From contig JAMPER010000007.1 in the NCBI GenBank assembly GCA_023664945.1, positions 1 through 48,217 of the forward strand: a DNA stretch of 48,217 bases, in the 5' to 3' direction. This document shows positions 1 to 48,217 of this stretch, one piece after another. The first letter of the stretch is position 1. Each line of letters starts with the position of its first letter. This DNA is from Alistipes senegalensis. GTDB lineage: Bacteria; Pseudomonadota; Gammaproteobacteria; Burkholderiales; Burkholderiaceae_D. The translations under genes were made by a program, and so were the position numbers. A model generated the notes under the pieces. The model made no database searches. It was not told the DNA's origin and saw only the letters and a list, made by a program, of their open reading frames with translations.

Positions 1-26
1 CGAATCTGTAGGATGGTTGTTCCGGA

Positions 27-66
27 CCCCGGCAAACTTAAGGGTTTGTCGGGGTTTGCTTTTTTT
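27..66 (+). terminator. Rho-independent terminator of a gene left of the window
   Basis: An 11-bp stem (27-37 with 44-54, one G-T pair) with a 6-nt loop is followed by a T-rich tract (55-66) on the plus strand. It should end a rightward gene whose coding part lies before position 1. The minus-strand reading has no T-tract, so it is not the terminator of ratA. Confidence 0.8.
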
Positions 67-117
67 AGCGGATGCCTGTTCGATGTTCCGGCAGTTTGTG
101 TGCGATGTATGGGGAGT

Positions 118-552
118 TTAGCCGTATAGTTGCCTGGCACGCTCATGGAAGGCGTCAACCAGGGTAAGGGAGACCATATCGAAGACGGGTGCCAGCATTT
201 TTTCAAAGAACCAGCCGGAAAATTCGTAGTTGAGTTCGAGGTCAACCCGGCTGTATCCGTTGGGCAGGGGGGTGAAGTGCCAGGTGCCGTCAAGGCGTTT
301 GAAGGGGCCTTTTTCCAGGCGCATGCTGATGGATTGCGGCGCTATGTTGCGGTTGCGGGTGGTAAAGCTGGGTGAAAATCCGTGAAAATCAATGACCAGG
401 GTAGCCAGTATGGTTTGCCCATCGCCTGAAGGCTGAACGGATGTTTTGGCGCACCAGGGCAGAAATGCCGGATATTGCGCAATATCTTCGACCAGGGCAT
501 ACATTTGTTCGGCACTGTAGCCAACAACAGCTGTTTTGCGGATGCTTGTCAT
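118..552 (-). CDS. ratA: RatA/COQ10-like START-domain protein
   Basis: This 144-residue protein belongs to the polyketide cyclase/START family that includes E. coli RatA and mitochondrial Coq10. The family has been described as a ribosome-association toxin and, in the Coq10 branch, as a ubiquinone-binding chaperone. The N-terminal pattern with EDIAQYPAFLPWC and the C-terminal helix (FDMVSLTLVDAFHERARQLYG region) are characteristic. It is divergent from smpB, with only 59 bp between the two ATG codons; the ratA-smpB pairing is conserved in many proteobacteria. No antitoxin-like partner is adjacent, so a toxin role is not supported by context. The family call is firm; which biochemical role applies here is open. 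Confidence 0.9.
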   Translation of the reverse strand: MTSIRKTAVVGYSAEQMYALVEDIAQYPAFLPWCAKTSVQPSGDGQTILATLVIDFHGFSPSFTTRNRNIAPQSISMRLEKGPFKRLDGTWHFTPLPNGYSRVDLELNYEFSGWFFEKMLAPVFDMVSLTLVDAFHERARQLYG

Positions 553-611
553 GAAAACGGTAATGTTTTGATAGAATGCTTTTTCTGCCGACAGGAGAAT
601 CAGGCCCGACC

Positions 612-1061
612 ATGACTATAACCGATAATAAAAAAGCCTTTCATGATTATTTTATTGAGGAGCGCTTTGAGGCGGGGATGGTCCTGGAGGGATGGGAGGT
701 GAAAGCTATCCGGGCCGGGCGGGTCCAGTTAAAGGAGGCGTATGTGATCGTGCGGAGCGGGGAGCTGTTTCTTCTGGGGTCGCATATCAGTCCGCTGCCG
801 ACGGCTTCTACGCATGTTAAGCCTGATCCGGTGCGTACCCGCAAGCTGCTCTTGCATGCTTCGGAGATCAGCAAGCTGATTGGCCGTGTGGAGCGGGCCG
901 GATATACGCTGGTTCCGCTGAATCTGCATTATTTGCGCGGGCGGATCAAGTGCGAGATTGGGCTGGCGAAGGGCAAGAAGCAGTATGACAAGCGTGATAT
1001 GTTAAAAGAGCGCGACTGGCAGCGGGAACAACAGCGCATTATGAAGCAGAACAGGCGGTAG
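612..1061 (+). CDS. smpB: SsrA-binding protein SmpB
   Basis: SmpB binds tmRNA and brings it to stalled ribosomes for trans-translation. The 149-residue product starts [17 protein letters not shown] and has the SmpB beta-barrel signature ([31 protein letters not shown]) and the basic C-terminal tail ([10 protein letters not shown] to the end) that enters the decoding site. An upstream in-frame ATG at 576 would add 12 residues not found in the family, so 612 is preferred. The nearest Shine-Dalgarno (AGGAG, 593-597) lies 14 nt away, a long spacing. A TAGAAT hexamer at 572-577 could be the -10 element, but no good -35 was found. The gene is convergent with hscB, 29 bp apart. Confidence 0.96.
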
Positions 1062-1090
1062 CGGGCCAGACGGATCGCTGCGTGTGTTGT

Positions 1091-1579
1091 TCAGGCTTTG
1101 TCCGGTTCTTCGAGCCTGTCAAAGGCAAAGCTGATTTCTTCGGCAAATTTATCAAGGAATCCGGTTTTTGCAATTTCCTGCCGGGCGGTGGCAAATTCCC
1201 GGGCATGAAGTGTGTGCCTTATTTTTTCAAGTTGTTGAAAGAGCTGTTGGCGCAGGCGTTTATCCAATTCTTCCAGCTTATCCAGCCTTTTTTCCAGGAG
1301 GGCTTCGTCCAGCTGATTGCGCCAGGTGATTTGTTCCATCAAAAATTCAGGCGGCAAAGACAGGGTTGTGCCGGTTTTGGGCGGGAAGCCGTTGAGGCTG
1401 CAAAGGCAGGCTGCCCGTTTGAGCGGCTGGCGCAGCGTTTGGTAGGCTTCGTCAACCAGGGCGGCGGGTTGTGCAGGGCAGGGGTGTTCCCGGTATTTTT
1501 TGTAAGCTTTTTCAAGCGCTGCCCTGTTAAGGTCAAATTGTTCCGGCAAGCCGAAGAGGGAAAAGGGGCTGGTTATCAC
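1091..1579 (-). CDS. hscB: HscB-like co-chaperone with degenerate J-domain
   Basis: HscB normally delivers IscU to the Hsp70 HscA and stimulates its ATPase through a J-domain HPD motif. This 162-residue protein keeps the HscB frame: SLFGLP near the N-terminus, EAYQTLRQPLKRAACLCSLNG at the end of the J-domain, and the C-terminal helical IscU-binding domain (FLMEQ onwards). The J-domain appears about 14 residues shorter than in E. coli HscB, and the HPD position reads HPC (residues 32-34). The frame is open throughout, so this is not a simple frameshift. The start is GTG, 15 nt after iscU, with no clear Shine-Dalgarno. No hscA or fdx follows, although hscB-hscA-fdx is the usual order; the next gene is the convergent smpB. 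Family call firm, chaperone function doubtful. Confidence 0.85.
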   Translation of the reverse strand: MITSPFSLFGLPEQFDLNRAALEKAYKKYREHPCPAQPAALVDEAYQTLRQPLKRAACLCSLNGFPPKTGTTLSLPPEFLMEQITWRNQLDEALLEKRLDKLEELDKRLRQQLFQQLEKIRHTLHAREFATARQEIAKTGFLDKFAEEISFAFDRLEEPDKA

Positions 1580-1594
1580 GGTTCGCAGGAAGGG

Positions 1595-1987
1595 TTATTT
1601 TTCCTTGCCATGATGCTGCCGGTAATCGGCGATGGCGGCTTTTAAGGCGTCTTCTGCCAGGATGGCGCAATGGATTTTTGCGGCAGGCAGGGCAAGTTCG
1701 CGGGCAATTTCCGTAGTGGTGAGGGCAAGGGCTTCTTCCAGGGTTTTGCCGGTTATCCATTCTGCTGCCAGTGAGCTGGAAGCGATGGCTGCCGGGCAGC
1801 CATAGGTTTTGAAGCGGGCTTCTTCTATTTTTCCCTGGGGGGTGACCTGGATTTGCAGGCGGGTGACTTGTCCGATTTCGGGGGAACCTGCTGTGCCGGT
1901 ACCCACGCAGGGGGTGCTTTTATCAAAAGCGCCGGCGTGGCGCGGGTTTTCAAAGTGATCCTGTATTTTTTCCGAATAGGTTGTCAT
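1595..1987 (-). CDS. iscU: IscU-like Fe-S scaffold with altered ligand set
   Basis: IscU is the scaffold on which IscS-derived sulfur and iron form [2Fe-2S] clusters. The 130-residue protein aligns without gaps to E. coli IscU through the core ([52 protein letters not shown]). Two of the three ligand cysteines are present (C64 and C107). The first, E. coli Cys37, is Ile38 here, and the neighbouring Asp39 is Gln40. The HscA recognition motif LPPVK reads LPAAK (about 100-104). A new cysteine, C27, lies eleven residues before the lost one. The start codon overlaps the iscS stop by 4 nt (ATGA), which suggests translational coupling. The family is clear; scaffold function by the standard mechanism is not. 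Confidence 0.9.
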
Positions 1988-3228
1988 GCGCGGCTTTCTG
2001 TGCGTTTTGCTTTATATTCATCCCACAGGGGGGAAAGTTCGCGCAGGCGGGCAATCTGGGTTGCCAGCAGACTGACGGCGTAATCAATATCGGCTTCTGT
2101 TGTAAAACGGCCCATGGTAAAGCGGATTGAGCTGTGTGCCAGTTCGGGGTTCCGCCCGATGGCTCGCAGGACATGGGAGGGTTCACGGGTTGCCGAGGTG
2201 CAGGCCGAGCCGGAAGAGACGGCGATGCCTTTTAGCGCCATCATGAGCGCTTCGCCCTGGATATAGGGGAAGCTGGCATTGATGTTGTGGGGAATGCGCT
2301 GCGTCATATCGCCGTTAAAGAGGATGGCCTCTATACCGGCCAGCCCGGCGGCAAGACGGGCTGCCAGTTTGCGGATGCAGGCGATTTCCGTTGTCATTTC
2401 CTGGCGGGCAATGCGGAAGGCTTCGCCCATGCCGACCAGCTGATGGGTTGCCAGCGTCCCGGAACGCAGGCCTTGTTCATGGCCGCCGCCGTGCATTTGG
2501 GTTATCAGGCGTGCCTTTGGTTTACGCCGGACAAAAAGGGCGCCGATGCCTTTGGGGCCATAGACTTTGTGTGCCGTGATGGTAAGCAGGTCTATTGGGA
2601 CTTGTTGAAGGTTGATTTCCAGCTTGCCTGCTGCCTGTGCGGCGTCACAATGAAAGAGGATGCCGCTTTCCCGGCAGCATTCGGCAATTTCAGCTATGGG
2701 CTGGATAACGCCGATTTCATTGTTGACCCACATGACGGAGACGAGGATGGTATCCGGACGGATGGCTTGCTCGAGCTGCGCCAGGGTAATCAGGCCGTTT
2801 TCTCCGGGTGTGAGGATGGTGGTTTCAAATCCCTGGTTTTGCAGGGATTGTACGGTATCCAGTACGGCTTTATGTTCGGTGGCAACGGTAATGATGTGCC
2901 TGCCGCGATCCTTATAAGCCTGGGCTGCGCCTTTTATTGCCAGGTTGTTGCTTTCTGTCGCGCCGGATGTCCAGATGATTTCGTTGGGGCTGGCTTCGAT
3001 GAGCGCCGCGACATGGGCGCGTGCTGTTTCTACTGCCTGTGCGGCTTCCCAGCCATAGGCGTGGCTGCTGGAGGCGGCGTTGCCGAAATGATCACAGAGC
3101 CAGGGGATCATTTTTTCGGCTACGCGTGGATCAACTGGCGTGGTGGCGGCATAATCCAGATAGACAGGATGCCCTGTCTGCCGGGTTCTGCCTGGCAGAC
3201 AGACTGTTTTTTGTGCCGGTATGCTCAT
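1984..3228 (-). CDS. iscS: Cysteine desulfurase IscS
   Basis: This PLP enzyme converts cysteine to alanine and supplies persulfide sulfur for Fe-S clusters, tRNA thiolation and molybdopterin. The product has 414 residues; E. coli IscS has 404. It shows [18 protein letters not shown], the PLP lysine in [15 protein letters not shown], the [14 protein letters not shown] segment, and the mobile catalytic loop SSGSACTSA (Cys about 343). The N-terminus carries about 18 extra residues before YLDYAATTP. The C-terminus ends soon after LSPLWDEYK, so the conserved tail of group I IscS (ending IEWAHH in E. coli), which takes part in IscU docking, is absent. It sits between erpA and iscU rather than after iscR. 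The upstream gap is 85 bp, with a weak Shine-Dalgarno. Confidence 0.93.
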
Positions 3229-3281
3229 GTTTTTTTACGCGGCCGGTGCGGTATGATGCCGATTATCCGCCTGCTGTTTGG

Positions 3282-3300
3282 GTCTGGCCGGATGCCAGAC
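3282..3300. repeat. Short inverted repeat between erpA and iscS
   Basis: GTCTGGC (3282-3288) and GCCAGAC (3294-3300) form a perfect 7-bp stem with a 5-nt loop in the 85-bp erpA-iscS gap. Neither side has a T-tract, so it is not a standard intrinsic terminator. It could be a processing or stability hairpin, or an operator. Function unknown. Confidence 0.4.
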
Positions 3301-3313
3301 TTGCTGCCGGTAG

Positions 3314-3667
3314 TCAGGCACAGGAGGAGCCGCAGCTACAGCCGCAGGTGCTGGTTACGTTCGGGTTTTTGATGACAAATTGTGCGCCATGCTCGTCTTC
3401 ACGGTAATCAATTTCCGCGCCAGCCAGGTATTGGTAGCTAACGGGGTCAATCAATAATTGCACGCCGTTTTTTGTCATGGTGGCATCGTCTTCATTGACG
3501 GTTTCATCAAAGGTGAACCCGTACTGGAAACCGGCGCAGCCGCCGCCCTGGATAAATACGCGAAGTTTGAGGGCAGGGTTGCCTTCTTCAGCGATCAGCT
3601 CGGCGACTTTTTTTGCCGCGCTGTCAGTGAAGTTAATGGGCGCCGGCATGTCAATGGCTGCATTCAT
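3314..3667 (-). CDS. erpA: A-type Fe-S carrier ErpA with Cys-rich tail
   Basis: ErpA is an A-type carrier that passes [4Fe-4S] clusters to client enzymes. The 117-residue protein has the core [21 protein letters not shown] and the ending [22 protein letters not shown]. coli ErpA has three ligand cysteines, in GGGC and CGC near the end. Here the C-terminal segment holds four cysteines instead of two, as if a CS unit had been added, with a further Cys as penultimate residue. A good Shine-Dalgarno (GGAG) precedes the ATG. Placement next to argC and near rplM-rpsI is the usual betaproteobacterial position of erpA, which favours ErpA over IscA. It is the only A-type carrier in the window. Confidence 0.92.
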
Positions 3668-3733
3668 GTTGTTCTCCGGAAAAGAAAGATGCCGCCATTA
3701 TAAGCGACATGCTGTTTTCCTGCTTGATTGCCA

Positions 3734-4783
3734 TCATGGCATGACTGGGGCAGTAAGCAGCCCGGTTGTTTCGTTTAAGCCAAACATCAGGTTCATGCAC
3801 TGTACGCCTTGCCCGGCGGCGCCTTTGACCAGGTTGTCTTCCACGACAAGGATGACCAGCATATTGCTGTTTTTTGGGCGGTGCAGTGCGATACGCAGGT
3901 AATTGGAGCCCCTGACCGAACGGGTTTCGGGATGGCTGCCGGCGGGCATGACGTCAACAAAGGGATCGGTACGGTAGTGGTTTTCGTACAGGCTTTGAAT
4001 GTCCAGTTCGAGGGCGTCAGGCAATAGGGAGGCATATAGGGTGGAGTGGATGCCGCGAACCATGGGGGTGAGATGCGGCACAAAGGTCAGGCCGATTTCG
4101 CGCCGGTTTTTTGTCATGGCTTTGAGGCCCTGGACGATTTCGGGCTGGTGGCGGTGCCCTGATGCGCCGTAGGCATGGAAGTTGTCTGATGCTTCGGCCA
4201 GCAGCATGCCAACTTGCGCCCTTCTCCCCGCGCCGGAGGTGCCGGACTTGCAATCGGCAATCAGCCGTGTTTCATCGACAAGGGGTTTTTCCTGGCGAAG
4301 CAGAGGGGCGTATCCCAGCTGGACGCTGGTGGGGTAACAACCGGGAAGGCCAATGATTCTGGCTGTTTTGATGGCTTCCCGATTGATTTCCGGCAAGCCG
4401 TAAACTGCTTCTTTCTGAAGTTCGGGCTGCGAATGCGGCATACCGTACCACTCTTCGAATACCGCTGTGTCCCGGAAGCGAAAGTCGGCTGCCAGATCAA
4501 TGATTTTTACGCCGGCTGCCAGCAGTTCGGGCGCCTGTTTCATGGCGACTCCGTGGGGGGTGGCAAAAAAGACAACATCGCAGTTTTCAAGGCGGGTTTC
4601 TTCCGGCGAGGTAAAGGCCAGATCAACCAGCCCGCGCAGGGAGGGGTACATTTGCGCAACGGGCATGCCGCTTTCATTGCGTGATGTAATGGCGGTAAGC
4701 TGCGCCTGGGGGTGGGCAGAGAGCAGGCGGAGCAGTTCGATGCCGGTATAGCCGGTGCCGCCGACGATTCCAACCTTGATCAT
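3734..4783 (-). CDS. argC: N-acetyl-gamma-glutamyl-phosphate reductase
   Basis: ArgC carries out the third step of arginine synthesis, the NADPH-dependent reduction of N-acetylglutamyl phosphate to the semialdehyde. The 349-residue protein begins with the Rossmann motif [18 protein letters not shown] and has the catalytic cysteine in [15 protein letters not shown], plus [10 protein letters not shown] and the HRHQPEI segment that bears the catalytic histidine. Length matches the family. It is followed by erpA after 66 bp and may head the argC-erpA-iscS-iscU-hscB block. The only upstream gene on the strand, rpsI, is closed off by a strong terminator. Confidence 0.97.
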
Positions 4784-4815
4784 GGCAATTCTCGCTGTGG
4801 ATGAAAGATGGGCAC

Positions 4816-4844
4816 ATTGTAATGCCTGTTTTTGGCTTTTGCAT
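4816..4844 (-). promoter_or_regulatory. Candidate sigma-70 promoter for argC-erpA
   Basis: On the minus strand ATGCAA (4844-4839) is followed after 17 nt by TACAAT (4821-4816), 33 nt before the argC ATG. The -10 matches five of six consensus bases; the -35 is weak. It lies just downstream of the rpsI terminator, where a new promoter is expected. Confidence 0.45.
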
Positions 4845-4864
4845 AAAAGCAGGGCATTTTATGC

Positions 4865-4895
4865 AAAAAAGCCGCCAGTAACAGGTACTGGCGGC
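4865..4895 (-). terminator. Rho-independent terminator of rplM-rpsI
   Basis: A perfect 10-bp stem (4871-4880 with 4886-4895), 5-nt loop, then six T on the minus strand (4870-4865). It lies 45 nt after the rpsI stop and separates the ribosomal operon from argC. Confidence 0.92.
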
Positions 4896-4939
4896 CCAAA
4901 AAGATATACGGGCAAAGGCTGCCCGCAATTTTTGCCGGA

Positions 4940-5332
4940 TTAGCGTTTGGAGAACTGTTTTGCCCGGCGTGCTTTGCGCAGGCCGACTTTTTTCCGTTCT
5001 ACTTCACGCGCATCGCGGGTGATGAAACCGGCTTTGGACAGATCCGCTTTCAGGGCGGTATCGTAATCTACCAGCGCCCGGCTGATGCCGTGGCGAACGG
5101 CACCTGCCTGGCCGGATTCGCCGCCGCCCTGTACGTTGACCATGATGTCAAAACGTTCCAGGTTATCGGTCAGTTCCAGCGGCTGGCGGATGATCATCAG
5201 GCCAGTCTGGCGGGAGAAATATTCTTCGGCAGGTTTCCCGTTAACGGTGATTTTTCCGCTGCCGCTTTTGAGGAATACACGAGCCACTGCGCTTTTGCGA
5301 CGGCCGGTTCCATAATTGTAGTTACCGATCAT
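4940..5332 (-). CDS. rpsI: 30S ribosomal protein S9
   Basis: S9 is a small-subunit protein whose C-terminal tail reaches the P-site tRNA. The 130-residue product begins [20 protein letters not shown], has the [19 protein letters not shown] core and ends in the invariant AKQFSKR. It follows rplM after 9 bp in the classic rplM-rpsI operon. Nothing unusual seen. Confidence 0.99.
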
Positions 5333-5341
5333 GTCAGCTCC

Positions 5342-5770
5342 TTAGATGTCGAGTGGCTTGGGTTGCTGGGCAGTATGCGGGTGGGTTTCACCGCCATATA
5401 CTTTCAGCTTCTTGATCATGGCATAGCCAAGCGGGCCTTTGGGCAGCATGCCCTTGACGGCTTTTTCCAGGGCACGGCCGGGAAAACGCTGCTGCATTTT
5501 TTCAAAGGTGGTTTCGTAGATGCCACCCGGATAGCCGCTGTGGGTATAGTATTTTTTATCGGTGTTTTTTGCGCCAGTTACCCGAAGCTTGCCTGCGTTG
5601 ACAACGATGATGTAATCGCCGGTATCAACGTGCGGGGTGTATTCCGGTTTGTGTTTGCCGCGCAGCCGGCGTGCCACTTCGCTGGCGACACGTCCGAGCA
5701 CCTTGTCGGTTGCGTCAATCACAAACCACTCGCGCTGGATCTCGTGATCCTTGGCGGAAAAGGTTTTCAT
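5342..5770 (-). CDS. rplM: 50S ribosomal protein L13
   Basis: L13 is an early-assembly protein of the large subunit. The 142-residue protein begins [20 protein letters not shown] and has the signature [27 protein letters not shown] (split here at residue 50 or so) and the [17 protein letters not shown] segment. It leads the rplM-rpsI operon with a consensus-like promoter about 100 nt upstream. The long leader could carry autoregulation, as known for other L13 operons, but no specific fold was recognised. Confidence 0.99.
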
Positions 5771-5871
5771 GGTTTTATCCTATTAGTCTTGATGCGCTCA
5801 ATTGGGCGGTTCCGCCTTTTACTGCCAACGGACTCGGCCTTCTGTTTTCCCGAGCGTATGGGAAGCCTTGC

Positions 5872-5901
5872 ATTATAGATGCCGCGCTGGCTTGCAGTCA
5901 A
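5872..5901 (-). promoter_or_regulatory. Sigma-70 promoter of rplM-rpsI
   Basis: On the minus strand TTGACT (5901-5896), an 18-nt spacer and a perfect TATAAT (5877-5872), about 100 nt before the rplM ATG. This is the best promoter match in the window. Confidence 0.8.
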
Positions 5902-6003
5902 TTCATGTGACTGATTTTTCATGAAAAAGACAGGTTGTATTTGGTAAACGAAAGCCATTTGCGGTATGCTGGGTTCTTCTTTTTGTTTTTTTGCTTTTGC
6001 CAG

Positions 6004-6627
6004 ATGATACCGCTTGATGTGCTGCTGACTTATTTTGCCGCCTGCCTTATTTTGGCGGTGACGCCCGGGCCGGATAATATTTTTGTGTTGACCCAGGCGG
6101 CGCTTCGGGGCAGGAAGGCCGGGGTGCTGGTTGTGCTGGGATTATGCACGGGGCTGGTGGTGCATACTACAGCGGTGTCGCTGGGGGTTGCCGTGATTTT
6201 CCAGACGTCGGAGCTGGCTTTTACGCTGCTGAAACTGGCCGGGGCGGGATACCTGATTTATCTGGCGTGGGGGGCATTCAGGGCAGGCGCAACAGTGATT
6301 GACGGGGAAAAGAGCGCGTTGACGCATGCCCAGCTTTTTCGCCGGGGTATTATCATGAATGTGACGAATCCCAAGGTGACGATTTTCTTTCTGGCATTTC
6401 TGCCCCAGTTTGCAGACCCTTCAAGGGGGGCTTTGTCTCTTCAGATGATGCTGTTCGGCGGTTTGTTCATTGTATCGACGATTCTGGTTTTCGGGGCGAT
6501 TGCGCTGGCGGCAGGCTCGCTTGGCGAGTGGCTCAAACGGTCGGAGCGCGTCCAGAAAATCATGAACCGGGTGGCGGGGGCAGTTTTCCTTGGACTGGCA
6601 ACCAAACTGCTTTTGGCAGAAAGATAG
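6004..6627 (+). CDS. LysE/RhtB-family amino-acid exporter
   Basis: A 207-residue inner-membrane protein with the LysE/RhtB signature near the N-terminus (ILAVTPGPDNIFVLTQA) and NVTNPKVTIFFLAFLPQF in the middle, with about six hydrophobic segments. Members export lysine, threonine, homoserine lactones and similar small molecules; the substrate cannot be told from sequence. The first in-frame start at 5935 adds 23 residues not typical of the family, so the ATG at 6004 is preferred, although no clear Shine-Dalgarno precedes it. It is a lone gene, convergent with the ZIP transporter (14 bp apart). Confidence 0.88.
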   Translation: MIPLDVLLTYFAACLILAVTPGPDNIFVLTQAALRGRKAGVLVVLGLCTGLVVHTTAVSLGVAVIFQTSELAFTLLKLAGAGYLIYLAWGAFRAGATVIDGEKSALTHAQLFRRGIIMNVTNPKVTIFFLAFLPQFADPSRGALSLQMMLFGGLFIVSTILVFGAIALAAGSLGEWLKRSERVQKIMNRVAGAVFLGLATKLLLAER

Positions 6628-6641
6628 GTTTGCCAGGCTGG

Positions 6642-7409
6642 TTAGTGGATGTGGCTGTGTATGCCGTGGGTAATGATGAAAATGACGGCAATGCCTGCGG
6701 CAATCAGGATGATTTGATACAGAGAATCTTTGGGTCCGGTACGGCGCTGCATCTGGGGTATCAGGTCGCTGAGCGCAATATAGAGGAACCCGGCTGATGC
6801 CAAAGCCAGTATGTAAGGGATGAGGCTTTGCGCCCTGTCGAGGGCGTAGCAGCCGGTCAGGCCTCCTGTTACGGAGAGCAGGCGGCAAAACAGGTTGTAG
6901 ATGTAGGCTCGCATCCGTGAAAATCCGGCGTTGAGCAGGACGATGAAGTTGCCGACTTCGTGGGGAACTTCATGGGCAAAAACCGCCAGGCTGGTAACGA
7001 TGCCCAGATGGATGTCTGCCATGAAGGCCGCTGCGATCATGATGCCATCTGCAAAGTTGTGGAAGCCGTCGCCGATGAGGATCATCCAGCCGGCTGAGCC
7101 GTCGTGCCGCTGGCTACAGCCTGGTTCATGGCAGTGTGAATGCCGGAGCAGGGAGATTTTTTCGAGCAGGAAAAAGCCTAGGATGCCGCCCAGGAGTATG
7201 GCGAACAGGCCGGCAGGATCGTGCGTCATTTCAAATGCTTCCGGGAGGGCATGGAGGAAGGTTGTGGACAGCATGACGCCGATAGACAGGCTGACCATGC
7301 GTTCAATGGTATGGGACATGGCCGAAAATGACAGGATAGCGGCAATGGTCAGGCTGGCTGCGCCGGAAAGGAGAATGGCTGGCAAAACCCAGGCAAGTGC
7401 TGCGCCCAT
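6642..7409 (-). CDS. ZIP-family divalent metal transporter
   Basis: A 255-residue membrane protein of the ZIP family (zinc/iron permease), which brings divalent cations into the cytoplasm. The metal-binding helices are visible: GDGFHNFADGIMIAAAF and HEVPHEVGNFIVLLNAG, the paired His-rich motifs of helices IV and V. A His/Cys-rich cytoplasmic loop (HSHCHEPGCSQRHDG) lies between, as usual, and the protein ends in HGIHSHIH. About eight hydrophobic segments are seen. An AGGA element precedes the ATG by 7 nt. The metal is not determinable; zinc or iron is most likely. Confidence 0.9.
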   Translation of the reverse strand: MGAALAWVLPAILLSGAASLTIAAILSFSAMSHTIERMVSLSIGVMLSTTFLHALPEAFEMTHDPAGLFAILLGGILGFFLLEKISLLRHSHCHEPGCSQRHDGSAGWMILIGDGFHNFADGIMIAAAFMADIHLGIVTSLAVFAHEVPHEVGNFIVLLNAGFSRMRAYIYNLFCRLLSVTGGLTGCYALDRAQSLIPYILALASAGFLYIALSDLIPQMQRRTGPKDSLYQIILIAAGIAVIFIITHGIHSHIH

Positions 7410-7448
7410 GTCATGTTCCTGTCAGTTTGGCGGGGGTGTGGTACTGGT

Positions 7449-8507
7449 TTATTGTTTGCGGGAAAGCGCTCTTTTGCGTCTTTCAGCCGCCTTGATCCGG
7501 GAAACAGCTTTGGGCATGACTTCCAGCCGGGAACGGCTGTTGGGGTGGGATGCTGTATAAGAGCCTGTGCTTGAAGCAGGGTAGGCCCGTACCAGCCGTG
7601 CCCAGAAATCTACCGCATAGTCGATGTCATAACCGGCGCGCAATGCCATAGCCAGCCCCAGCGTATCGGAATCCAGGTCAAATTGCCGGGTCATCGGCTT
7701 GATTTTGCCTGCGTTGCCGGGTTTTGGGTTCACATGGATAAGATTATCAATGATTTTCCGGTTGGTTTCTGTTGTTCTCAGGGTTCGTGCATGGTTGAGC
7801 ACATTGTGGGCCATTTCTTTGCCAATGACATAGGCGAGTTCGCTGTCGTTTTGCGTAAACCGCATCATGCCGCGGGTAATCAGGATGCGTTGCCCGTCGG
7901 AATAGGCGTTGACCTGGTCTGTGTGGCCCAGCTCGACCCTGAAGCCGCAGGCACGGGTGAGCGGGACGGTTAAGGCATGTCTGGCACCATTGCGCTCAAT
8001 GGTTATCTGGACGGCGCTGTTTTTTGCAACGATGGGGGAAAGCATTTTGACGGTTTCGCTTTCTGCTGTGGGGCCTTGCGGCACCGGTTTTCCCTCAATG
8101 GTGACAAGGATGTCTCCCCGCTGCAACCCGGCCTGTTCGGCACCGCTGCCGGTAATGACGCTGGCAATCTGGAGGCGTTCACCCAGCCCGAATACCTGGG
8201 ATGCGGTTGAGGTCATCCTGGGGGAATAGGAATATTTGTTTGTGGCGGCAAAACCCAGGAGGTGGCGGACCTGGTTGCGGCAAAGGTCTGCGTTGCCGAT
8301 CTGGAGGGTGCCTGCTACCCGGTCAAGGCGATCCTGCATATCGGCGATATAGCGCAGTTTGTCGTCCTGGGGAAGCTGGTTGTAGTTTTCGGGATGTGTG
8401 ATGAACTGGTCGTTCGCGCAGGCAGCCAGGAAGAGCGCAAGCAGCACTGCAAAGGGTTTCGTTTTCTGTAAAAGACGGGAGGGCATTGAAAAAGGGAAAC
8501 GTGTCAT
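7449..8507 (-). CDS. M48-like PDZ lipoprotein with degenerate zinc site
   Basis: The 352-residue product has a signal peptide with a lipobox (LFLAAC, Cys 30), so it is a predicted lipoprotein. A PDZ-like domain follows (about 105-180, with ERLQIASVITGSGAEQAGLQRGD), then an M48 peptidase domain. The zinc motif expected as HExxH reads KEMAH (230-234), and the third-ligand motif EADxxG reads DSDTLG (279-284). Both changes argue against classical zinc-protease activity. The rest of the fold is kept, including ALRAGYDI and SHPNSRSR. The frame can also open at a TTG at 8513; the ATG at 8507 is preferred. It follows dut closely and is probably co-transcribed with the coaBC-dut group. Either a pseudo-peptidase or one with unusual ligands. 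Confidence 0.82.
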   Translation of the reverse strand: MTRFPFSMPSRLLQKTKPFAVLLALFLAACANDQFITHPENYNQLPQDDKLRYIADMQDRLDRVAGTLQIGNADLCRNQVRHLLGFAATNKYSYSPRMTSTASQVFGLGERLQIASVITGSGAEQAGLQRGDILVTIEGKPVPQGPTAESETVKMLSPIVAKNSAVQITIERNGARHALTVPLTRACGFRVELGHTDQVNAYSDGQRILITRGMMRFTQNDSELAYVIGKEMAHNVLNHARTLRTTETNRKIIDNLIHVNPKPGNAGKIKPMTRQFDLDSDTLGLAMALRAGYDIDYAVDFWARLVRAYPASSTGSYTASHPNSRSRLEVMPKAVSRIKAAERRKRALSRKQ

Positions 8508-8522
8508 ATCCAAATCTGCTGT

Positions 8523-8972
8523 TTATAGGGTTCCGGTGCTGCCAAAGCCGTTTTCTTTACGCCGGCTTTCACCAAATTCTTCCACGATATTGAATCCAAC
8601 CTGAAGTACTGGCACGATAACCAGCTGCGCCAGCCGTTCCATGGGGCGGAGGGTGTAGGCCTGGCTGCCGCGGTTCCAGGCGGAGACCATGATTTGTCCC
8701 TGGTAATCGGAATCAATGAGTCCGACCAGGTTGCCCAGCACCATGCCGTGTTTGTGGCCCAGGCCGCTTCGTGGCAGGATGACGGCGGCATAGCCGGGGT
8801 CGGCAAGGTGAATGGCTATGCCGGTGGGCACCAGACGGGTATCGCCGGGTGAAAATATTATTGGCTCATCAAGGCAGGCCCTGAGGTCAAGCCCTGCGCT
8901 GCCCTGGGTGGCATAGGCCGGCAGGCTGTCTTTTATGCGGGGATCCAGTATTTTGATGTCAATGGTTTTCAT
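8523..8972 (-). CDS. dut: dUTP diphosphatase
   Basis: dUTPase hydrolyses dUTP to dUMP and PPi, keeping uracil out of DNA and feeding thymidylate synthesis. The 149-residue homotrimer-type protein shows the five conserved motifs: GSAGLDLRA (I), [10 protein letters not shown] (II), [11 protein letters not shown] (III), RLAQLVI (IV) and the C-terminal P-loop-like GFGSTG (V). Length is standard. Its ATG overlaps the coaBC stop by 4 nt; coaBC-dut coupling is conserved in many proteobacteria. Confidence 0.98.
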
Positions 8973-10207
8973 GCCGCAGTGTTTCCGATACGTTGGGCAA
9001 TTTCCCTGATGAGCGCACGGGCGAGGGACTGTTTATCTGCCCGCGGCAGGCGGGTGTGGCCTTTTTCATCAAAAAGCACCAGTTCGTTTTCATCTAGGCC
9101 GAAGGTTTCATGCCCAATGTTGCCGACCAGAAGCGGAATGGCTTTGCGCAGCCGTTTGGCTTCGCCGTACTGGATCAGGTTGTCTGATTCGGCGGCAAAG
9201 CCGACGCAATAGGGGGGCGGAGACAGTCGGGCTACCGAGGCCAGGATATCGGGATTTTCTTCGAAGGCCAGTGCCAGACGCTCGTTGGCGTCTTTTTTGA
9301 TTTTGTGGCTGCTGGCGTTGGCTACCCGCCAATCTGCTACGGCGGCAACCGCAATAAAGATATCCTGTGAGGGAGCCTGCGCCATGACGGTTTCGTGCAT
9401 TTGTACGGCTGTCATGACATCGTGGCGGGTGACGCCGTATGGGGCAGAGAGGGCGGTGGGGCCGGATACCATGCTGACTTTGGCACCTGCCTCGCGCGCG
9501 GCGCGGGCAATGGCATACCCCATTTTGCCGGAGGAACGGTTGGTGATGCCGCGAACCGGGTCGATAGGTTCAAAGGTGGGCCCGGCTGTGACCAGTACAC
9601 GCTTGCCTTCCAGCACTTTGGGCTGGAAGGCGGCGATGGTTTCTTCCAGCAGTTCGTGGGGTTCGAGCATCCTGCCCATGCCGGTGTCGCCGCAGGCCTG
9701 AAAGCCGGAGGCAGGGCCCAGTATGCCTATGCCATCTTCTTTTAGCCGGGCTACGTTGCGGCAGGTGGCCGGATTGCGCCACATTTCGACGTTCATGGCC
9801 GGTGCGACCATGAAGGGGATGTGGGGCTGACGTGCCAGGCACAGGGAGGACAGCAGGTCGTCTGCAATGCCGTTGGCCAGTTTTGCCATGAAGTTGGCGG
9901 TACAGGGGGCAATGACAATGGCATCCCATCCGCGCGTGAGGTCTATGTGGGGAATCATGCCTTCCGGCGGCGCGGCCCACTGGCTGGTATGGACAGGGCG
10001 GCCTGTCAGTGACTGCATGGTCAGCGGCGTGATGAAGCGGGCGGCGCTGTCGGTCATGACGACCTGGACTGACGCGCCCTCGCGTACCAGTGCGCGGGCA
10101 AATTCGGCTGATTTGTAGCAGGCGATGCCGCCGGTGAGCCCCAGCACGATTTTTTTGCCGGAGAGCGGCGAGGTGTTGTTTGACGGGGTAAGGGATGATG
10201 ATGTCAT
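8969..10207 (-). CDS. coaBC: Bifunctional PPC decarboxylase/PPC synthetase
   Basis: CoaBC makes 4'-phosphopantetheine from 4'-phosphopantothenate and cysteine in coenzyme A synthesis. The 412-residue protein has an N-terminal flavin-dependent CoaC domain (about 17-190) with [15 protein letters not shown], the PAMNVEMW motif and the substrate-flap cysteine in [13 protein letters not shown]. The C-terminal CoaB domain has [29 protein letters not shown] and the HKIKK lysine motif. It lies between lspA and dut, with 4-nt ATGA overlaps on both sides, so all three are probably translated as a coupled unit. Confidence 0.97.
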
Positions 10208-10713
10208 GGATTCCGGTTCCTGTTGACGCGCCTGAATTCATCAAGCACGAATAAGATGGCGCCGATGGTGATGGCGCTGTCGGCAATGTTGAAGGCAGGC
10301 CAGTGCCAGGCACCGATGTGAAAGTCCAGGAAGTCGGTGACTTGCCCGTAAAGTACCCGGTCTATGAGGTTGCCGATGGCGCCGCCCAAAATCAGGGAAA
10401 AAGCGCAGCAGAAAAGCCGTTGCCCGGCATGACGCCGCATGAAATAGAGGATGAATACGACGGCAACGAGGCTGACGGCGGTAAAAAAATAGCGCTGCCA
10501 GCCGGCTGCCGAGGCCAGAAAACTGAAAGCGGCCCCTTTGTTGTAGGCCAAAACCAGGTTGAAAAAGGAACTTAAGCGAATGGCTTGCCCGGTCTTGAGC
10601 AGGCTAGCGATCCAGAGTTTGGTCAACTGGTCTGCCAGGACAACGACAGCGGCAACCGCCAGCCACGGCAGTAGCCGGGGGCTGTTTTTGATGGTGTTGT
10701 TTCCTGATCCCAT
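10204..10713 (-). CDS. lspA: Lipoprotein signal peptidase II
   Basis: LspA cleaves prolipoprotein signal peptides at the lipid-modified cysteine in the inner membrane. The 169-residue protein has four transmembrane segments and both catalytic aspartates in their motifs: [10 protein letters not shown] and [11 protein letters not shown]. The NKGAAFSFL motif is also kept. It lies downstream of ileS, the usual arrangement. It is needed to mature the M48-like lipoprotein encoded two genes downstream. Confidence 0.97.
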
Positions 10714-10738
10714 TCCTGTATGTTTTTTTGTGTGGCTG

Positions 10739-10768
10739 AAGCCGGCATGATGCGGCGCTTGCCGGCTT
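10739..10768 (-). repeat. Intercistronic hairpin between ileS and lspA
   Basis: A 9-bp perfect stem (10739-10747 with 10760-10768) enclosing 12 nt in the 54-bp ileS-lspA gap, starting at the ileS stop. No T-tract follows on the minus strand, so full termination is unlikely. A role in mRNA stability or partial read-through is possible. Confidence 0.35.
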
Positions 10769-13683
10769 TAAGCAAATTTCCGGTTTTCTCCCGGCCCATA
10801 GAGGTTGGATACGCAGCGTGCGCACAGGTGCGGATGCGCCGGGTCAGTGCCAACTTCGGGACGGTAATGCCAGCAACGGTCGCATTTTTCATGTGTTGAT
10901 GGCGTTACCGTAATGGATTCTTCTTCGGGCGTACTGACTTCGATCACATGGGCGCCGGATGTGATGAATATGAATTTGAGATCGTCATCCAGGCTTTTCA
11001 GCACGGCCAGTTTTTCGCCACAGGCGCGGATTTCCACTTCGGCTTGCAGGGAGGAACCGATTGCGCCGGACATGCGCACTTCCTCAAGCTTGCGGGTGAC
11101 TTCGGCGCGAATGTTGCGGAGTACGGCAAATTTGGCCAGCAGGGCCTGGCTGTCCGGGATTTCGGGCAGGGTGTAGGCGGTGAGGGTAAAAAGGGTTTCA
11201 TCGCTGGCGGCATATTCTTTGGGGCTGGCAAAAACGGCCCAGGCTTCTTCCATTGTGAAGGAAAGGATGGGGGCCATCAGGCGCAGGATGGCATGGGTAA
11301 TGTGCCACAGTGCTGTCTGGGCGCTGCGCCTTGCCTTTGAGGTTTCTGCCGAGGTGTACAGGCGGTCTTTCAGGATATCCAGGTAGAGGCTGCCGAGTTC
11401 TTCGGAACAGTAGCTCTGGAATTTGGAGACGACCGGGTGGAATTCGAATTCATTGTAATGCGCCATGATTTCCTGTTGCAGCGCCTGCATGGAAGCGATG
11501 GCGTAACGGTCGAGTTCCAGTAATTCGTTAATGGGTACGGCGTCTTTTTTGGGGTCAAAGTCTGATGTGTTTGCCAGCAAGAAGCGCAGGGTATTGCGGA
11601 TGCGCCGGTAGGCTTCGGTGACCCGTTTTAGGATTTCATCGGAAATGGAGAGTTCGCCGGCATAATCGGTGGACGCGACCCACAGGCGCAGGATATCTGC
11701 TCCCAGGGTTTCAAATACTTTTTGCGGCGCGATGGTGTTGCCCAGGGATTTGGACATTTTTTTGCCGTTGCCATCCACCACAAAACCGTGTGTCAACAGC
11801 ATTTTGTAAGGTGCACGGCCGTCCAGCATGGAGGCTGTCAGAAGCGAGGAATGGAACCAGCCGCGATGCTGGTCGGAGCCTTCCAGATAAAGGTCGGCCG
11901 GAAAGGCCAGGGTATCGGCATGGGATCCCCGCATGACGGTGGCATGGGTAACGCCGGAATCGAACCATACGTCCAGGGTATCCCGGTTTTTTTCGTATTG
12001 GCCGGCTTCTTCTCCCAGCAGTTCTTCCGGGGTGATTTTTTGCCAGGCTTCGATGCCTTCCTTTTCGATTCGGAGGGCGATTTTCTCAAGCAGTTCCGGG
12101 GTTCTGGGGTGCAGCTCGCCTGTTTCGCGATGGATGAAAAATGCCATCGGTACGCCCCATTGGCGCTGGCGGGAAAGTGTCCAGTCAGGACGGTTTTCAA
12201 TCATGTTGTGCAGGCGGGCTTTTCCCCATGCCGGATAAAAACGGGTGGTTTCCACGCCGGCCAGGGCGGTTTCGCGCAGGGAAGGGCCTGTTTGTCCGGG
12301 CAGGCGGTCCATGGCGGCAAACCATTGCGAGGTGGCGCGGTAAACGATGGGGGTCTTATGCCGCCAGCAGTGCATGTAGCTGTGGGTCATCATGTCCAGG
12401 CGGAAAAGCGTGCCGGCTTCACGCAGGGCATCGCAAACAGCACGGGAGGCATCCCAGATCATCATGCCGCCAAAAAGGGGAAGAGACGGCGCATAATGGC
12501 CGTCTCCCATGACAGGGTTGAGGATTTCCTCATCTTTCATGCCGTGGGATTTGCAGGAAAAGAAGTCGTCCATGCCATAGGCTGGCGCAGAGTGGACGAT
12601 GCCGGTGCCGGCGTCCAGCGTGACATAGTTTTCCGCATAGACAGGCGAGTGCCGGCGGTAGCCTTCATGCCGGCTGTAGAGCGGGTGCCGGAAACGGATG
12701 TTTTCCAGCCGGCTGCCTTTGGTTTTTGCCAGGGTGTGCCATTGTGACAGCCCGAACTGGTGTTGCAGCCAGGTTTTTCCGGGAGCTTCTGTTGCCGGAA
12801 GGGAGGCGCGTTCGTCTGCCAGGATGAGGAGGCCGTTTTCGGTTTCGATCAGGGCATAGTCAAAATCGGGGTGTACGTTCAGCGCCTGGTTGGCCGGAAT
12901 GGTCCAGGGAGTCGTTGTCCAGATGACAATATGGCCTTTTTCTGTGGGCAGGCGATCCATGCCGAAGGCTGCCGCAATTTTTTCCGGTTCGGCAAAGGCA
13001 AAGCCGACATAGACTTCCGGATCACGTTTGTCCTGGTATTCAACTTCGGCTTCTGCCAGGGCTGATCCGCAGTCAAAGCACCAGTTGACCGGTTTTAACC
13101 CGCGATAGACATAGCCTTTTTCAACGAGTTTTCCCAGCGCGCGCAGTTCGTTGGCTTCGTTGATGTAATTCATGGTCAGGTAGGGGTTGTCCCATTCCCC
13201 CAGGACGCCCAGCCGGATAAAGTCTTTTTTCTGGCGTGCGACCTGTTCTTTTGCATAGGCGCGGGCTTTGGCCTGCACTTCTTCTGTCGGCAGGTGTTTG
13301 CCGTAGGCTTTTTCAATCTGGATTTCAATGGGCATGCCGTGGCAATCCCACCCGGGCACATAGGGGGCGTCAAAACCTGCCAGGCCCCGCGTTTTGATAA
13401 CGATATCCTTAAGGATTTTATTGACGGCATGGCCGGTGTGGATGTCGCCGTTGGCATAGGGTGGGCCGTCATGCAGGATGAATTTGGGACGTCCTTGCGC
13501 TGCTTTGCGGATGCGGGCATAGATGTTCTTTTCCTGCCACTCTTTCACCCACAGCGGCTCGCGGCGGGCCAGATCCCCGCGCATGGGGAAGGGGGTGTCC
13601 GGCATATTGACCGGATATCCCGGTTTTTTCTGGCTGTTTTTGATTTTGTCGCTTTTTTTACCGTCGGATTGTTTGTTGGACAT
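10768..13683 (-). CDS. ileS: Isoleucyl-tRNA synthetase
   Basis: This class Ia synthetase charges tRNA-Ile and edits valine. The 971-residue protein has the nucleotide-binding motif as HTGH (82-85, in [22 protein letters not shown] is usual), the editing-domain segment [18 protein letters not shown], the KMSKS motif exactly (about 640, [12 protein letters not shown]) and the C-terminal zinc finger (CDRCWHYRP and LCARCVSNL). This is the bacterial IleS1 type. About 30 Lys-rich residues precede [13 protein letters not shown], a longer N-terminus than in E. coli. It is flanked by ribF upstream and lspA downstream, as expected. Confidence 0.98.
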
Positions 13684-13744
13684 GTTGTTACTCAGGTTGT
13701 ATCGCGGATGAACTGTTTATTTTACTACTCCAGACTGCCAGCCC

Positions 13745-14725
13745 TCAATTTTGCTTTTTTTGTGGCCGTTGCGCCATATTGGCCGGATTGCCGAAGAAAT
13801 GGCGGGCGGCCCGGATATCCTGCCTGATGGCTTCTGTGAGGGCAGGCAGTCCTGAAAATTTCCGGTTATCCCGCAATTTTTGGAGGAATTCCACGTGGAT
13901 GAGCGCACCGTAACAGTTTTGCGTGTAATCCAGCAAATGGTTTTCCAGCACAATGCGGGGTGTTTCATCCACGGTGGGACGGGTTCCGATCATGGATACT
14001 GCCGGCAGCGGCCCGGATGCCAAGCCGTAAACCCGGGTAAGGTAAACGCCGGACAGGACGGGATTAAAGCCGCGCATAGGCAAATTGGCCGTTGGAAAAC
14101 CCAGCAGGCGGCCGCGTTTGTCTCCATGGATAACGTGGCCGGAAATCTGGTACGGCTGTCCAAGGAGCTGTTCTGCCAGGGGAAAATCGTTGTGTTTCAA
14201 GGCTTCCCGTATGGCAGACGATGAGATGCGGCGGCCGTGGTCTATGACGGCCGGGATGATTTCGACCTCAAAACCGAATTTTTTTCCGGCGGCGAGCAAG
14301 CTGTCAATGGTTCCTTCGCGCCGGTATCCAAACCGGAAGTTTTCGCCGATGACCAGCCATTTGGCGTTTAGGCCATCAACCAGGATGCGCTGGATGAAGC
14401 TGTCTGCCGGCAGGTTGGCCAGTTGATTGTCAAAACGCAGGAGAGTGGTGCGGCCGATACCGGCATTGGAGAGGGTTTTGAGCTTGCTGCGCAAAGGGGT
14501 CAGCGTTGGGGGGATATCCTCCGGCCGGTTGGCCCGGATGGCAAAGTACTCGCGGGGATGCGGAGTAAATGTCAGGACGGCAGAAGAGATGTCCAGACGT
14601 TTTGCAGCCTGTTTGACGCGATCAAGCAAAACCATGTGTCCCCGGTGTACGCCATCAAAATTGCCGACAGCCAGCGCACAGGGCTGGCTCGGCGCATCGG
14701 ACGGCAGGCCGCGAAAGATATCCAT
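13745..14725 (-). CDS. ribF: Bifunctional riboflavin kinase/FAD synthetase
   Basis: RibF turns riboflavin into FMN and then FAD. The 326-residue protein has the nucleotidyl-transferase motif ALAVGNFDGVHRGH (about 18-31) and RISSSAIREAL in the N-terminal FAD synthetase domain, and the kinase motif GDKRGRLLGFPTANL (about 202-216) with the NCYG and FLQKLRDNRKF segments in the C-terminal domain. A TATAAT lies about 35 nt upstream. ribF leads the ribF-ileS-lspA-coaBC-dut group and is divergent from the solute-binding protein gene. Confidence 0.97.
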   Translation of the reverse strand: MDIFRGLPSDAPSQPCALAVGNFDGVHRGHMVLLDRVKQAAKRLDISSAVLTFTPHPREYFAIRANRPEDIPPTLTPLRSKLKTLSNAGIGRTTLLRFDNQLANLPADSFIQRILVDGLNAKWLVIGENFRFGYRREGTIDSLLAAGKKFGFEVEIIPAVIDHGRRISSSAIREALKHNDFPLAEQLLGQPYQISGHVIHGDKRGRLLGFPTANLPMRGFNPVLSGVYLTRVYGLASGPLPAVSMIGTRPTVDETPRIVLENHLLDYTQNCYGALIHVEFLQKLRDNRKFSGLPALTEAIRQDIRAARHFFGNPANMAQRPQKKQN

Positions 14726-14757
14726 GGGCTGTTGGGGAAGAGGATTTTAAAAGCATA

Positions 14758-14769
14758 GCATTATAATGC
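14758..14769. promoter_or_regulatory. Palindromic -10 element upstream of ribF
   Basis: The perfect 12-bp palindrome GCATTATAATGC contains TATAAT on both strands (minus 14765-14760, plus 14762-14767). On the minus strand it lies at a plausible distance from the ribF ATG (14725). No good -35 is seen in either direction, so activity is uncertain. Confidence 0.4.
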
Positions 14770-14892
14770 CTTAAGCCTGTTTTTACCCGGCTTGGGCTTC
14801 GGTTGTTTTCCGGCCCGGCGCTGTTGTTTCGGATAACGGCGTGCAAGGAAAGGGGAGCGCAGGTTTTTCAACTGAACAGAGGATAAGGCGCC

Positions 14893-16662
14893 GTGATAAA
14901 CAGAATAGGATCCGTTTTGGCCACTGTGCTGTTATCAGCGGCGCTTCAGCCGGTTGTTTTTGCCGCAGCAGATCCGGACAAGGTGATTCATACCGTGTTT
15001 GAGGCGTCTGACGACGGGTTTGATTTGGCGCGTACCCAGAATTATTATTCGGGATGGGTGGCTGATGCGATTTTCGAGACGCTTTTGACTTATGATTATC
15101 TTGCACGGCCTGCCCGGCTGGTGCCAAATACGGCAGAATCCATGCCGGAGATAAGTCCTGACGGCAAGACGCTGACTTTCCGGTTGCGCAGGCATATTTT
15201 CTTTTCTCCCGACCCGGTTTTTGGCGGAAAGCGCCGCGAATTGACAGCCCAGGATTATGCCTATGCCATCAAGCGGCTGGCTGATCCGCAAAACCGTTCG
15301 CCTTCGTCGCATTTTGTTATGGGCAAAATTGTTGGCCTTGACGAGGCGGCAGCCAGGGCGGCAAAGGCAGGCCGCTTTGATTATGATGCGCCGGTAGCCG
15401 GGCTTCAGACGCCGGATCGTTATACGTTGCAGATTCGGCTGACCCGTGCAGACAGCAATTTTTTGTATGTGCTGGCTTACGGGGGGCTGGCGGCCGTGGC
15501 TCGGGAGGTGATTGAGGCGTATGGGCCGGAAAGCCGGGTGCATCCGGTTGGCACGGGCCCTTATATGCTGGAAGAGTATGTGCCGCGCAGCCGGATTGTG
15601 TTGCGGGCGAACCCGGAATACCGGGGTTTTGTCTGGGATTTTGCGCCTTCGGGCGATCCGGAAGATGAGGAAATTGTCCGGGAGATGAGGGGCAAGCTGA
15701 TGCCCCGTATCGGACGGGTGGAGATTGCGATAATTGAGGAGGAGCAGTCCCGCTGGCTGGCTTTCCAGGAAGGCAGGATTGCGTTTGACAAGCTGCCGCA
15801 GCTGGCGGCGCCGCTGGCTTTGGATGGCAGCAGGTTAAAGCCGGAGTATGAAAGGCAGCATTTGAAGCTTTACCGTTTGATAGAGCCGGAGGTGACGTTT
15901 ACGATTTTTAATTTCCGGGATCCGCTTGTCGGGGGCAGCAGCAAGGAGAAGGTGGCTTTAAGAAGGGCGATTGCCATGGCGTATAACGTTGAGGAGGAAA
16001 TTGCCCTTTTGCGAAACGGGCAGGCGGAGCCTGCCGAGATGATTGTGCCTGTCGGGGTGGCGGGACATGATCCCCTGTACCGGAGCAGTATCGGCTATGA
16101 CCCGGAGCTGGCGAACCGGTTGCTGGATTATTTTGGCTACCGGCACCAGGCTGACGGGTATCGTACTTTGCCGGACGGCAGGCCGCTTGTGCTGAAAATC
16201 CGTACGGAAGCCAGTGCCAGTTCCAATGTTGCTTCGGAGATATGGAAGCGCGGGCTGGACAGGATCGGACTGCGGGTTGTCTTTGAGGTAGGCAATTTTG
16301 CGGACAATGTCAGGGATGCCACCCAGTGCCGCCTGATGATGTGGGGCAGCGCGTGGCATGCCGATTATCCTGAAGGGGAGAATTTTCTCCAGCTTTTGTA
16401 TGGCCCGAATGCCGGGCAGGGCAATCATGGTTGTTACCAGTCGGCAGCTTATGACAGGCTTTACCGGGAAGCCATGTCTTTGCCGCCTGGCCCCAAACGC
16501 GAGGCGCTGTATCAAGAGATGAATCGCCGGATGGAAGCGGATACGGCCTGGGTGCTGCATGTTTCCCGTGTCAGGAATTGGCTGGTACGCCCCTGGGTAA
16601 AGGGGTTCAAGAAGCATCCTGTCTTGCAGTCGGACTGGCAGTATCTGGATATTGACTCATAG
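14893..16662 (+). CDS. Family 5 solute-binding protein (peptide ABC type), orphan
   Basis: A 589-residue periplasmic binding protein of the DppA/OppA family (SBP_bac_5), with a signal peptide of about 24 residues (cleavage near VFAAADP). Visible features are the [24 protein letters not shown] segment (cut here for length), the [10 protein letters not shown] motif, [14 protein letters not shown], and the [14 protein letters not shown] region near the C-terminus. No permease or ATPase genes are adjacent, so it must use a transporter encoded elsewhere or act as a sensor. The start is GTG with a good Shine-Dalgarno (AGAGGA, 9 nt spacing). The ligand cannot be predicted from sequence. Confidence 0.9.
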
Positions 16663-16694
16663 GCGGCGTGGGTTCAGGCGATAAAGGGGGAGAA

Positions 16695-17273
16695 GTGGCG
16701 CAAAATAATGATGATGCGGGCAGGGCGGCGCCTGAAAATGTAGATGGAAAGGCCGCCGTTAAGTTTTCTTTGCTTGGCATTGCCGGATGGTCCGGCAGCG
16801 GAAAAACAACGTTGATTGAGGCGCTTTTGCCCCGGCTGGCGGCACGGGGATGCCGGGTGAATGTGATTAAAAGCAGCCACCATGATGTTGAACTGGAGCC
16901 GCCGGGCAAGGACAGCGCGCGTATCCGTGCGGCTGGCGCGGCAGAGGTGATGCTGTTTTCTCCTTACCGCTATATGCTGGCACGCGAATTGCGCAATGAG
17001 AGAAAACCGGATTTGGCGGAGCTGGTGGCCAGGATGACGCCGGCTGACATGACGCTGGTGGAAGGGTTCAGGACGGCGGCCATGCCGCGGCTTGAGGTTT
17101 TCAGGCCAGGCCTTGGCCGGCCGGCCATGTATCCGGAAGAAGACAGTATTGTTGCCGTTGCGTCAGATTGCCCGCAGCCGCCGGATTTGCCGCGTTTTTT
17201 GGACTGGCTGGATTTGAATGAACCGGAAAGCCTGTGCGATTGGCTGCTTTCCGGCACATCTTCTTTGCGCTAG
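16695..17273 (+). CDS. mobB: Molybdopterin-guanine dinucleotide adapter MobB
   Basis: MobB is a GTP-binding adapter that assists MobA in making the MGD form of molybdenum cofactor, which formate dehydrogenases use. The product has 192 residues. It has Walker [19 protein letters not shown], the [20 protein letters not shown] signature and the LVEGFR motif. Two GTG starts are possible: 16668, next to the preceding stop, and 16695, preceded by a strong purine-rich Shine-Dalgarno (16686-16692). The second is chosen. It is 32 bp after the solute-binding gene and convergent with the formate-linked flavoprotein, with a T-run (17274-17280) in the 7-bp gap. Placement beside the fdh/mod genes fits its role. 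Confidence 0.93.
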
Positions 17274-17280
17274 TTTTTTT

Positions 17281-19380
17281 CTACTTGCCGGCAGGTTTCC
17301 AGCGCATTTCGTTTAGAGAGGTTGCCGCCTGTTTTCTTGCGCAGGCGGGACAGATCGCATGTTCCGGTTCTCCTGTCATGCCCATGCGGGAACGGGTGCG
17401 GTCAAACTGGACGGCAGGGGAGAAGGTGGTCCCGCAGCAACTACAGGTTTGCAGGGGCTGGCTTCTGACGACTGTACCGGTGATTTCTGTGACGCGCTGC
17501 CCGTTGCGGTTTTCCACCCGGATGGCGCCGGTTGGGCAGACTGCGGCACAGGCGCCGCAGCCAATGCACAGGCTGGCCGGGCGCAAAAAGTCTTCAAATA
17601 CCAGGCGGCGGTTGCCGGTTTCAACCATTTTCAGTGCTTCTGCGCCAACCTGGATGCAGGCCAGTTCGCACAGGCCGCAGCCAATGCAGAGGTCGCAGCG
17701 CAGGCAGCGGCTGGCTTCTGTTTTGGCTTCGTTTTCATCCCAGTCATACTGGATGAAGTCATGCGTCCATTTTCGCGAGTCCGGGTCTTTTTCCGGAACA
17801 TGCGGCCGGTTATTGCCAAGGCGGAAAGCGGCGTCAGACGGCAGGCAGGGGACATTGCCGCGCCGCTGGGGCTGAAGCGAAGGCAGATCCATTTCTTTTT
17901 TCATCAGCCAGGCATCGATGGCTTCCGCAGCCCGTTTCCCGGAGCCAATGGCCGCGACAACGGTGCTGGCGCCGTGCTGGATATCACCGCCGGAAAAGAT
18001 ACCGGGTTCGCCGGTTTCCAGTGTAACAGGGTCGGCGACAATGTTGCCCCATTCAAGTTTGATGTTGCTGCCATCAAGCCAGGAAAGATCGGCATCCTGG
18101 CCGATGCAGGCAATGATGTGATCCGCATGGACGGTGACGGGCTGGGCGGTGGCTGCGTCCGGCGCATTTTTTGACCGTGAGAATTCAATGCGGTTGTCTT
18201 CCGTGATTTTTGCAGGCGTCCAGCGTTCGATGAGTTCTACGCCTTCTGCCAGCGCCATGGCGACTTCGTGCGGGTTGGCAGGCATGTCTTTTTGGGTGCG
18301 GCGGTACCATATTTGTACTTTTTTTGCGCCCTGGCGAAAAGCGGTCATGGCGGCGTCAATGGCAACGTTGCCGCCGCCGATGACGATGACATGCGGGCCG
18401 ATTTGCGGGTTTTTGCCGTCACGCACGGCAGAAAGGAAATCCATGCCGCCCAGTACAAAAGGCAGGCTGTCGCCCGGTACGCCCAGGCGGCGGGAGAATT
18501 GCAGCCCGATGGCGATAAAGGTGGCATCAAATCCTTTGTCCTGGAATTCACGTACCTGTTTTACTGTGTAGTTGTTATGGATTTTGACGCCCAGTTTCCG
18601 AACCTGGTTGATTTCGTTTTGCAGGGTTTCATTGGGCAGGCGGTAGTTCGGGATGCCATAGCGCATGATGCCGCCCGGCTCTTCCCTTTCATCAAATATT
18701 TCAACGTGGTGGCCTTTCTGGGCCAGGTAGTAGGCGGTGGTGATGCCGGCGGGGCCTGCGCCGACAATGGCGACTTTTTTGCCGGTTGGCGCGGCGATTT
18801 CCTGCATGGGATAGGAGGTGCTGCACCGTGCGGCAACGGATTTCATCGGCTTGATCAGCACAGGCTGGCTGACGGTTTTCTGGACGCAGGCGTCTTCGCA
18901 GGGGGCGGGGCAGATGAGCCCGCAGGAATCGGGCAGGGGGGTATCCTTGAGCAGGACGGAAAGCGAATCGCTGTAGTTGCCGTGGCCGATGTGCGCGATC
19001 ATGCTGGGGATATCAATATGGGCTGGGCAGGCTTCCTGGCAGGGAACGCGCCGCGGCTCAAAACAGATGCCGGCTTCACAGGTATGGGTTGTGACATGCC
19101 CGCGCCAGGTTTCACGAGAGAGGTTGAGCGAGTTTTCCAGCAGGACGGCAAGGGATTGTTCGCTTTCGGGAAAGGCTTTTGCTGCAAGAGCCAAGGTATC
19201 CAGGTGTTTTTCTGTTGCCCGTCCCAGGCTGATTTCTGTGATGAGGCGTGCGGCTTCGGCCAGGGCAATGCGCCCCCCTGTGGTCTGTTTTTCCTGGGAG
19301 TGCAGCCGGGTACGCAAGGCTTTTAGGCATTCGGTTACCGGGCAGACTGTTTTTTCAGGGGCACTGTTTTTTTCTGTCAT
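17281..19380 (-). CDS. GltD-like FAD/NAD(P) oxidoreductase with added Fe-S clusters
   Basis: This 699-residue flavoprotein belongs to the GltD/AegA/NfnB-like group that moves electrons between Fe-S clusters and NAD(P). In order: a helical N-terminus (1-95), two N-terminal cluster motifs (CFEPRRVPCQEACPAHIDIP, and CGLICPAPCEDAC), an FAD Rossmann motif (VAIVGAGPAGITTAYYLAQKG, near 205, one residue trimmed), an NAD(P) Rossmann motif (VIVIGGGNVAIDAAM, near 330), and a C-terminal 2[4Fe-4S] ferredoxin domain (CLRCDLCIGCGLCELAC and CIGCGACAAVCPTGAI). A final CSCCG...CPAC pair resembles a zinc ribbon. It is divergent from the HydN and FdhF genes, so a role as the formate-side NAD(P)+ reductase is likely. 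The direction and the preferred nucleotide are inference. Confidence 0.88.
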   Translation of the reverse strand: MTEKNSAPEKTVCPVTECLKALRTRLHSQEKQTTGGRIALAEAARLITEISLGRATEKHLDTLALAAKAFPESEQSLAVLLENSLNLSRETWRGHVTTHTCEAGICFEPRRVPCQEACPAHIDIPSMIAHIGHGNYSDSLSVLLKDTPLPDSCGLICPAPCEDACVQKTVSQPVLIKPMKSVAARCSTSYPMQEIAAPTGKKVAIVGAGPAGITTAYYLAQKGHHVEIFDEREEPGGIMRYGIPNYRLPNETLQNEINQVRKLGVKIHNNYTVKQVREFQDKGFDATFIAIGLQFSRRLGVPGDSLPFVLGGMDFLSAVRDGKNPQIGPHVIVIGGGNVAIDAAMTAFRQGAKKVQIWYRRTQKDMPANPHEVAMALAEGVELIERWTPAKITEDNRIEFSRSKNAPDAATAQPVTVHADHIIACIGQDADLSWLDGSNIKLEWGNIVADPVTLETGEPGIFSGGDIQHGASTVVAAIGSGKRAAEAIDAWLMKKEMDLPSLQPQRRGNVPCLPSDAAFRLGNNRPHVPEKDPDSRKWTHDFIQYDWDENEAKTEASRCLRCDLCIGCGLCELACIQVGAEALKMVETGNRRLVFEDFLRPASLCIGCGACAAVCPTGAIRVENRNGQRVTEITGTVVRSQPLQTCSCCGTTFSPAVQFDRTRSRMGMTGEPEHAICPACARKQAATSLNEMRWKPAGK

Positions 19381-19685
19381 GATCAGCTTGTTTTTATCCG
19401 AATTGAATCAATACAAAACGCCCCGCTGGCAGCGCCGGCAAGGTAGGCAGGTGAAAAGCATAACATAACATGCTCTTGCCGGTATGCAAAAAGGGCTGGT
19501 GTTTTTGGTGGTTTCCTGTTTCCGGCTTATTGTATGCCGGAAGGGTTGCCTGGCGGTACAGGTACTTTGTCTGAACGGCTTTTTCGGCAAGCGCTTTTTC
19601 TATTTTGCGGGTAAAATGGGATTCCGGCATCCATATCGCCGGCCTGTACTGTTTGTGCAATCCAGGAAAATACCAGGAGAGAGGG
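19381..19685. other. Divergent control region of the formate dehydrogenase genes
   Basis: This 305-bp gap separates the flavoprotein gene (leftward) from the HydN gene (rightward). It contains an inverted repeat (19520-19526 with 19536-19542, 7 bp, 9-nt loop), a short palindrome ATTGAATCAAT at 19402-19412 that does not match the FNR spacing, and a TAAAAT hexamer (19612-19617) that could be the -10 for the HydN gene. No convincing sigma-54 or FNR site was found. A good Shine-Dalgarno (AGGAG, 19675-19679) ends the region. Confidence 0.45.
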
Positions 19686-20234
19686 ATGAATCGTTTTGTG
19701 ATAGCCGAGCCGGACAAGTGCATAGGGTGCCGTACCTGCGAGGTGGCCTGTGTGCTGGCTCACCGGGATGGGAAGCAGGATGGCGTGGCGCTTTCTGCGG
19801 AAAATTTCCATCCGAGGCTCCGGCTGGTCAAGAACCTGACGTTAACGGCGCCGGTGCAATGCCGCCAGTGTGAAAATGCGCCTTGTGTGAATGTTTGTCC
19901 GACCGGGGCGCTGGTTTATGACCGCAATACGGTTCAGATTCGGCGCGAGCGGTGTATTGGCTGCCAGTCGTGTGTGATTGCCTGCCCGTTTGGCGCAATG
20001 GAAATGGTGGATGCACCTGTCAGGCAGCCTGATCTGGGGCCGCTTCATGTGCAGCAGACGGTTTCTGTCGCGCAAAAATGCGATTTGTGTATTGAGACGG
20101 AAACCGGCCCGGCCTGTGTGGCGGTGTGCCCGACCCATGCGCTTCATCTGGTGGATACGGAAGCGATAGACAACAAAACGCGCAGGAAACGCGAAAAATC
20201 CGCTTTTGCCATGCCGGCAGATGCTTTCCGGTAG
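19686..20234 (+). CDS. hydN: HydN-like 4Fe-4S ferredoxin
   Basis: A 182-residue polyferredoxin very like E. coli HydN, an electron carrier genetically tied to formate dehydrogenase H. It begins MNRFVIAEPDKCIGCRTCEVAC and carries four [4Fe-4S] motifs: CIGCRTCEVAC, CRQCENAPCVNVCP, CIGCQSCVIACP and CDLC...CVAVCP. The ATG at 19686 matches the HydN N-terminus and has AGGAG 6 nt before it; an upstream in-frame start at 19605 would add 27 unrelated residues. fdhF follows after 42 bp, so the two are probably co-transcribed. It likely connects FdhF to the divergently encoded flavoprotein. Confidence 0.93.
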   Translation: MNRFVIAEPDKCIGCRTCEVACVLAHRDGKQDGVALSAENFHPRLRLVKNLTLTAPVQCRQCENAPCVNVCPTGALVYDRNTVQIRRERCIGCQSCVIACPFGAMEMVDAPVRQPDLGPLHVQQTVSVAQKCDLCIETETGPACVAVCPTHALHLVDTEAIDNKTRRKREKSAFAMPADAFR

Positions 20235-20276
20235 CGCCGCTTTTTTTTCGCAGTCAGACAAGGCAGGAAACAAAAG

Positions 20277-22433
20277 ATGGAAAAAGTCATTACTGTATGC
20301 CCGTATTGTGCTTCCGGTTGCAAGATTAATCTGGTTGTGCAGGATGGGAAAATTATCCGGGCAGAAGGCGCTAACGGCGTGACCAACCAGGGCGAGTTGT
20401 GCCTGAAGGGCTATTATGGCTGGGAGTTTTTGAATGATACCCGACTGTTGACGCCCCGTTTGACCCAGCCCATGATCCGCCGGGAAAGAGGCGGGGATTT
20501 TGAGGTGGTTTCCTGGGATGAGGCGATTGCATTTGCCAGTTCGCGCCTTTTGGCTGTCCGGGAAAAGTACGGGCCGGATGCCATCATGATGACGGGTTCG
20601 TCCCGCGGCCCCGGCAATGAGGCAAATTATATTGCGCAGAAGGTGGCGCGCGCGGTTGTGGGGACCAACAATATTGACTGCTGCGCCCGTGTTTGCCATG
20701 CGCCGTCGGTTTCCGGCCTGGAAGTAACGCTGGGCAACGGCGCGATGAGCAATTCCATTTGCGAGATTGAGGATACTGATTGTATTCTGGTTTTTGGATA
20801 TAACGCGGCGGATTCCCATCCTATTGTTGCCCGCCGCATTCTCAAGGCCAAGGAAAAGGGCGCGAAGATTATTGTGTGCGATCCTCGCGTGATTGAGACT
20901 GTCCGGATTGCGGATTTGCACCTGCCGCTCAAAAACGGCTCCAATATGGCACTGGTGAATGCTTTTGCCAATGTGCTGCTGGAGGAAGGGCTTTATAACG
21001 AGGAATATGTCGAGCAGTATGCCGAAGGGTTTGACGCCTACCGGGAAGTGGTTTCCCGTTATACGCCGGAATATGTTTCGGAGATAACCGGGCTGGATCC
21101 TGACCTTATCCGGGATGCCATGTATATGTATGCCTCGGCTCCTTCCGCAACGATTTTGTGGGGCATGGGGGTTACCCAGTGGGGGCAGGCGGTGGATGTG
21201 GTGAAAGGCTTGTCCAGCCTGGCGGTGATGACGGGCAATCTGGGGCGGCCCAATGTGGGGGTCGGCCCGGTTCGCGGCCAGAACAATGTGCAGGGCGCCT
21301 GCGACATGGGCGCGTTGCCCGGTACGCTCCCGGGTTATTACCGTGTGTGGAACCCTGAACACCGGGAAAAGTTTGCCAGGGCGTGGGGGGTGCCATCGAT
21401 TCCTGAAAAGGTGGGACTCCACCTTACGGAGGTGCCGCATGCCATCCATGACGGCAAGCTCAAGGCTTGCTGGATTTTCGGCGAAGATCCGCTTCAGACG
21501 GAACCGGATCTTTCCAGTTTACGCAAGGAGTATGAGAAGCTGGAGCTGATTATTGTGCAGGATATTTTCATGACCAAGACGGCCATGATGGCGGATGTGA
21601 TTTTGCCTGCGACTTCGTGGGGCGAGCATGAGGGCGTTTATTCATCGGCAGACCGGGGGTTCCAGCGCTTTTACAAGGCGGTTGAGCCAAAGGGCAATGT
21701 CAAGCCGGACTGGGAGATTCACAGCCTGATGGCGACTGCCATGGGGTATCCGATGAAATACCGCAATACCCAGGAGATATGGGATGAATTGCGGGGAATA
21801 TGTGACTTGTACAGGGGGGCAACGTACGAGAAGATGGCCGGGCTGGGTTATGTGCCTTGGCCGTGTCCGGATGAGGACCATCCCGGTACGCCCTGGTTGT
21901 ATGAAGGTAACCGGTTTGATACGCCCAGCGGCAAGGCGCTGTTGTTTGCGGCGGAATGGCGCGGCCCGATGGAATCAACGGATGCGGAGTTCCCGCTGAC
22001 GCTGTGTACTGTCAGGGAAGTCGGCCATTATTCCTGCCGTTCCATGACTGGCAACTGTTCTGCCTTGCAGACGCTGGCCAATGAGCCGGGATATGTCCAG
22101 ATTCATCCCGAGGATGCCTCAAAACTGGGGATTAGGGATCAGGAGCTGGTTTGGATTGCTTCCCGGCGTGGCAGGGTGATGACTCGCGCCAATCTTAATG
22201 AACGGGCCAATGCCGGTGCGGTTTACATGACTTATCAGTGGTGGATTGGCGCTTGCAATGAGCTGACTGCCGAGCATCTTGATCCGATATCCAAGACGCC
22301 GGAGCACAAGTATTGTGCCGTAAAGATTGAGGCTATTCCGGATCAGGCCTGGGCCGAGCGGTATGTGGCGGAAACTTACGAGAAGATGAAGGCTGATATG
22401 CGGGATGCTGTTAAGGTGGCTGAAGCGGCCTGA
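20277..22433 (+). CDS. fdhF: Formate dehydrogenase H-type, Cys form
   Basis: FdhF oxidises formate to CO2 at a bis-MGD molybdenum (or tungsten) centre. The 718-residue protein is close to E. coli FDH-H along its length. It has the N-terminal [4Fe-4S] motif (VCPYCASGCKINLVV...LCLKGYYGW), the active-site segment CCARVCHAPSV, GPVRGQNNVQGACDMGALPG and REVGHYSCRSMTGNC. Residue 140, selenocysteine in E. coli, is a plain Cys here (codon TGC, 20694-20696), so selenium is not needed. No hydrogenase genes are nearby, which argues for a link to NAD(P) through HydN and the flavoprotein rather than a formate hydrogenlyase. A strong bidirectional terminator follows. Confidence 0.96.
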   Translation: MEKVITVCPYCASGCKINLVVQDGKIIRAEGANGVTNQGELCLKGYYGWEFLNDTRLLTPRLTQPMIRRERGGDFEVVSWDEAIAFASSRLLAVREKYGPDAIMMTGSSRGPGNEANYIAQKVARAVVGTNNIDCCARVCHAPSVSGLEVTLGNGAMSNSICEIEDTDCILVFGYNAADSHPIVARRILKAKEKGAKIIVCDPRVIETVRIADLHLPLKNGSNMALVNAFANVLLEEGLYNEEYVEQYAEGFDAYREVVSRYTPEYVSEITGLDPDLIRDAMYMYASAPSATILWGMGVTQWGQAVDVVKGLSSLAVMTGNLGRPNVGVGPVRGQNNVQGACDMGALPGTLPGYYRVWNPEHREKFARAWGVPSIPEKVGLHLTEVPHAIHDGKLKACWIFGEDPLQTEPDLSSLRKEYEKLELIIVQDIFMTKTAMMADVILPATSWGEHEGVYSSADRGFQRFYKAVEPKGNVKPDWEIHSLMATAMGYPMKYRNTQEIWDELRGICDLYRGATYEKMAGLGYVPWPCPDEDHPGTPWLYEGNRFDTPSGKALLFAAEWRGPMESTDAEFPLTLCTVREVGHYSCRSMTGNCSALQTLANEPGYVQIHPEDASKLGIRDQELVWIASRRGRVMTRANLNERANAGAVYMTYQWWIGACNELTAEHLDPISKTPEHKYCAVKIEAIPDQAWAERYVAETYEKMKADMRDAVKVAEAA

Positions 22434-22447
22434 AACGGGTCTGGATG

Positions 22448-22482
22448 AAAAACCGCTGTGCAGAAAGCACAGCGGTTTTTTT
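22448..22482. terminator. Bidirectional terminator between fdhF and the aldehyde dehydrogenase
   Basis: A 13-bp stem (22448-22460 with 22468-22480) and 7-nt loop, with an A-run on the left arm and a T-run on the right, so it can end transcription from both sides. It lies between the convergent stops at 22433 and 22487. Confidence 0.92.
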
Positions 22483-22486
22483 GTTT

Positions 22487-23956
22487 TCAGTGTGACGGTT
22501 TTTGCTTGCCAGTCAGTGACAGCCAGATGGTTTTGGGTTCGGTAAAGTTTTCCAGGGCAGCTTCGCCGTGTTCCCGTCCAAAGCCGGATTCACCGGTGCC
22601 TCCCCAGGGCAGGCGGATGTCGGTATAGCCGTAGGTGTTGATCCAGACGGTGCCGGCACGCAGTTCATGCGCGACCTGGTGGACCCGGGTGATATCTGCG
22701 CTCCAGACCCCGGCTGCCAGGCTGAATGCTGTGCCGTTGGCGATGCGGATGGCGTCATCAATGTCTTCAAAAGGGATGACGCTGGCGACTGGTCCGAAAA
22801 TTTCTTCCTGGGAGATGCGCATTTCATGGGCAACGTCGGTGAAGATGGTGGGTTCGACGTAGTAGCCTTTTCTGTCACAGCGTTTGCCGCCATAAATCAG
22901 TGAGGCACCTTCTTTTTTGCCGGCGTCAATGTAATCCAGTACGGTTTTCATCTGTTGGGAAGAGACGAGCGGTCCCATGACGGTTTCCGGCTGGAGAGTA
23001 TCGCCGATGCGGATGCCTTTTGCGCGCTGGATAAGCCTGTCAACGACTTCATCATAGATTGCTTTTTGCACGAGGATGCGGGAACCGGCTGAACAAACTT
23101 GTCCTGCGTTGAAAAAGACGCCGGATGCTGCGCCCCGGACGGCGTTGTCCAGGTTGGCGTCGGCAAAGATGATATTGGCGGATTTGCCGCCGAGTTCCAG
23201 GGTGATGCGTTTGAAGTTGCTTGCCGCGCCCTGCATGATGCCGCGGCCAACGCCTGGTGATCCGGTGAAGGTGATTTTGTCAATGCCGGGATGGGCGACC
23301 ATGGCATTGCCCACTACGCTGCCGAGGCCGGTGACGATGTTCAGAACGCCGGGCGGCAACCCGGCTTCCAGCGCCAGCTCGCCTATCCGGATGAGGCTTA
23401 GGGGCGTCAGTTCTGCCGGTTTGGCTATCAGGGTGCAGCCGCAGGCCAGTGCCGGGGCGATTTTCCAGATGCCAATCATGATGGGGAAGTTCCAGGGGAC
23501 AATTGCGCCGACAACACCGACGGGTTCCCTGACGGTGTAGGTTAAGGCGTCAGGCCGGGCAGGGATGACTTGCCCGATGATTTTGTCGCACCAGCCGGCG
23601 TAGTAACGCATGGTATCAATGGCCGCCGGCATATCCTGGCGGCGGACGCTGGCGATGGGTTTGCCGGCATTTAGGGTTTCCAGCAGGATCAGTTCTTCCT
23701 GGTGCTGTTCCATTAAGTCTGCCAGCCGGTAGAGGATTTGTGCCCGGTCTGCCGCCCTCATGCCGTTCCAGATTTTCAGCGCGGCGCGGGCGGCTGTCAC
23801 GGCGGTATCCACATCTTTGGCATTGCCCTGGGCGACTTTGGCCATGACGGCTTCTGTTGCCGGATTCAAAATGGTGGAGTATTGCCCGCTATCCGGTTTG
23901 ACGGGTTTGCCGTTGATTAACAGTTCGTGTTGCGGGATGTCGGTGGGATGGGTCAT
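22487..23956 (-). CDS. NAD(P)-dependent aldehyde dehydrogenase
   Basis: A 489-residue ALDH superfamily enzyme that oxidises an aldehyde to its acid. It shows the PWNFPIMIGIWKIAPALA cofactor-site segment, the catalytic Glu region LELGGKSANIIF, and the catalytic Cys in FFNAGQVCSAGSRI. The closest feel is to betaine-aldehyde, phenylacetaldehyde or gamma-aminobutyraldehyde dehydrogenases, but the substrate is not determinable. The ATG at 23956 has a consensus-like Shine-Dalgarno (GGAGG, 5 nt away); a longer reading frame upstream lacks family similarity and runs into modC. It stands alone between the fdhF terminator and modC; whether it belongs to formate metabolism is unknown. Confidence 0.92.
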   Translation of the reverse strand: MTHPTDIPQHELLINGKPVKPDSGQYSTILNPATEAVMAKVAQGNAKDVDTAVTAARAALKIWNGMRAADRAQILYRLADLMEQHQEELILLETLNAGKPIASVRRQDMPAAIDTMRYYAGWCDKIIGQVIPARPDALTYTVREPVGVVGAIVPWNFPIMIGIWKIAPALACGCTLIAKPAELTPLSLIRIGELALEAGLPPGVLNIVTGLGSVVGNAMVAHPGIDKITFTGSPGVGRGIMQGAASNFKRITLELGGKSANIIFADANLDNAVRGAASGVFFNAGQVCSAGSRILVQKAIYDEVVDRLIQRAKGIRIGDTLQPETVMGPLVSSQQMKTVLDYIDAGKKEGASLIYGGKRCDRKGYYVEPTIFTDVAHEMRISQEEIFGPVASVIPFEDIDDAIRIANGTAFSLAAGVWSADITRVHQVAHELRAGTVWINTYGYTDIRLPWGGTGESGFGREHGEAALENFTEPKTIWLSLTGKQKPSH

Positions 23957-24068
23957 GTGAACCTCCATGTATGAGAAAGGGAAGAAGCATTTTTTCCATT
24001 GTATGGGGAAGCGGATTTTCCTGCTGTGTTCTGTAATAAGGATGATTTGCCGTGTTGTACTGGTGCAG

Positions 24069-25145
24069 TCAGTCCAGAATGGCGATGCCTTTGACCTGGG
24101 CGTAGAGTGTTTTGCCGGGACTGATTCCCAGTGTGAAGGCGGATCGGGCTGTGATGCGGGATAACAGGCGTGCACCGCCGGTATCGAGTTCTACCATGAC
24201 CAGCCCGTTTTCGTTTTCATGGATATCGGCAACACGGGAGGGAATCAGGTTCAGGATGCTGGTATCTGTTGCGGGAGAAAGCGCCAGGCTGACATCGTTG
24301 GCGTGGATACGCAGGCGGACCGGCTTGCCTGCCGGGATGGGCGCGCCAGGCAGGCAGAGGCGGCCGCTGCCAAAGGCAATGGTATTGAGGTGGAAGCGCT
24401 CTTCCCTTTCGATGGCGGTTCCCTGGATGATGGCTGCCGCATCGTGGCGGTGTGCCAGGGGAAGGTCCAGCCGGGTTAACAGTTGTTCGATTTTATCGGA
24501 TGCCCTGACGTTTCCTGCTTCGAGCAAAATCAGGTGGTCTGCCAGGCTGCTGATTTCATCCAGGTCATGGCTGACATAAAGGATGGGAATGGACAGTTCC
24601 GCATTGAGCCGGTTCAGGTAGGGGATGATTTCGGTTTTGCGCGGCAAGTCGAGGGAGGCAAGCGGTTCATCCATCATGAGGATGCGCGGGCTGGTTGCCA
24701 GGGCACGGGCAATACCGACCCGCTGCTTTTCGCCGCCCGAGAGGGTTTGGGGTTTCCTGTCCATCAGGGGAGCCAGGCCAAGCAGATCGGCAACATAGTC
24801 CAGTGAAATGCACCGCGCGGCTTCAGGCACGCGTTTTAATCCGTATTCCAGGTTTTTCCGGACGGTCAGATGCGGGAACAGGGCGGCATCCTGGAAGACG
24901 AATCCCAGGGGACGTTTGTAAGGAGGAAGGAAGATGCCCTGTTCATCATCATGCCAGATTTCATCGCCTATGACGATGCGGCTGTTGACCGGGCGCTCAA
25001 GCCCGGCAATGGCGCGCAAAAGTGTGGATTTCCCGGAACCGGAAACCCCGAAGATGCCGGTAACGCCTTTTCCCGGCAGGGATTGGTTGACATGAAGCGA
25101 ATAGCCTGGAAAGTGGACTTCAAGGCGAATCCGGATAGCGCTCAT
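24069..25145 (-). CDS. modC: Molybdate ABC transporter ATPase
   Basis: ModC powers molybdate import. The 358-residue protein has Walker [12 protein letters not shown], signature [16 protein letters not shown], Walker [13 protein letters not shown] and the switch His in LYVSHDLDE, followed by a C-terminal MOP (molybdate-binding) domain from about 290. The ATG at 25145 overlaps the modB stop by 4 nt, which fixes this start over a longer reading frame beginning at 25199. It is the last gene of modABC. Confidence 0.95.
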
Positions 25146-25813
25146 GATTGTTTTCCCGTCGGATTCAGGAGGTACAGGGCCAGCAGGACGATAAAGCAAA
25201 AGAACAGCATACCGGCGGAAAGCCAGTGCGCCTGCGAGTATTCAATGTTTTCAACGTAATCGAAGATTTGCACCGACAGTACGCGGGTTTTGCCGGGCAT
25301 GTTGCCGCCGATCATGAGGACGACACCGAATTCGCCTACGGTATGCGCGAAACCCATTACGGTTGCGGTAAGGTAGCCGGGTTTTGCCAGCGGCAGGATA
25401 ACGCTGAAAAAGGTATCCAGCGGGGATGCGCGCAAGGTGGCTGCGGCTTCAAGCGGGCGGGAACCGATGGCTTCAAAAGCGTTCTGGAGCGGCTGGACGA
25501 CAAAAGGCAGGGAGTAACATACCGATGCAACGACCAGGCCGGCAAAGCTGAAGGGCAAGGGCGGCAGGCCCAGGCTGCCGGTCAGTTTGCCGATTGGACC
25601 GTTTGGTCCCATCATGAGGAGGAGGTAAAACCCCAAAACGGTGGGCGGCAAGACAAAGGGCAGGGTGACGATGGCGCTGACCGGGCCTTTCCACCAGGCC
25701 CGCGTTTGCGAGAGTACCCAGGCCAAAGGGGTGCCGATGACAAGCAGGATAAGGGTTGTCAGCAAGGCCAGCCTGATGGTCAGGAAGACGGCCGAATAAT
25801 CAAAATCAGTCAT
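25142..25813 (-). CDS. modB: Molybdate ABC transporter permease
   Basis: ModB forms the inner-membrane channel of the molybdate importer. The 223-residue protein has five or six hydrophobic segments, the [20 protein letters not shown] segment, and the EAA-type loop ([25 protein letters not shown] region) that contacts ModC. Length and ending match the family. It lies 18 nt after modA and is translationally coupled to modC. Confidence 0.95.
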
Positions 25814-25831
25814 AAATGGTTGCGGATAGTC

Positions 25832-26637
<806 letters not shown>

Positions 26638-26640
26638 GTA

Positions 26641-26669
26641 AGTTTAGTAAATAAACGGGCAAAAAACAA
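26641..26669 (-). promoter_or_regulatory. Predicted modABC promoter
   Basis: On the minus strand TTGTTT (26669-26664), a 17-nt spacer and TAAACT (26646-26641). Spacing is ideal and hexamer matches are moderate. The operator lies immediately downstream. Confidence 0.5.
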
Positions 26670-26701
26670 TCAGGCATGAAAAATCAGGGCACAATAGCGG
26701 T

Positions 26702-27463
26702 ATGAAAGTATCTACGTTAGCCCAGGCATTGGGATATCATGCCGCTGATAAACGCATGGAGGTGCTGCGCCGTATTGAGGAAACCGGTTCTATTTCACAG
26801 GCGGCCCGTCTGGCCGGGATCAGTTATAAGGCGGCCTGGCAGGCGGTGGATACTTTGTCCAACCTGACAGGGATGAAGCTGGTTGACCGGAGCGTTGGCG
26901 GGGTTGGCGGCGGCGGAGCCAGGTTGACCGGAGAGGGACGGCGTTTACTGGAAATTGCGGCCAGGCTGGAGGCTCAGCGGCAGCAGTTTTTTGCATCGCT
27001 GGCGCGGGAGGAAGGCGTTTTCCCTGAAGAAGGGTTGCTGCCTTTGGGCGTTCAGACCAGTATGCGCAATCATCTTTTATGCCGGGTGGCATCCCTTGAG
27101 ACAGCAGGCCCGGTTGTGCGGGTGGGGCTGGCGCTGCGGGATACGATGATGCTGGCTTCCCGTATTACGCGGACCAGCGCGGAATTGCTGGCATTAAGAC
27201 CCGGTTTGCCGGTTATCGCGCTGTGCAAGGCGATGGCAGTGAAGGTTGGCAGGGAATGCCTGAATGAGGCGGCAGGCGCTAATTGCCTTAAGGGAAAGGT
27301 CAGCCGTCTTGCCAGGGGCGAAGAGGCAGATGAGTTGTTTCTTGAGCTGGATTACGGTCTTCAGCTGGTGGGTTTTTCGCCTTCTTCCCTCCGGATAGAG
27401 GAAGGGGAGCAGGTTTGGGCCATGATTGATGAATCGGCTGTGGCGCTTGCCCTGTTTCCCTGA
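26702..27463 (+). CDS. modE: Molybdate-responsive regulator ModE
   Basis: ModE binds molybdate and represses modABC while activating some molybdoenzyme genes. The 253-residue protein has an N-terminal LysR-type winged helix (about 17-85, with EETGSISQAARLAGISYKAAW) and a C-terminal pair of MOP domains (SMRNHLLCRV at about 119 and NCLKGKVSRL at about 198). Length is standard for full ModE. It is divergent from modA and followed by fdhD after 11 bp, so modE-fdhD are probably one transcript. No strong Shine-Dalgarno precedes the ATG. Confidence 0.95.
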   Translation: MKVSTLAQALGYHAADKRMEVLRRIEETGSISQAARLAGISYKAAWQAVDTLSNLTGMKLVDRSVGGVGGGGARLTGEGRRLLEIAARLEAQRQQFFASLAREEGVFPEEGLLPLGVQTSMRNHLLCRVASLETAGPVVRVGLALRDTMMLASRITRTSAELLALRPGLPVIALCKAMAVKVGRECLNEAAGANCLKGKVSRLARGEEADELFLELDYGLQLVGFSPSSLRIEEGEQVWAMIDESAVALALFP

Positions 27464-27474
27464 AGGGAGTGTTA

Positions 27475-28314
27475 ATGGCGCGTGAAAAAACGGTGCGGGT
27501 GGCGGCTTGCTGTTACCGGCATGGGCAGTTTTCGGAAGTTGCTGATGTGCTGGCGGCCGAGGTGCCTGTTTTTCTGGAATACAACGGGATCCCCTATACG
27601 GTTTTGCTGGCGACGCCGGATGATCTGGCAGACCTGGCGGTGGGGTTTTCCCTGACAGAAGGGATTGTTGCGACAGCGGCGGATTTGTCTGTCGGCATGA
27701 TAGCGCCGCAGCCGGAGGGGTGGCGCATTGCCTTGCAGATTGCCGGTGCGCAGGTTGTTGACAGGCTGGCAGAGAAGCGATGTGTTTCATTTGCCTTGCC
27801 TTGCGGGAAAAGGGATGAAGGAGGGCAGGCAGCTTGCGGTGCCTTGCCGGCTCCTGTTTATGGGGAAGAGGGGTTGTTTACACCTGACCAGCTTCATGCC
27901 GGTTTTGCGCAGATGGAAGCGCAGCAGGTGGTAAGAACGCAGACGGGGGCCACACATGCGGCGGCCTGGATGGATGCCACAGGCCAGGTGACGCTGATCA
28001 GGGAAGATGTGGCACGGCATAATGCGCTGGATAAGCTGATTGGCGCTCTGGCGCAAAAAAAGGAGGGGTTTTCTTCTGGCGCTGTGCTGGTGACCAGCCG
28101 GGCGAGCCATGAAATGGTGCGGAAATGTGTGGCTGTTGGTGTGAGGGTGCTGGCGGCTATATCGGCGCCGACGGCGTTGGCTGTGCGTGTGGCGCAGGAT
28201 GCCGGGATGACGCTGGCGGCTTTTGTACGGCAGACAGGGTTTACAGTTTATACCTGCCCGGCACGGCTGTGCGGGAAACGGGAAGGTACGGACGTCAGGG
28301 AGGAAACGCGGTAA
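27475..28314 (+). CDS. fdhD: Formate dehydrogenase sulfurtransferase FdhD, one-Cys form
   Basis: FdhD passes sulfur from IscS to the molybdenum cofactor of formate dehydrogenase, which is needed for FDH activity. The 279-residue protein has the family segments TGATHAAAWMD, EDVARHNALDKLIGAL and VLVTSRASHEMVRK, and IYTHP-like VYTCPARL near the end. The conserved CxxC (CGVCG in E. coli) reads QAAC, so only the second Cys (C121 here) remains. Other cysteines lie upstream (C103, C110). The start at 27475 has AAGGGAG 5 nt before it; a GTG six bases earlier is less likely. It is downstream of modE and serves the FdhF encoded about 5 kb away. Confidence 0.92.
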   Translation: MAREKTVRVAACCYRHGQFSEVADVLAAEVPVFLEYNGIPYTVLLATPDDLADLAVGFSLTEGIVATAADLSVGMIAPQPEGWRIALQIAGAQVVDRLAEKRCVSFALPCGKRDEGGQAACGALPAPVYGEEGLFTPDQLHAGFAQMEAQQVVRTQTGATHAAAWMDATGQVTLIREDVARHNALDKLIGALAQKKEGFSSGAVLVTSRASHEMVRKCVAVGVRVLAAISAPTALAVRVAQDAGMTLAAFVRQTGFTVYTCPARLCGKREGTDVREETR

Positions 28315-28348
28315 ACTGTTTCCTTTGTTTTCCCTTACAGTGACGACC

Positions 28349-29635
28349 ATGAAAATTGATACGCTTGCCATTCATGCGGGCTATTCGCCCGATCCGGTTA
28401 CCAAGTCGGTGACGGTGCCTATTTACCAGACGGTTGCCTATGCGTTTGACAGCGCCCAGCATGGCGCTGATCTGTTTGACCTGAAGGTGCCAGGCAATAT
28501 CTATACCCGCATCATGAATCCGACCAATGATGTGCTGGAAAAGCGGGTGGCGGCACTTGAAGGAGGCGTTGCAGCCCTGGCGCTGGCTTCGGGTATGGCA
28601 GCGGTTACCTGCGCTATCCAGACGATTGCGGAAATGGGCGACAATATTGTTGCCGCCAGCACGCTTTACGGGGGTTCCTACAATTTGTTTGCGCATACTT
28701 TCCCGCAGTATGGCGTGGAGGTGCGCTTTGCCGACCCGCGTTATCCGGAGAACCTGGCCGCGCTGATTGACAGCCGGACAAAGGCGGTTTTTTGCGAATC
28801 GGTGGGTAATCCTTTTGGCAATGTAACGGATATTGCGCAGCTGGCGGAAGTGGCCCATGCCCATGATGTGCCGCTTATTGTGGATAATACGGTGCCGACG
28901 CCTTATCTTTGCCGGCCGTTTGAATGGGGCGCGGATATTGTGGTTCATGCCTTGACCAAATCTCTGGCGGGCCATGCCAACAGCCTGGGCGGCGCGGTGG
29001 TCGATAGCGGCCGGTTCCCCTGGGCGGAAAAAGGGGCGCGTTTCAAGCGTTTGAATGAGCCGGATGTTTCCTATCACGGCGTGGTTTATACCAAGGAGAT
29101 GGGGAATGCCGCTTATATTACCCGGGCGCGCGTGGTGCCGTTAAGAAGTATGGGGGCAGCACTTTCTCCGATGAATGCCTTTTTGATTTTGCAGGGAATG
29201 GAAACGCTGCATCTTCGTATGGAACGGGCCTGTGATAATGCGCTGGCAGTGGCGCGTTATCTGAAGGATCATCCGAAGGTTGCCTGGGTAAATTGTGCGG
29301 CGCTGCCGGATCATCCGGATTACGGGCTTTTACAGAAATATATGGGCGGCAAAGCGCCCAGTATTCTTTCCTTTGGAGTAAAACCGTCGGCGGGCATGGG
29401 GCCGCGTGAGGCGGGTGCGAAGATGCTGGATGCTGTCAAGCTCTTTACGCGCCTGGTCAATATTGGCGATTCCCGCTCGCTCATTACGCATTCTGCCTCT
29501 ACTACCCACCGGCAGCTGAGTGCGGAAGAGCTGAAGAAAGCCGGTGTCAGCGAAGATATGCTCCGCCTTTCCATCGGGCTGGAACACATTGATGACTTGA
29601 TTGAGGATCTGGAGCAGGCGCTTGCCCAGGTTTGA
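28349..29635 (+). CDS. metY: O-acetylhomoserine sulfhydrylase
   Basis: MetY forms homocysteine from O-acetylhomoserine and sulfide, the direct sulfhydrylation route to methionine. The 428-residue PLP protein begins MKIDTLAIHAGYSPDP and has YTRIMNPTNDVLEKRVAALEG, the PLP-lysine segment HALTKSLAGHANSLGG and SLITHSASTTHRQLS near the C-terminus, all typical of the MetY branch of Cys/Met enzymes. The ATG at 28349 fits the family; a longer frame overlaps fdhD. It lies 34 bp after fdhD on the same strand and may be transcribed with modE-fdhD. metK for the next pathway branch lies about 7 kb to the right. Confidence 0.94.
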   Translation: MKIDTLAIHAGYSPDPVTKSVTVPIYQTVAYAFDSAQHGADLFDLKVPGNIYTRIMNPTNDVLEKRVAALEGGVAALALASGMAAVTCAIQTIAEMGDNIVAASTLYGGSYNLFAHTFPQYGVEVRFADPRYPENLAALIDSRTKAVFCESVGNPFGNVTDIAQLAEVAHAHDVPLIVDNTVPTPYLCRPFEWGADIVVHALTKSLAGHANSLGGAVVDSGRFPWAEKGARFKRLNEPDVSYHGVVYTKEMGNAAYITRARVVPLRSMGAALSPMNAFLILQGMETLHLRMERACDNALAVARYLKDHPKVAWVNCAALPDHPDYGLLQKYMGGKAPSILSFGVKPSAGMGPREAGAKMLDAVKLFTRLVNIGDSRSLITHSASTTHRQLSAEELKKAGVSEDMLRLSIGLEHIDDLIEDLEQALAQV

Positions 29636-29645
29636 GTGCGGGATA

Positions 29646-29671
29646 TTCCGGCAGCTTTGCTGCTGCCGGAA
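29646..29671. repeat. Inverted repeat between metY and fliT
   Basis: A perfect 10-bp stem (29646-29655 with 29662-29671) with a 6-nt loop lies between the convergent metY and fliT genes. The position suits a bidirectional terminator, but neither side has a T-tract, so it may be only a weak stop or a 3'-end stabiliser. Confidence 0.45.
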
Positions 29672-29682
29672 CGGTAACAGGA

Positions 29683-29964
29683 TTAGTGCCGCATGGCAGC
29701 CGGCAATTGCTGCTGCCACGGTTCGGTGATTTCCCGGATGCTCCGGTCATTTGCCATGATTTCTTTGAGCAGGCGGATTTTCCGGCGAAGCGGTTCGCCG
29801 GTCAGCGGTGTTTTTTTCAGTGTCCGGGCATATTCAACTTGTCTTGCACACTGGTTTTCAAGTGCTTCAAAGTCGTGCCAGTTTTTGGCTGTTGCCGCCG
29901 CCGCCATTTGCGCCGTCAGGCCTGCCAAACGCTCGTATGTATGAATGATTTCAAGCGAACCCAT
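29683..29964 (-). CDS. fliT: FliT-like flagellar chaperone, orphan
   Basis: A 93-residue helical protein that matches the betaproteobacterial FliT pattern: IIHTYERLAGLTAQMAAAA, a WHDFEALENQCA segment, then RRKIRLLKEIMANDRSIRE and the closing ITEPWQQQL. FliT is the export chaperone of the filament cap FliD and regulates FlhDC. No other flagellar gene is in the window, so it is an orphan here. The ATG at 29964 has an AGGTGAGG Shine-Dalgarno; a GTG three codons upstream overlaps that element. Similarity was judged by eye; a different small helical protein is possible. Confidence 0.68.
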   Translation of the reverse strand: MGSLEIIHTYERLAGLTAQMAAAATAKNWHDFEALENQCARQVEYARTLKKTPLTGEPLRRKIRLLKEIMANDRSIREITEPWQQQLPAAMRH

Positions 29965-30122
29965 TTGCCTCACCTGATAATGAAGTTTACCTATGGGTGA
30001 TTTAACGGTAGTATGGGACGGAACTTGATGGGGGAAGGAAAAAATCCGTCTGCCGGCAAAAATAACAGGAAAAGCGGGAAATCAATCTGTCCCGTTTGGA
30101 AAAGCGGATGGTGTTGGAAATT

Positions 30123-30947
30123 TTAGCCAGCCAGCCAGGCGGTGTGGATTTTTTCCAGTGCTTCCAGGCCACGCAGCTTAAGGCTGATGGCCTGCGGGTT
30201 TTGCCGGTTTATGCCTGGATCGGCCGGATTTATCCGAATGAGCGGTGCAGATACTGATTCGCAGAAGCGGCGGACGGTAGGGATGGCGAGCCCGGCACCA
30301 ATTTCAATGACAACGGGATGGCGAAGGGTTTGCCACCACTGGTTGAACCGTCCGCTTTGGGAATCGGTACGGTCTGATATCCATGCCCAATCGTTGAACA
30401 TAAGGATGTTGGGCCTGGCCAATGCGCCGCATTCCGGGCAGAGTGGCAGCTCCGGTTTCCAGCGGCAGTTTTCCTTGTCTATGGCAACAGTGAGGTTGCA
30501 GGCAGGCCAGATGGCGCGAGAACAGGGACCGGTACACTGAAGGTAATGAATGGAGCCATGGCATTCCAGAACGGTTTCAGGCAGAAAACCGGCTTTCTGG
30601 AATTGCCCGTCAACATTGCTGGTAAAGACAAAGCTGCCGTGCGCCATGTTTGCGGCAAAGGCCTGGAGTATCTGAAAGCCTTTGTGCGGGAGGGTATCAC
30701 GGTACAGTTGCAGTCGGTGGCCGTAAAAGCCCCAGGCCAGCCGCGGGTTGTCGGAAAAGGCAGACGGATCGGCGATTTGGATGAACGGAATACGCGCCTT
30801 GCCCAGAAACGGATAGGCTTTCCAGAAGCCTTCATTTCCCCTGAAGTCCGGCAGGCCGGAATCAACTCCCATTCCGGCACCTGCACCGATTAACAGGCCG
30901 TCTGCCTGCCGGATAAGCTGTGCCGCTGCCGTTATATCGTGTTCCAT
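30123..30947 (-). CDS. SIR2-family NAD-dependent protein deacylase
   Basis: A 274-residue sirtuin that would remove acyl groups from protein lysines using NAD+. It has the NAD-binding motif LLIGAGAGMGVDSGLPDFRG, the TSNVDGQF segment (TQNIDxL in most sirtuins), the catalytic His in ECHGSIHYLQC, and the four-Cys zinc site (C...C near 142-147 and CPECG). The GMGVDSGLPDFRGNEGFW version belongs to a less studied bacterial subgroup. The ATG at 30947 has AAGGAG 5 nt before it. It is flanked by fliT and the ahp genes, with no evident acyl-transferase partner. Confidence 0.9.
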   Translation of the reverse strand: MEHDITAAAQLIRQADGLLIGAGAGMGVDSGLPDFRGNEGFWKAYPFLGKARIPFIQIADPSAFSDNPRLAWGFYGHRLQLYRDTLPHKGFQILQAFAANMAHGSFVFTSNVDGQFQKAGFLPETVLECHGSIHYLQCTGPCSRAIWPACNLTVAIDKENCRWKPELPLCPECGALARPNILMFNDWAWISDRTDSQSGRFNQWWQTLRHPVVIEIGAGLAIPTVRRFCESVSAPLIRINPADPGINRQNPQAISLKLRGLEALEKIHTAWLAG

Positions 30948-31000
30948 GGATGCTCCTTGCACGGAAAAGGAAGATTAACGACAGTTTCGCACAAATCAGG

Positions 31001-32545
31001 TCAGTTTCGTATCAGGTAGTCAAAGGCGCTGAGCGCTGCCGTGGCACCGGCACCCATGGCGATGACAATTTGCTTGTATGGCGTGGAGGTGGCGTCGCCT
31101 GCTGCAAATACACCGGGTACCGAGGTTCTGCCATGATCATCAATGATAATTTCCTCGCGTTCGTTCAGGTTGACAGTGCCTTTTAACCAGTCTGTTGCCG
31201 GCTGTTGGCCGATCTGGACAAAGATGCCGTCCAGTTTCAGGTTATGGGTGCTGTTTTCCTGGCGGTTGCGGTAGGCAATGCCGCTGACTTTGCCGCTTTC
31301 GCCGGTTACTTCAACCGGCTCTGATTCCAGCAGGATGGTGACGTTGGGCAGTTTCCTGACTTTTTCCTGAAGGACGGTATCTGCTGTCATCTGGCTGCCT
31401 CTGACCAGGAGGGTAACATGTTGCGTGATACCGGCCAGGTCAATGGCGGCTTCGACTGCACTGTTGCCGCCCCCGACGACGGCAACAGGCTTATCTTTGT
31501 ACAGCGGACCATCGCAATGGGCACAAAAGGCTACGCCTCTCCCGATGTGGCTGCTTTCGCCTTCAATGCCAAGCCGGCGGAAATAGGCGCCGGTTGCCAG
31601 GATGACGGTCCGGCTTTTGATGGATGCCCCGCTTTTCATGCGGATTTCGATCATGTCGCCCGGGATGAGTTTTTCTGCCCGCTGGGGCATCATGATATCC
31701 ACGCCGTGCTCACGGATGTTTTCTTCCAGCAAGGCGGAAAAATGGACGCCATCGGTTTTTTTGATGGCGATGATGTTTTCAATCGCGGTGGTATTGAGCA
31801 TTTGCCCGCCAAAGTTTTCTGTTACCAGGCCGGTCCTGACGCCTTTTCTGGCCGCATAGACTGCAGCTGCAGCTGCAGCTGCGCCGCCGCCGATGACGAT
31901 CACATCAAACGGTGCTTTTGCCGAAATGTTTTCTGCCTCGCGTTTGACGCTGTCTGTATCAATCATGGCGAGGATTTCTTTGAGTGTCATGCGGCCGGTT
32001 GCCAGTTCCTTGCCGTTCAGAAATACGGTGGGCACGCCCATGACGTGCCTTTGGGCGGCCTCTTCCTGAAAGAGTGCGCCATCGATCATGACATGCGAGA
32101 TGTTGGGGTTCAGAACGGCCATCAGGTTCAATGCCTGGACGACTTCGGGGCAGTTCTGGCAGGAAAGCGAGACAAAGGTTTCAAAGTGGAATTCTCCTTT
32201 CAGGTTCCGGATTTGCTCAATGACTTCCGGTTCGGCCTTGGGCGGGTGGCCGCCTGTTTGCAAGAGGGCCAGGACGAAGGAGGTAAATTCGTGTCCCATT
32301 GGGATGGCGGCAAAGGAAATGCCGGTATTTTCTCCGGGACGGCTGATGGTGAAGCAGGGTTTGCGGCCCGGATTGTCTGACTGTTCTGTTACCTGTACGC
32401 GGGAGGACAGTTCGCTGATTTCAGCAAGCAGCTGGCGCATTTCGCGTGATTTGTCGCTATCGTCAACAGAAAGGGTAATTTCAATTGGCAGGGTCAGCTT
32501 TTCCAGATAGGTTTTTAACTGGTTTTTTAAGGATTGATCTAGCAT
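31001..32545 (-). CDS. ahpF: Alkyl hydroperoxide reductase subunit F
   Basis: AhpF transfers electrons from NADH to AhpC for peroxide removal. The 514-residue protein has an N-terminal tandem thioredoxin-fold domain with [15 protein letters not shown], an FAD-binding domain ([22 protein letters not shown] split around 215-235), the redox CAHC in [11 protein letters not shown], an NAD-binding [19 protein letters not shown], and [15 protein letters not shown]. The start [17 protein letters not shown] matches E. coli AhpF, although a longer frame is open. Seven Ala follow the first glycine cluster, encoded by a hexanucleotide repeat. It lies 125 bp downstream of ahpC with a strong hairpin between. 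Confidence 0.95.
31861..31881. repeat. CTGCAG hexanucleotide tandem repeat inside ahpF
   Basis: Three perfect CTGCAG units (31861-31878) plus a partial fourth unit. On the coding strand they read alternating GCA/GCT alanine codons directly after the three glycines of the FAD-binding motif. Confidence 0.85.
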
Positions 32546-32623
32546 GGCAAGCGGGGTATTGGTGTCGTGGATGGGAAAGTACAGGCAAAACAGGTTTTTG
32601 CCAGGCAACAGTCGAAATTGTTC

Positions 32624-32658
32624 TCCTGCTTTCTGCGCATGAGGCGCAGAAAGCAGGA
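32624..32658. repeat. Strong hairpin in the ahpC-ahpF gap
   Basis: A perfect 15-bp stem (32624-32638 with 32644-32658) with a 5-nt loop, 13 nt after the ahpC stop on the minus strand. No T-tract follows in either direction. It could protect the 3' end of ahpC mRNA and reduce read-through into ahpF, giving more AhpC than AhpF. Confidence 0.75.
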
Positions 32659-32670
32659 AGGATGGCGGGT

Positions 32671-33237
32671 TTAGATTTTGCCGACCAGATCCAGGGAGGG
32701 AGCCAGGGTTTCTGCACCCGGTTTCCAGGAGGCAGGGCAGACTTCGCCTTTATGGCTGGCGACATACTGGGCGGCCTGGATTTTGCGGATCAGCTCGGTT
32801 GCGGAGCGGCCTACGCTGCCGTCCTGTACTTCCATGATTTTGACGATACCGTCCGGATTGATGACAAAGGTACCGCGCATGGCCATGCCGTCGGATTCAA
32901 TCATGACTTCGAAGTTACGGGTAAGGGTGCCGGTGGGGTCGCCTACCATCGGATACTGGATTTTTTTGATGGTGTCGGAAGCATCATGCCAGGCTTTATG
33001 GGTGAAGTGGGTGTCGGTTGAGACGGAATAGATTTCCACGCCCATTTTTTTGAAGGTTTCGTAATTGTCAGCCAGGTCGCCCAGTTCTGTCGGGCAGACA
33101 AAGGTAAAGTCTGCCGGGTAGAAGAAAACGACAGACCATTTGCCTTTGAGGTCGGCTTCGGTCACTTTGACGAATTTGCCGTTATGGTAAGCCATGGCTT
33201 TGAACGGCTTGATTTCGGAATTGATAAGAGATGACAT
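32671..33237 (-). CDS. ahpC: Alkyl hydroperoxide reductase subunit C
   Basis: AhpC is a typical 2-Cys peroxiredoxin that reduces hydrogen peroxide, alkyl hydroperoxides and peroxynitrite. The 188-residue protein has the peroxidatic Cys in [17 protein letters not shown] (C48) and the resolving Cys in [11 protein letters not shown] (C167), plus the GGLG-type [10 protein letters not shown] segment. The ending LDLVGKI matches enteric AhpC. AAGGAG lies 8 nt before the ATG. It leads ahpC-ahpF. Confidence 0.98.
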
Positions 33238-33328
33238 GGATAAACTCCTTGTTGGTGGACAGTTTGGTAATTGTTGAATCTCAGTCTGGCAAGAAAAGCG
33301 TTTTTTCCGCCGGGCTGTTTAGGTTCAC

Positions 33329-33357
33329 ATTAAAGCACGACTTGAAAATTCTTGCAG
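33329..33357 (-). promoter_or_regulatory. Candidate ahpC promoter
   Basis: On the minus strand CTGCAA (33357-33352), a 17-nt spacer and TTTAAT (33334-33329), about 90 nt before the ahpC ATG. The -10 is good and the -35 poor, as expected for an activator-dependent promoter. No clear OxyR motif was recognised. Confidence 0.4.
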
Positions 33358-33378
33358 GGCACGCTTTTCTTTTGCTTG

Positions 33379-33927
33379 TTATAGCCAGAATTTGGGGTAA
33401 TGGCGTTCTTTGCTGGAAGACAGGTTGTTCAGGATGAGTGCGGTCAGCAGCATGATCAGTACGCCGACCAGAACGGGCGACAGGACATAGCTGAATCCCA
33501 GGTTAAAGACGGAATTGCCGCCGGTAACGGCAATTAAGGCTGTTGCGCCGCCTGGCGGATGGGTGGTGTGTGTTATCTGCATGGCGGCAATGGCAATTGA
33601 GACGGCCAGGGCGCCAGCTAGGGCCACCTGGTTGGGCAGCAGCAGGTGGATGATGACGCCGGTCAGGGCGGAAATGGTATGGCCGCCGATGAGGTTGCGC
33701 GGCTGGGAAAAATCCGACATGGGTACGCCATAAATCAGAACGGCAGAGGCACCGAATGAACCGATCAGGAAGAGGTTGGCGTTTTCCTGAATGCCCATGT
33801 AGCGGTTGAGCTGCCAGACAGCATAAATACCCAGAAAGCCGCCGAGCCACGACCAGAAGATTTCGCTGGGCGGTTTGTGAGTGGACACCCGGGGATTTCC
33901 CCGCATTTTGCTAAAAAAGTGTTTCAT
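33379..33927 (-). CDS. HPP-family membrane protein
   Basis: A 182-residue protein with four to five transmembrane segments and the HPP-family signature: LIGSFGASAVLIYG, SQPRNLIGGH and THPPGGATALIA (the His-Pro-Pro that names the family). Plant members have been linked to nitrite transport into chloroplasts; bacterial functions are mostly unknown. It lies upstream of ahpC on the same strand (141 bp gap) and 23 bp downstream of dapF, so it may be transcribed with lpxL-dapF. Confidence 0.88.
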   Translation of the reverse strand: MKHFFSKMRGNPRVSTHKPPSEIFWSWLGGFLGIYAVWQLNRYMGIQENANLFLIGSFGASAVLIYGVPMSDFSQPRNLIGGHTISALTGVIIHLLLPNQVALAGALAVSIAIAAMQITHTTHPPGGATALIAVTGGNSVFNLGFSYVLSPVLVGVLIMLLTALILNNLSSSKERHYPKFWL

Positions 33928-33950
33928 AACAAAGGAATGTTACAGGTAAG

Positions 33951-34817
33951 TTATATTTCGATTTCACCGTGGAAGACGCTGACAGCCGGACCGGTCATCA
34001 TGACGGGGTGTCCGATTCCATCCCAGGCAATGCGCAGTTCTCCGCCTGCCATCCGGACTTGAACGGGTGAATCCAGCATGCCGCGGCATATTCCTGATAC
34101 CGCAGCTGCGCAGGCACCGGTGCCGCAGGCCAGGGTTTCTCCGGCTCCGCGTTCATAGACGCGCAGCCGGATATGGTGGCGATCCACTTTTTCCATAAAA
34201 CCAGCGTTTACCCGGTTGGGGAAGCGGATATGCCGTTCAATGGCCGGGCCTTCTTCCATAACAGGCGCTGTTTCGATTTGTTCTACCAGCTGTACAGCAT
34301 GGGGGTTGCCCATGGAAAGCACGGCAAATGTTCGTATGGGAGCATGGGTGTTTTTTCCTGCAAGGGAAAGCGGCCACAGTGTGCAGCTGCCTTCTTTTAT
34401 TCCTGTTAGCCCAGTTGTGTCAAAAGGGACTTTTTGTGGGGCAAAGACAGGGATACCCATATTGACGGTAATGTTGCCGTCTTTTTCCAGGCGCAGGGTG
34501 ATGATGCCGGCCAAGGTTTCGACGGTGATGCATGATTTGTCTGTCAGGCCCTGTTCTGTGACAAAGCGGACGAAAGCGCGTGCGCCATTGCCGCATTGTT
34601 CGACTTCCCCGCCATCGGCATTAAAGATGCGGTAACGGAAATCGACGTCCGGTTTTTGGGTTTTTTGGACCAGAAGGATTTGATCGGCACCGATACCGAA
34701 GCGCCTGTCGGCCAGGAAGCGATGCTGTTCCGGAGACAGGTTAATGGGTTGGTCTATACCATTAATGACGATGAAGTCATTGCCGGCACCGTGCATTTTG
34801 GTGAATCGGATTTTCAT
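33951..34817 (-). CDS. dapF: Diaminopimelate epimerase
   Basis: DapF interconverts LL- and meso-diaminopimelate for lysine and peptidoglycan synthesis. The 288-residue protein has both catalytic cysteines in their motifs ([10 protein letters not shown] and [12 protein letters not shown]), the N-terminal [13 protein letters not shown] and MGNPHAV. Its ATG overlaps the lpxL stop by 4 nt. The lpxL-dapF pair beside metK is the standard betaproteobacterial arrangement. Confidence 0.97.
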
Positions 34818-35698
34818 TTTTTCCCGGCTCCGCTGTAAATGCCGGGCATGCCGGGCGGGCGTGTTTTGAAACGCCGGTGCGTCCAGAAGTATTCGGCCGG
34901 ATGTTCCAGGATACGTTGCTCAATAAATTCGTTAACCCGGCGGGTGGCGGCGGTAATATCTTTGCCCGGGAAGTTTTCGAGCGGCGGGCAGAATTCAACC
35001 CGCCAGCCCTGGTAATTGGGCCGGAATGAGGCAATGACCGGTATGACTTTGGCTCCTGTTGCGGCAGCAATTCGGGCAGGGGCGGTCAGGGTGGCGGCTG
35101 TTTGCCCGAAAAACGGGATGAATTCGGCATCCTGCATTCCGAAATCCAGATCTGGTAGCATGTAAAAGGGGATGCTTTTTTTCAGCGCCCTGATAATGGG
35201 CTTGACGCCTTGACGGCGGGTGAACAGCAGCACATCCTTGTTAAAGCGCATTCTTCCTTTGCGCAACAGGCGGTCAAAGGTTTTGTTTTTCTGCTCAACG
35301 TAAATTGAGCTGCCAACGGTATGGAAGGTCACGACTACGCCGGGTACTTCAAGGCAGACAAAATGCGGGCAAAGAAAGATGACCGGGCCTGCTGTGACTT
35401 CTTCCATCGGGAAAGCCGGGACCAGTTCAATCAGTTTTTCAATTCTTTTGCGCGGCGACCACCACAGGATGCCCCTTTCTACCACGCTGCGGCCATAACA
35501 CTGGAAATGGGCTTTGGCCAGCCTGATTCGTGCTTTTTCATCCATTTCAGGAAAGCACAGGCGCAGGTTGGTGAGCGTGATTTCACGCCGGGAGCGCAGG
35601 AAATAGTAGGTGATGGAACCCAGTCCTTTCCCGATTCTGCCAAGGAGCGGCAGCGGCAGCCAGTGGATCAGCCAGAGAAAAAAAACAACCAGTTTCAT
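34814..35698 (-). CDS. lpxL: Lipid A biosynthesis acyltransferase
   Basis: This LpxL/HtrB-family inner-membrane enzyme adds a secondary acyl chain to the Kdo2-lipid A precursor. The 294-residue protein has an N-terminal hydrophobic anchor (about 3-20) and the catalytic HX4E motif (H112, E117 in [13 protein letters not shown]). LRLCFPEM and DLDFG are also family segments. Whether it is the lauroyl (LpxL) or myristoyl (LpxM) type cannot be told. Only one copy is here, whereas some relatives carry two in tandem. A possible small terminator hairpin lies in its upstream region. Confidence 0.92.
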
Positions 35699-35797
35699 AG
35701 AATGATAAGGATACGGCGCAGGTACAGAGCAGGGGTGTTATCAATGCCCCGGGAAAAACAGGGCAGGGAATACCAAGGGCTTGTTGTTTTACGCATT

Positions 35798-35819
35798 AAA
35801 AAAATGGCTGGATCAGCCA
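35798..35819 (-). terminator. Possible small terminator upstream of lpxL
   Basis: On the minus strand a 6-bp stem (35819-35814 with 35810-35805), 3-nt loop and seven T (35804-35798), about 100 nt before the lpxL start. It could stop leftward transcription from the metK leader region or attenuate lpxL. The stem is short. Confidence 0.35.
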
Positions 35820-35919
35820 GATAGGATTCTAGCAATTTTTGGTGAAATCCTGTTGCCTGTTTTGCATGGCGGCCTGAAAAAGACCGATGTTTCCATAAGG
35901 AAATATTTTTTTGAAAAGC

Positions 35920-35948
35920 CTGTAAAAAGCCAAATTCAGGCGTACAAT
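35920..35948 (+). promoter_or_regulatory. Candidate metK promoter
   Basis: CTGTAA (35920-35925), a 17-nt spacer and TACAAT (35943-35948), giving a leader of about 115 nt before metK. The -10 is good and the -35 weak. Confidence 0.5.
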
Positions 35949-35973
35949 ACCTACCCGGAATTTCCGCTGAGTT

Positions 35974-36052
35974 AATAGACAACTTGCGAGGCGGCATAAA
36001 AATTTCGCTAAAGCGTCGCAGGCTTCTTCTGCGACATGTTGAACTGACTATT
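35974..36052 (+). ncRNA. Structured metK leader, possible cis-regulatory RNA
   Basis: The leader can fold by eye into a three-way junction. The closing stem is AATAG (35974-35978) with CTATT (36048-36052), continued by CAAC (35980-35983) with GTTG (36038-36041). Helix 2 is GCGA (35986-35989) with TCGC (36005-36008). Helix 3 is GTCGCAG (36015-36021) with CTGCGAC (36029-36035). The closing strand ends next to the Shine-Dalgarno AGGGAG (36054-36059), so folding could control translation. It does not look like the SAM-I, SAM-II or SAH riboswitches as I know them. No covariation evidence is available. Confidence 0.4.
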
Positions 36053-36068
36053 TAGGGAGTCTGCCAGT

Positions 36069-37235
36069 ATGTCCAATAATTATCTTTTTACTTCGGAATC
36101 GGTATCAGAAGGCCATCCAGACAAGGTGGCCGACCAGATATCGGACAGTATTCTGGATGCAATTCTTGCCCAGGACCCTGTTGCCCGTGTGGCGGCTGAA
36201 ACGCTGTGCAATACCGGGCTGGTGATTCTTGCCGGTGAAATTACGACTTCTGCCAATGTTGATTATATTGATGTCGCGCGCGAGACCATCAAGCGGATTG
36301 GCTATGATAACAATGACTATGGTATTGACCATCGCGGCTGCGCTGTTTTGGTCGCTTATGACCGCCAGTCTCCGGATATTGCGCAGGGCGTGAATGAAGG
36401 CAGCGGCATTGATCTGGATCAGGGCGCGGGCGATCAGGGCTTGATGTTTGGCTATGCCTGTGACGAGACGCCGGAACTGATGCCGGCTGCGATTCATTAT
36501 GCCCATCGCCTTGTTGAACGGCAATCGCAGTTGAGAAAGGACGGGCGCTTGCCCTGGCTGCGGCCGGACGCCAAATCGCAGGTGACGCTGCGTTATGTGG
36601 ATGGCAAGCCGGTTGGTGCGGAAACGATTGTGCTTTCTACCCAGCATGCACCCGAGATGGAGCACAAGCAGATTGAGGAAGCGGTTATTGAGGAAATTAT
36701 CAAGAAGGTCATGCCGCCGGAGTGGCTGAAAGATACCCGTTATCTGGTTAATCCGACAGGCCGGTTTGTTGTTGGCGGCCCGATGGGGGATTGCGGCCTG
36801 ACCGGACGCAAGATTATTGTCGATACCTATGGCGGTACTTGTCCGCATGGCGGCGGCGCTTTTTCGGGCAAGGATCCGAGCAAGGTGGATCGTTCCGCAG
36901 CCTATGCTGCCCGGTATGTTGCCAAGAATATTGTGGCGGCAGGCCTGGCAAGCCAGTGCCAGATTCAGGTCAGCTACGCTATTGGCGTTGCGCGTCCCAT
37001 CAATATTACGGTCAATACACGGGGAACCGGTGTTATTGCCGATGAGAGGATTGCTGCGCTGGTTCAGGATCATTTTGACCTGCGCCCGAAAGGTATTGTG
37101 CAAATGCTGGATTTGCTCAAGCCGCGTTACAGCAAGACGGCCGCTTATGGGCACTTTGGCCGCGAAGAGCCCGAGTTTACCTGGGAACGGACAGACAAGG
37201 CGGCGGCATTGCGTGCTGCAGCCGGGCTGAAGTAA
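36069..37235 (+). CDS. metK: S-adenosylmethionine synthetase
   Basis: MetK makes SAM from methionine and ATP. The 388-residue protein begins [26 protein letters not shown] (split at the family motif SEGHPDK) and has [12 protein letters not shown], the P-loop-like [19 protein letters not shown] and the DLRPKG segment, all standard. It is a single gene with a long leader and a strong terminator after it. ahcY, often near metK in relatives, is not seen. Confidence 0.99.
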
Positions 37236-37250
37236 TTTTGTCTGGTTTAC

Positions 37251-37281
37251 AAAAAGGCCGGTTTTCAGACCGGCCTTTTTT
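37251..37281. terminator. Bidirectional terminator between metK and gph
   Basis: A 12-bp stem (37251-37262 with 37269-37280), 6-nt loop, with an A-run on one side and six T on the other (37276-37281). It lies between the convergent metK and gph genes. Confidence 0.93.
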
Positions 37282-37305
37282 ATTGGCCTGGCAGAGGAAT
37301 TGTCG

Positions 37306-37974
37306 TTACAGGCGGCAGAGGCGTTCGGCAATTTGCCAGGGGGTTTCGGCTATCCAGTCGGCCTGCCATGAATCTGTTTCGGTTCCGTATCCCCAATTGG
37401 CGGCGATGGCGATGGTTCCTGCTGCTTTCCCGGCCTGTATATCGCGCGGGTCATCACCGATGAACCAGCATGTTTGGGGAGCAACGCCAATTTGTCTGGC
37501 TGCTTCAAGCACGGGTTCGGGATGGGGCTTGGGATGGGATGTGGTGTCGCCGGAAATGATGCAGGCGGCTTTTTCAAGTCCGATAGCCTTGACCAGGGGC
37601 AGGGTTAGTTGTTCTCTTTTGTTGGTGACGATTCCCCAGGGAAGGTGCTGTGTATGGAGTAAATCCAGCAGTTCGGTTATGCCGTCAAAGAGTGTGCTTT
37701 TAACGGCAGAAGCGCCGGCATAGTACCGGATAAAGGCATCGGCCAGTTCCGGATAGCCGGTGTGGGTAGTGGCTATGCCAAAGGCAGCACGGATGAGCCC
37801 CGGCGCACCGGCAGAGGCAACGCAGCGAAGTTGTTCGTAAGGGGTTGGTTCAATGCCATGGTCAGACTGAACGCGGTGGATGGCGGCCGCCAGATCGGGT
37901 GCTGAATCTACCAGCGTGCCGTCCAGGTCAAACAGGATGGCATGGGGTAGCTGTGTGTGATGTGGTGTGTTCAC
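37306..37974 (-). CDS. gph: Phosphoglycolate phosphatase
   Basis: Gph hydrolyses 2-phosphoglycolate from DNA repair and oxygenase side reactions. The 222-residue HAD-superfamily protein has motif I FDLDGTLVDSAPDLAAAI, motif II VTNK, motif III with KPHPEP and motif IV IGDDPRDIQAGKAAG. Other small sugar-phosphate substrates are possible. The start is GTG, overlapping the ubiG stop by 4 nt (GTGA). The ubiG-gph pair is conserved in Burkholderiales. Confidence 0.93.
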   Translation of the reverse strand: MNTPHHTQLPHAILFDLDGTLVDSAPDLAAAIHRVQSDHGIEPTPYEQLRCVASAGAPGLIRAAFGIATTHTGYPELADAFIRYYAGASAVKSTLFDGITELLDLLHTQHLPWGIVTNKREQLTLPLVKAIGLEKAACIISGDTTSHPKPHPEPVLEAARQIGVAPQTCWFIGDDPRDIQAGKAAGTIAIAANWGYGTETDSWQADWIAETPWQIAERLCRL

Positions 37975-38687
37975 GGGGTTGTTAGTGGTAAGGGGCGGAA
38001 AGGACGACAGGCTATCATATAGTTGACGCTGACGTCCTGCGAAAGGTGAAATTGCCTTGTTGCCAGGTTTCCGGTTATGCCGGTTATGGCCGTAACGGTC
38101 ATGCCGGCCCGCCGGATGAATTGCGACAGTTCTGCCGGGGGCAGGAAGCGGTCATGGCGGTGGGTGCCTTTGGGTAAAAGACCCAATACATATTCCGCGC
38201 CGGCAATGGCATAGAGAAAGGATTTCAGTGTACGGTTCAATGTTGCAAAATAAACGGTGCCATTGGGTTTGACCAGGCGGGCGGCAGCGGAAACGATGGA
38301 TGCAGGATCCGGCACATGTTCCAGCATTTCCAGGCAGGTGACGATATCGTAGGCAGCCGGGGTTTTCTGTGCCAGTGCTTCTGCCGATATCAGCCGGTAA
38401 TCAACCGGCAGGCCGGATGTTTCCATGTGGATTCGGGCTGCGTGGAGAGCTTGGGGGGCGAGGTCAATGCCAGTTACGTCTGCGCCGCGTTTTGCCAGTG
38501 CTTCGCTTAAAATGCCGCCACCGCAGCCAATATCCAGCACTTTTTTCCTGTGCAGGGATGAGAGACTTTCCATCCATTGCAGGCGCAGCGGGTTAAGTTG
38601 GTGCAGGAATCGGAAAGTACCCTGCCGGTTCCACCACGTATCGGGGGAAGTGTTGAATTTCAGCAGTTCTGCCTGGTCAGCGTTCAT
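37971..38687 (-). CDS. ubiG: Ubiquinone biosynthesis O-methyltransferase
   Basis: UbiG carries out both O-methylations in ubiquinone synthesis using SAM. The 238-residue protein has the SAM motif VLDIGCGGGILSEALAKRG and GIDLAPQALHAARIH, the CLEMLEHVPDP segment and the hydrophobic AGAEYVLGLLPKGTH region that is characteristic of UbiG. The ATG at 38687 matches the family start; a longer frame adds 52 unrelated residues. Upstream lies the ompA terminator, so ubiG-gph are probably one unit. Confidence 0.96.
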   Translation of the reverse strand: MNADQAELLKFNTSPDTWWNRQGTFRFLHQLNPLRLQWMESLSSLHRKKVLDIGCGGGILSEALAKRGADVTGIDLAPQALHAARIHMETSGLPVDYRLISAEALAQKTPAAYDIVTCLEMLEHVPDPASIVSAAARLVKPNGTVYFATLNRTLKSFLYAIAGAEYVLGLLPKGTHRHDRFLPPAELSQFIRRAGMTVTAITGITGNLATRQFHLSQDVSVNYMIACRPFRPLPLTTP

Positions 38688-38762
38688 GGCCCAAGCATAG
38701 CATAGCAAAAAGGATGGAGACAGGATGAAGGCTGATTTTGGTGATTTCCTGGAAAAGGCAAT

Positions 38763-38789
38763 AAAAAACCCCCGCTTTGAAGCGGGGGT
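38763..38789 (-). terminator. Rho-independent terminator of the OmpA-family gene
   Basis: On the minus strand a 10-bp stem (38789-38780 with 38777-38768) with a very short loop, then six T (38768-38763). It lies 17 nt after the stop of the OmpA-family gene. Confidence 0.9.
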
Positions 38790-38805
38790 GGGAAAGTCAT
38801 GAAAA

Positions 38806-39429
38806 TTATGACTGGGCAGTAGCGCGATTGGCAACGACTTCAAGTTCTACGCGGCGGTTTTTGGCACGGCCTTCGCGGGTTTTGTTGTTGCCGATCGGCT
38901 GGGCTTCGCCTTTGCCTTCGGTGTAGACTTTTTGCGGGTCAACGCCTTTGGATACCAGATAAGCCTTGACAGCTTCGGCACGGCGTTCGGAAAGTTTCAG
39001 GTTGTAGGCTTCAGCGCCAACGGAGTCGGTATGGCCGACAGCAACAACAACTTCAACGTCCATGTTTTGCAGACCGGCAACGATTTCATCCAGTTTGGCT
39101 TTGCCTTCCGGTTTCAGCGTTGCTTTGTCGAAATCAAAGAAGGCATCAGCTGCGTAGGTGACTTTTTCGGAAGTCGGAACCGGTGCGACAGCAACAGGAG
39201 CCGGAGCCGGTTTGACCAGCGGGCCGTCGCAGCCCGGAACAGCGTCGGCAGGCGTCCAGTAACCGGTATGCCAGCACAGGCCGGTTGCATTACGGACAAT
39301 AACGCCGTTAGCGGTTTGGGCATAGGCACTGTAGGGTTTGTTGGCCATAAACTCTTGTGCTGTTTGTGCCGAGGCGGAAACAGCAACCACTGCGGATGCA
39401 GCGAAAAGAACTTTAAGCAATTTATTCAT
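38806..39429 (-). CDS. ompA: OmpA-family outer-membrane protein
   Basis: A 207-residue precursor with a signal peptide (cleavage near ASAQTAQ, about residue 21) and a C-terminal OmpA/peptidoglycan-binding domain (about 90-207) including FFDFDKATLKPEGKAKLDE, VGHTDSVGAEAYNLKLSERRA and the closing NRRVELEV. There is no eight-stranded beta-barrel; the N-terminal part is short, with a GLCWHTGYWTPADA segment and a Pro/Ala/Val linker. This short form is common and abundant in Burkholderiales. It tethers the outer membrane to peptidoglycan. The ATG at 39429 has AGAGGA before it; a longer frame upstream lacks family similarity. Confidence 0.93.
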   Translation of the reverse strand: MNKLLKVLFAASAVVAVSASAQTAQEFMANKPYSAYAQTANGVIVRNATGLCWHTGYWTPADAVPGCDGPLVKPAPAPVAVAPVPTSEKVTYAADAFFDFDKATLKPEGKAKLDEIVAGLQNMDVEVVVAVGHTDSVGAEAYNLKLSERRAEAVKAYLVSKGVDPQKVYTEGKGEAQPIGNNKTREGRAKNRRVELEVVANRATAQS

Positions 39430-39913
39430 AACTATCCTCTTGGTTGAGATGTCCGCAGCAGGCTGCGCATCCATAGTCTTACTTCACGATAACAAAAAAA
39501 CTGATACTCGCATTGTTCGGTCTGGCGAATGATGCGTCTACCATATTCTGACATATCGCCGGCCTTTGAACAGCTTAATACGCTCAAACTATTTTGGTTT
39601 TTTCCAATTTGAGGAATTTTTGTTGCATTTTCACAACCTGCTTTCCGCCTGATGGAAAAACTCAATATGATGAGCGTTTCCGATGATAGCAAAATGAAGC
39701 ATGTTTGCAAGACGGATGAGCGTTTCTGCCGCATTTTTGCGTGGTGCAGGGCAAAAGGGGCGAAGGCCGGTTTTTTATTAAGGGGCTTGATGTACCCAAA
39801 GGGACGGGCAGCTTTCGCCGCATGGTAGAATATTCTTTTTTCTAAAGGATCAATTCCGCTGATATGACCGCAGGCAGTGTGAGGCGGTTTTTTTCTGCCG
39901 GAGCAGCTATTTC
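39430..39913. other. Long ompA-gyrA intergenic region
   Basis: The 484-bp divergent region holds the leader of the OmpA-family gene on one side and of gyrA on the other. It is AT-richer than the genes. A 12-bp direct repeat GATGAGCGTTTC occurs at 39669-39680 and 39715-39726. An extended -10 for gyrA lies at 39823-39831. A 58-codon frame (39652-39828) is open but lacks a Shine-Dalgarno and known similarity. No tRNA or other RNA gene was recognised. Confidence 0.4.
39823..39831 (+). promoter_or_regulatory. Candidate extended -10 promoter for gyrA
   Basis: TGG followed by TAGAAT (39826-39831) fits the extended -10 pattern TGnTATAAT with one mismatch, about 80 nt before the gyrA ATG. There is no good -35, as is often the case for this promoter class. 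Confidence 0.4.
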
Positions 39914-42547
39914 ATGGAAACATTCGCAAAAGAGACCATTTCGATTTCCCTTGAAGAGGAAATGCGCAAAAGTTACCTGGATTATGCCATGAGCGTTATC
40001 GTGGGGCGCGCGCTTCCGGATGTGCGGGATGGTTTGAAGCCGGTGCACCGCCGTGTGCTTTTTGCCATGCATGAGATGAATAATGTATGGAACCGGCCTT
40101 ATGTCAAATGTGCCCGTGTTGTGGGCGAGGTGATGGGTAAGTATCACCCGCATGGCGATGCGGCTATTTACGATACGCTGGTGCGCATGGCGCAGGATTT
40201 TTCCATGCGCTATCCCCTGGTTGACGGGCAGGGAAATTTCGGATCAGTGGATGGGGACAGCGCTGCCGCCATGCGTTATACCGAGTGCCGGCTGGATCGC
40301 ATAGCAGGCACGATGCTGGCCGATATTGACAAGGAAACGGTTGATTTTGTTCCCAATTATGACGGGAAGGAAGAGGAGCCGGCCGTGTTGCCGACCCGCA
40401 TTCCCTGTCTTTTGGTGAACGGCTCGTCCGGCATTGCTGTGGGGATGGCGACCAATATTCCCCCGCACAATATCCGGGAGGTGGTGGATGCGGCATTGCA
40501 TTTGCTGAAAAATCCGGCGTGTTCTGTTGATGACCTGATTGCTTTTGTTCCCGCGCCGGATTTTCCTACCGGCGGCATTATTTATGGGCTTTCCGGCGTG
40601 CATGACGGCTACCGTACCGGCCGGGGCCGCGTGGTTATGCGTGCCAAGACGCATTTTGAAAATATCGGCAAGGACGGGCGCTCTGCTATTGTGATTGATG
40701 AGCTGCCGTATCAGGTTAACAAGAAGTCTCTTCTGGAGCGTATTGCCGAGCATGTGCGCGAAAAGCGTATTGAGGGGATTACCGATATTCGGGATGAATC
40801 GGACAAGTCCGGTATGCGGGTGGTGATTGAGCTTCGGCGCAATGAGATGCCCGAGGTGGTGTTGAATAACCTCTACAAGCAGACCCAGCTGCAGGATACT
40901 TTCGGCCTGAATATGGTTGCCCTGGTGGACGGCCAGCCCAAGCTGCTGAATTTGCGGCAGATGCTGGAGTGTTTTTTGTCTCACCGGCGCGAAGTGGTTA
41001 CCCGGCGGACGGTTTTTGAGCTTCGCCGGGCGCGCGAGCGGGGGCATGTGCTGGAAGGGCTGGCTGTTGCCCTGGCCAATATTGACGAGTTTATTGCCAT
41101 TATCCGTGCGGCACCGACGCCGCCGGTTGCGCGCGAGGAGCTGATGTCACGTTCCTGGGATTCTTCTCTTGTGCGGGATATGCTTGCCAGGGCAGGGCAG
41201 GGGCATGAAGGCGGCGCTGCTGCTTTTAGGCCGGAGAATCTGGCCGAGGGGTTTGGCATTCAGGCAGACGGCCTGTACCGGCTTTCCGGAGAGCAGGCGC
41301 AGGAAATTCTTCAGATGCGCCTGCAACGGTTGACCGGGCTGGAGCAGGACCGTATTTTGGGCGAGTACCGCGAGGTGATGGCGAAGATTGCCGAGCTGCT
41401 TGATATTTTGGCGAAGCCCGAACGGGTGCTGGCTATTATTGAGACGGAACTTCGTGAGGTTGTGGATGAATATGGTGCGGAAAGCAAGGATGCGCGCCGC
41501 TCCGAGATTGAGCAGAATGCGTTTGACCTGGAAACGGAAGATTTGATTGCGCCGCAGGATATGGTGGTGACGCTTTCCAATACCGGTTATATCAAATCCC
41601 ATCCGCTGTCTGAATACCGTGCGCAGCGGCGTGGAGGCCGCGGGAGACAGGCTGCTGCCAAGCGGGAGGATGACTGGATTGACCAGATGTTTGTGGCCAA
41701 TACCCATGATTTTATTCTGTGCTTTTCTGACAGGGGACGGGTGTATTGGCTGAAGGTCTGGGAGGTGCCGCAGGGGTCGCGTAATGCCCGCGGCAAGCCG
41801 ATTGTCAATATGTTTCCGTTGCAGGATGGCGAAAAGATTACGGTTATTTTGCCGTTGTCCGGTGAAAACCGGCATTTTCCTGAAGATCATTATATTTTTA
41901 TGGCAACCAGCTTGGGGACGGTGAAGAAAACGCCGCTGACAGATTTTAGCAATCCGCGCAAGACAGGCATTATTGCTGTTGGACTGGATGAGGGTGATTT
42001 CCTGATTGGCGCGGCGCTGACAGATGGCAAGCATGATGTGATGCTTTTTTCGGATGCCGGCAAGGCGGTGCGTTTTGATGAGAATGATGTGCGTCCGATG
42101 GGGCGGGCAGCAAGAGGGGTGCGCGGCATGAATCTGGATGAGGACCACCGGGTGATTGCCATGCTGGTTGCAGAGGATGAGAACCAGTCTGTTTTGACGG
42201 CAACGGAAAATGGTTTTGGCAAACGCACGCCGATTTCGGAATATACCCGCCATGGCCGCGGTAGCAAAGGCATGATTGCCATTCAGACAACAGAGCGTAA
42301 TGGCAAGGTGGTTGCCGCAACGCTGGTGGATGAAAAAGATGAAATCATGCTGATTACAACGGGAGGTGTCCTTATCCGGACGTGTGTTGCCGAGATACGG
42401 GAGATGGGGCGCGCCACGCAGGGGGTTACGTTGATTGCTGTTGAGGATGGTACCAATCTCAGCGGTCTCCAGCGTATTATGGACACGGATGTTGATGAAG
42501 CCGGATCGGCGGACGACGGGGAAAAAGTGCCGGATGATAAAGCCTGA
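39914..42547 (+). CDS. gyrA: DNA gyrase subunit A
   Basis: GyrA cuts and rejoins DNA in gyrase, which introduces negative supercoils with GyrB. The 877-residue protein has the N-terminal [20 protein letters not shown], the active-site Tyr122 ([10 protein letters not shown]) and, near 570, the GyrA box QRRGGRG that separates it from ParC. Six C-terminal beta-pinwheel repeats follow. The residue at position 83, Ser in E. coli and commonly Thr in relatives, is Ala here; position 87 is Asp. An acidic tail ([16 protein letters not shown]) ends the protein. The stop overlaps the serC ATG by one base (TGATG). Confidence 0.98.
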
Positions 42548-43632
42548 TGGGGCGGCCGTTTAATTTTTCTCCCGGACCGGCTGCCTTGCCGGAAGCGGTG
42601 TTAAGGCGTGCCGCTGATGAGATGCTGGATTGGCAGGGCCGGGGTATTTCGGTGATGGAAATGAGTCACCGGAGCGACAGTTTCGCGTTTATCCTGAGGC
42701 AGGCAGAATGTGACTTGCGGGAATTGCTTTCTGTCCCGCCTTCTTACCGTATCCTGTTTGTTCAGGCCAGCCCGACGGCCTTGAATGCCATTATTCCCAT
42801 GAATTTGTCGGGGCAGGCCGGGCAGGCGGTGATTGATTTTGTTCATACCGGCGCATGGTCTGGTAAATCGCTGGCTGAAGCACGTAAGTATGCTGTGGTC
42901 AATGTTGCCGCTTCGTCCGAGCAGGAGCGGTTTACCTGTATTCCGCCTGTGCGTGAATGGAGGCTGTCAAAAGATGCAGCCTATGTGCATATTTGCAGCA
43001 ATGAAACTATCCACGGCAACGAGTTTTTTTTTACGCCGGATACCGGGGCAGTGCCTCTTGTGGCAGATATGTCGTCTCATATTTTGTCCCGTCCTGTTGA
43101 TGTGGCGAAGTATGGCCTGATTTTTGCCGGTGCACAGAAGAATATGGGAATGGCGGGCGTTTCTGTTGTGATTGTTCGTGAGGATTTGCTGGGTCATGCG
43201 CGGCCGGTTTGCCCGTCTGTTTATGATTTCAGTGTGCTGGCAGCTCAGCATTCTGTACCCAATACGCCGCCTGTTTATGCCATTTATTTGTGCGGGCTGG
43301 TTTTTCAGTGGCTGAAGGAGCAGGGCGGCGTTGCGGCAATGGAGGAGGCTGCCGTGAGAAAATCTGCGCTTTTGTATGATTGTATTGATTCCAGCAGTTT
43401 GTTTGTAAACCGGGTTGAAAAATCGTGCCGTTCAAGGATGAATGTGCCTTTTTTTCTGAGGGATGAGAGGCTGAACTGGGCATTTCTTGACGGGGCCAGG
43501 CAAAATGGTTTGTTGCAGCTGGAGGGGCATCGCTCTGTGGGCGGTATGCGGGCTTCTCTTTATAATGCCATGCCGTTTGCCGGGGTGGAAAAGCTGGTGG
43601 CCTATATGCGTGAATTCGAACGTGTCAGCTAA
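42547..43632 (+). CDS. serC: Phosphoserine aminotransferase with altered PLP loop
   Basis: SerC converts 3-phosphohydroxypyruvate to phosphoserine and also serves pyridoxal phosphate synthesis. The 361-residue protein has [22 protein letters not shown], the PLP lysine K198 in [13 protein letters not shown] and SRMNVPFFL, all conserved. The PLP-phosphate loop after strand LFVQ, normally with a Gly-Gly-(Gly), reads ASPTALN (74-80), so the glycines are missing. The frame is intact. It is coupled to gyrA and followed by pheA, as in other Burkholderiales. Confidence 0.94.
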
Positions 43633-43653
43633 GGGGCAGTAGCGCGACAGAAG

Positions 43654-43684
43654 TTGGTTTGTTATATGGAAAATGACATACAAT
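43654..43684 (+). promoter_or_regulatory. Weak candidate promoter for pheA
   Basis: TTGGTT (43654-43659), a 19-nt spacer and TACAAT (43679-43684) in the 149-bp serC-pheA gap. The spacer is long. The gap size itself suggests an independent start for pheA-hisC-tyrA-aroA. Confidence 0.35.
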
Positions 43685-43781
43685 ACCTGATGATGTTATG
43701 CCGGAAATGGAAAAGGCAGGCAGGGGGCGCGCTTTTCCGTTTTAACAACGGTCTTTCGACTTATTTTTGAATGGTCAGATT

Positions 43782-44852
43782 ATGGAAAAAGAACTGAAAC
43801 CGTTGCGCGACCAGATTGATGAAATTGACGGGCAGCTGCTTGAGCTTTTGAGCCAGCGTGCAAAGCTGGCGCAGGGTGTGGGCAAGCTGAAGCTGGGAAG
43901 GGATTTGCCTGTTTTCAGGCCGGATCGCGAGGCGCAGGTGCTAAGGGGGATTGCCGGGCGAAACAAGGGGCCTATCAGGACGGAAGATTTGCAGAGTATT
44001 TTCCGTGAGATTATGTCGGCTTGCCGGGCGCTTGAAAAACGGGTTAGCGTGGCTTATCTGGGGCCGCCGGGGACTTATTCCGAACAGGCGGTTTATGCGT
44101 ATTTTGGCAATGCTGTCGATATGGTTTCCTGCGGGACGATTGATGAGGTTTTTCGCGCCGCAGAGGCTGGTACGGCTGATTTCGGGATTGTGCCGATTGA
44201 AAATTCGGCTGAGGGACCGATTAACCGGACGCTGGATTTGCTTATGCAGACGCCGCTGACGATAAGCGGCGAGAAATCCTTGCCTATTAACCATAACCTT
44301 ATGTCACTGACAGGAAAGATGGAGGGTATTCAGGCTGTTTATGCCCATTCACAGGCGTTGGCACAGTGTCAGGGGTGGTTGAATCAGTATTGTCCACATG
44401 TGCTTCGCCACGCGGTTTCTTCCAACGGGGAGGCAGCGCGGATTGCCAGCAAGGATGAAACGGTTGCCGCTATTGCCAGCGAATTGGCAAGCGAGCGTTA
44501 CGGGTTGCAGATTGTGAATGCGCATATTCAGGATGATCCGCAAAACCGGACGCGGTTTGCTGTTGTTGGTTACCAAAAGACAGATCCCAGCTTTATGGAT
44601 CAGACATCGCTTGTTCTTTCGGTTCAGAATCAGCCGGGGGCGGTTTACCGGCTGCTTGAGCCATTGTCCAAGTACGGGGTTTCCATGACGCGTTTTGAAT
44701 CGCGCCCGGCCCGTACGGGTAATTGGGAGTACTATTTTTTCATGGATCTGATCGGGCACGAGAAGGATGAAAAAATGGCGGCAGCCCTGAAGGAATTGCG
44801 GGAACGGGCGGCTTATTTCAAGAATCTGGGATCTTATCCTATGGAATATTGA
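43782..44852 (+). CDS. pheA: Bifunctional chorismate mutase/prephenate dehydratase
   Basis: PheA converts chorismate to prephenate and then phenylpyruvate on the way to phenylalanine. The 356-residue protein has an N-terminal chorismate mutase domain (about 1-85, LRDQIDEIDGQLLELLSQRA), a prephenate dehydratase domain (about 92-270, VAYLGPPGTYSEQA and the QNRTRFAVVG segment) and a C-terminal ACT domain with the ESRP motif (MTRFESRPARTGNWEYYFF) for phenylalanine feedback. The ATG at 43782 fits; an in-frame TTG lies five codons upstream. Length is typical. Confidence 0.97.
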   Translation: MEKELKPLRDQIDEIDGQLLELLSQRAKLAQGVGKLKLGRDLPVFRPDREAQVLRGIAGRNKGPIRTEDLQSIFREIMSACRALEKRVSVAYLGPPGTYSEQAVYAYFGNAVDMVSCGTIDEVFRAAEAGTADFGIVPIENSAEGPINRTLDLLMQTPLTISGEKSLPINHNLMSLTGKMEGIQAVYAHSQALAQCQGWLNQYCPHVLRHAVSSNGEAARIASKDETVAAIASELASERYGLQIVNAHIQDDPQNRTRFAVVGYQKTDPSFMDQTSLVLSVQNQPGAVYRLLEPLSKYGVSMTRFESRPARTGNWEYYFFMDLIGHEKDEKMAAALKELRERAAYFKNLGSYPMEY

Positions 44853-44872
44853 CAGAGAAACCGGGAAGCATT

Positions 44873-45979
44873 ATGTCATCTTTACTTGGGCCGGAATATG
44901 TCCGTGCCATTGCACCTTATCAGGCCGGAAAGCCTATTTCCGAAGTGGCCCGCGAATTTGGCCTGGATGAATCGGGTATTATCAAGCTGGCGTCCAATGA
45001 AAATCCGCTGGGGATGCCGGAATCGGCGCAAAATGCTGTGGCCCGGATGATGGCGGAGGGGGCGCGCTATCCGGATTCCAACGGATTTATGCTCAAGAAG
45101 GCGATTTCCGGCCGTTATGGCATACCGGAAAGCTGGATTACCCTGGGCAACGGCAGCAATGATATTCTGGAATTGGCAGCCCACGCGCTGGTTTGTCCCG
45201 GGGATGCGGTTATGTATGCGCAGCACTCTTTTGCGGTTTATCCGCTGGTTACGCAGGCTGTGGGCGGCAAGGGTATCTGTGTGCCTTCCAAGAATTACGG
45301 GCATGATTTGCAGGCCATGCAAAAGGCTATTACGGCAGATACCCGGCTGATATTCATTGCGAATCCGAATAATCCGACCGGGACTTTTTTGCCGCCGGAT
45401 GAGATTGAGGCGTTTCTTGGTGCTGTACCGTCGCAGACTGTGGTTGTGATGGATGAAGCGTATAACGAGTATCTGGATCCTGCTTTGCAATATGAATCTG
45501 CAAGGTGGGTGGAAAAATATCCCAATCTGCTTGTTTCACGCACGTTTTCAAAAATTTACGGTTTGGCTGGCCTGCGTGTTGGTTTTGGTCTTGCGCAGCC
45601 GGGAATTACAGATTTGCTCAATCGTGTCAGGCAGCCGTTCAATGTGAATGCCATGGCGCAGGCTGCTGCGGTTGCTGCGCTGGAAGACAAGGTTTTCCTT
45701 GAGAAGAGTGCGAAGCTGAATGCCCAGGGATACCGCCAGTTGACTCGGGCCTTTGATGAAATGGGGCTGGAATATGTCCCGTCATACGGCAATTTTGTCT
45801 TGGTGCGGGTTGGCGATGACGATGGGGCAGGTGCGCGGGTTAATCTGGCCTTGTTGAAAAAGGGGATTATTGTCCGCCCCGTGGGTGGGTATGGTCTGCC
45901 GCAATGGCTGCGCATTACTGTGGGATTGCCGAAGGAAAATGAGGCGTTTGTTCTTGCGCTTAAGGAAGCGCTGGCCTGA
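44873..45979 (+). CDS. hisC: Histidinol-phosphate/aromatic aminotransferase
   Basis: A 368-residue class I/II PLP aminotransferase of the HisC family. It has KLASNENPLGMPESA, the IFIANPNNPTGTFLP loop, VMDEAYNEYL and the PLP lysine in SRTFSKIYGLAGLRVGF. In this operon it most likely acts on phenylpyruvate or 4-hydroxyphenylpyruvate (the HisC2 role), but histidinol-phosphate activity cannot be excluded. The ATG at 44873 has GGGAAG before it. It lies 20 bp after pheA and directly abuts tyrA. Confidence 0.93.
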   Translation: MSSLLGPEYVRAIAPYQAGKPISEVAREFGLDESGIIKLASNENPLGMPESAQNAVARMMAEGARYPDSNGFMLKKAISGRYGIPESWITLGNGSNDILELAAHALVCPGDAVMYAQHSFAVYPLVTQAVGGKGICVPSKNYGHDLQAMQKAITADTRLIFIANPNNPTGTFLPPDEIEAFLGAVPSQTVVVMDEAYNEYLDPALQYESARWVEKYPNLLVSRTFSKIYGLAGLRVGFGLAQPGITDLLNRVRQPFNVNAMAQAAAVAALEDKVFLEKSAKLNAQGYRQLTRAFDEMGLEYVPSYGNFVLVRVGDDDGAGARVNLALLKKGIIVRPVGGYGLPQWLRITVGLPKENEAFVLALKEALA

Positions 45980-46894
45980 GTGCAGGATACGGAAGTGACC
46001 AGTTTTCAACATATCCTGATTATCGGGGTTGGGTTGATCGGCGGCTCTTTGGCGCTTGCTTTGCGCAAGTCTGGTTATGCAGGGTATATTACCGGGATTG
46101 ACAGGAGTGAGGAAGCGCTGCGCCGTGCACATGAGCTTGGCCTGATTGACGAGGCGGCGGTTTCTTTGACGGAAGCGGCAAGGTGGGCTGACCTGGTTCT
46201 TGTTGCTGTACCCGTAGCCCAGATGGGTGGTATTTTGACTGCTATCCGGCCGGTTATCCGTAAAGGCGCGCTTGTTACTGATGTGGGCAGCACAAAATCT
46301 GATGTGGTGCAGGCAGCCTATGAGGCGTTGGGGAACCAAATTGGCTGTTTTATTCCGGCCCATCCTATTGCCGGCCGGGAAAAAAACGGGCCTGATGCAG
46401 CGGTGGATGATTTGTTTGCCGGGAAAAAACTGGTGATTACGCCTTTGCCTGAAAATACCGGACGGGATATTGATAGGGTTGCTGCGATGTGGAGGCAGTG
46501 CGGGGCGATTATTCACCTTTTGTCTCCGGAAGATCATGACAATATATTTGCTTTAATCAGCCATTTGCCCCATTTGCTTTCTTATGCCCTGGTTGATCAG
46601 GCGGCGCGCCATGTCAGGGCGGATTTGATGTTTGAGTATGCTGCCAGCGGTTTTCGGGATTTTACCCGCATTGCAGGGTCTTCCCCGGAGATGTGGCGGG
46701 ATATTTCTTTGGCGAATCAAAAGCAGCTTTTGCTGGAGCTGGATGGCTATCTGGCGGAGTTGGGCAAGTTGCGCGATATGCTGGCCAGAGGTGACGGGCA
46801 GGGGCTGGAAGCGGTTTATACCAGTGCGCAACGGGCCAGAATGAACTGGATTCATACAATTGAGGCGGCAGAAAAACAGAAAGAGGGCGCATGA
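45980..46894 (+). CDS. tyrA: Prephenate dehydrogenase
   Basis: TyrA oxidatively decarboxylates prephenate (or arogenate) for tyrosine synthesis. The 304-residue protein has the Rossmann motif [33 protein letters not shown] and the [14 protein letters not shown] catalytic segment. There is no fused chorismate mutase or ACT domain. The start is GTG directly after the hisC stop (TGAGTG), so coupling is likely. Its end overlaps the aroA start by 4 nt. Confidence 0.95.
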
Positions 46895-48217
46895 CCAAGA
46901 CGAGCTATATTGACCTGTTGCCGTCTGCCAGAGCAGAAGGCGTGGTGCGGCTGCCAGGTTCCAAGAGCATATCAAACCGGACGTTGCTTTTGGCGGCATT
47001 GGCGGAAGGTACAACAAAAATACAGGATTTGCTGGCTTCAGATGATACGGCTGTTATGCTGGATGCGCTGGAAAAGCTGGGTGTTAGATGGGAGCGGTAT
47101 GCCGGCTCTCAGGAATATGCGGTTGAAGGTGTGCGGGGCGTGTTGCCGAATCGCCAGGCTTCGCTTTTTATGGGTAATGCCGGTACGGCTATACGCCCTT
47201 TGGCAGCCGCACTGGCAGTTTTGGGCGGAGATTTCACCTTGCATGGTGTGCCGCGCATGCATGAGCGGCCTATCGGCGACCTGGTGGAGGCGCTTAATGC
47301 GGCTGGCGCACAAATTACCTATACCGGGAAGCCGGGTTATCCTCCGCTTCATATTTCTTCTGGTCGGATTCGTGCACATGAGTTGCATGTGAAGGGCAAT
47401 GTTTCAAGCCAGTTTCTGACAGCGCTCTTAATGGCTGCGCCATTGATGGCGGGAGAGCATGATGTTGTTATCCATGTGATCGGGGAGTTGATTTCCAAGC
47501 CTTATATTGAAATTACGCTTAACATGATGAGCCGTTTTGGCATTGAAATTGAACAGGACGGCTGGCAGTCTTTCCAGATCAGGCAGGGGCAGGCCTATCG
47601 CAGTCCAGGGGTGATCAGGGTTGAGGGGGATGCTTCGTCTGCTTCCTATTTTTTGGCTGCCGGTGCCATTGCCAAAGGGCCTGTCCGGGTTGAAGGGGTA
47701 GGAAAAAACAGTATTCAGGGAGATGTTCGTTTTGCCCAAATCCTTGAAAAGATGGGGGCTGCTGTTACCTATGGGGAAAACTGGATTGAGGCGCGTTCAA
47801 ACGGGATTCTCAAGGCGATTGACGATGATTTCAATCTTATCCCGGATGCTGCCATGACGGTTGCAGTGCTGGCGCTCTATGCTGATGGCGTGAGTGTGCT
47901 TCGCAATATTGGAAGCTGGCGGGTTAAGGAAACTGACCGGATAGCTGCTATGGCCAAAGAATTGAGGAAGGTTGGGGCTATAGTGGAAGAAGGGACGGAC
48001 TACCTGGTTATTAAGCCGGTAGATAGAGGCATGGACGAAAGCGAAGAGAAAATCGAGATAGATACTTATGATGACCACAGGATGGCAATGAGTTTATCCC
48101 TGGCGAGTTTATCCGGAGAGTTTCGCAGAGGCTTTGCATTGCGGATAAAAGAAGCAGGAGTTGTTAGGAAGACCTATCCTGGGTATTTTGAAGAATTTAG
48201 GGGGATAACTGTAGAGA
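46891..48217 (+). CDS. aroA: EPSP synthase, 3' end cut by the window
   Basis: AroA joins shikimate-3-phosphate and phosphoenolpyruvate to EPSP, the sixth shikimate step. The frame is open from the ATG at 46891 to the window edge, about 442 codons, close to full length. It has [36 protein letters not shown], the [10 protein letters not shown] motif (class I), [51 protein letters not shown] and [15 protein letters not shown]. The usual DPxCTxKTFP near the end is changed to [11 protein letters not shown], keeping the Lys-Thr. The last 200 bases or so use more ATA, AGA, AGG and TTA codons than the rest. The stop is outside the window. Confidence 0.97.

Follow-up and report, generated by a model that had tools for sequence, protein, structure and literature searches.

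The isc locus and the altered IscU

The window, by which we mean the whole stretch of DNA that was analysed (48,217 nucleotides), is contig 14 of a genome (G000) of the gut bacterium Oxalobacter that has 1.93 Mb and is 99.94% complete. It carries an isc cluster in the order erpA-iscS-iscU*-hscB*, followed by a putative smpB ORF (this assignment, like those of sucA and zupT as neighbours, is our assumption), and all window features given below with coordinates lie on the minus strand. In the congener G093 the order is erpA-iscR-iscS-iscU-iscA-hscB-hscA-fdx. The gene erpA (3314..3667) encodes the sole A-type carrier found in G000, and iscS (1984..3228) a cysteine desulfurase with its active-site Cys loop kept. 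In the tail of IscS, 13 canonical residues ending QWAxH are replaced by 8 unrelated ones, and the C-terminal helix that docks IscU is kept, if the residue numbering by which we place this helix is correct.

The gene iscU* (1595..1987) has the isc-operon position directly after iscS, in the same iscS-iscU order as its canonical counterparts, and encodes an IscU orthologue of 130 aa without Cys37 and Asp39. The Pfam domain NifU_N is clearly present (147.4 bits, cut-off 22), the NCBIfam IscU model TIGR01999 gives 162 and 155.8 bits and thus stays below its curated cut-off of 192.4, and the SufU model TIGR01994 reaches only 49.7 bits with a cut-off of 92.5. Identity is 60.2% to one E. coli iscU record, aligned over residues 1-123 in a single equal-length piece, and 60-65% to the canonical IscU of Oxalobacter. 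In E. coli numbering, which we take to apply to IscU* with an offset of +1, the codons of Ile38-Gly39-Gln40 (1868..1876) fill the columns of Cys37-Gly38-Asp39, with Ile38 (1874-1876) in the Cys37 and Gln40 (1868-1870) in the Asp39 column of a segment that reads GSPEIGQV. This is what the first-pass annotation had claimed, and it is confirmed by 70 of 70 loci outside the altered clade, all with Cys37 and Asp39 (54 distinct sequences of the same taxonomic family, a count that leaves out 5 loci that are copies from the two altered genomes and in which some genomes occur twice). A ligand that normally does not vary has thus really been lost, in G000 as well as in a second Oxalobacter genome, G006. 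Also the statement that the other two cluster cysteines are kept holds for both genomes: Cys63 (Cys64 of IscU*, codon 1796..1798) and Cys106, together with His105 (codons of His106-Cys107, 1667..1672), are intact. As a new ligand, Cys27 (codon 1907..1909) had been proposed, but this residue is Arg in G006, which is why it is not a common replacement; of a clade sharing both the Ile/Gln change and Cys27, only the Ile/Gln part exists. Residue 36 of the loop is Glu in G000 and Ala in G006, so that the loop has no common new ligand either.

A smaller alignment of 34 distinct canonical IscU sequences from 50 loci has 90 invariant columns, 64 of which are kept in both G000 and G006, whereas 20 are changed in both (one being the start-Met column) and 6 in one of them. 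Kept in both are Cys63, His105, Cys106, Gly38, Val40, Lys59-Cys63 and Lys103; altered are, besides Cys37 and Asp39, Gly64 (Pro), Tyr11 (Phe), and Pro101 and Val102 of the LPPVK motif, presumably the HscA recognition site, which by column comparison with canonical IscU is replaced by LPAAK (1676..1690). The Lys42 column holds Arg, and the N-terminal Tyr (Tyr3) is present in G000 and is Leu in G006.

Downstream, hscB* (1091..1579) encodes an HscB orthologue with the C-terminal domain kept (HSCB_C 49.5 bits, cut-off 22.1; TIGR00714 52.2 bits, cut-off 46.75). Its HPD motif is lost, and about 14 residues are missing around it: within this gap, common to both genomes, the alignment places His-Pro-Cys (codons 1478..1486) in the column of His-Pro-Asp in G000, and QPN in G006.

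Occurrence of the altered IscU

In a search of 195 family genomes, 191 of which had a match, the IscU of G006 was found to be 85% identical to the IscU* of the window, with a loop (GTTAIGQV) that has the identical Ile and Gln and other neighbouring residues. The same exchange in a second assembly speaks against the sequencing error that had been considered earlier. Around the isc locus, the two assemblies share 94.3% identity over a length of 11.9 kb; both are drafts, of 16 and about 40 contigs, and the altered clade is represented by these two genomes only. The window and contig G006:C36 (48,236) are nearly equal in size, which suggests the same repeat-bounded break in the two assemblies. A scan of the genome contigs for further IscU without Cys37, made with the alignment of the two sequences, found only the G006 locus; its patterns are specific, and distant cases could escape them. 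Eleven genomes of the genus were available besides G000 and G006, and canonical IscU is present in all nine congeners read (G147 was left out); G191, of the same genus and 62% complete, gave no IscU match. Outside the genus, no IscU match at E 0.001 was obtained in G068, G090 (both of genus g41) and G134, of which G068 and G090 have Fdx; as G041, of the same genus as G068 and G090, has canonical IscU, the gaps in the three genomes possibly come from assembly. A publication on an altered IscU in Oxalobacter was not found in the open-access literature, which was covered partly by title only.

A second, canonical iscU had been named as something to look for. No intact copy was found in G000 or G006 by protein and Pfam searches of their own genomes, of which G000 is the 99.94%-complete one; these searches gave, besides iscU*, only a decayed nifU-nifS remnant and a chance-level stretch. 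A weak second Pfam match that might have been a canonical IscU turned out to be this remnant, which lies beside sucA in both genomes, has several stops, and retains a Cys in the Cys37 position (L004/L051, G000:C8:802442-802675; L090, G006:C11:631786-632137). The suspicion of a decaying paralogue thus falls on a different, nifU-like gene, and iscU* itself is intact. In the seven other congeners of the survey described below, NifU_N besides iscU gave only a 17-bit match in G180, and we infer that another scaffold arrived and then was lost in this lineage.

Reduction of the ISC system

ISC and SUF components were surveyed genome-wide in nine Oxalobacter genomes, namely G000, G006 and seven congeners. 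HscA scores over its cut-off in all seven congeners and in neither G000 nor G006. In G000, the protein that the HscA search matches best is a DnaK by its score of 916 bits, which exceeds the cut-off of the DnaK model. HscA under another name was considered for G000 and rejected, the best matches being DnaK and an 831-aa Hsp70-like protein, far below the HscA cut-off. The latter (L002 125-2620, G000:C11) is a divergent protein with an ATPase half and a long unusual C-terminal part. Fdx is present in all seven congeners (partial in G180), and also in all three genomes of another genus in the same search, whereas the genome-wide search found none in G000 and G006. For IscR, matches of 194-200 bits, none of them at the model cut-off of 207.55, occur only in the seven congeners, and G000 and G006 have only a paralogue of about 111-117 bits. 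A second A-type carrier (IscA) was found in six of the seven congeners and in neither G000 nor G006. The dismantling of ISC together with the loss of scaffold ligands is therefore solid for these two draft genomes. The role of an ordinary scaffold is very unlikely for IscU*, which is changed at two of the five site residues and in the usual HscA motif, in genomes where neither HscA nor Fdx was found; that it works as a two-Cys protein or has a non-scaffold role, as the first-pass annotation had suggested, is possible.

An SMS system in the same genomes

Matches to SUFBD_core were obtained in two of the nine Oxalobacter genomes, and these are exactly G000 and G006, the ones with the altered IscU; there is no match in the seven congeners. 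A full SUF system was not found in any of the nine, only the SmsCB type. The smsC-smsB locus (L048 7334-8985) comprises two genes in one operon. They encode an ABC ATPase, in which the usual motifs were recognised by eye, and a SufB-like protein of 306 aa, and the closest PDB structures are MJ0035/MJ0034 of the Methanocaldococcus SMS system. The NCBIfam SmsB model NF052511, which is of the model type "exception", gives 50.1 bits with a cut-off of 650. SmsC has a single Cys in its C-terminal region and no Cys trio, as is the case in two aligned clostridial relatives; according to the accessible part of PMC12192291, the number of C-terminal Cys in SmsC varies from 0 to 5.

In a plasmid collection, 43 records matched, four of them with at least 80% coverage. 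Three of these are full-length matches from Clostridia (Vescimonas 52%, Clostridioides 48%, Monoglobus 46%), the fourth is a Salmonella record with 25%, and a Sulfuricella record has 34% over 65% of the length. For two of these records the neighbourhood was inspected: the ATPase-SufB pair recurs there, and their incomplete gene tables list no IscU. At E 1e-4, SmsB has matches in 18 of the 195 family genomes, and the whole protein is matched only in G000 and G006; the other 16 match only its C-terminal 115-131 or so residues at 25-28% identity and are taken for SufB/SufD. Among 398 Pseudomonadota genomes, the window's own genome is the only one among the matches listed at E 1e-15, in which G006 does not appear. 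This pattern of presence, together with the clostridial matches, fits a horizontal gain of smsCB, possibly from a clostridial-type source, and the change of iscU apparently came later than this arrival from unrelated gut bacteria. A stretch of 10.7 kb that includes smsCB (L048 7225-17970 versus L049) is 99.5% identical between G000 and G006, and the isc genes, in bins of 300 bases, are 86-93% identical; the high identity of the smsCB stretch may reflect either a recent exchange or a strong constraint.

Selection and phylogeny

Between G000 and G006, dN/dS amounts to 0.31 for iscU*, 0.26 for hscB*, 0.12 for iscS, 0.015 for erpA and 0.05 for argC, and iscU* ranks first in this value among the 15 genes of the window that were compared, ahead of a zupT-like gene (0.29) and hscB*. 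Constraint is looser than on iscS (p 0.015 for iscU*, p 0.027 for hscB*), and since both ratios are above that of iscS and near the top of the 15 genes, a slow decay is possible. Against this, synonymous changes are in significant excess (Fisher p 2e-4 for iscU* and 1.4e-5 for hscB*, from rounded counts), and both frames are intact and stop-free in both genomes at a synonymous divergence of about 0.26. In a neutral simulation with 0.26 substitutions per site, which covers substitutions only, the frame stayed stop-free in 7.8% (iscU*) and 3.5% (hscB*) of the runs.

The stem branches of the two genomes are 0.53 for iscU (tips at most 0.17), 0.83 for hscB (other tips to 0.70), 0.36 for iscS and 0.13 for erpA. 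The iscS, hscB and erpA trees group G000 and G006 with G093 (support 0.97-1.0), whereas in the iscU tree, with its very long IscU* branch, there is no grouping with the G093 neighbours.

Possible functions of IscU*

The explanation that accounts best for these data, with a probability of about 0.45 as far as this can be judged from sequences, is that ISC has been mostly dismantled, that cluster building has moved to a horizontally acquired SmsCB, and that IscU* has been kept as a partner of IscS, as sulfur acceptor or regulator. De novo cluster building would then be carried out by SmsC and SmsB, the ATPase and the SufB-like protein whose genes lie at another place in the genome, and the isc operon would have been reduced to iscS-iscU*-hscB*. 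IscU* would dock on IscS via its conserved contact residues and accept persulfide on Cys63/Cys106 and/or set the release of sulfur by IscS, and the stem of HscB* may be a further modulator of IscS.

The accessible text of PMC2854127 gives Tyr3, Tyr11, Gly38, Val40, Lys42, Lys59-Gly64 and Lys103 as contacts of IscU to IscS, and it has single Cys mutants of IscU still accepting sulfur, with Cys37 as the proposed first acceptor. Binding of IscU alters the activity of IscS and competes with TusA (PMC11302665, in part), and a TusA-family protein is present in the genome. HscB attaches to IscS mostly through the C-terminal stem, with the J-domain signals unshifted, and it slows desulfuration (PMC5037179, as far as its text is accessible). 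As contacts are kept and IscU and HscB have such effects on IscS, IscU* could still dock, take persulfide and regulate IscS, and its retention is supported by the intact frames, the significant purifying selection and the kept contacts. What speaks against a partner of IscS is that precisely the proposed first sulfur acceptor is lost, and that among the contacts Gly64 is changed to Pro and Tyr11 to Phe, and Tyr3 is lost in G006.

An E. coli strain that lacks ISC and SUF can be rescued by SMS if oxygen is absent and sulfide is supplied (available part of PMC12192291), which is why SmsCB could be the scaffold of this anaerobe, and it has likely replaced ISC as the working scaffold in this Oxalobacter clade. 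This role should not be generalised too readily, since SufBC is dispensable in Methanosarcina acetivorans (PMC10500019, partial text). Further points against the proposed explanation are that smsCB is not linked to iscS-iscU*, that SmsC lacks the Cys trio that holds a cluster in M. jannaschii, that the iscU tree does not reproduce the grouping with G093, and that there are only two draft genomes.

A serious rival is the possibility that SmsCB took over and left iscU* and hscB* with little or no function, still read because of their place behind iscS, and in slow decay. Such a relic would agree with the relaxed selection relative to iscS, the long iscU and hscB stem branches, the missing partners HscA, Fdx, IscA and isc-type IscR, and the loss of the J-domain loop of HscB* and of the IscS tail. 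It agrees less well with two genes that are intact in both genomes at such synonymous divergence and under significant purifying selection, although part of this signal could predate the loss of function, and likewise with the 64 of 90 invariant columns kept and with the nifU-nifS remnant, which in the same genomes has accumulated several stops, unlike iscU* and hscB*. We lean towards the repurposed IscS partner rather than the slow relic.

It is rather unlikely that things went further, in that ISC was exchanged for a clostridial-type SMS and IscS-IscU*-HscB* became a dedicated sulfur relay or regulator that feeds SmsCB or other sulfur pathways; if this were true, nature would have separated the sulfur-accepting role of IscU from its scaffold role.

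A rewired scaffold would build clusters on Cys63, Cys106 and His105, perhaps with an external ligand such as glutathione or a Cys of IscS, and without HscA and Fdx. The three residues are indeed kept, and what is accessible of PMC4243993 describes the zinc coordination of IscU as plastic and the cluster as stabilised by an exchange of Asp39 to Ala. The same text, however, calls the three Cys of IscU absolutely conserved, and the N-terminal Tyr that is needed for [2Fe-2S] formation (PMC8617193, in part) is Leu in G006. With no common new ligand in the loop (Glu36 versus Ala36, Cys27 in G000 only), Fdx and HscA not found, and another scaffold candidate present, such a rewiring is improbable.

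Slightly less probable still is a hybrid pathway, in which IscU* would pass sulfur from IscS to SmsCB as SufE or SufU do for SufBCD. The occurrence of the altered IscU and SmsCB in exactly the same two of nine genomes and the kept sulfur-accepting Cys would suit such a transfer, but SMS can use sulfide (PMC12192291, as above), iscU* is unlinked to smsCB, and the SufU score of IscU* is poor. An artefact, or a canonical iscU copy elsewhere in the genome, might be suspected in drafts of 16 and about 40 contigs, but is next to excluded by the identical Ile/Gln in two assemblies that differ as much as these, by the own-genome searches and by the lack of ISC partners in both.

Relation to known systems

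IscU* is like the IscU described by TIGR01999 in its fold family, length and place after iscS, and in Cys63, His105, Cys106 and most contacts to IscS; it differs by the lack of Cys37 and Asp39, by LPAAK for LPPVK, by a score below the curated cut-off, and by a genome in which HscA, Fdx, IscA and isc-type IscR are not detected. With SufU and SufE it would share the proposed job of a cysteine desulfurase partner without a scaffold role, but it has no SufU-type score, and no full suf operon was found. SufU keeps a Cys in the Cys37 column.

This is a living lineage without Cys37, Asp39 and the chaperone/ferredoxin arm, but with a minimal two-gene system, and the genus, with near relatives as controls, shows how a proteobacterium can dismantle ISC. 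It makes testable whether SMS alone sustains a proteobacterium and whether IscU has a non-scaffold job, the altered IscU being a natural test of roles beyond cluster building.

The smsCB pair resembles the SMS systems of M. jannaschii (MJ0035/MJ0034) and Clostridia as a two-gene operon of a SufC-like ATPase and a SufB-like protein, but here it is found in a betaproteobacterium, with an SmsC whose C-terminal part holds one Cys, as in the two clostridial relatives. The fused SufCB of Pygsuia, Blastocystis and Stygiella is likewise a foreign minimal SUF in anaerobes, and for Pygsuia the accessible part of PMC6857552 reports that no ISC expression was seen. Those cases differ by eukaryotic hosts, an archaeal donor and a fused gene, whereas Oxalobacter retains iscS-iscU*-hscB*.
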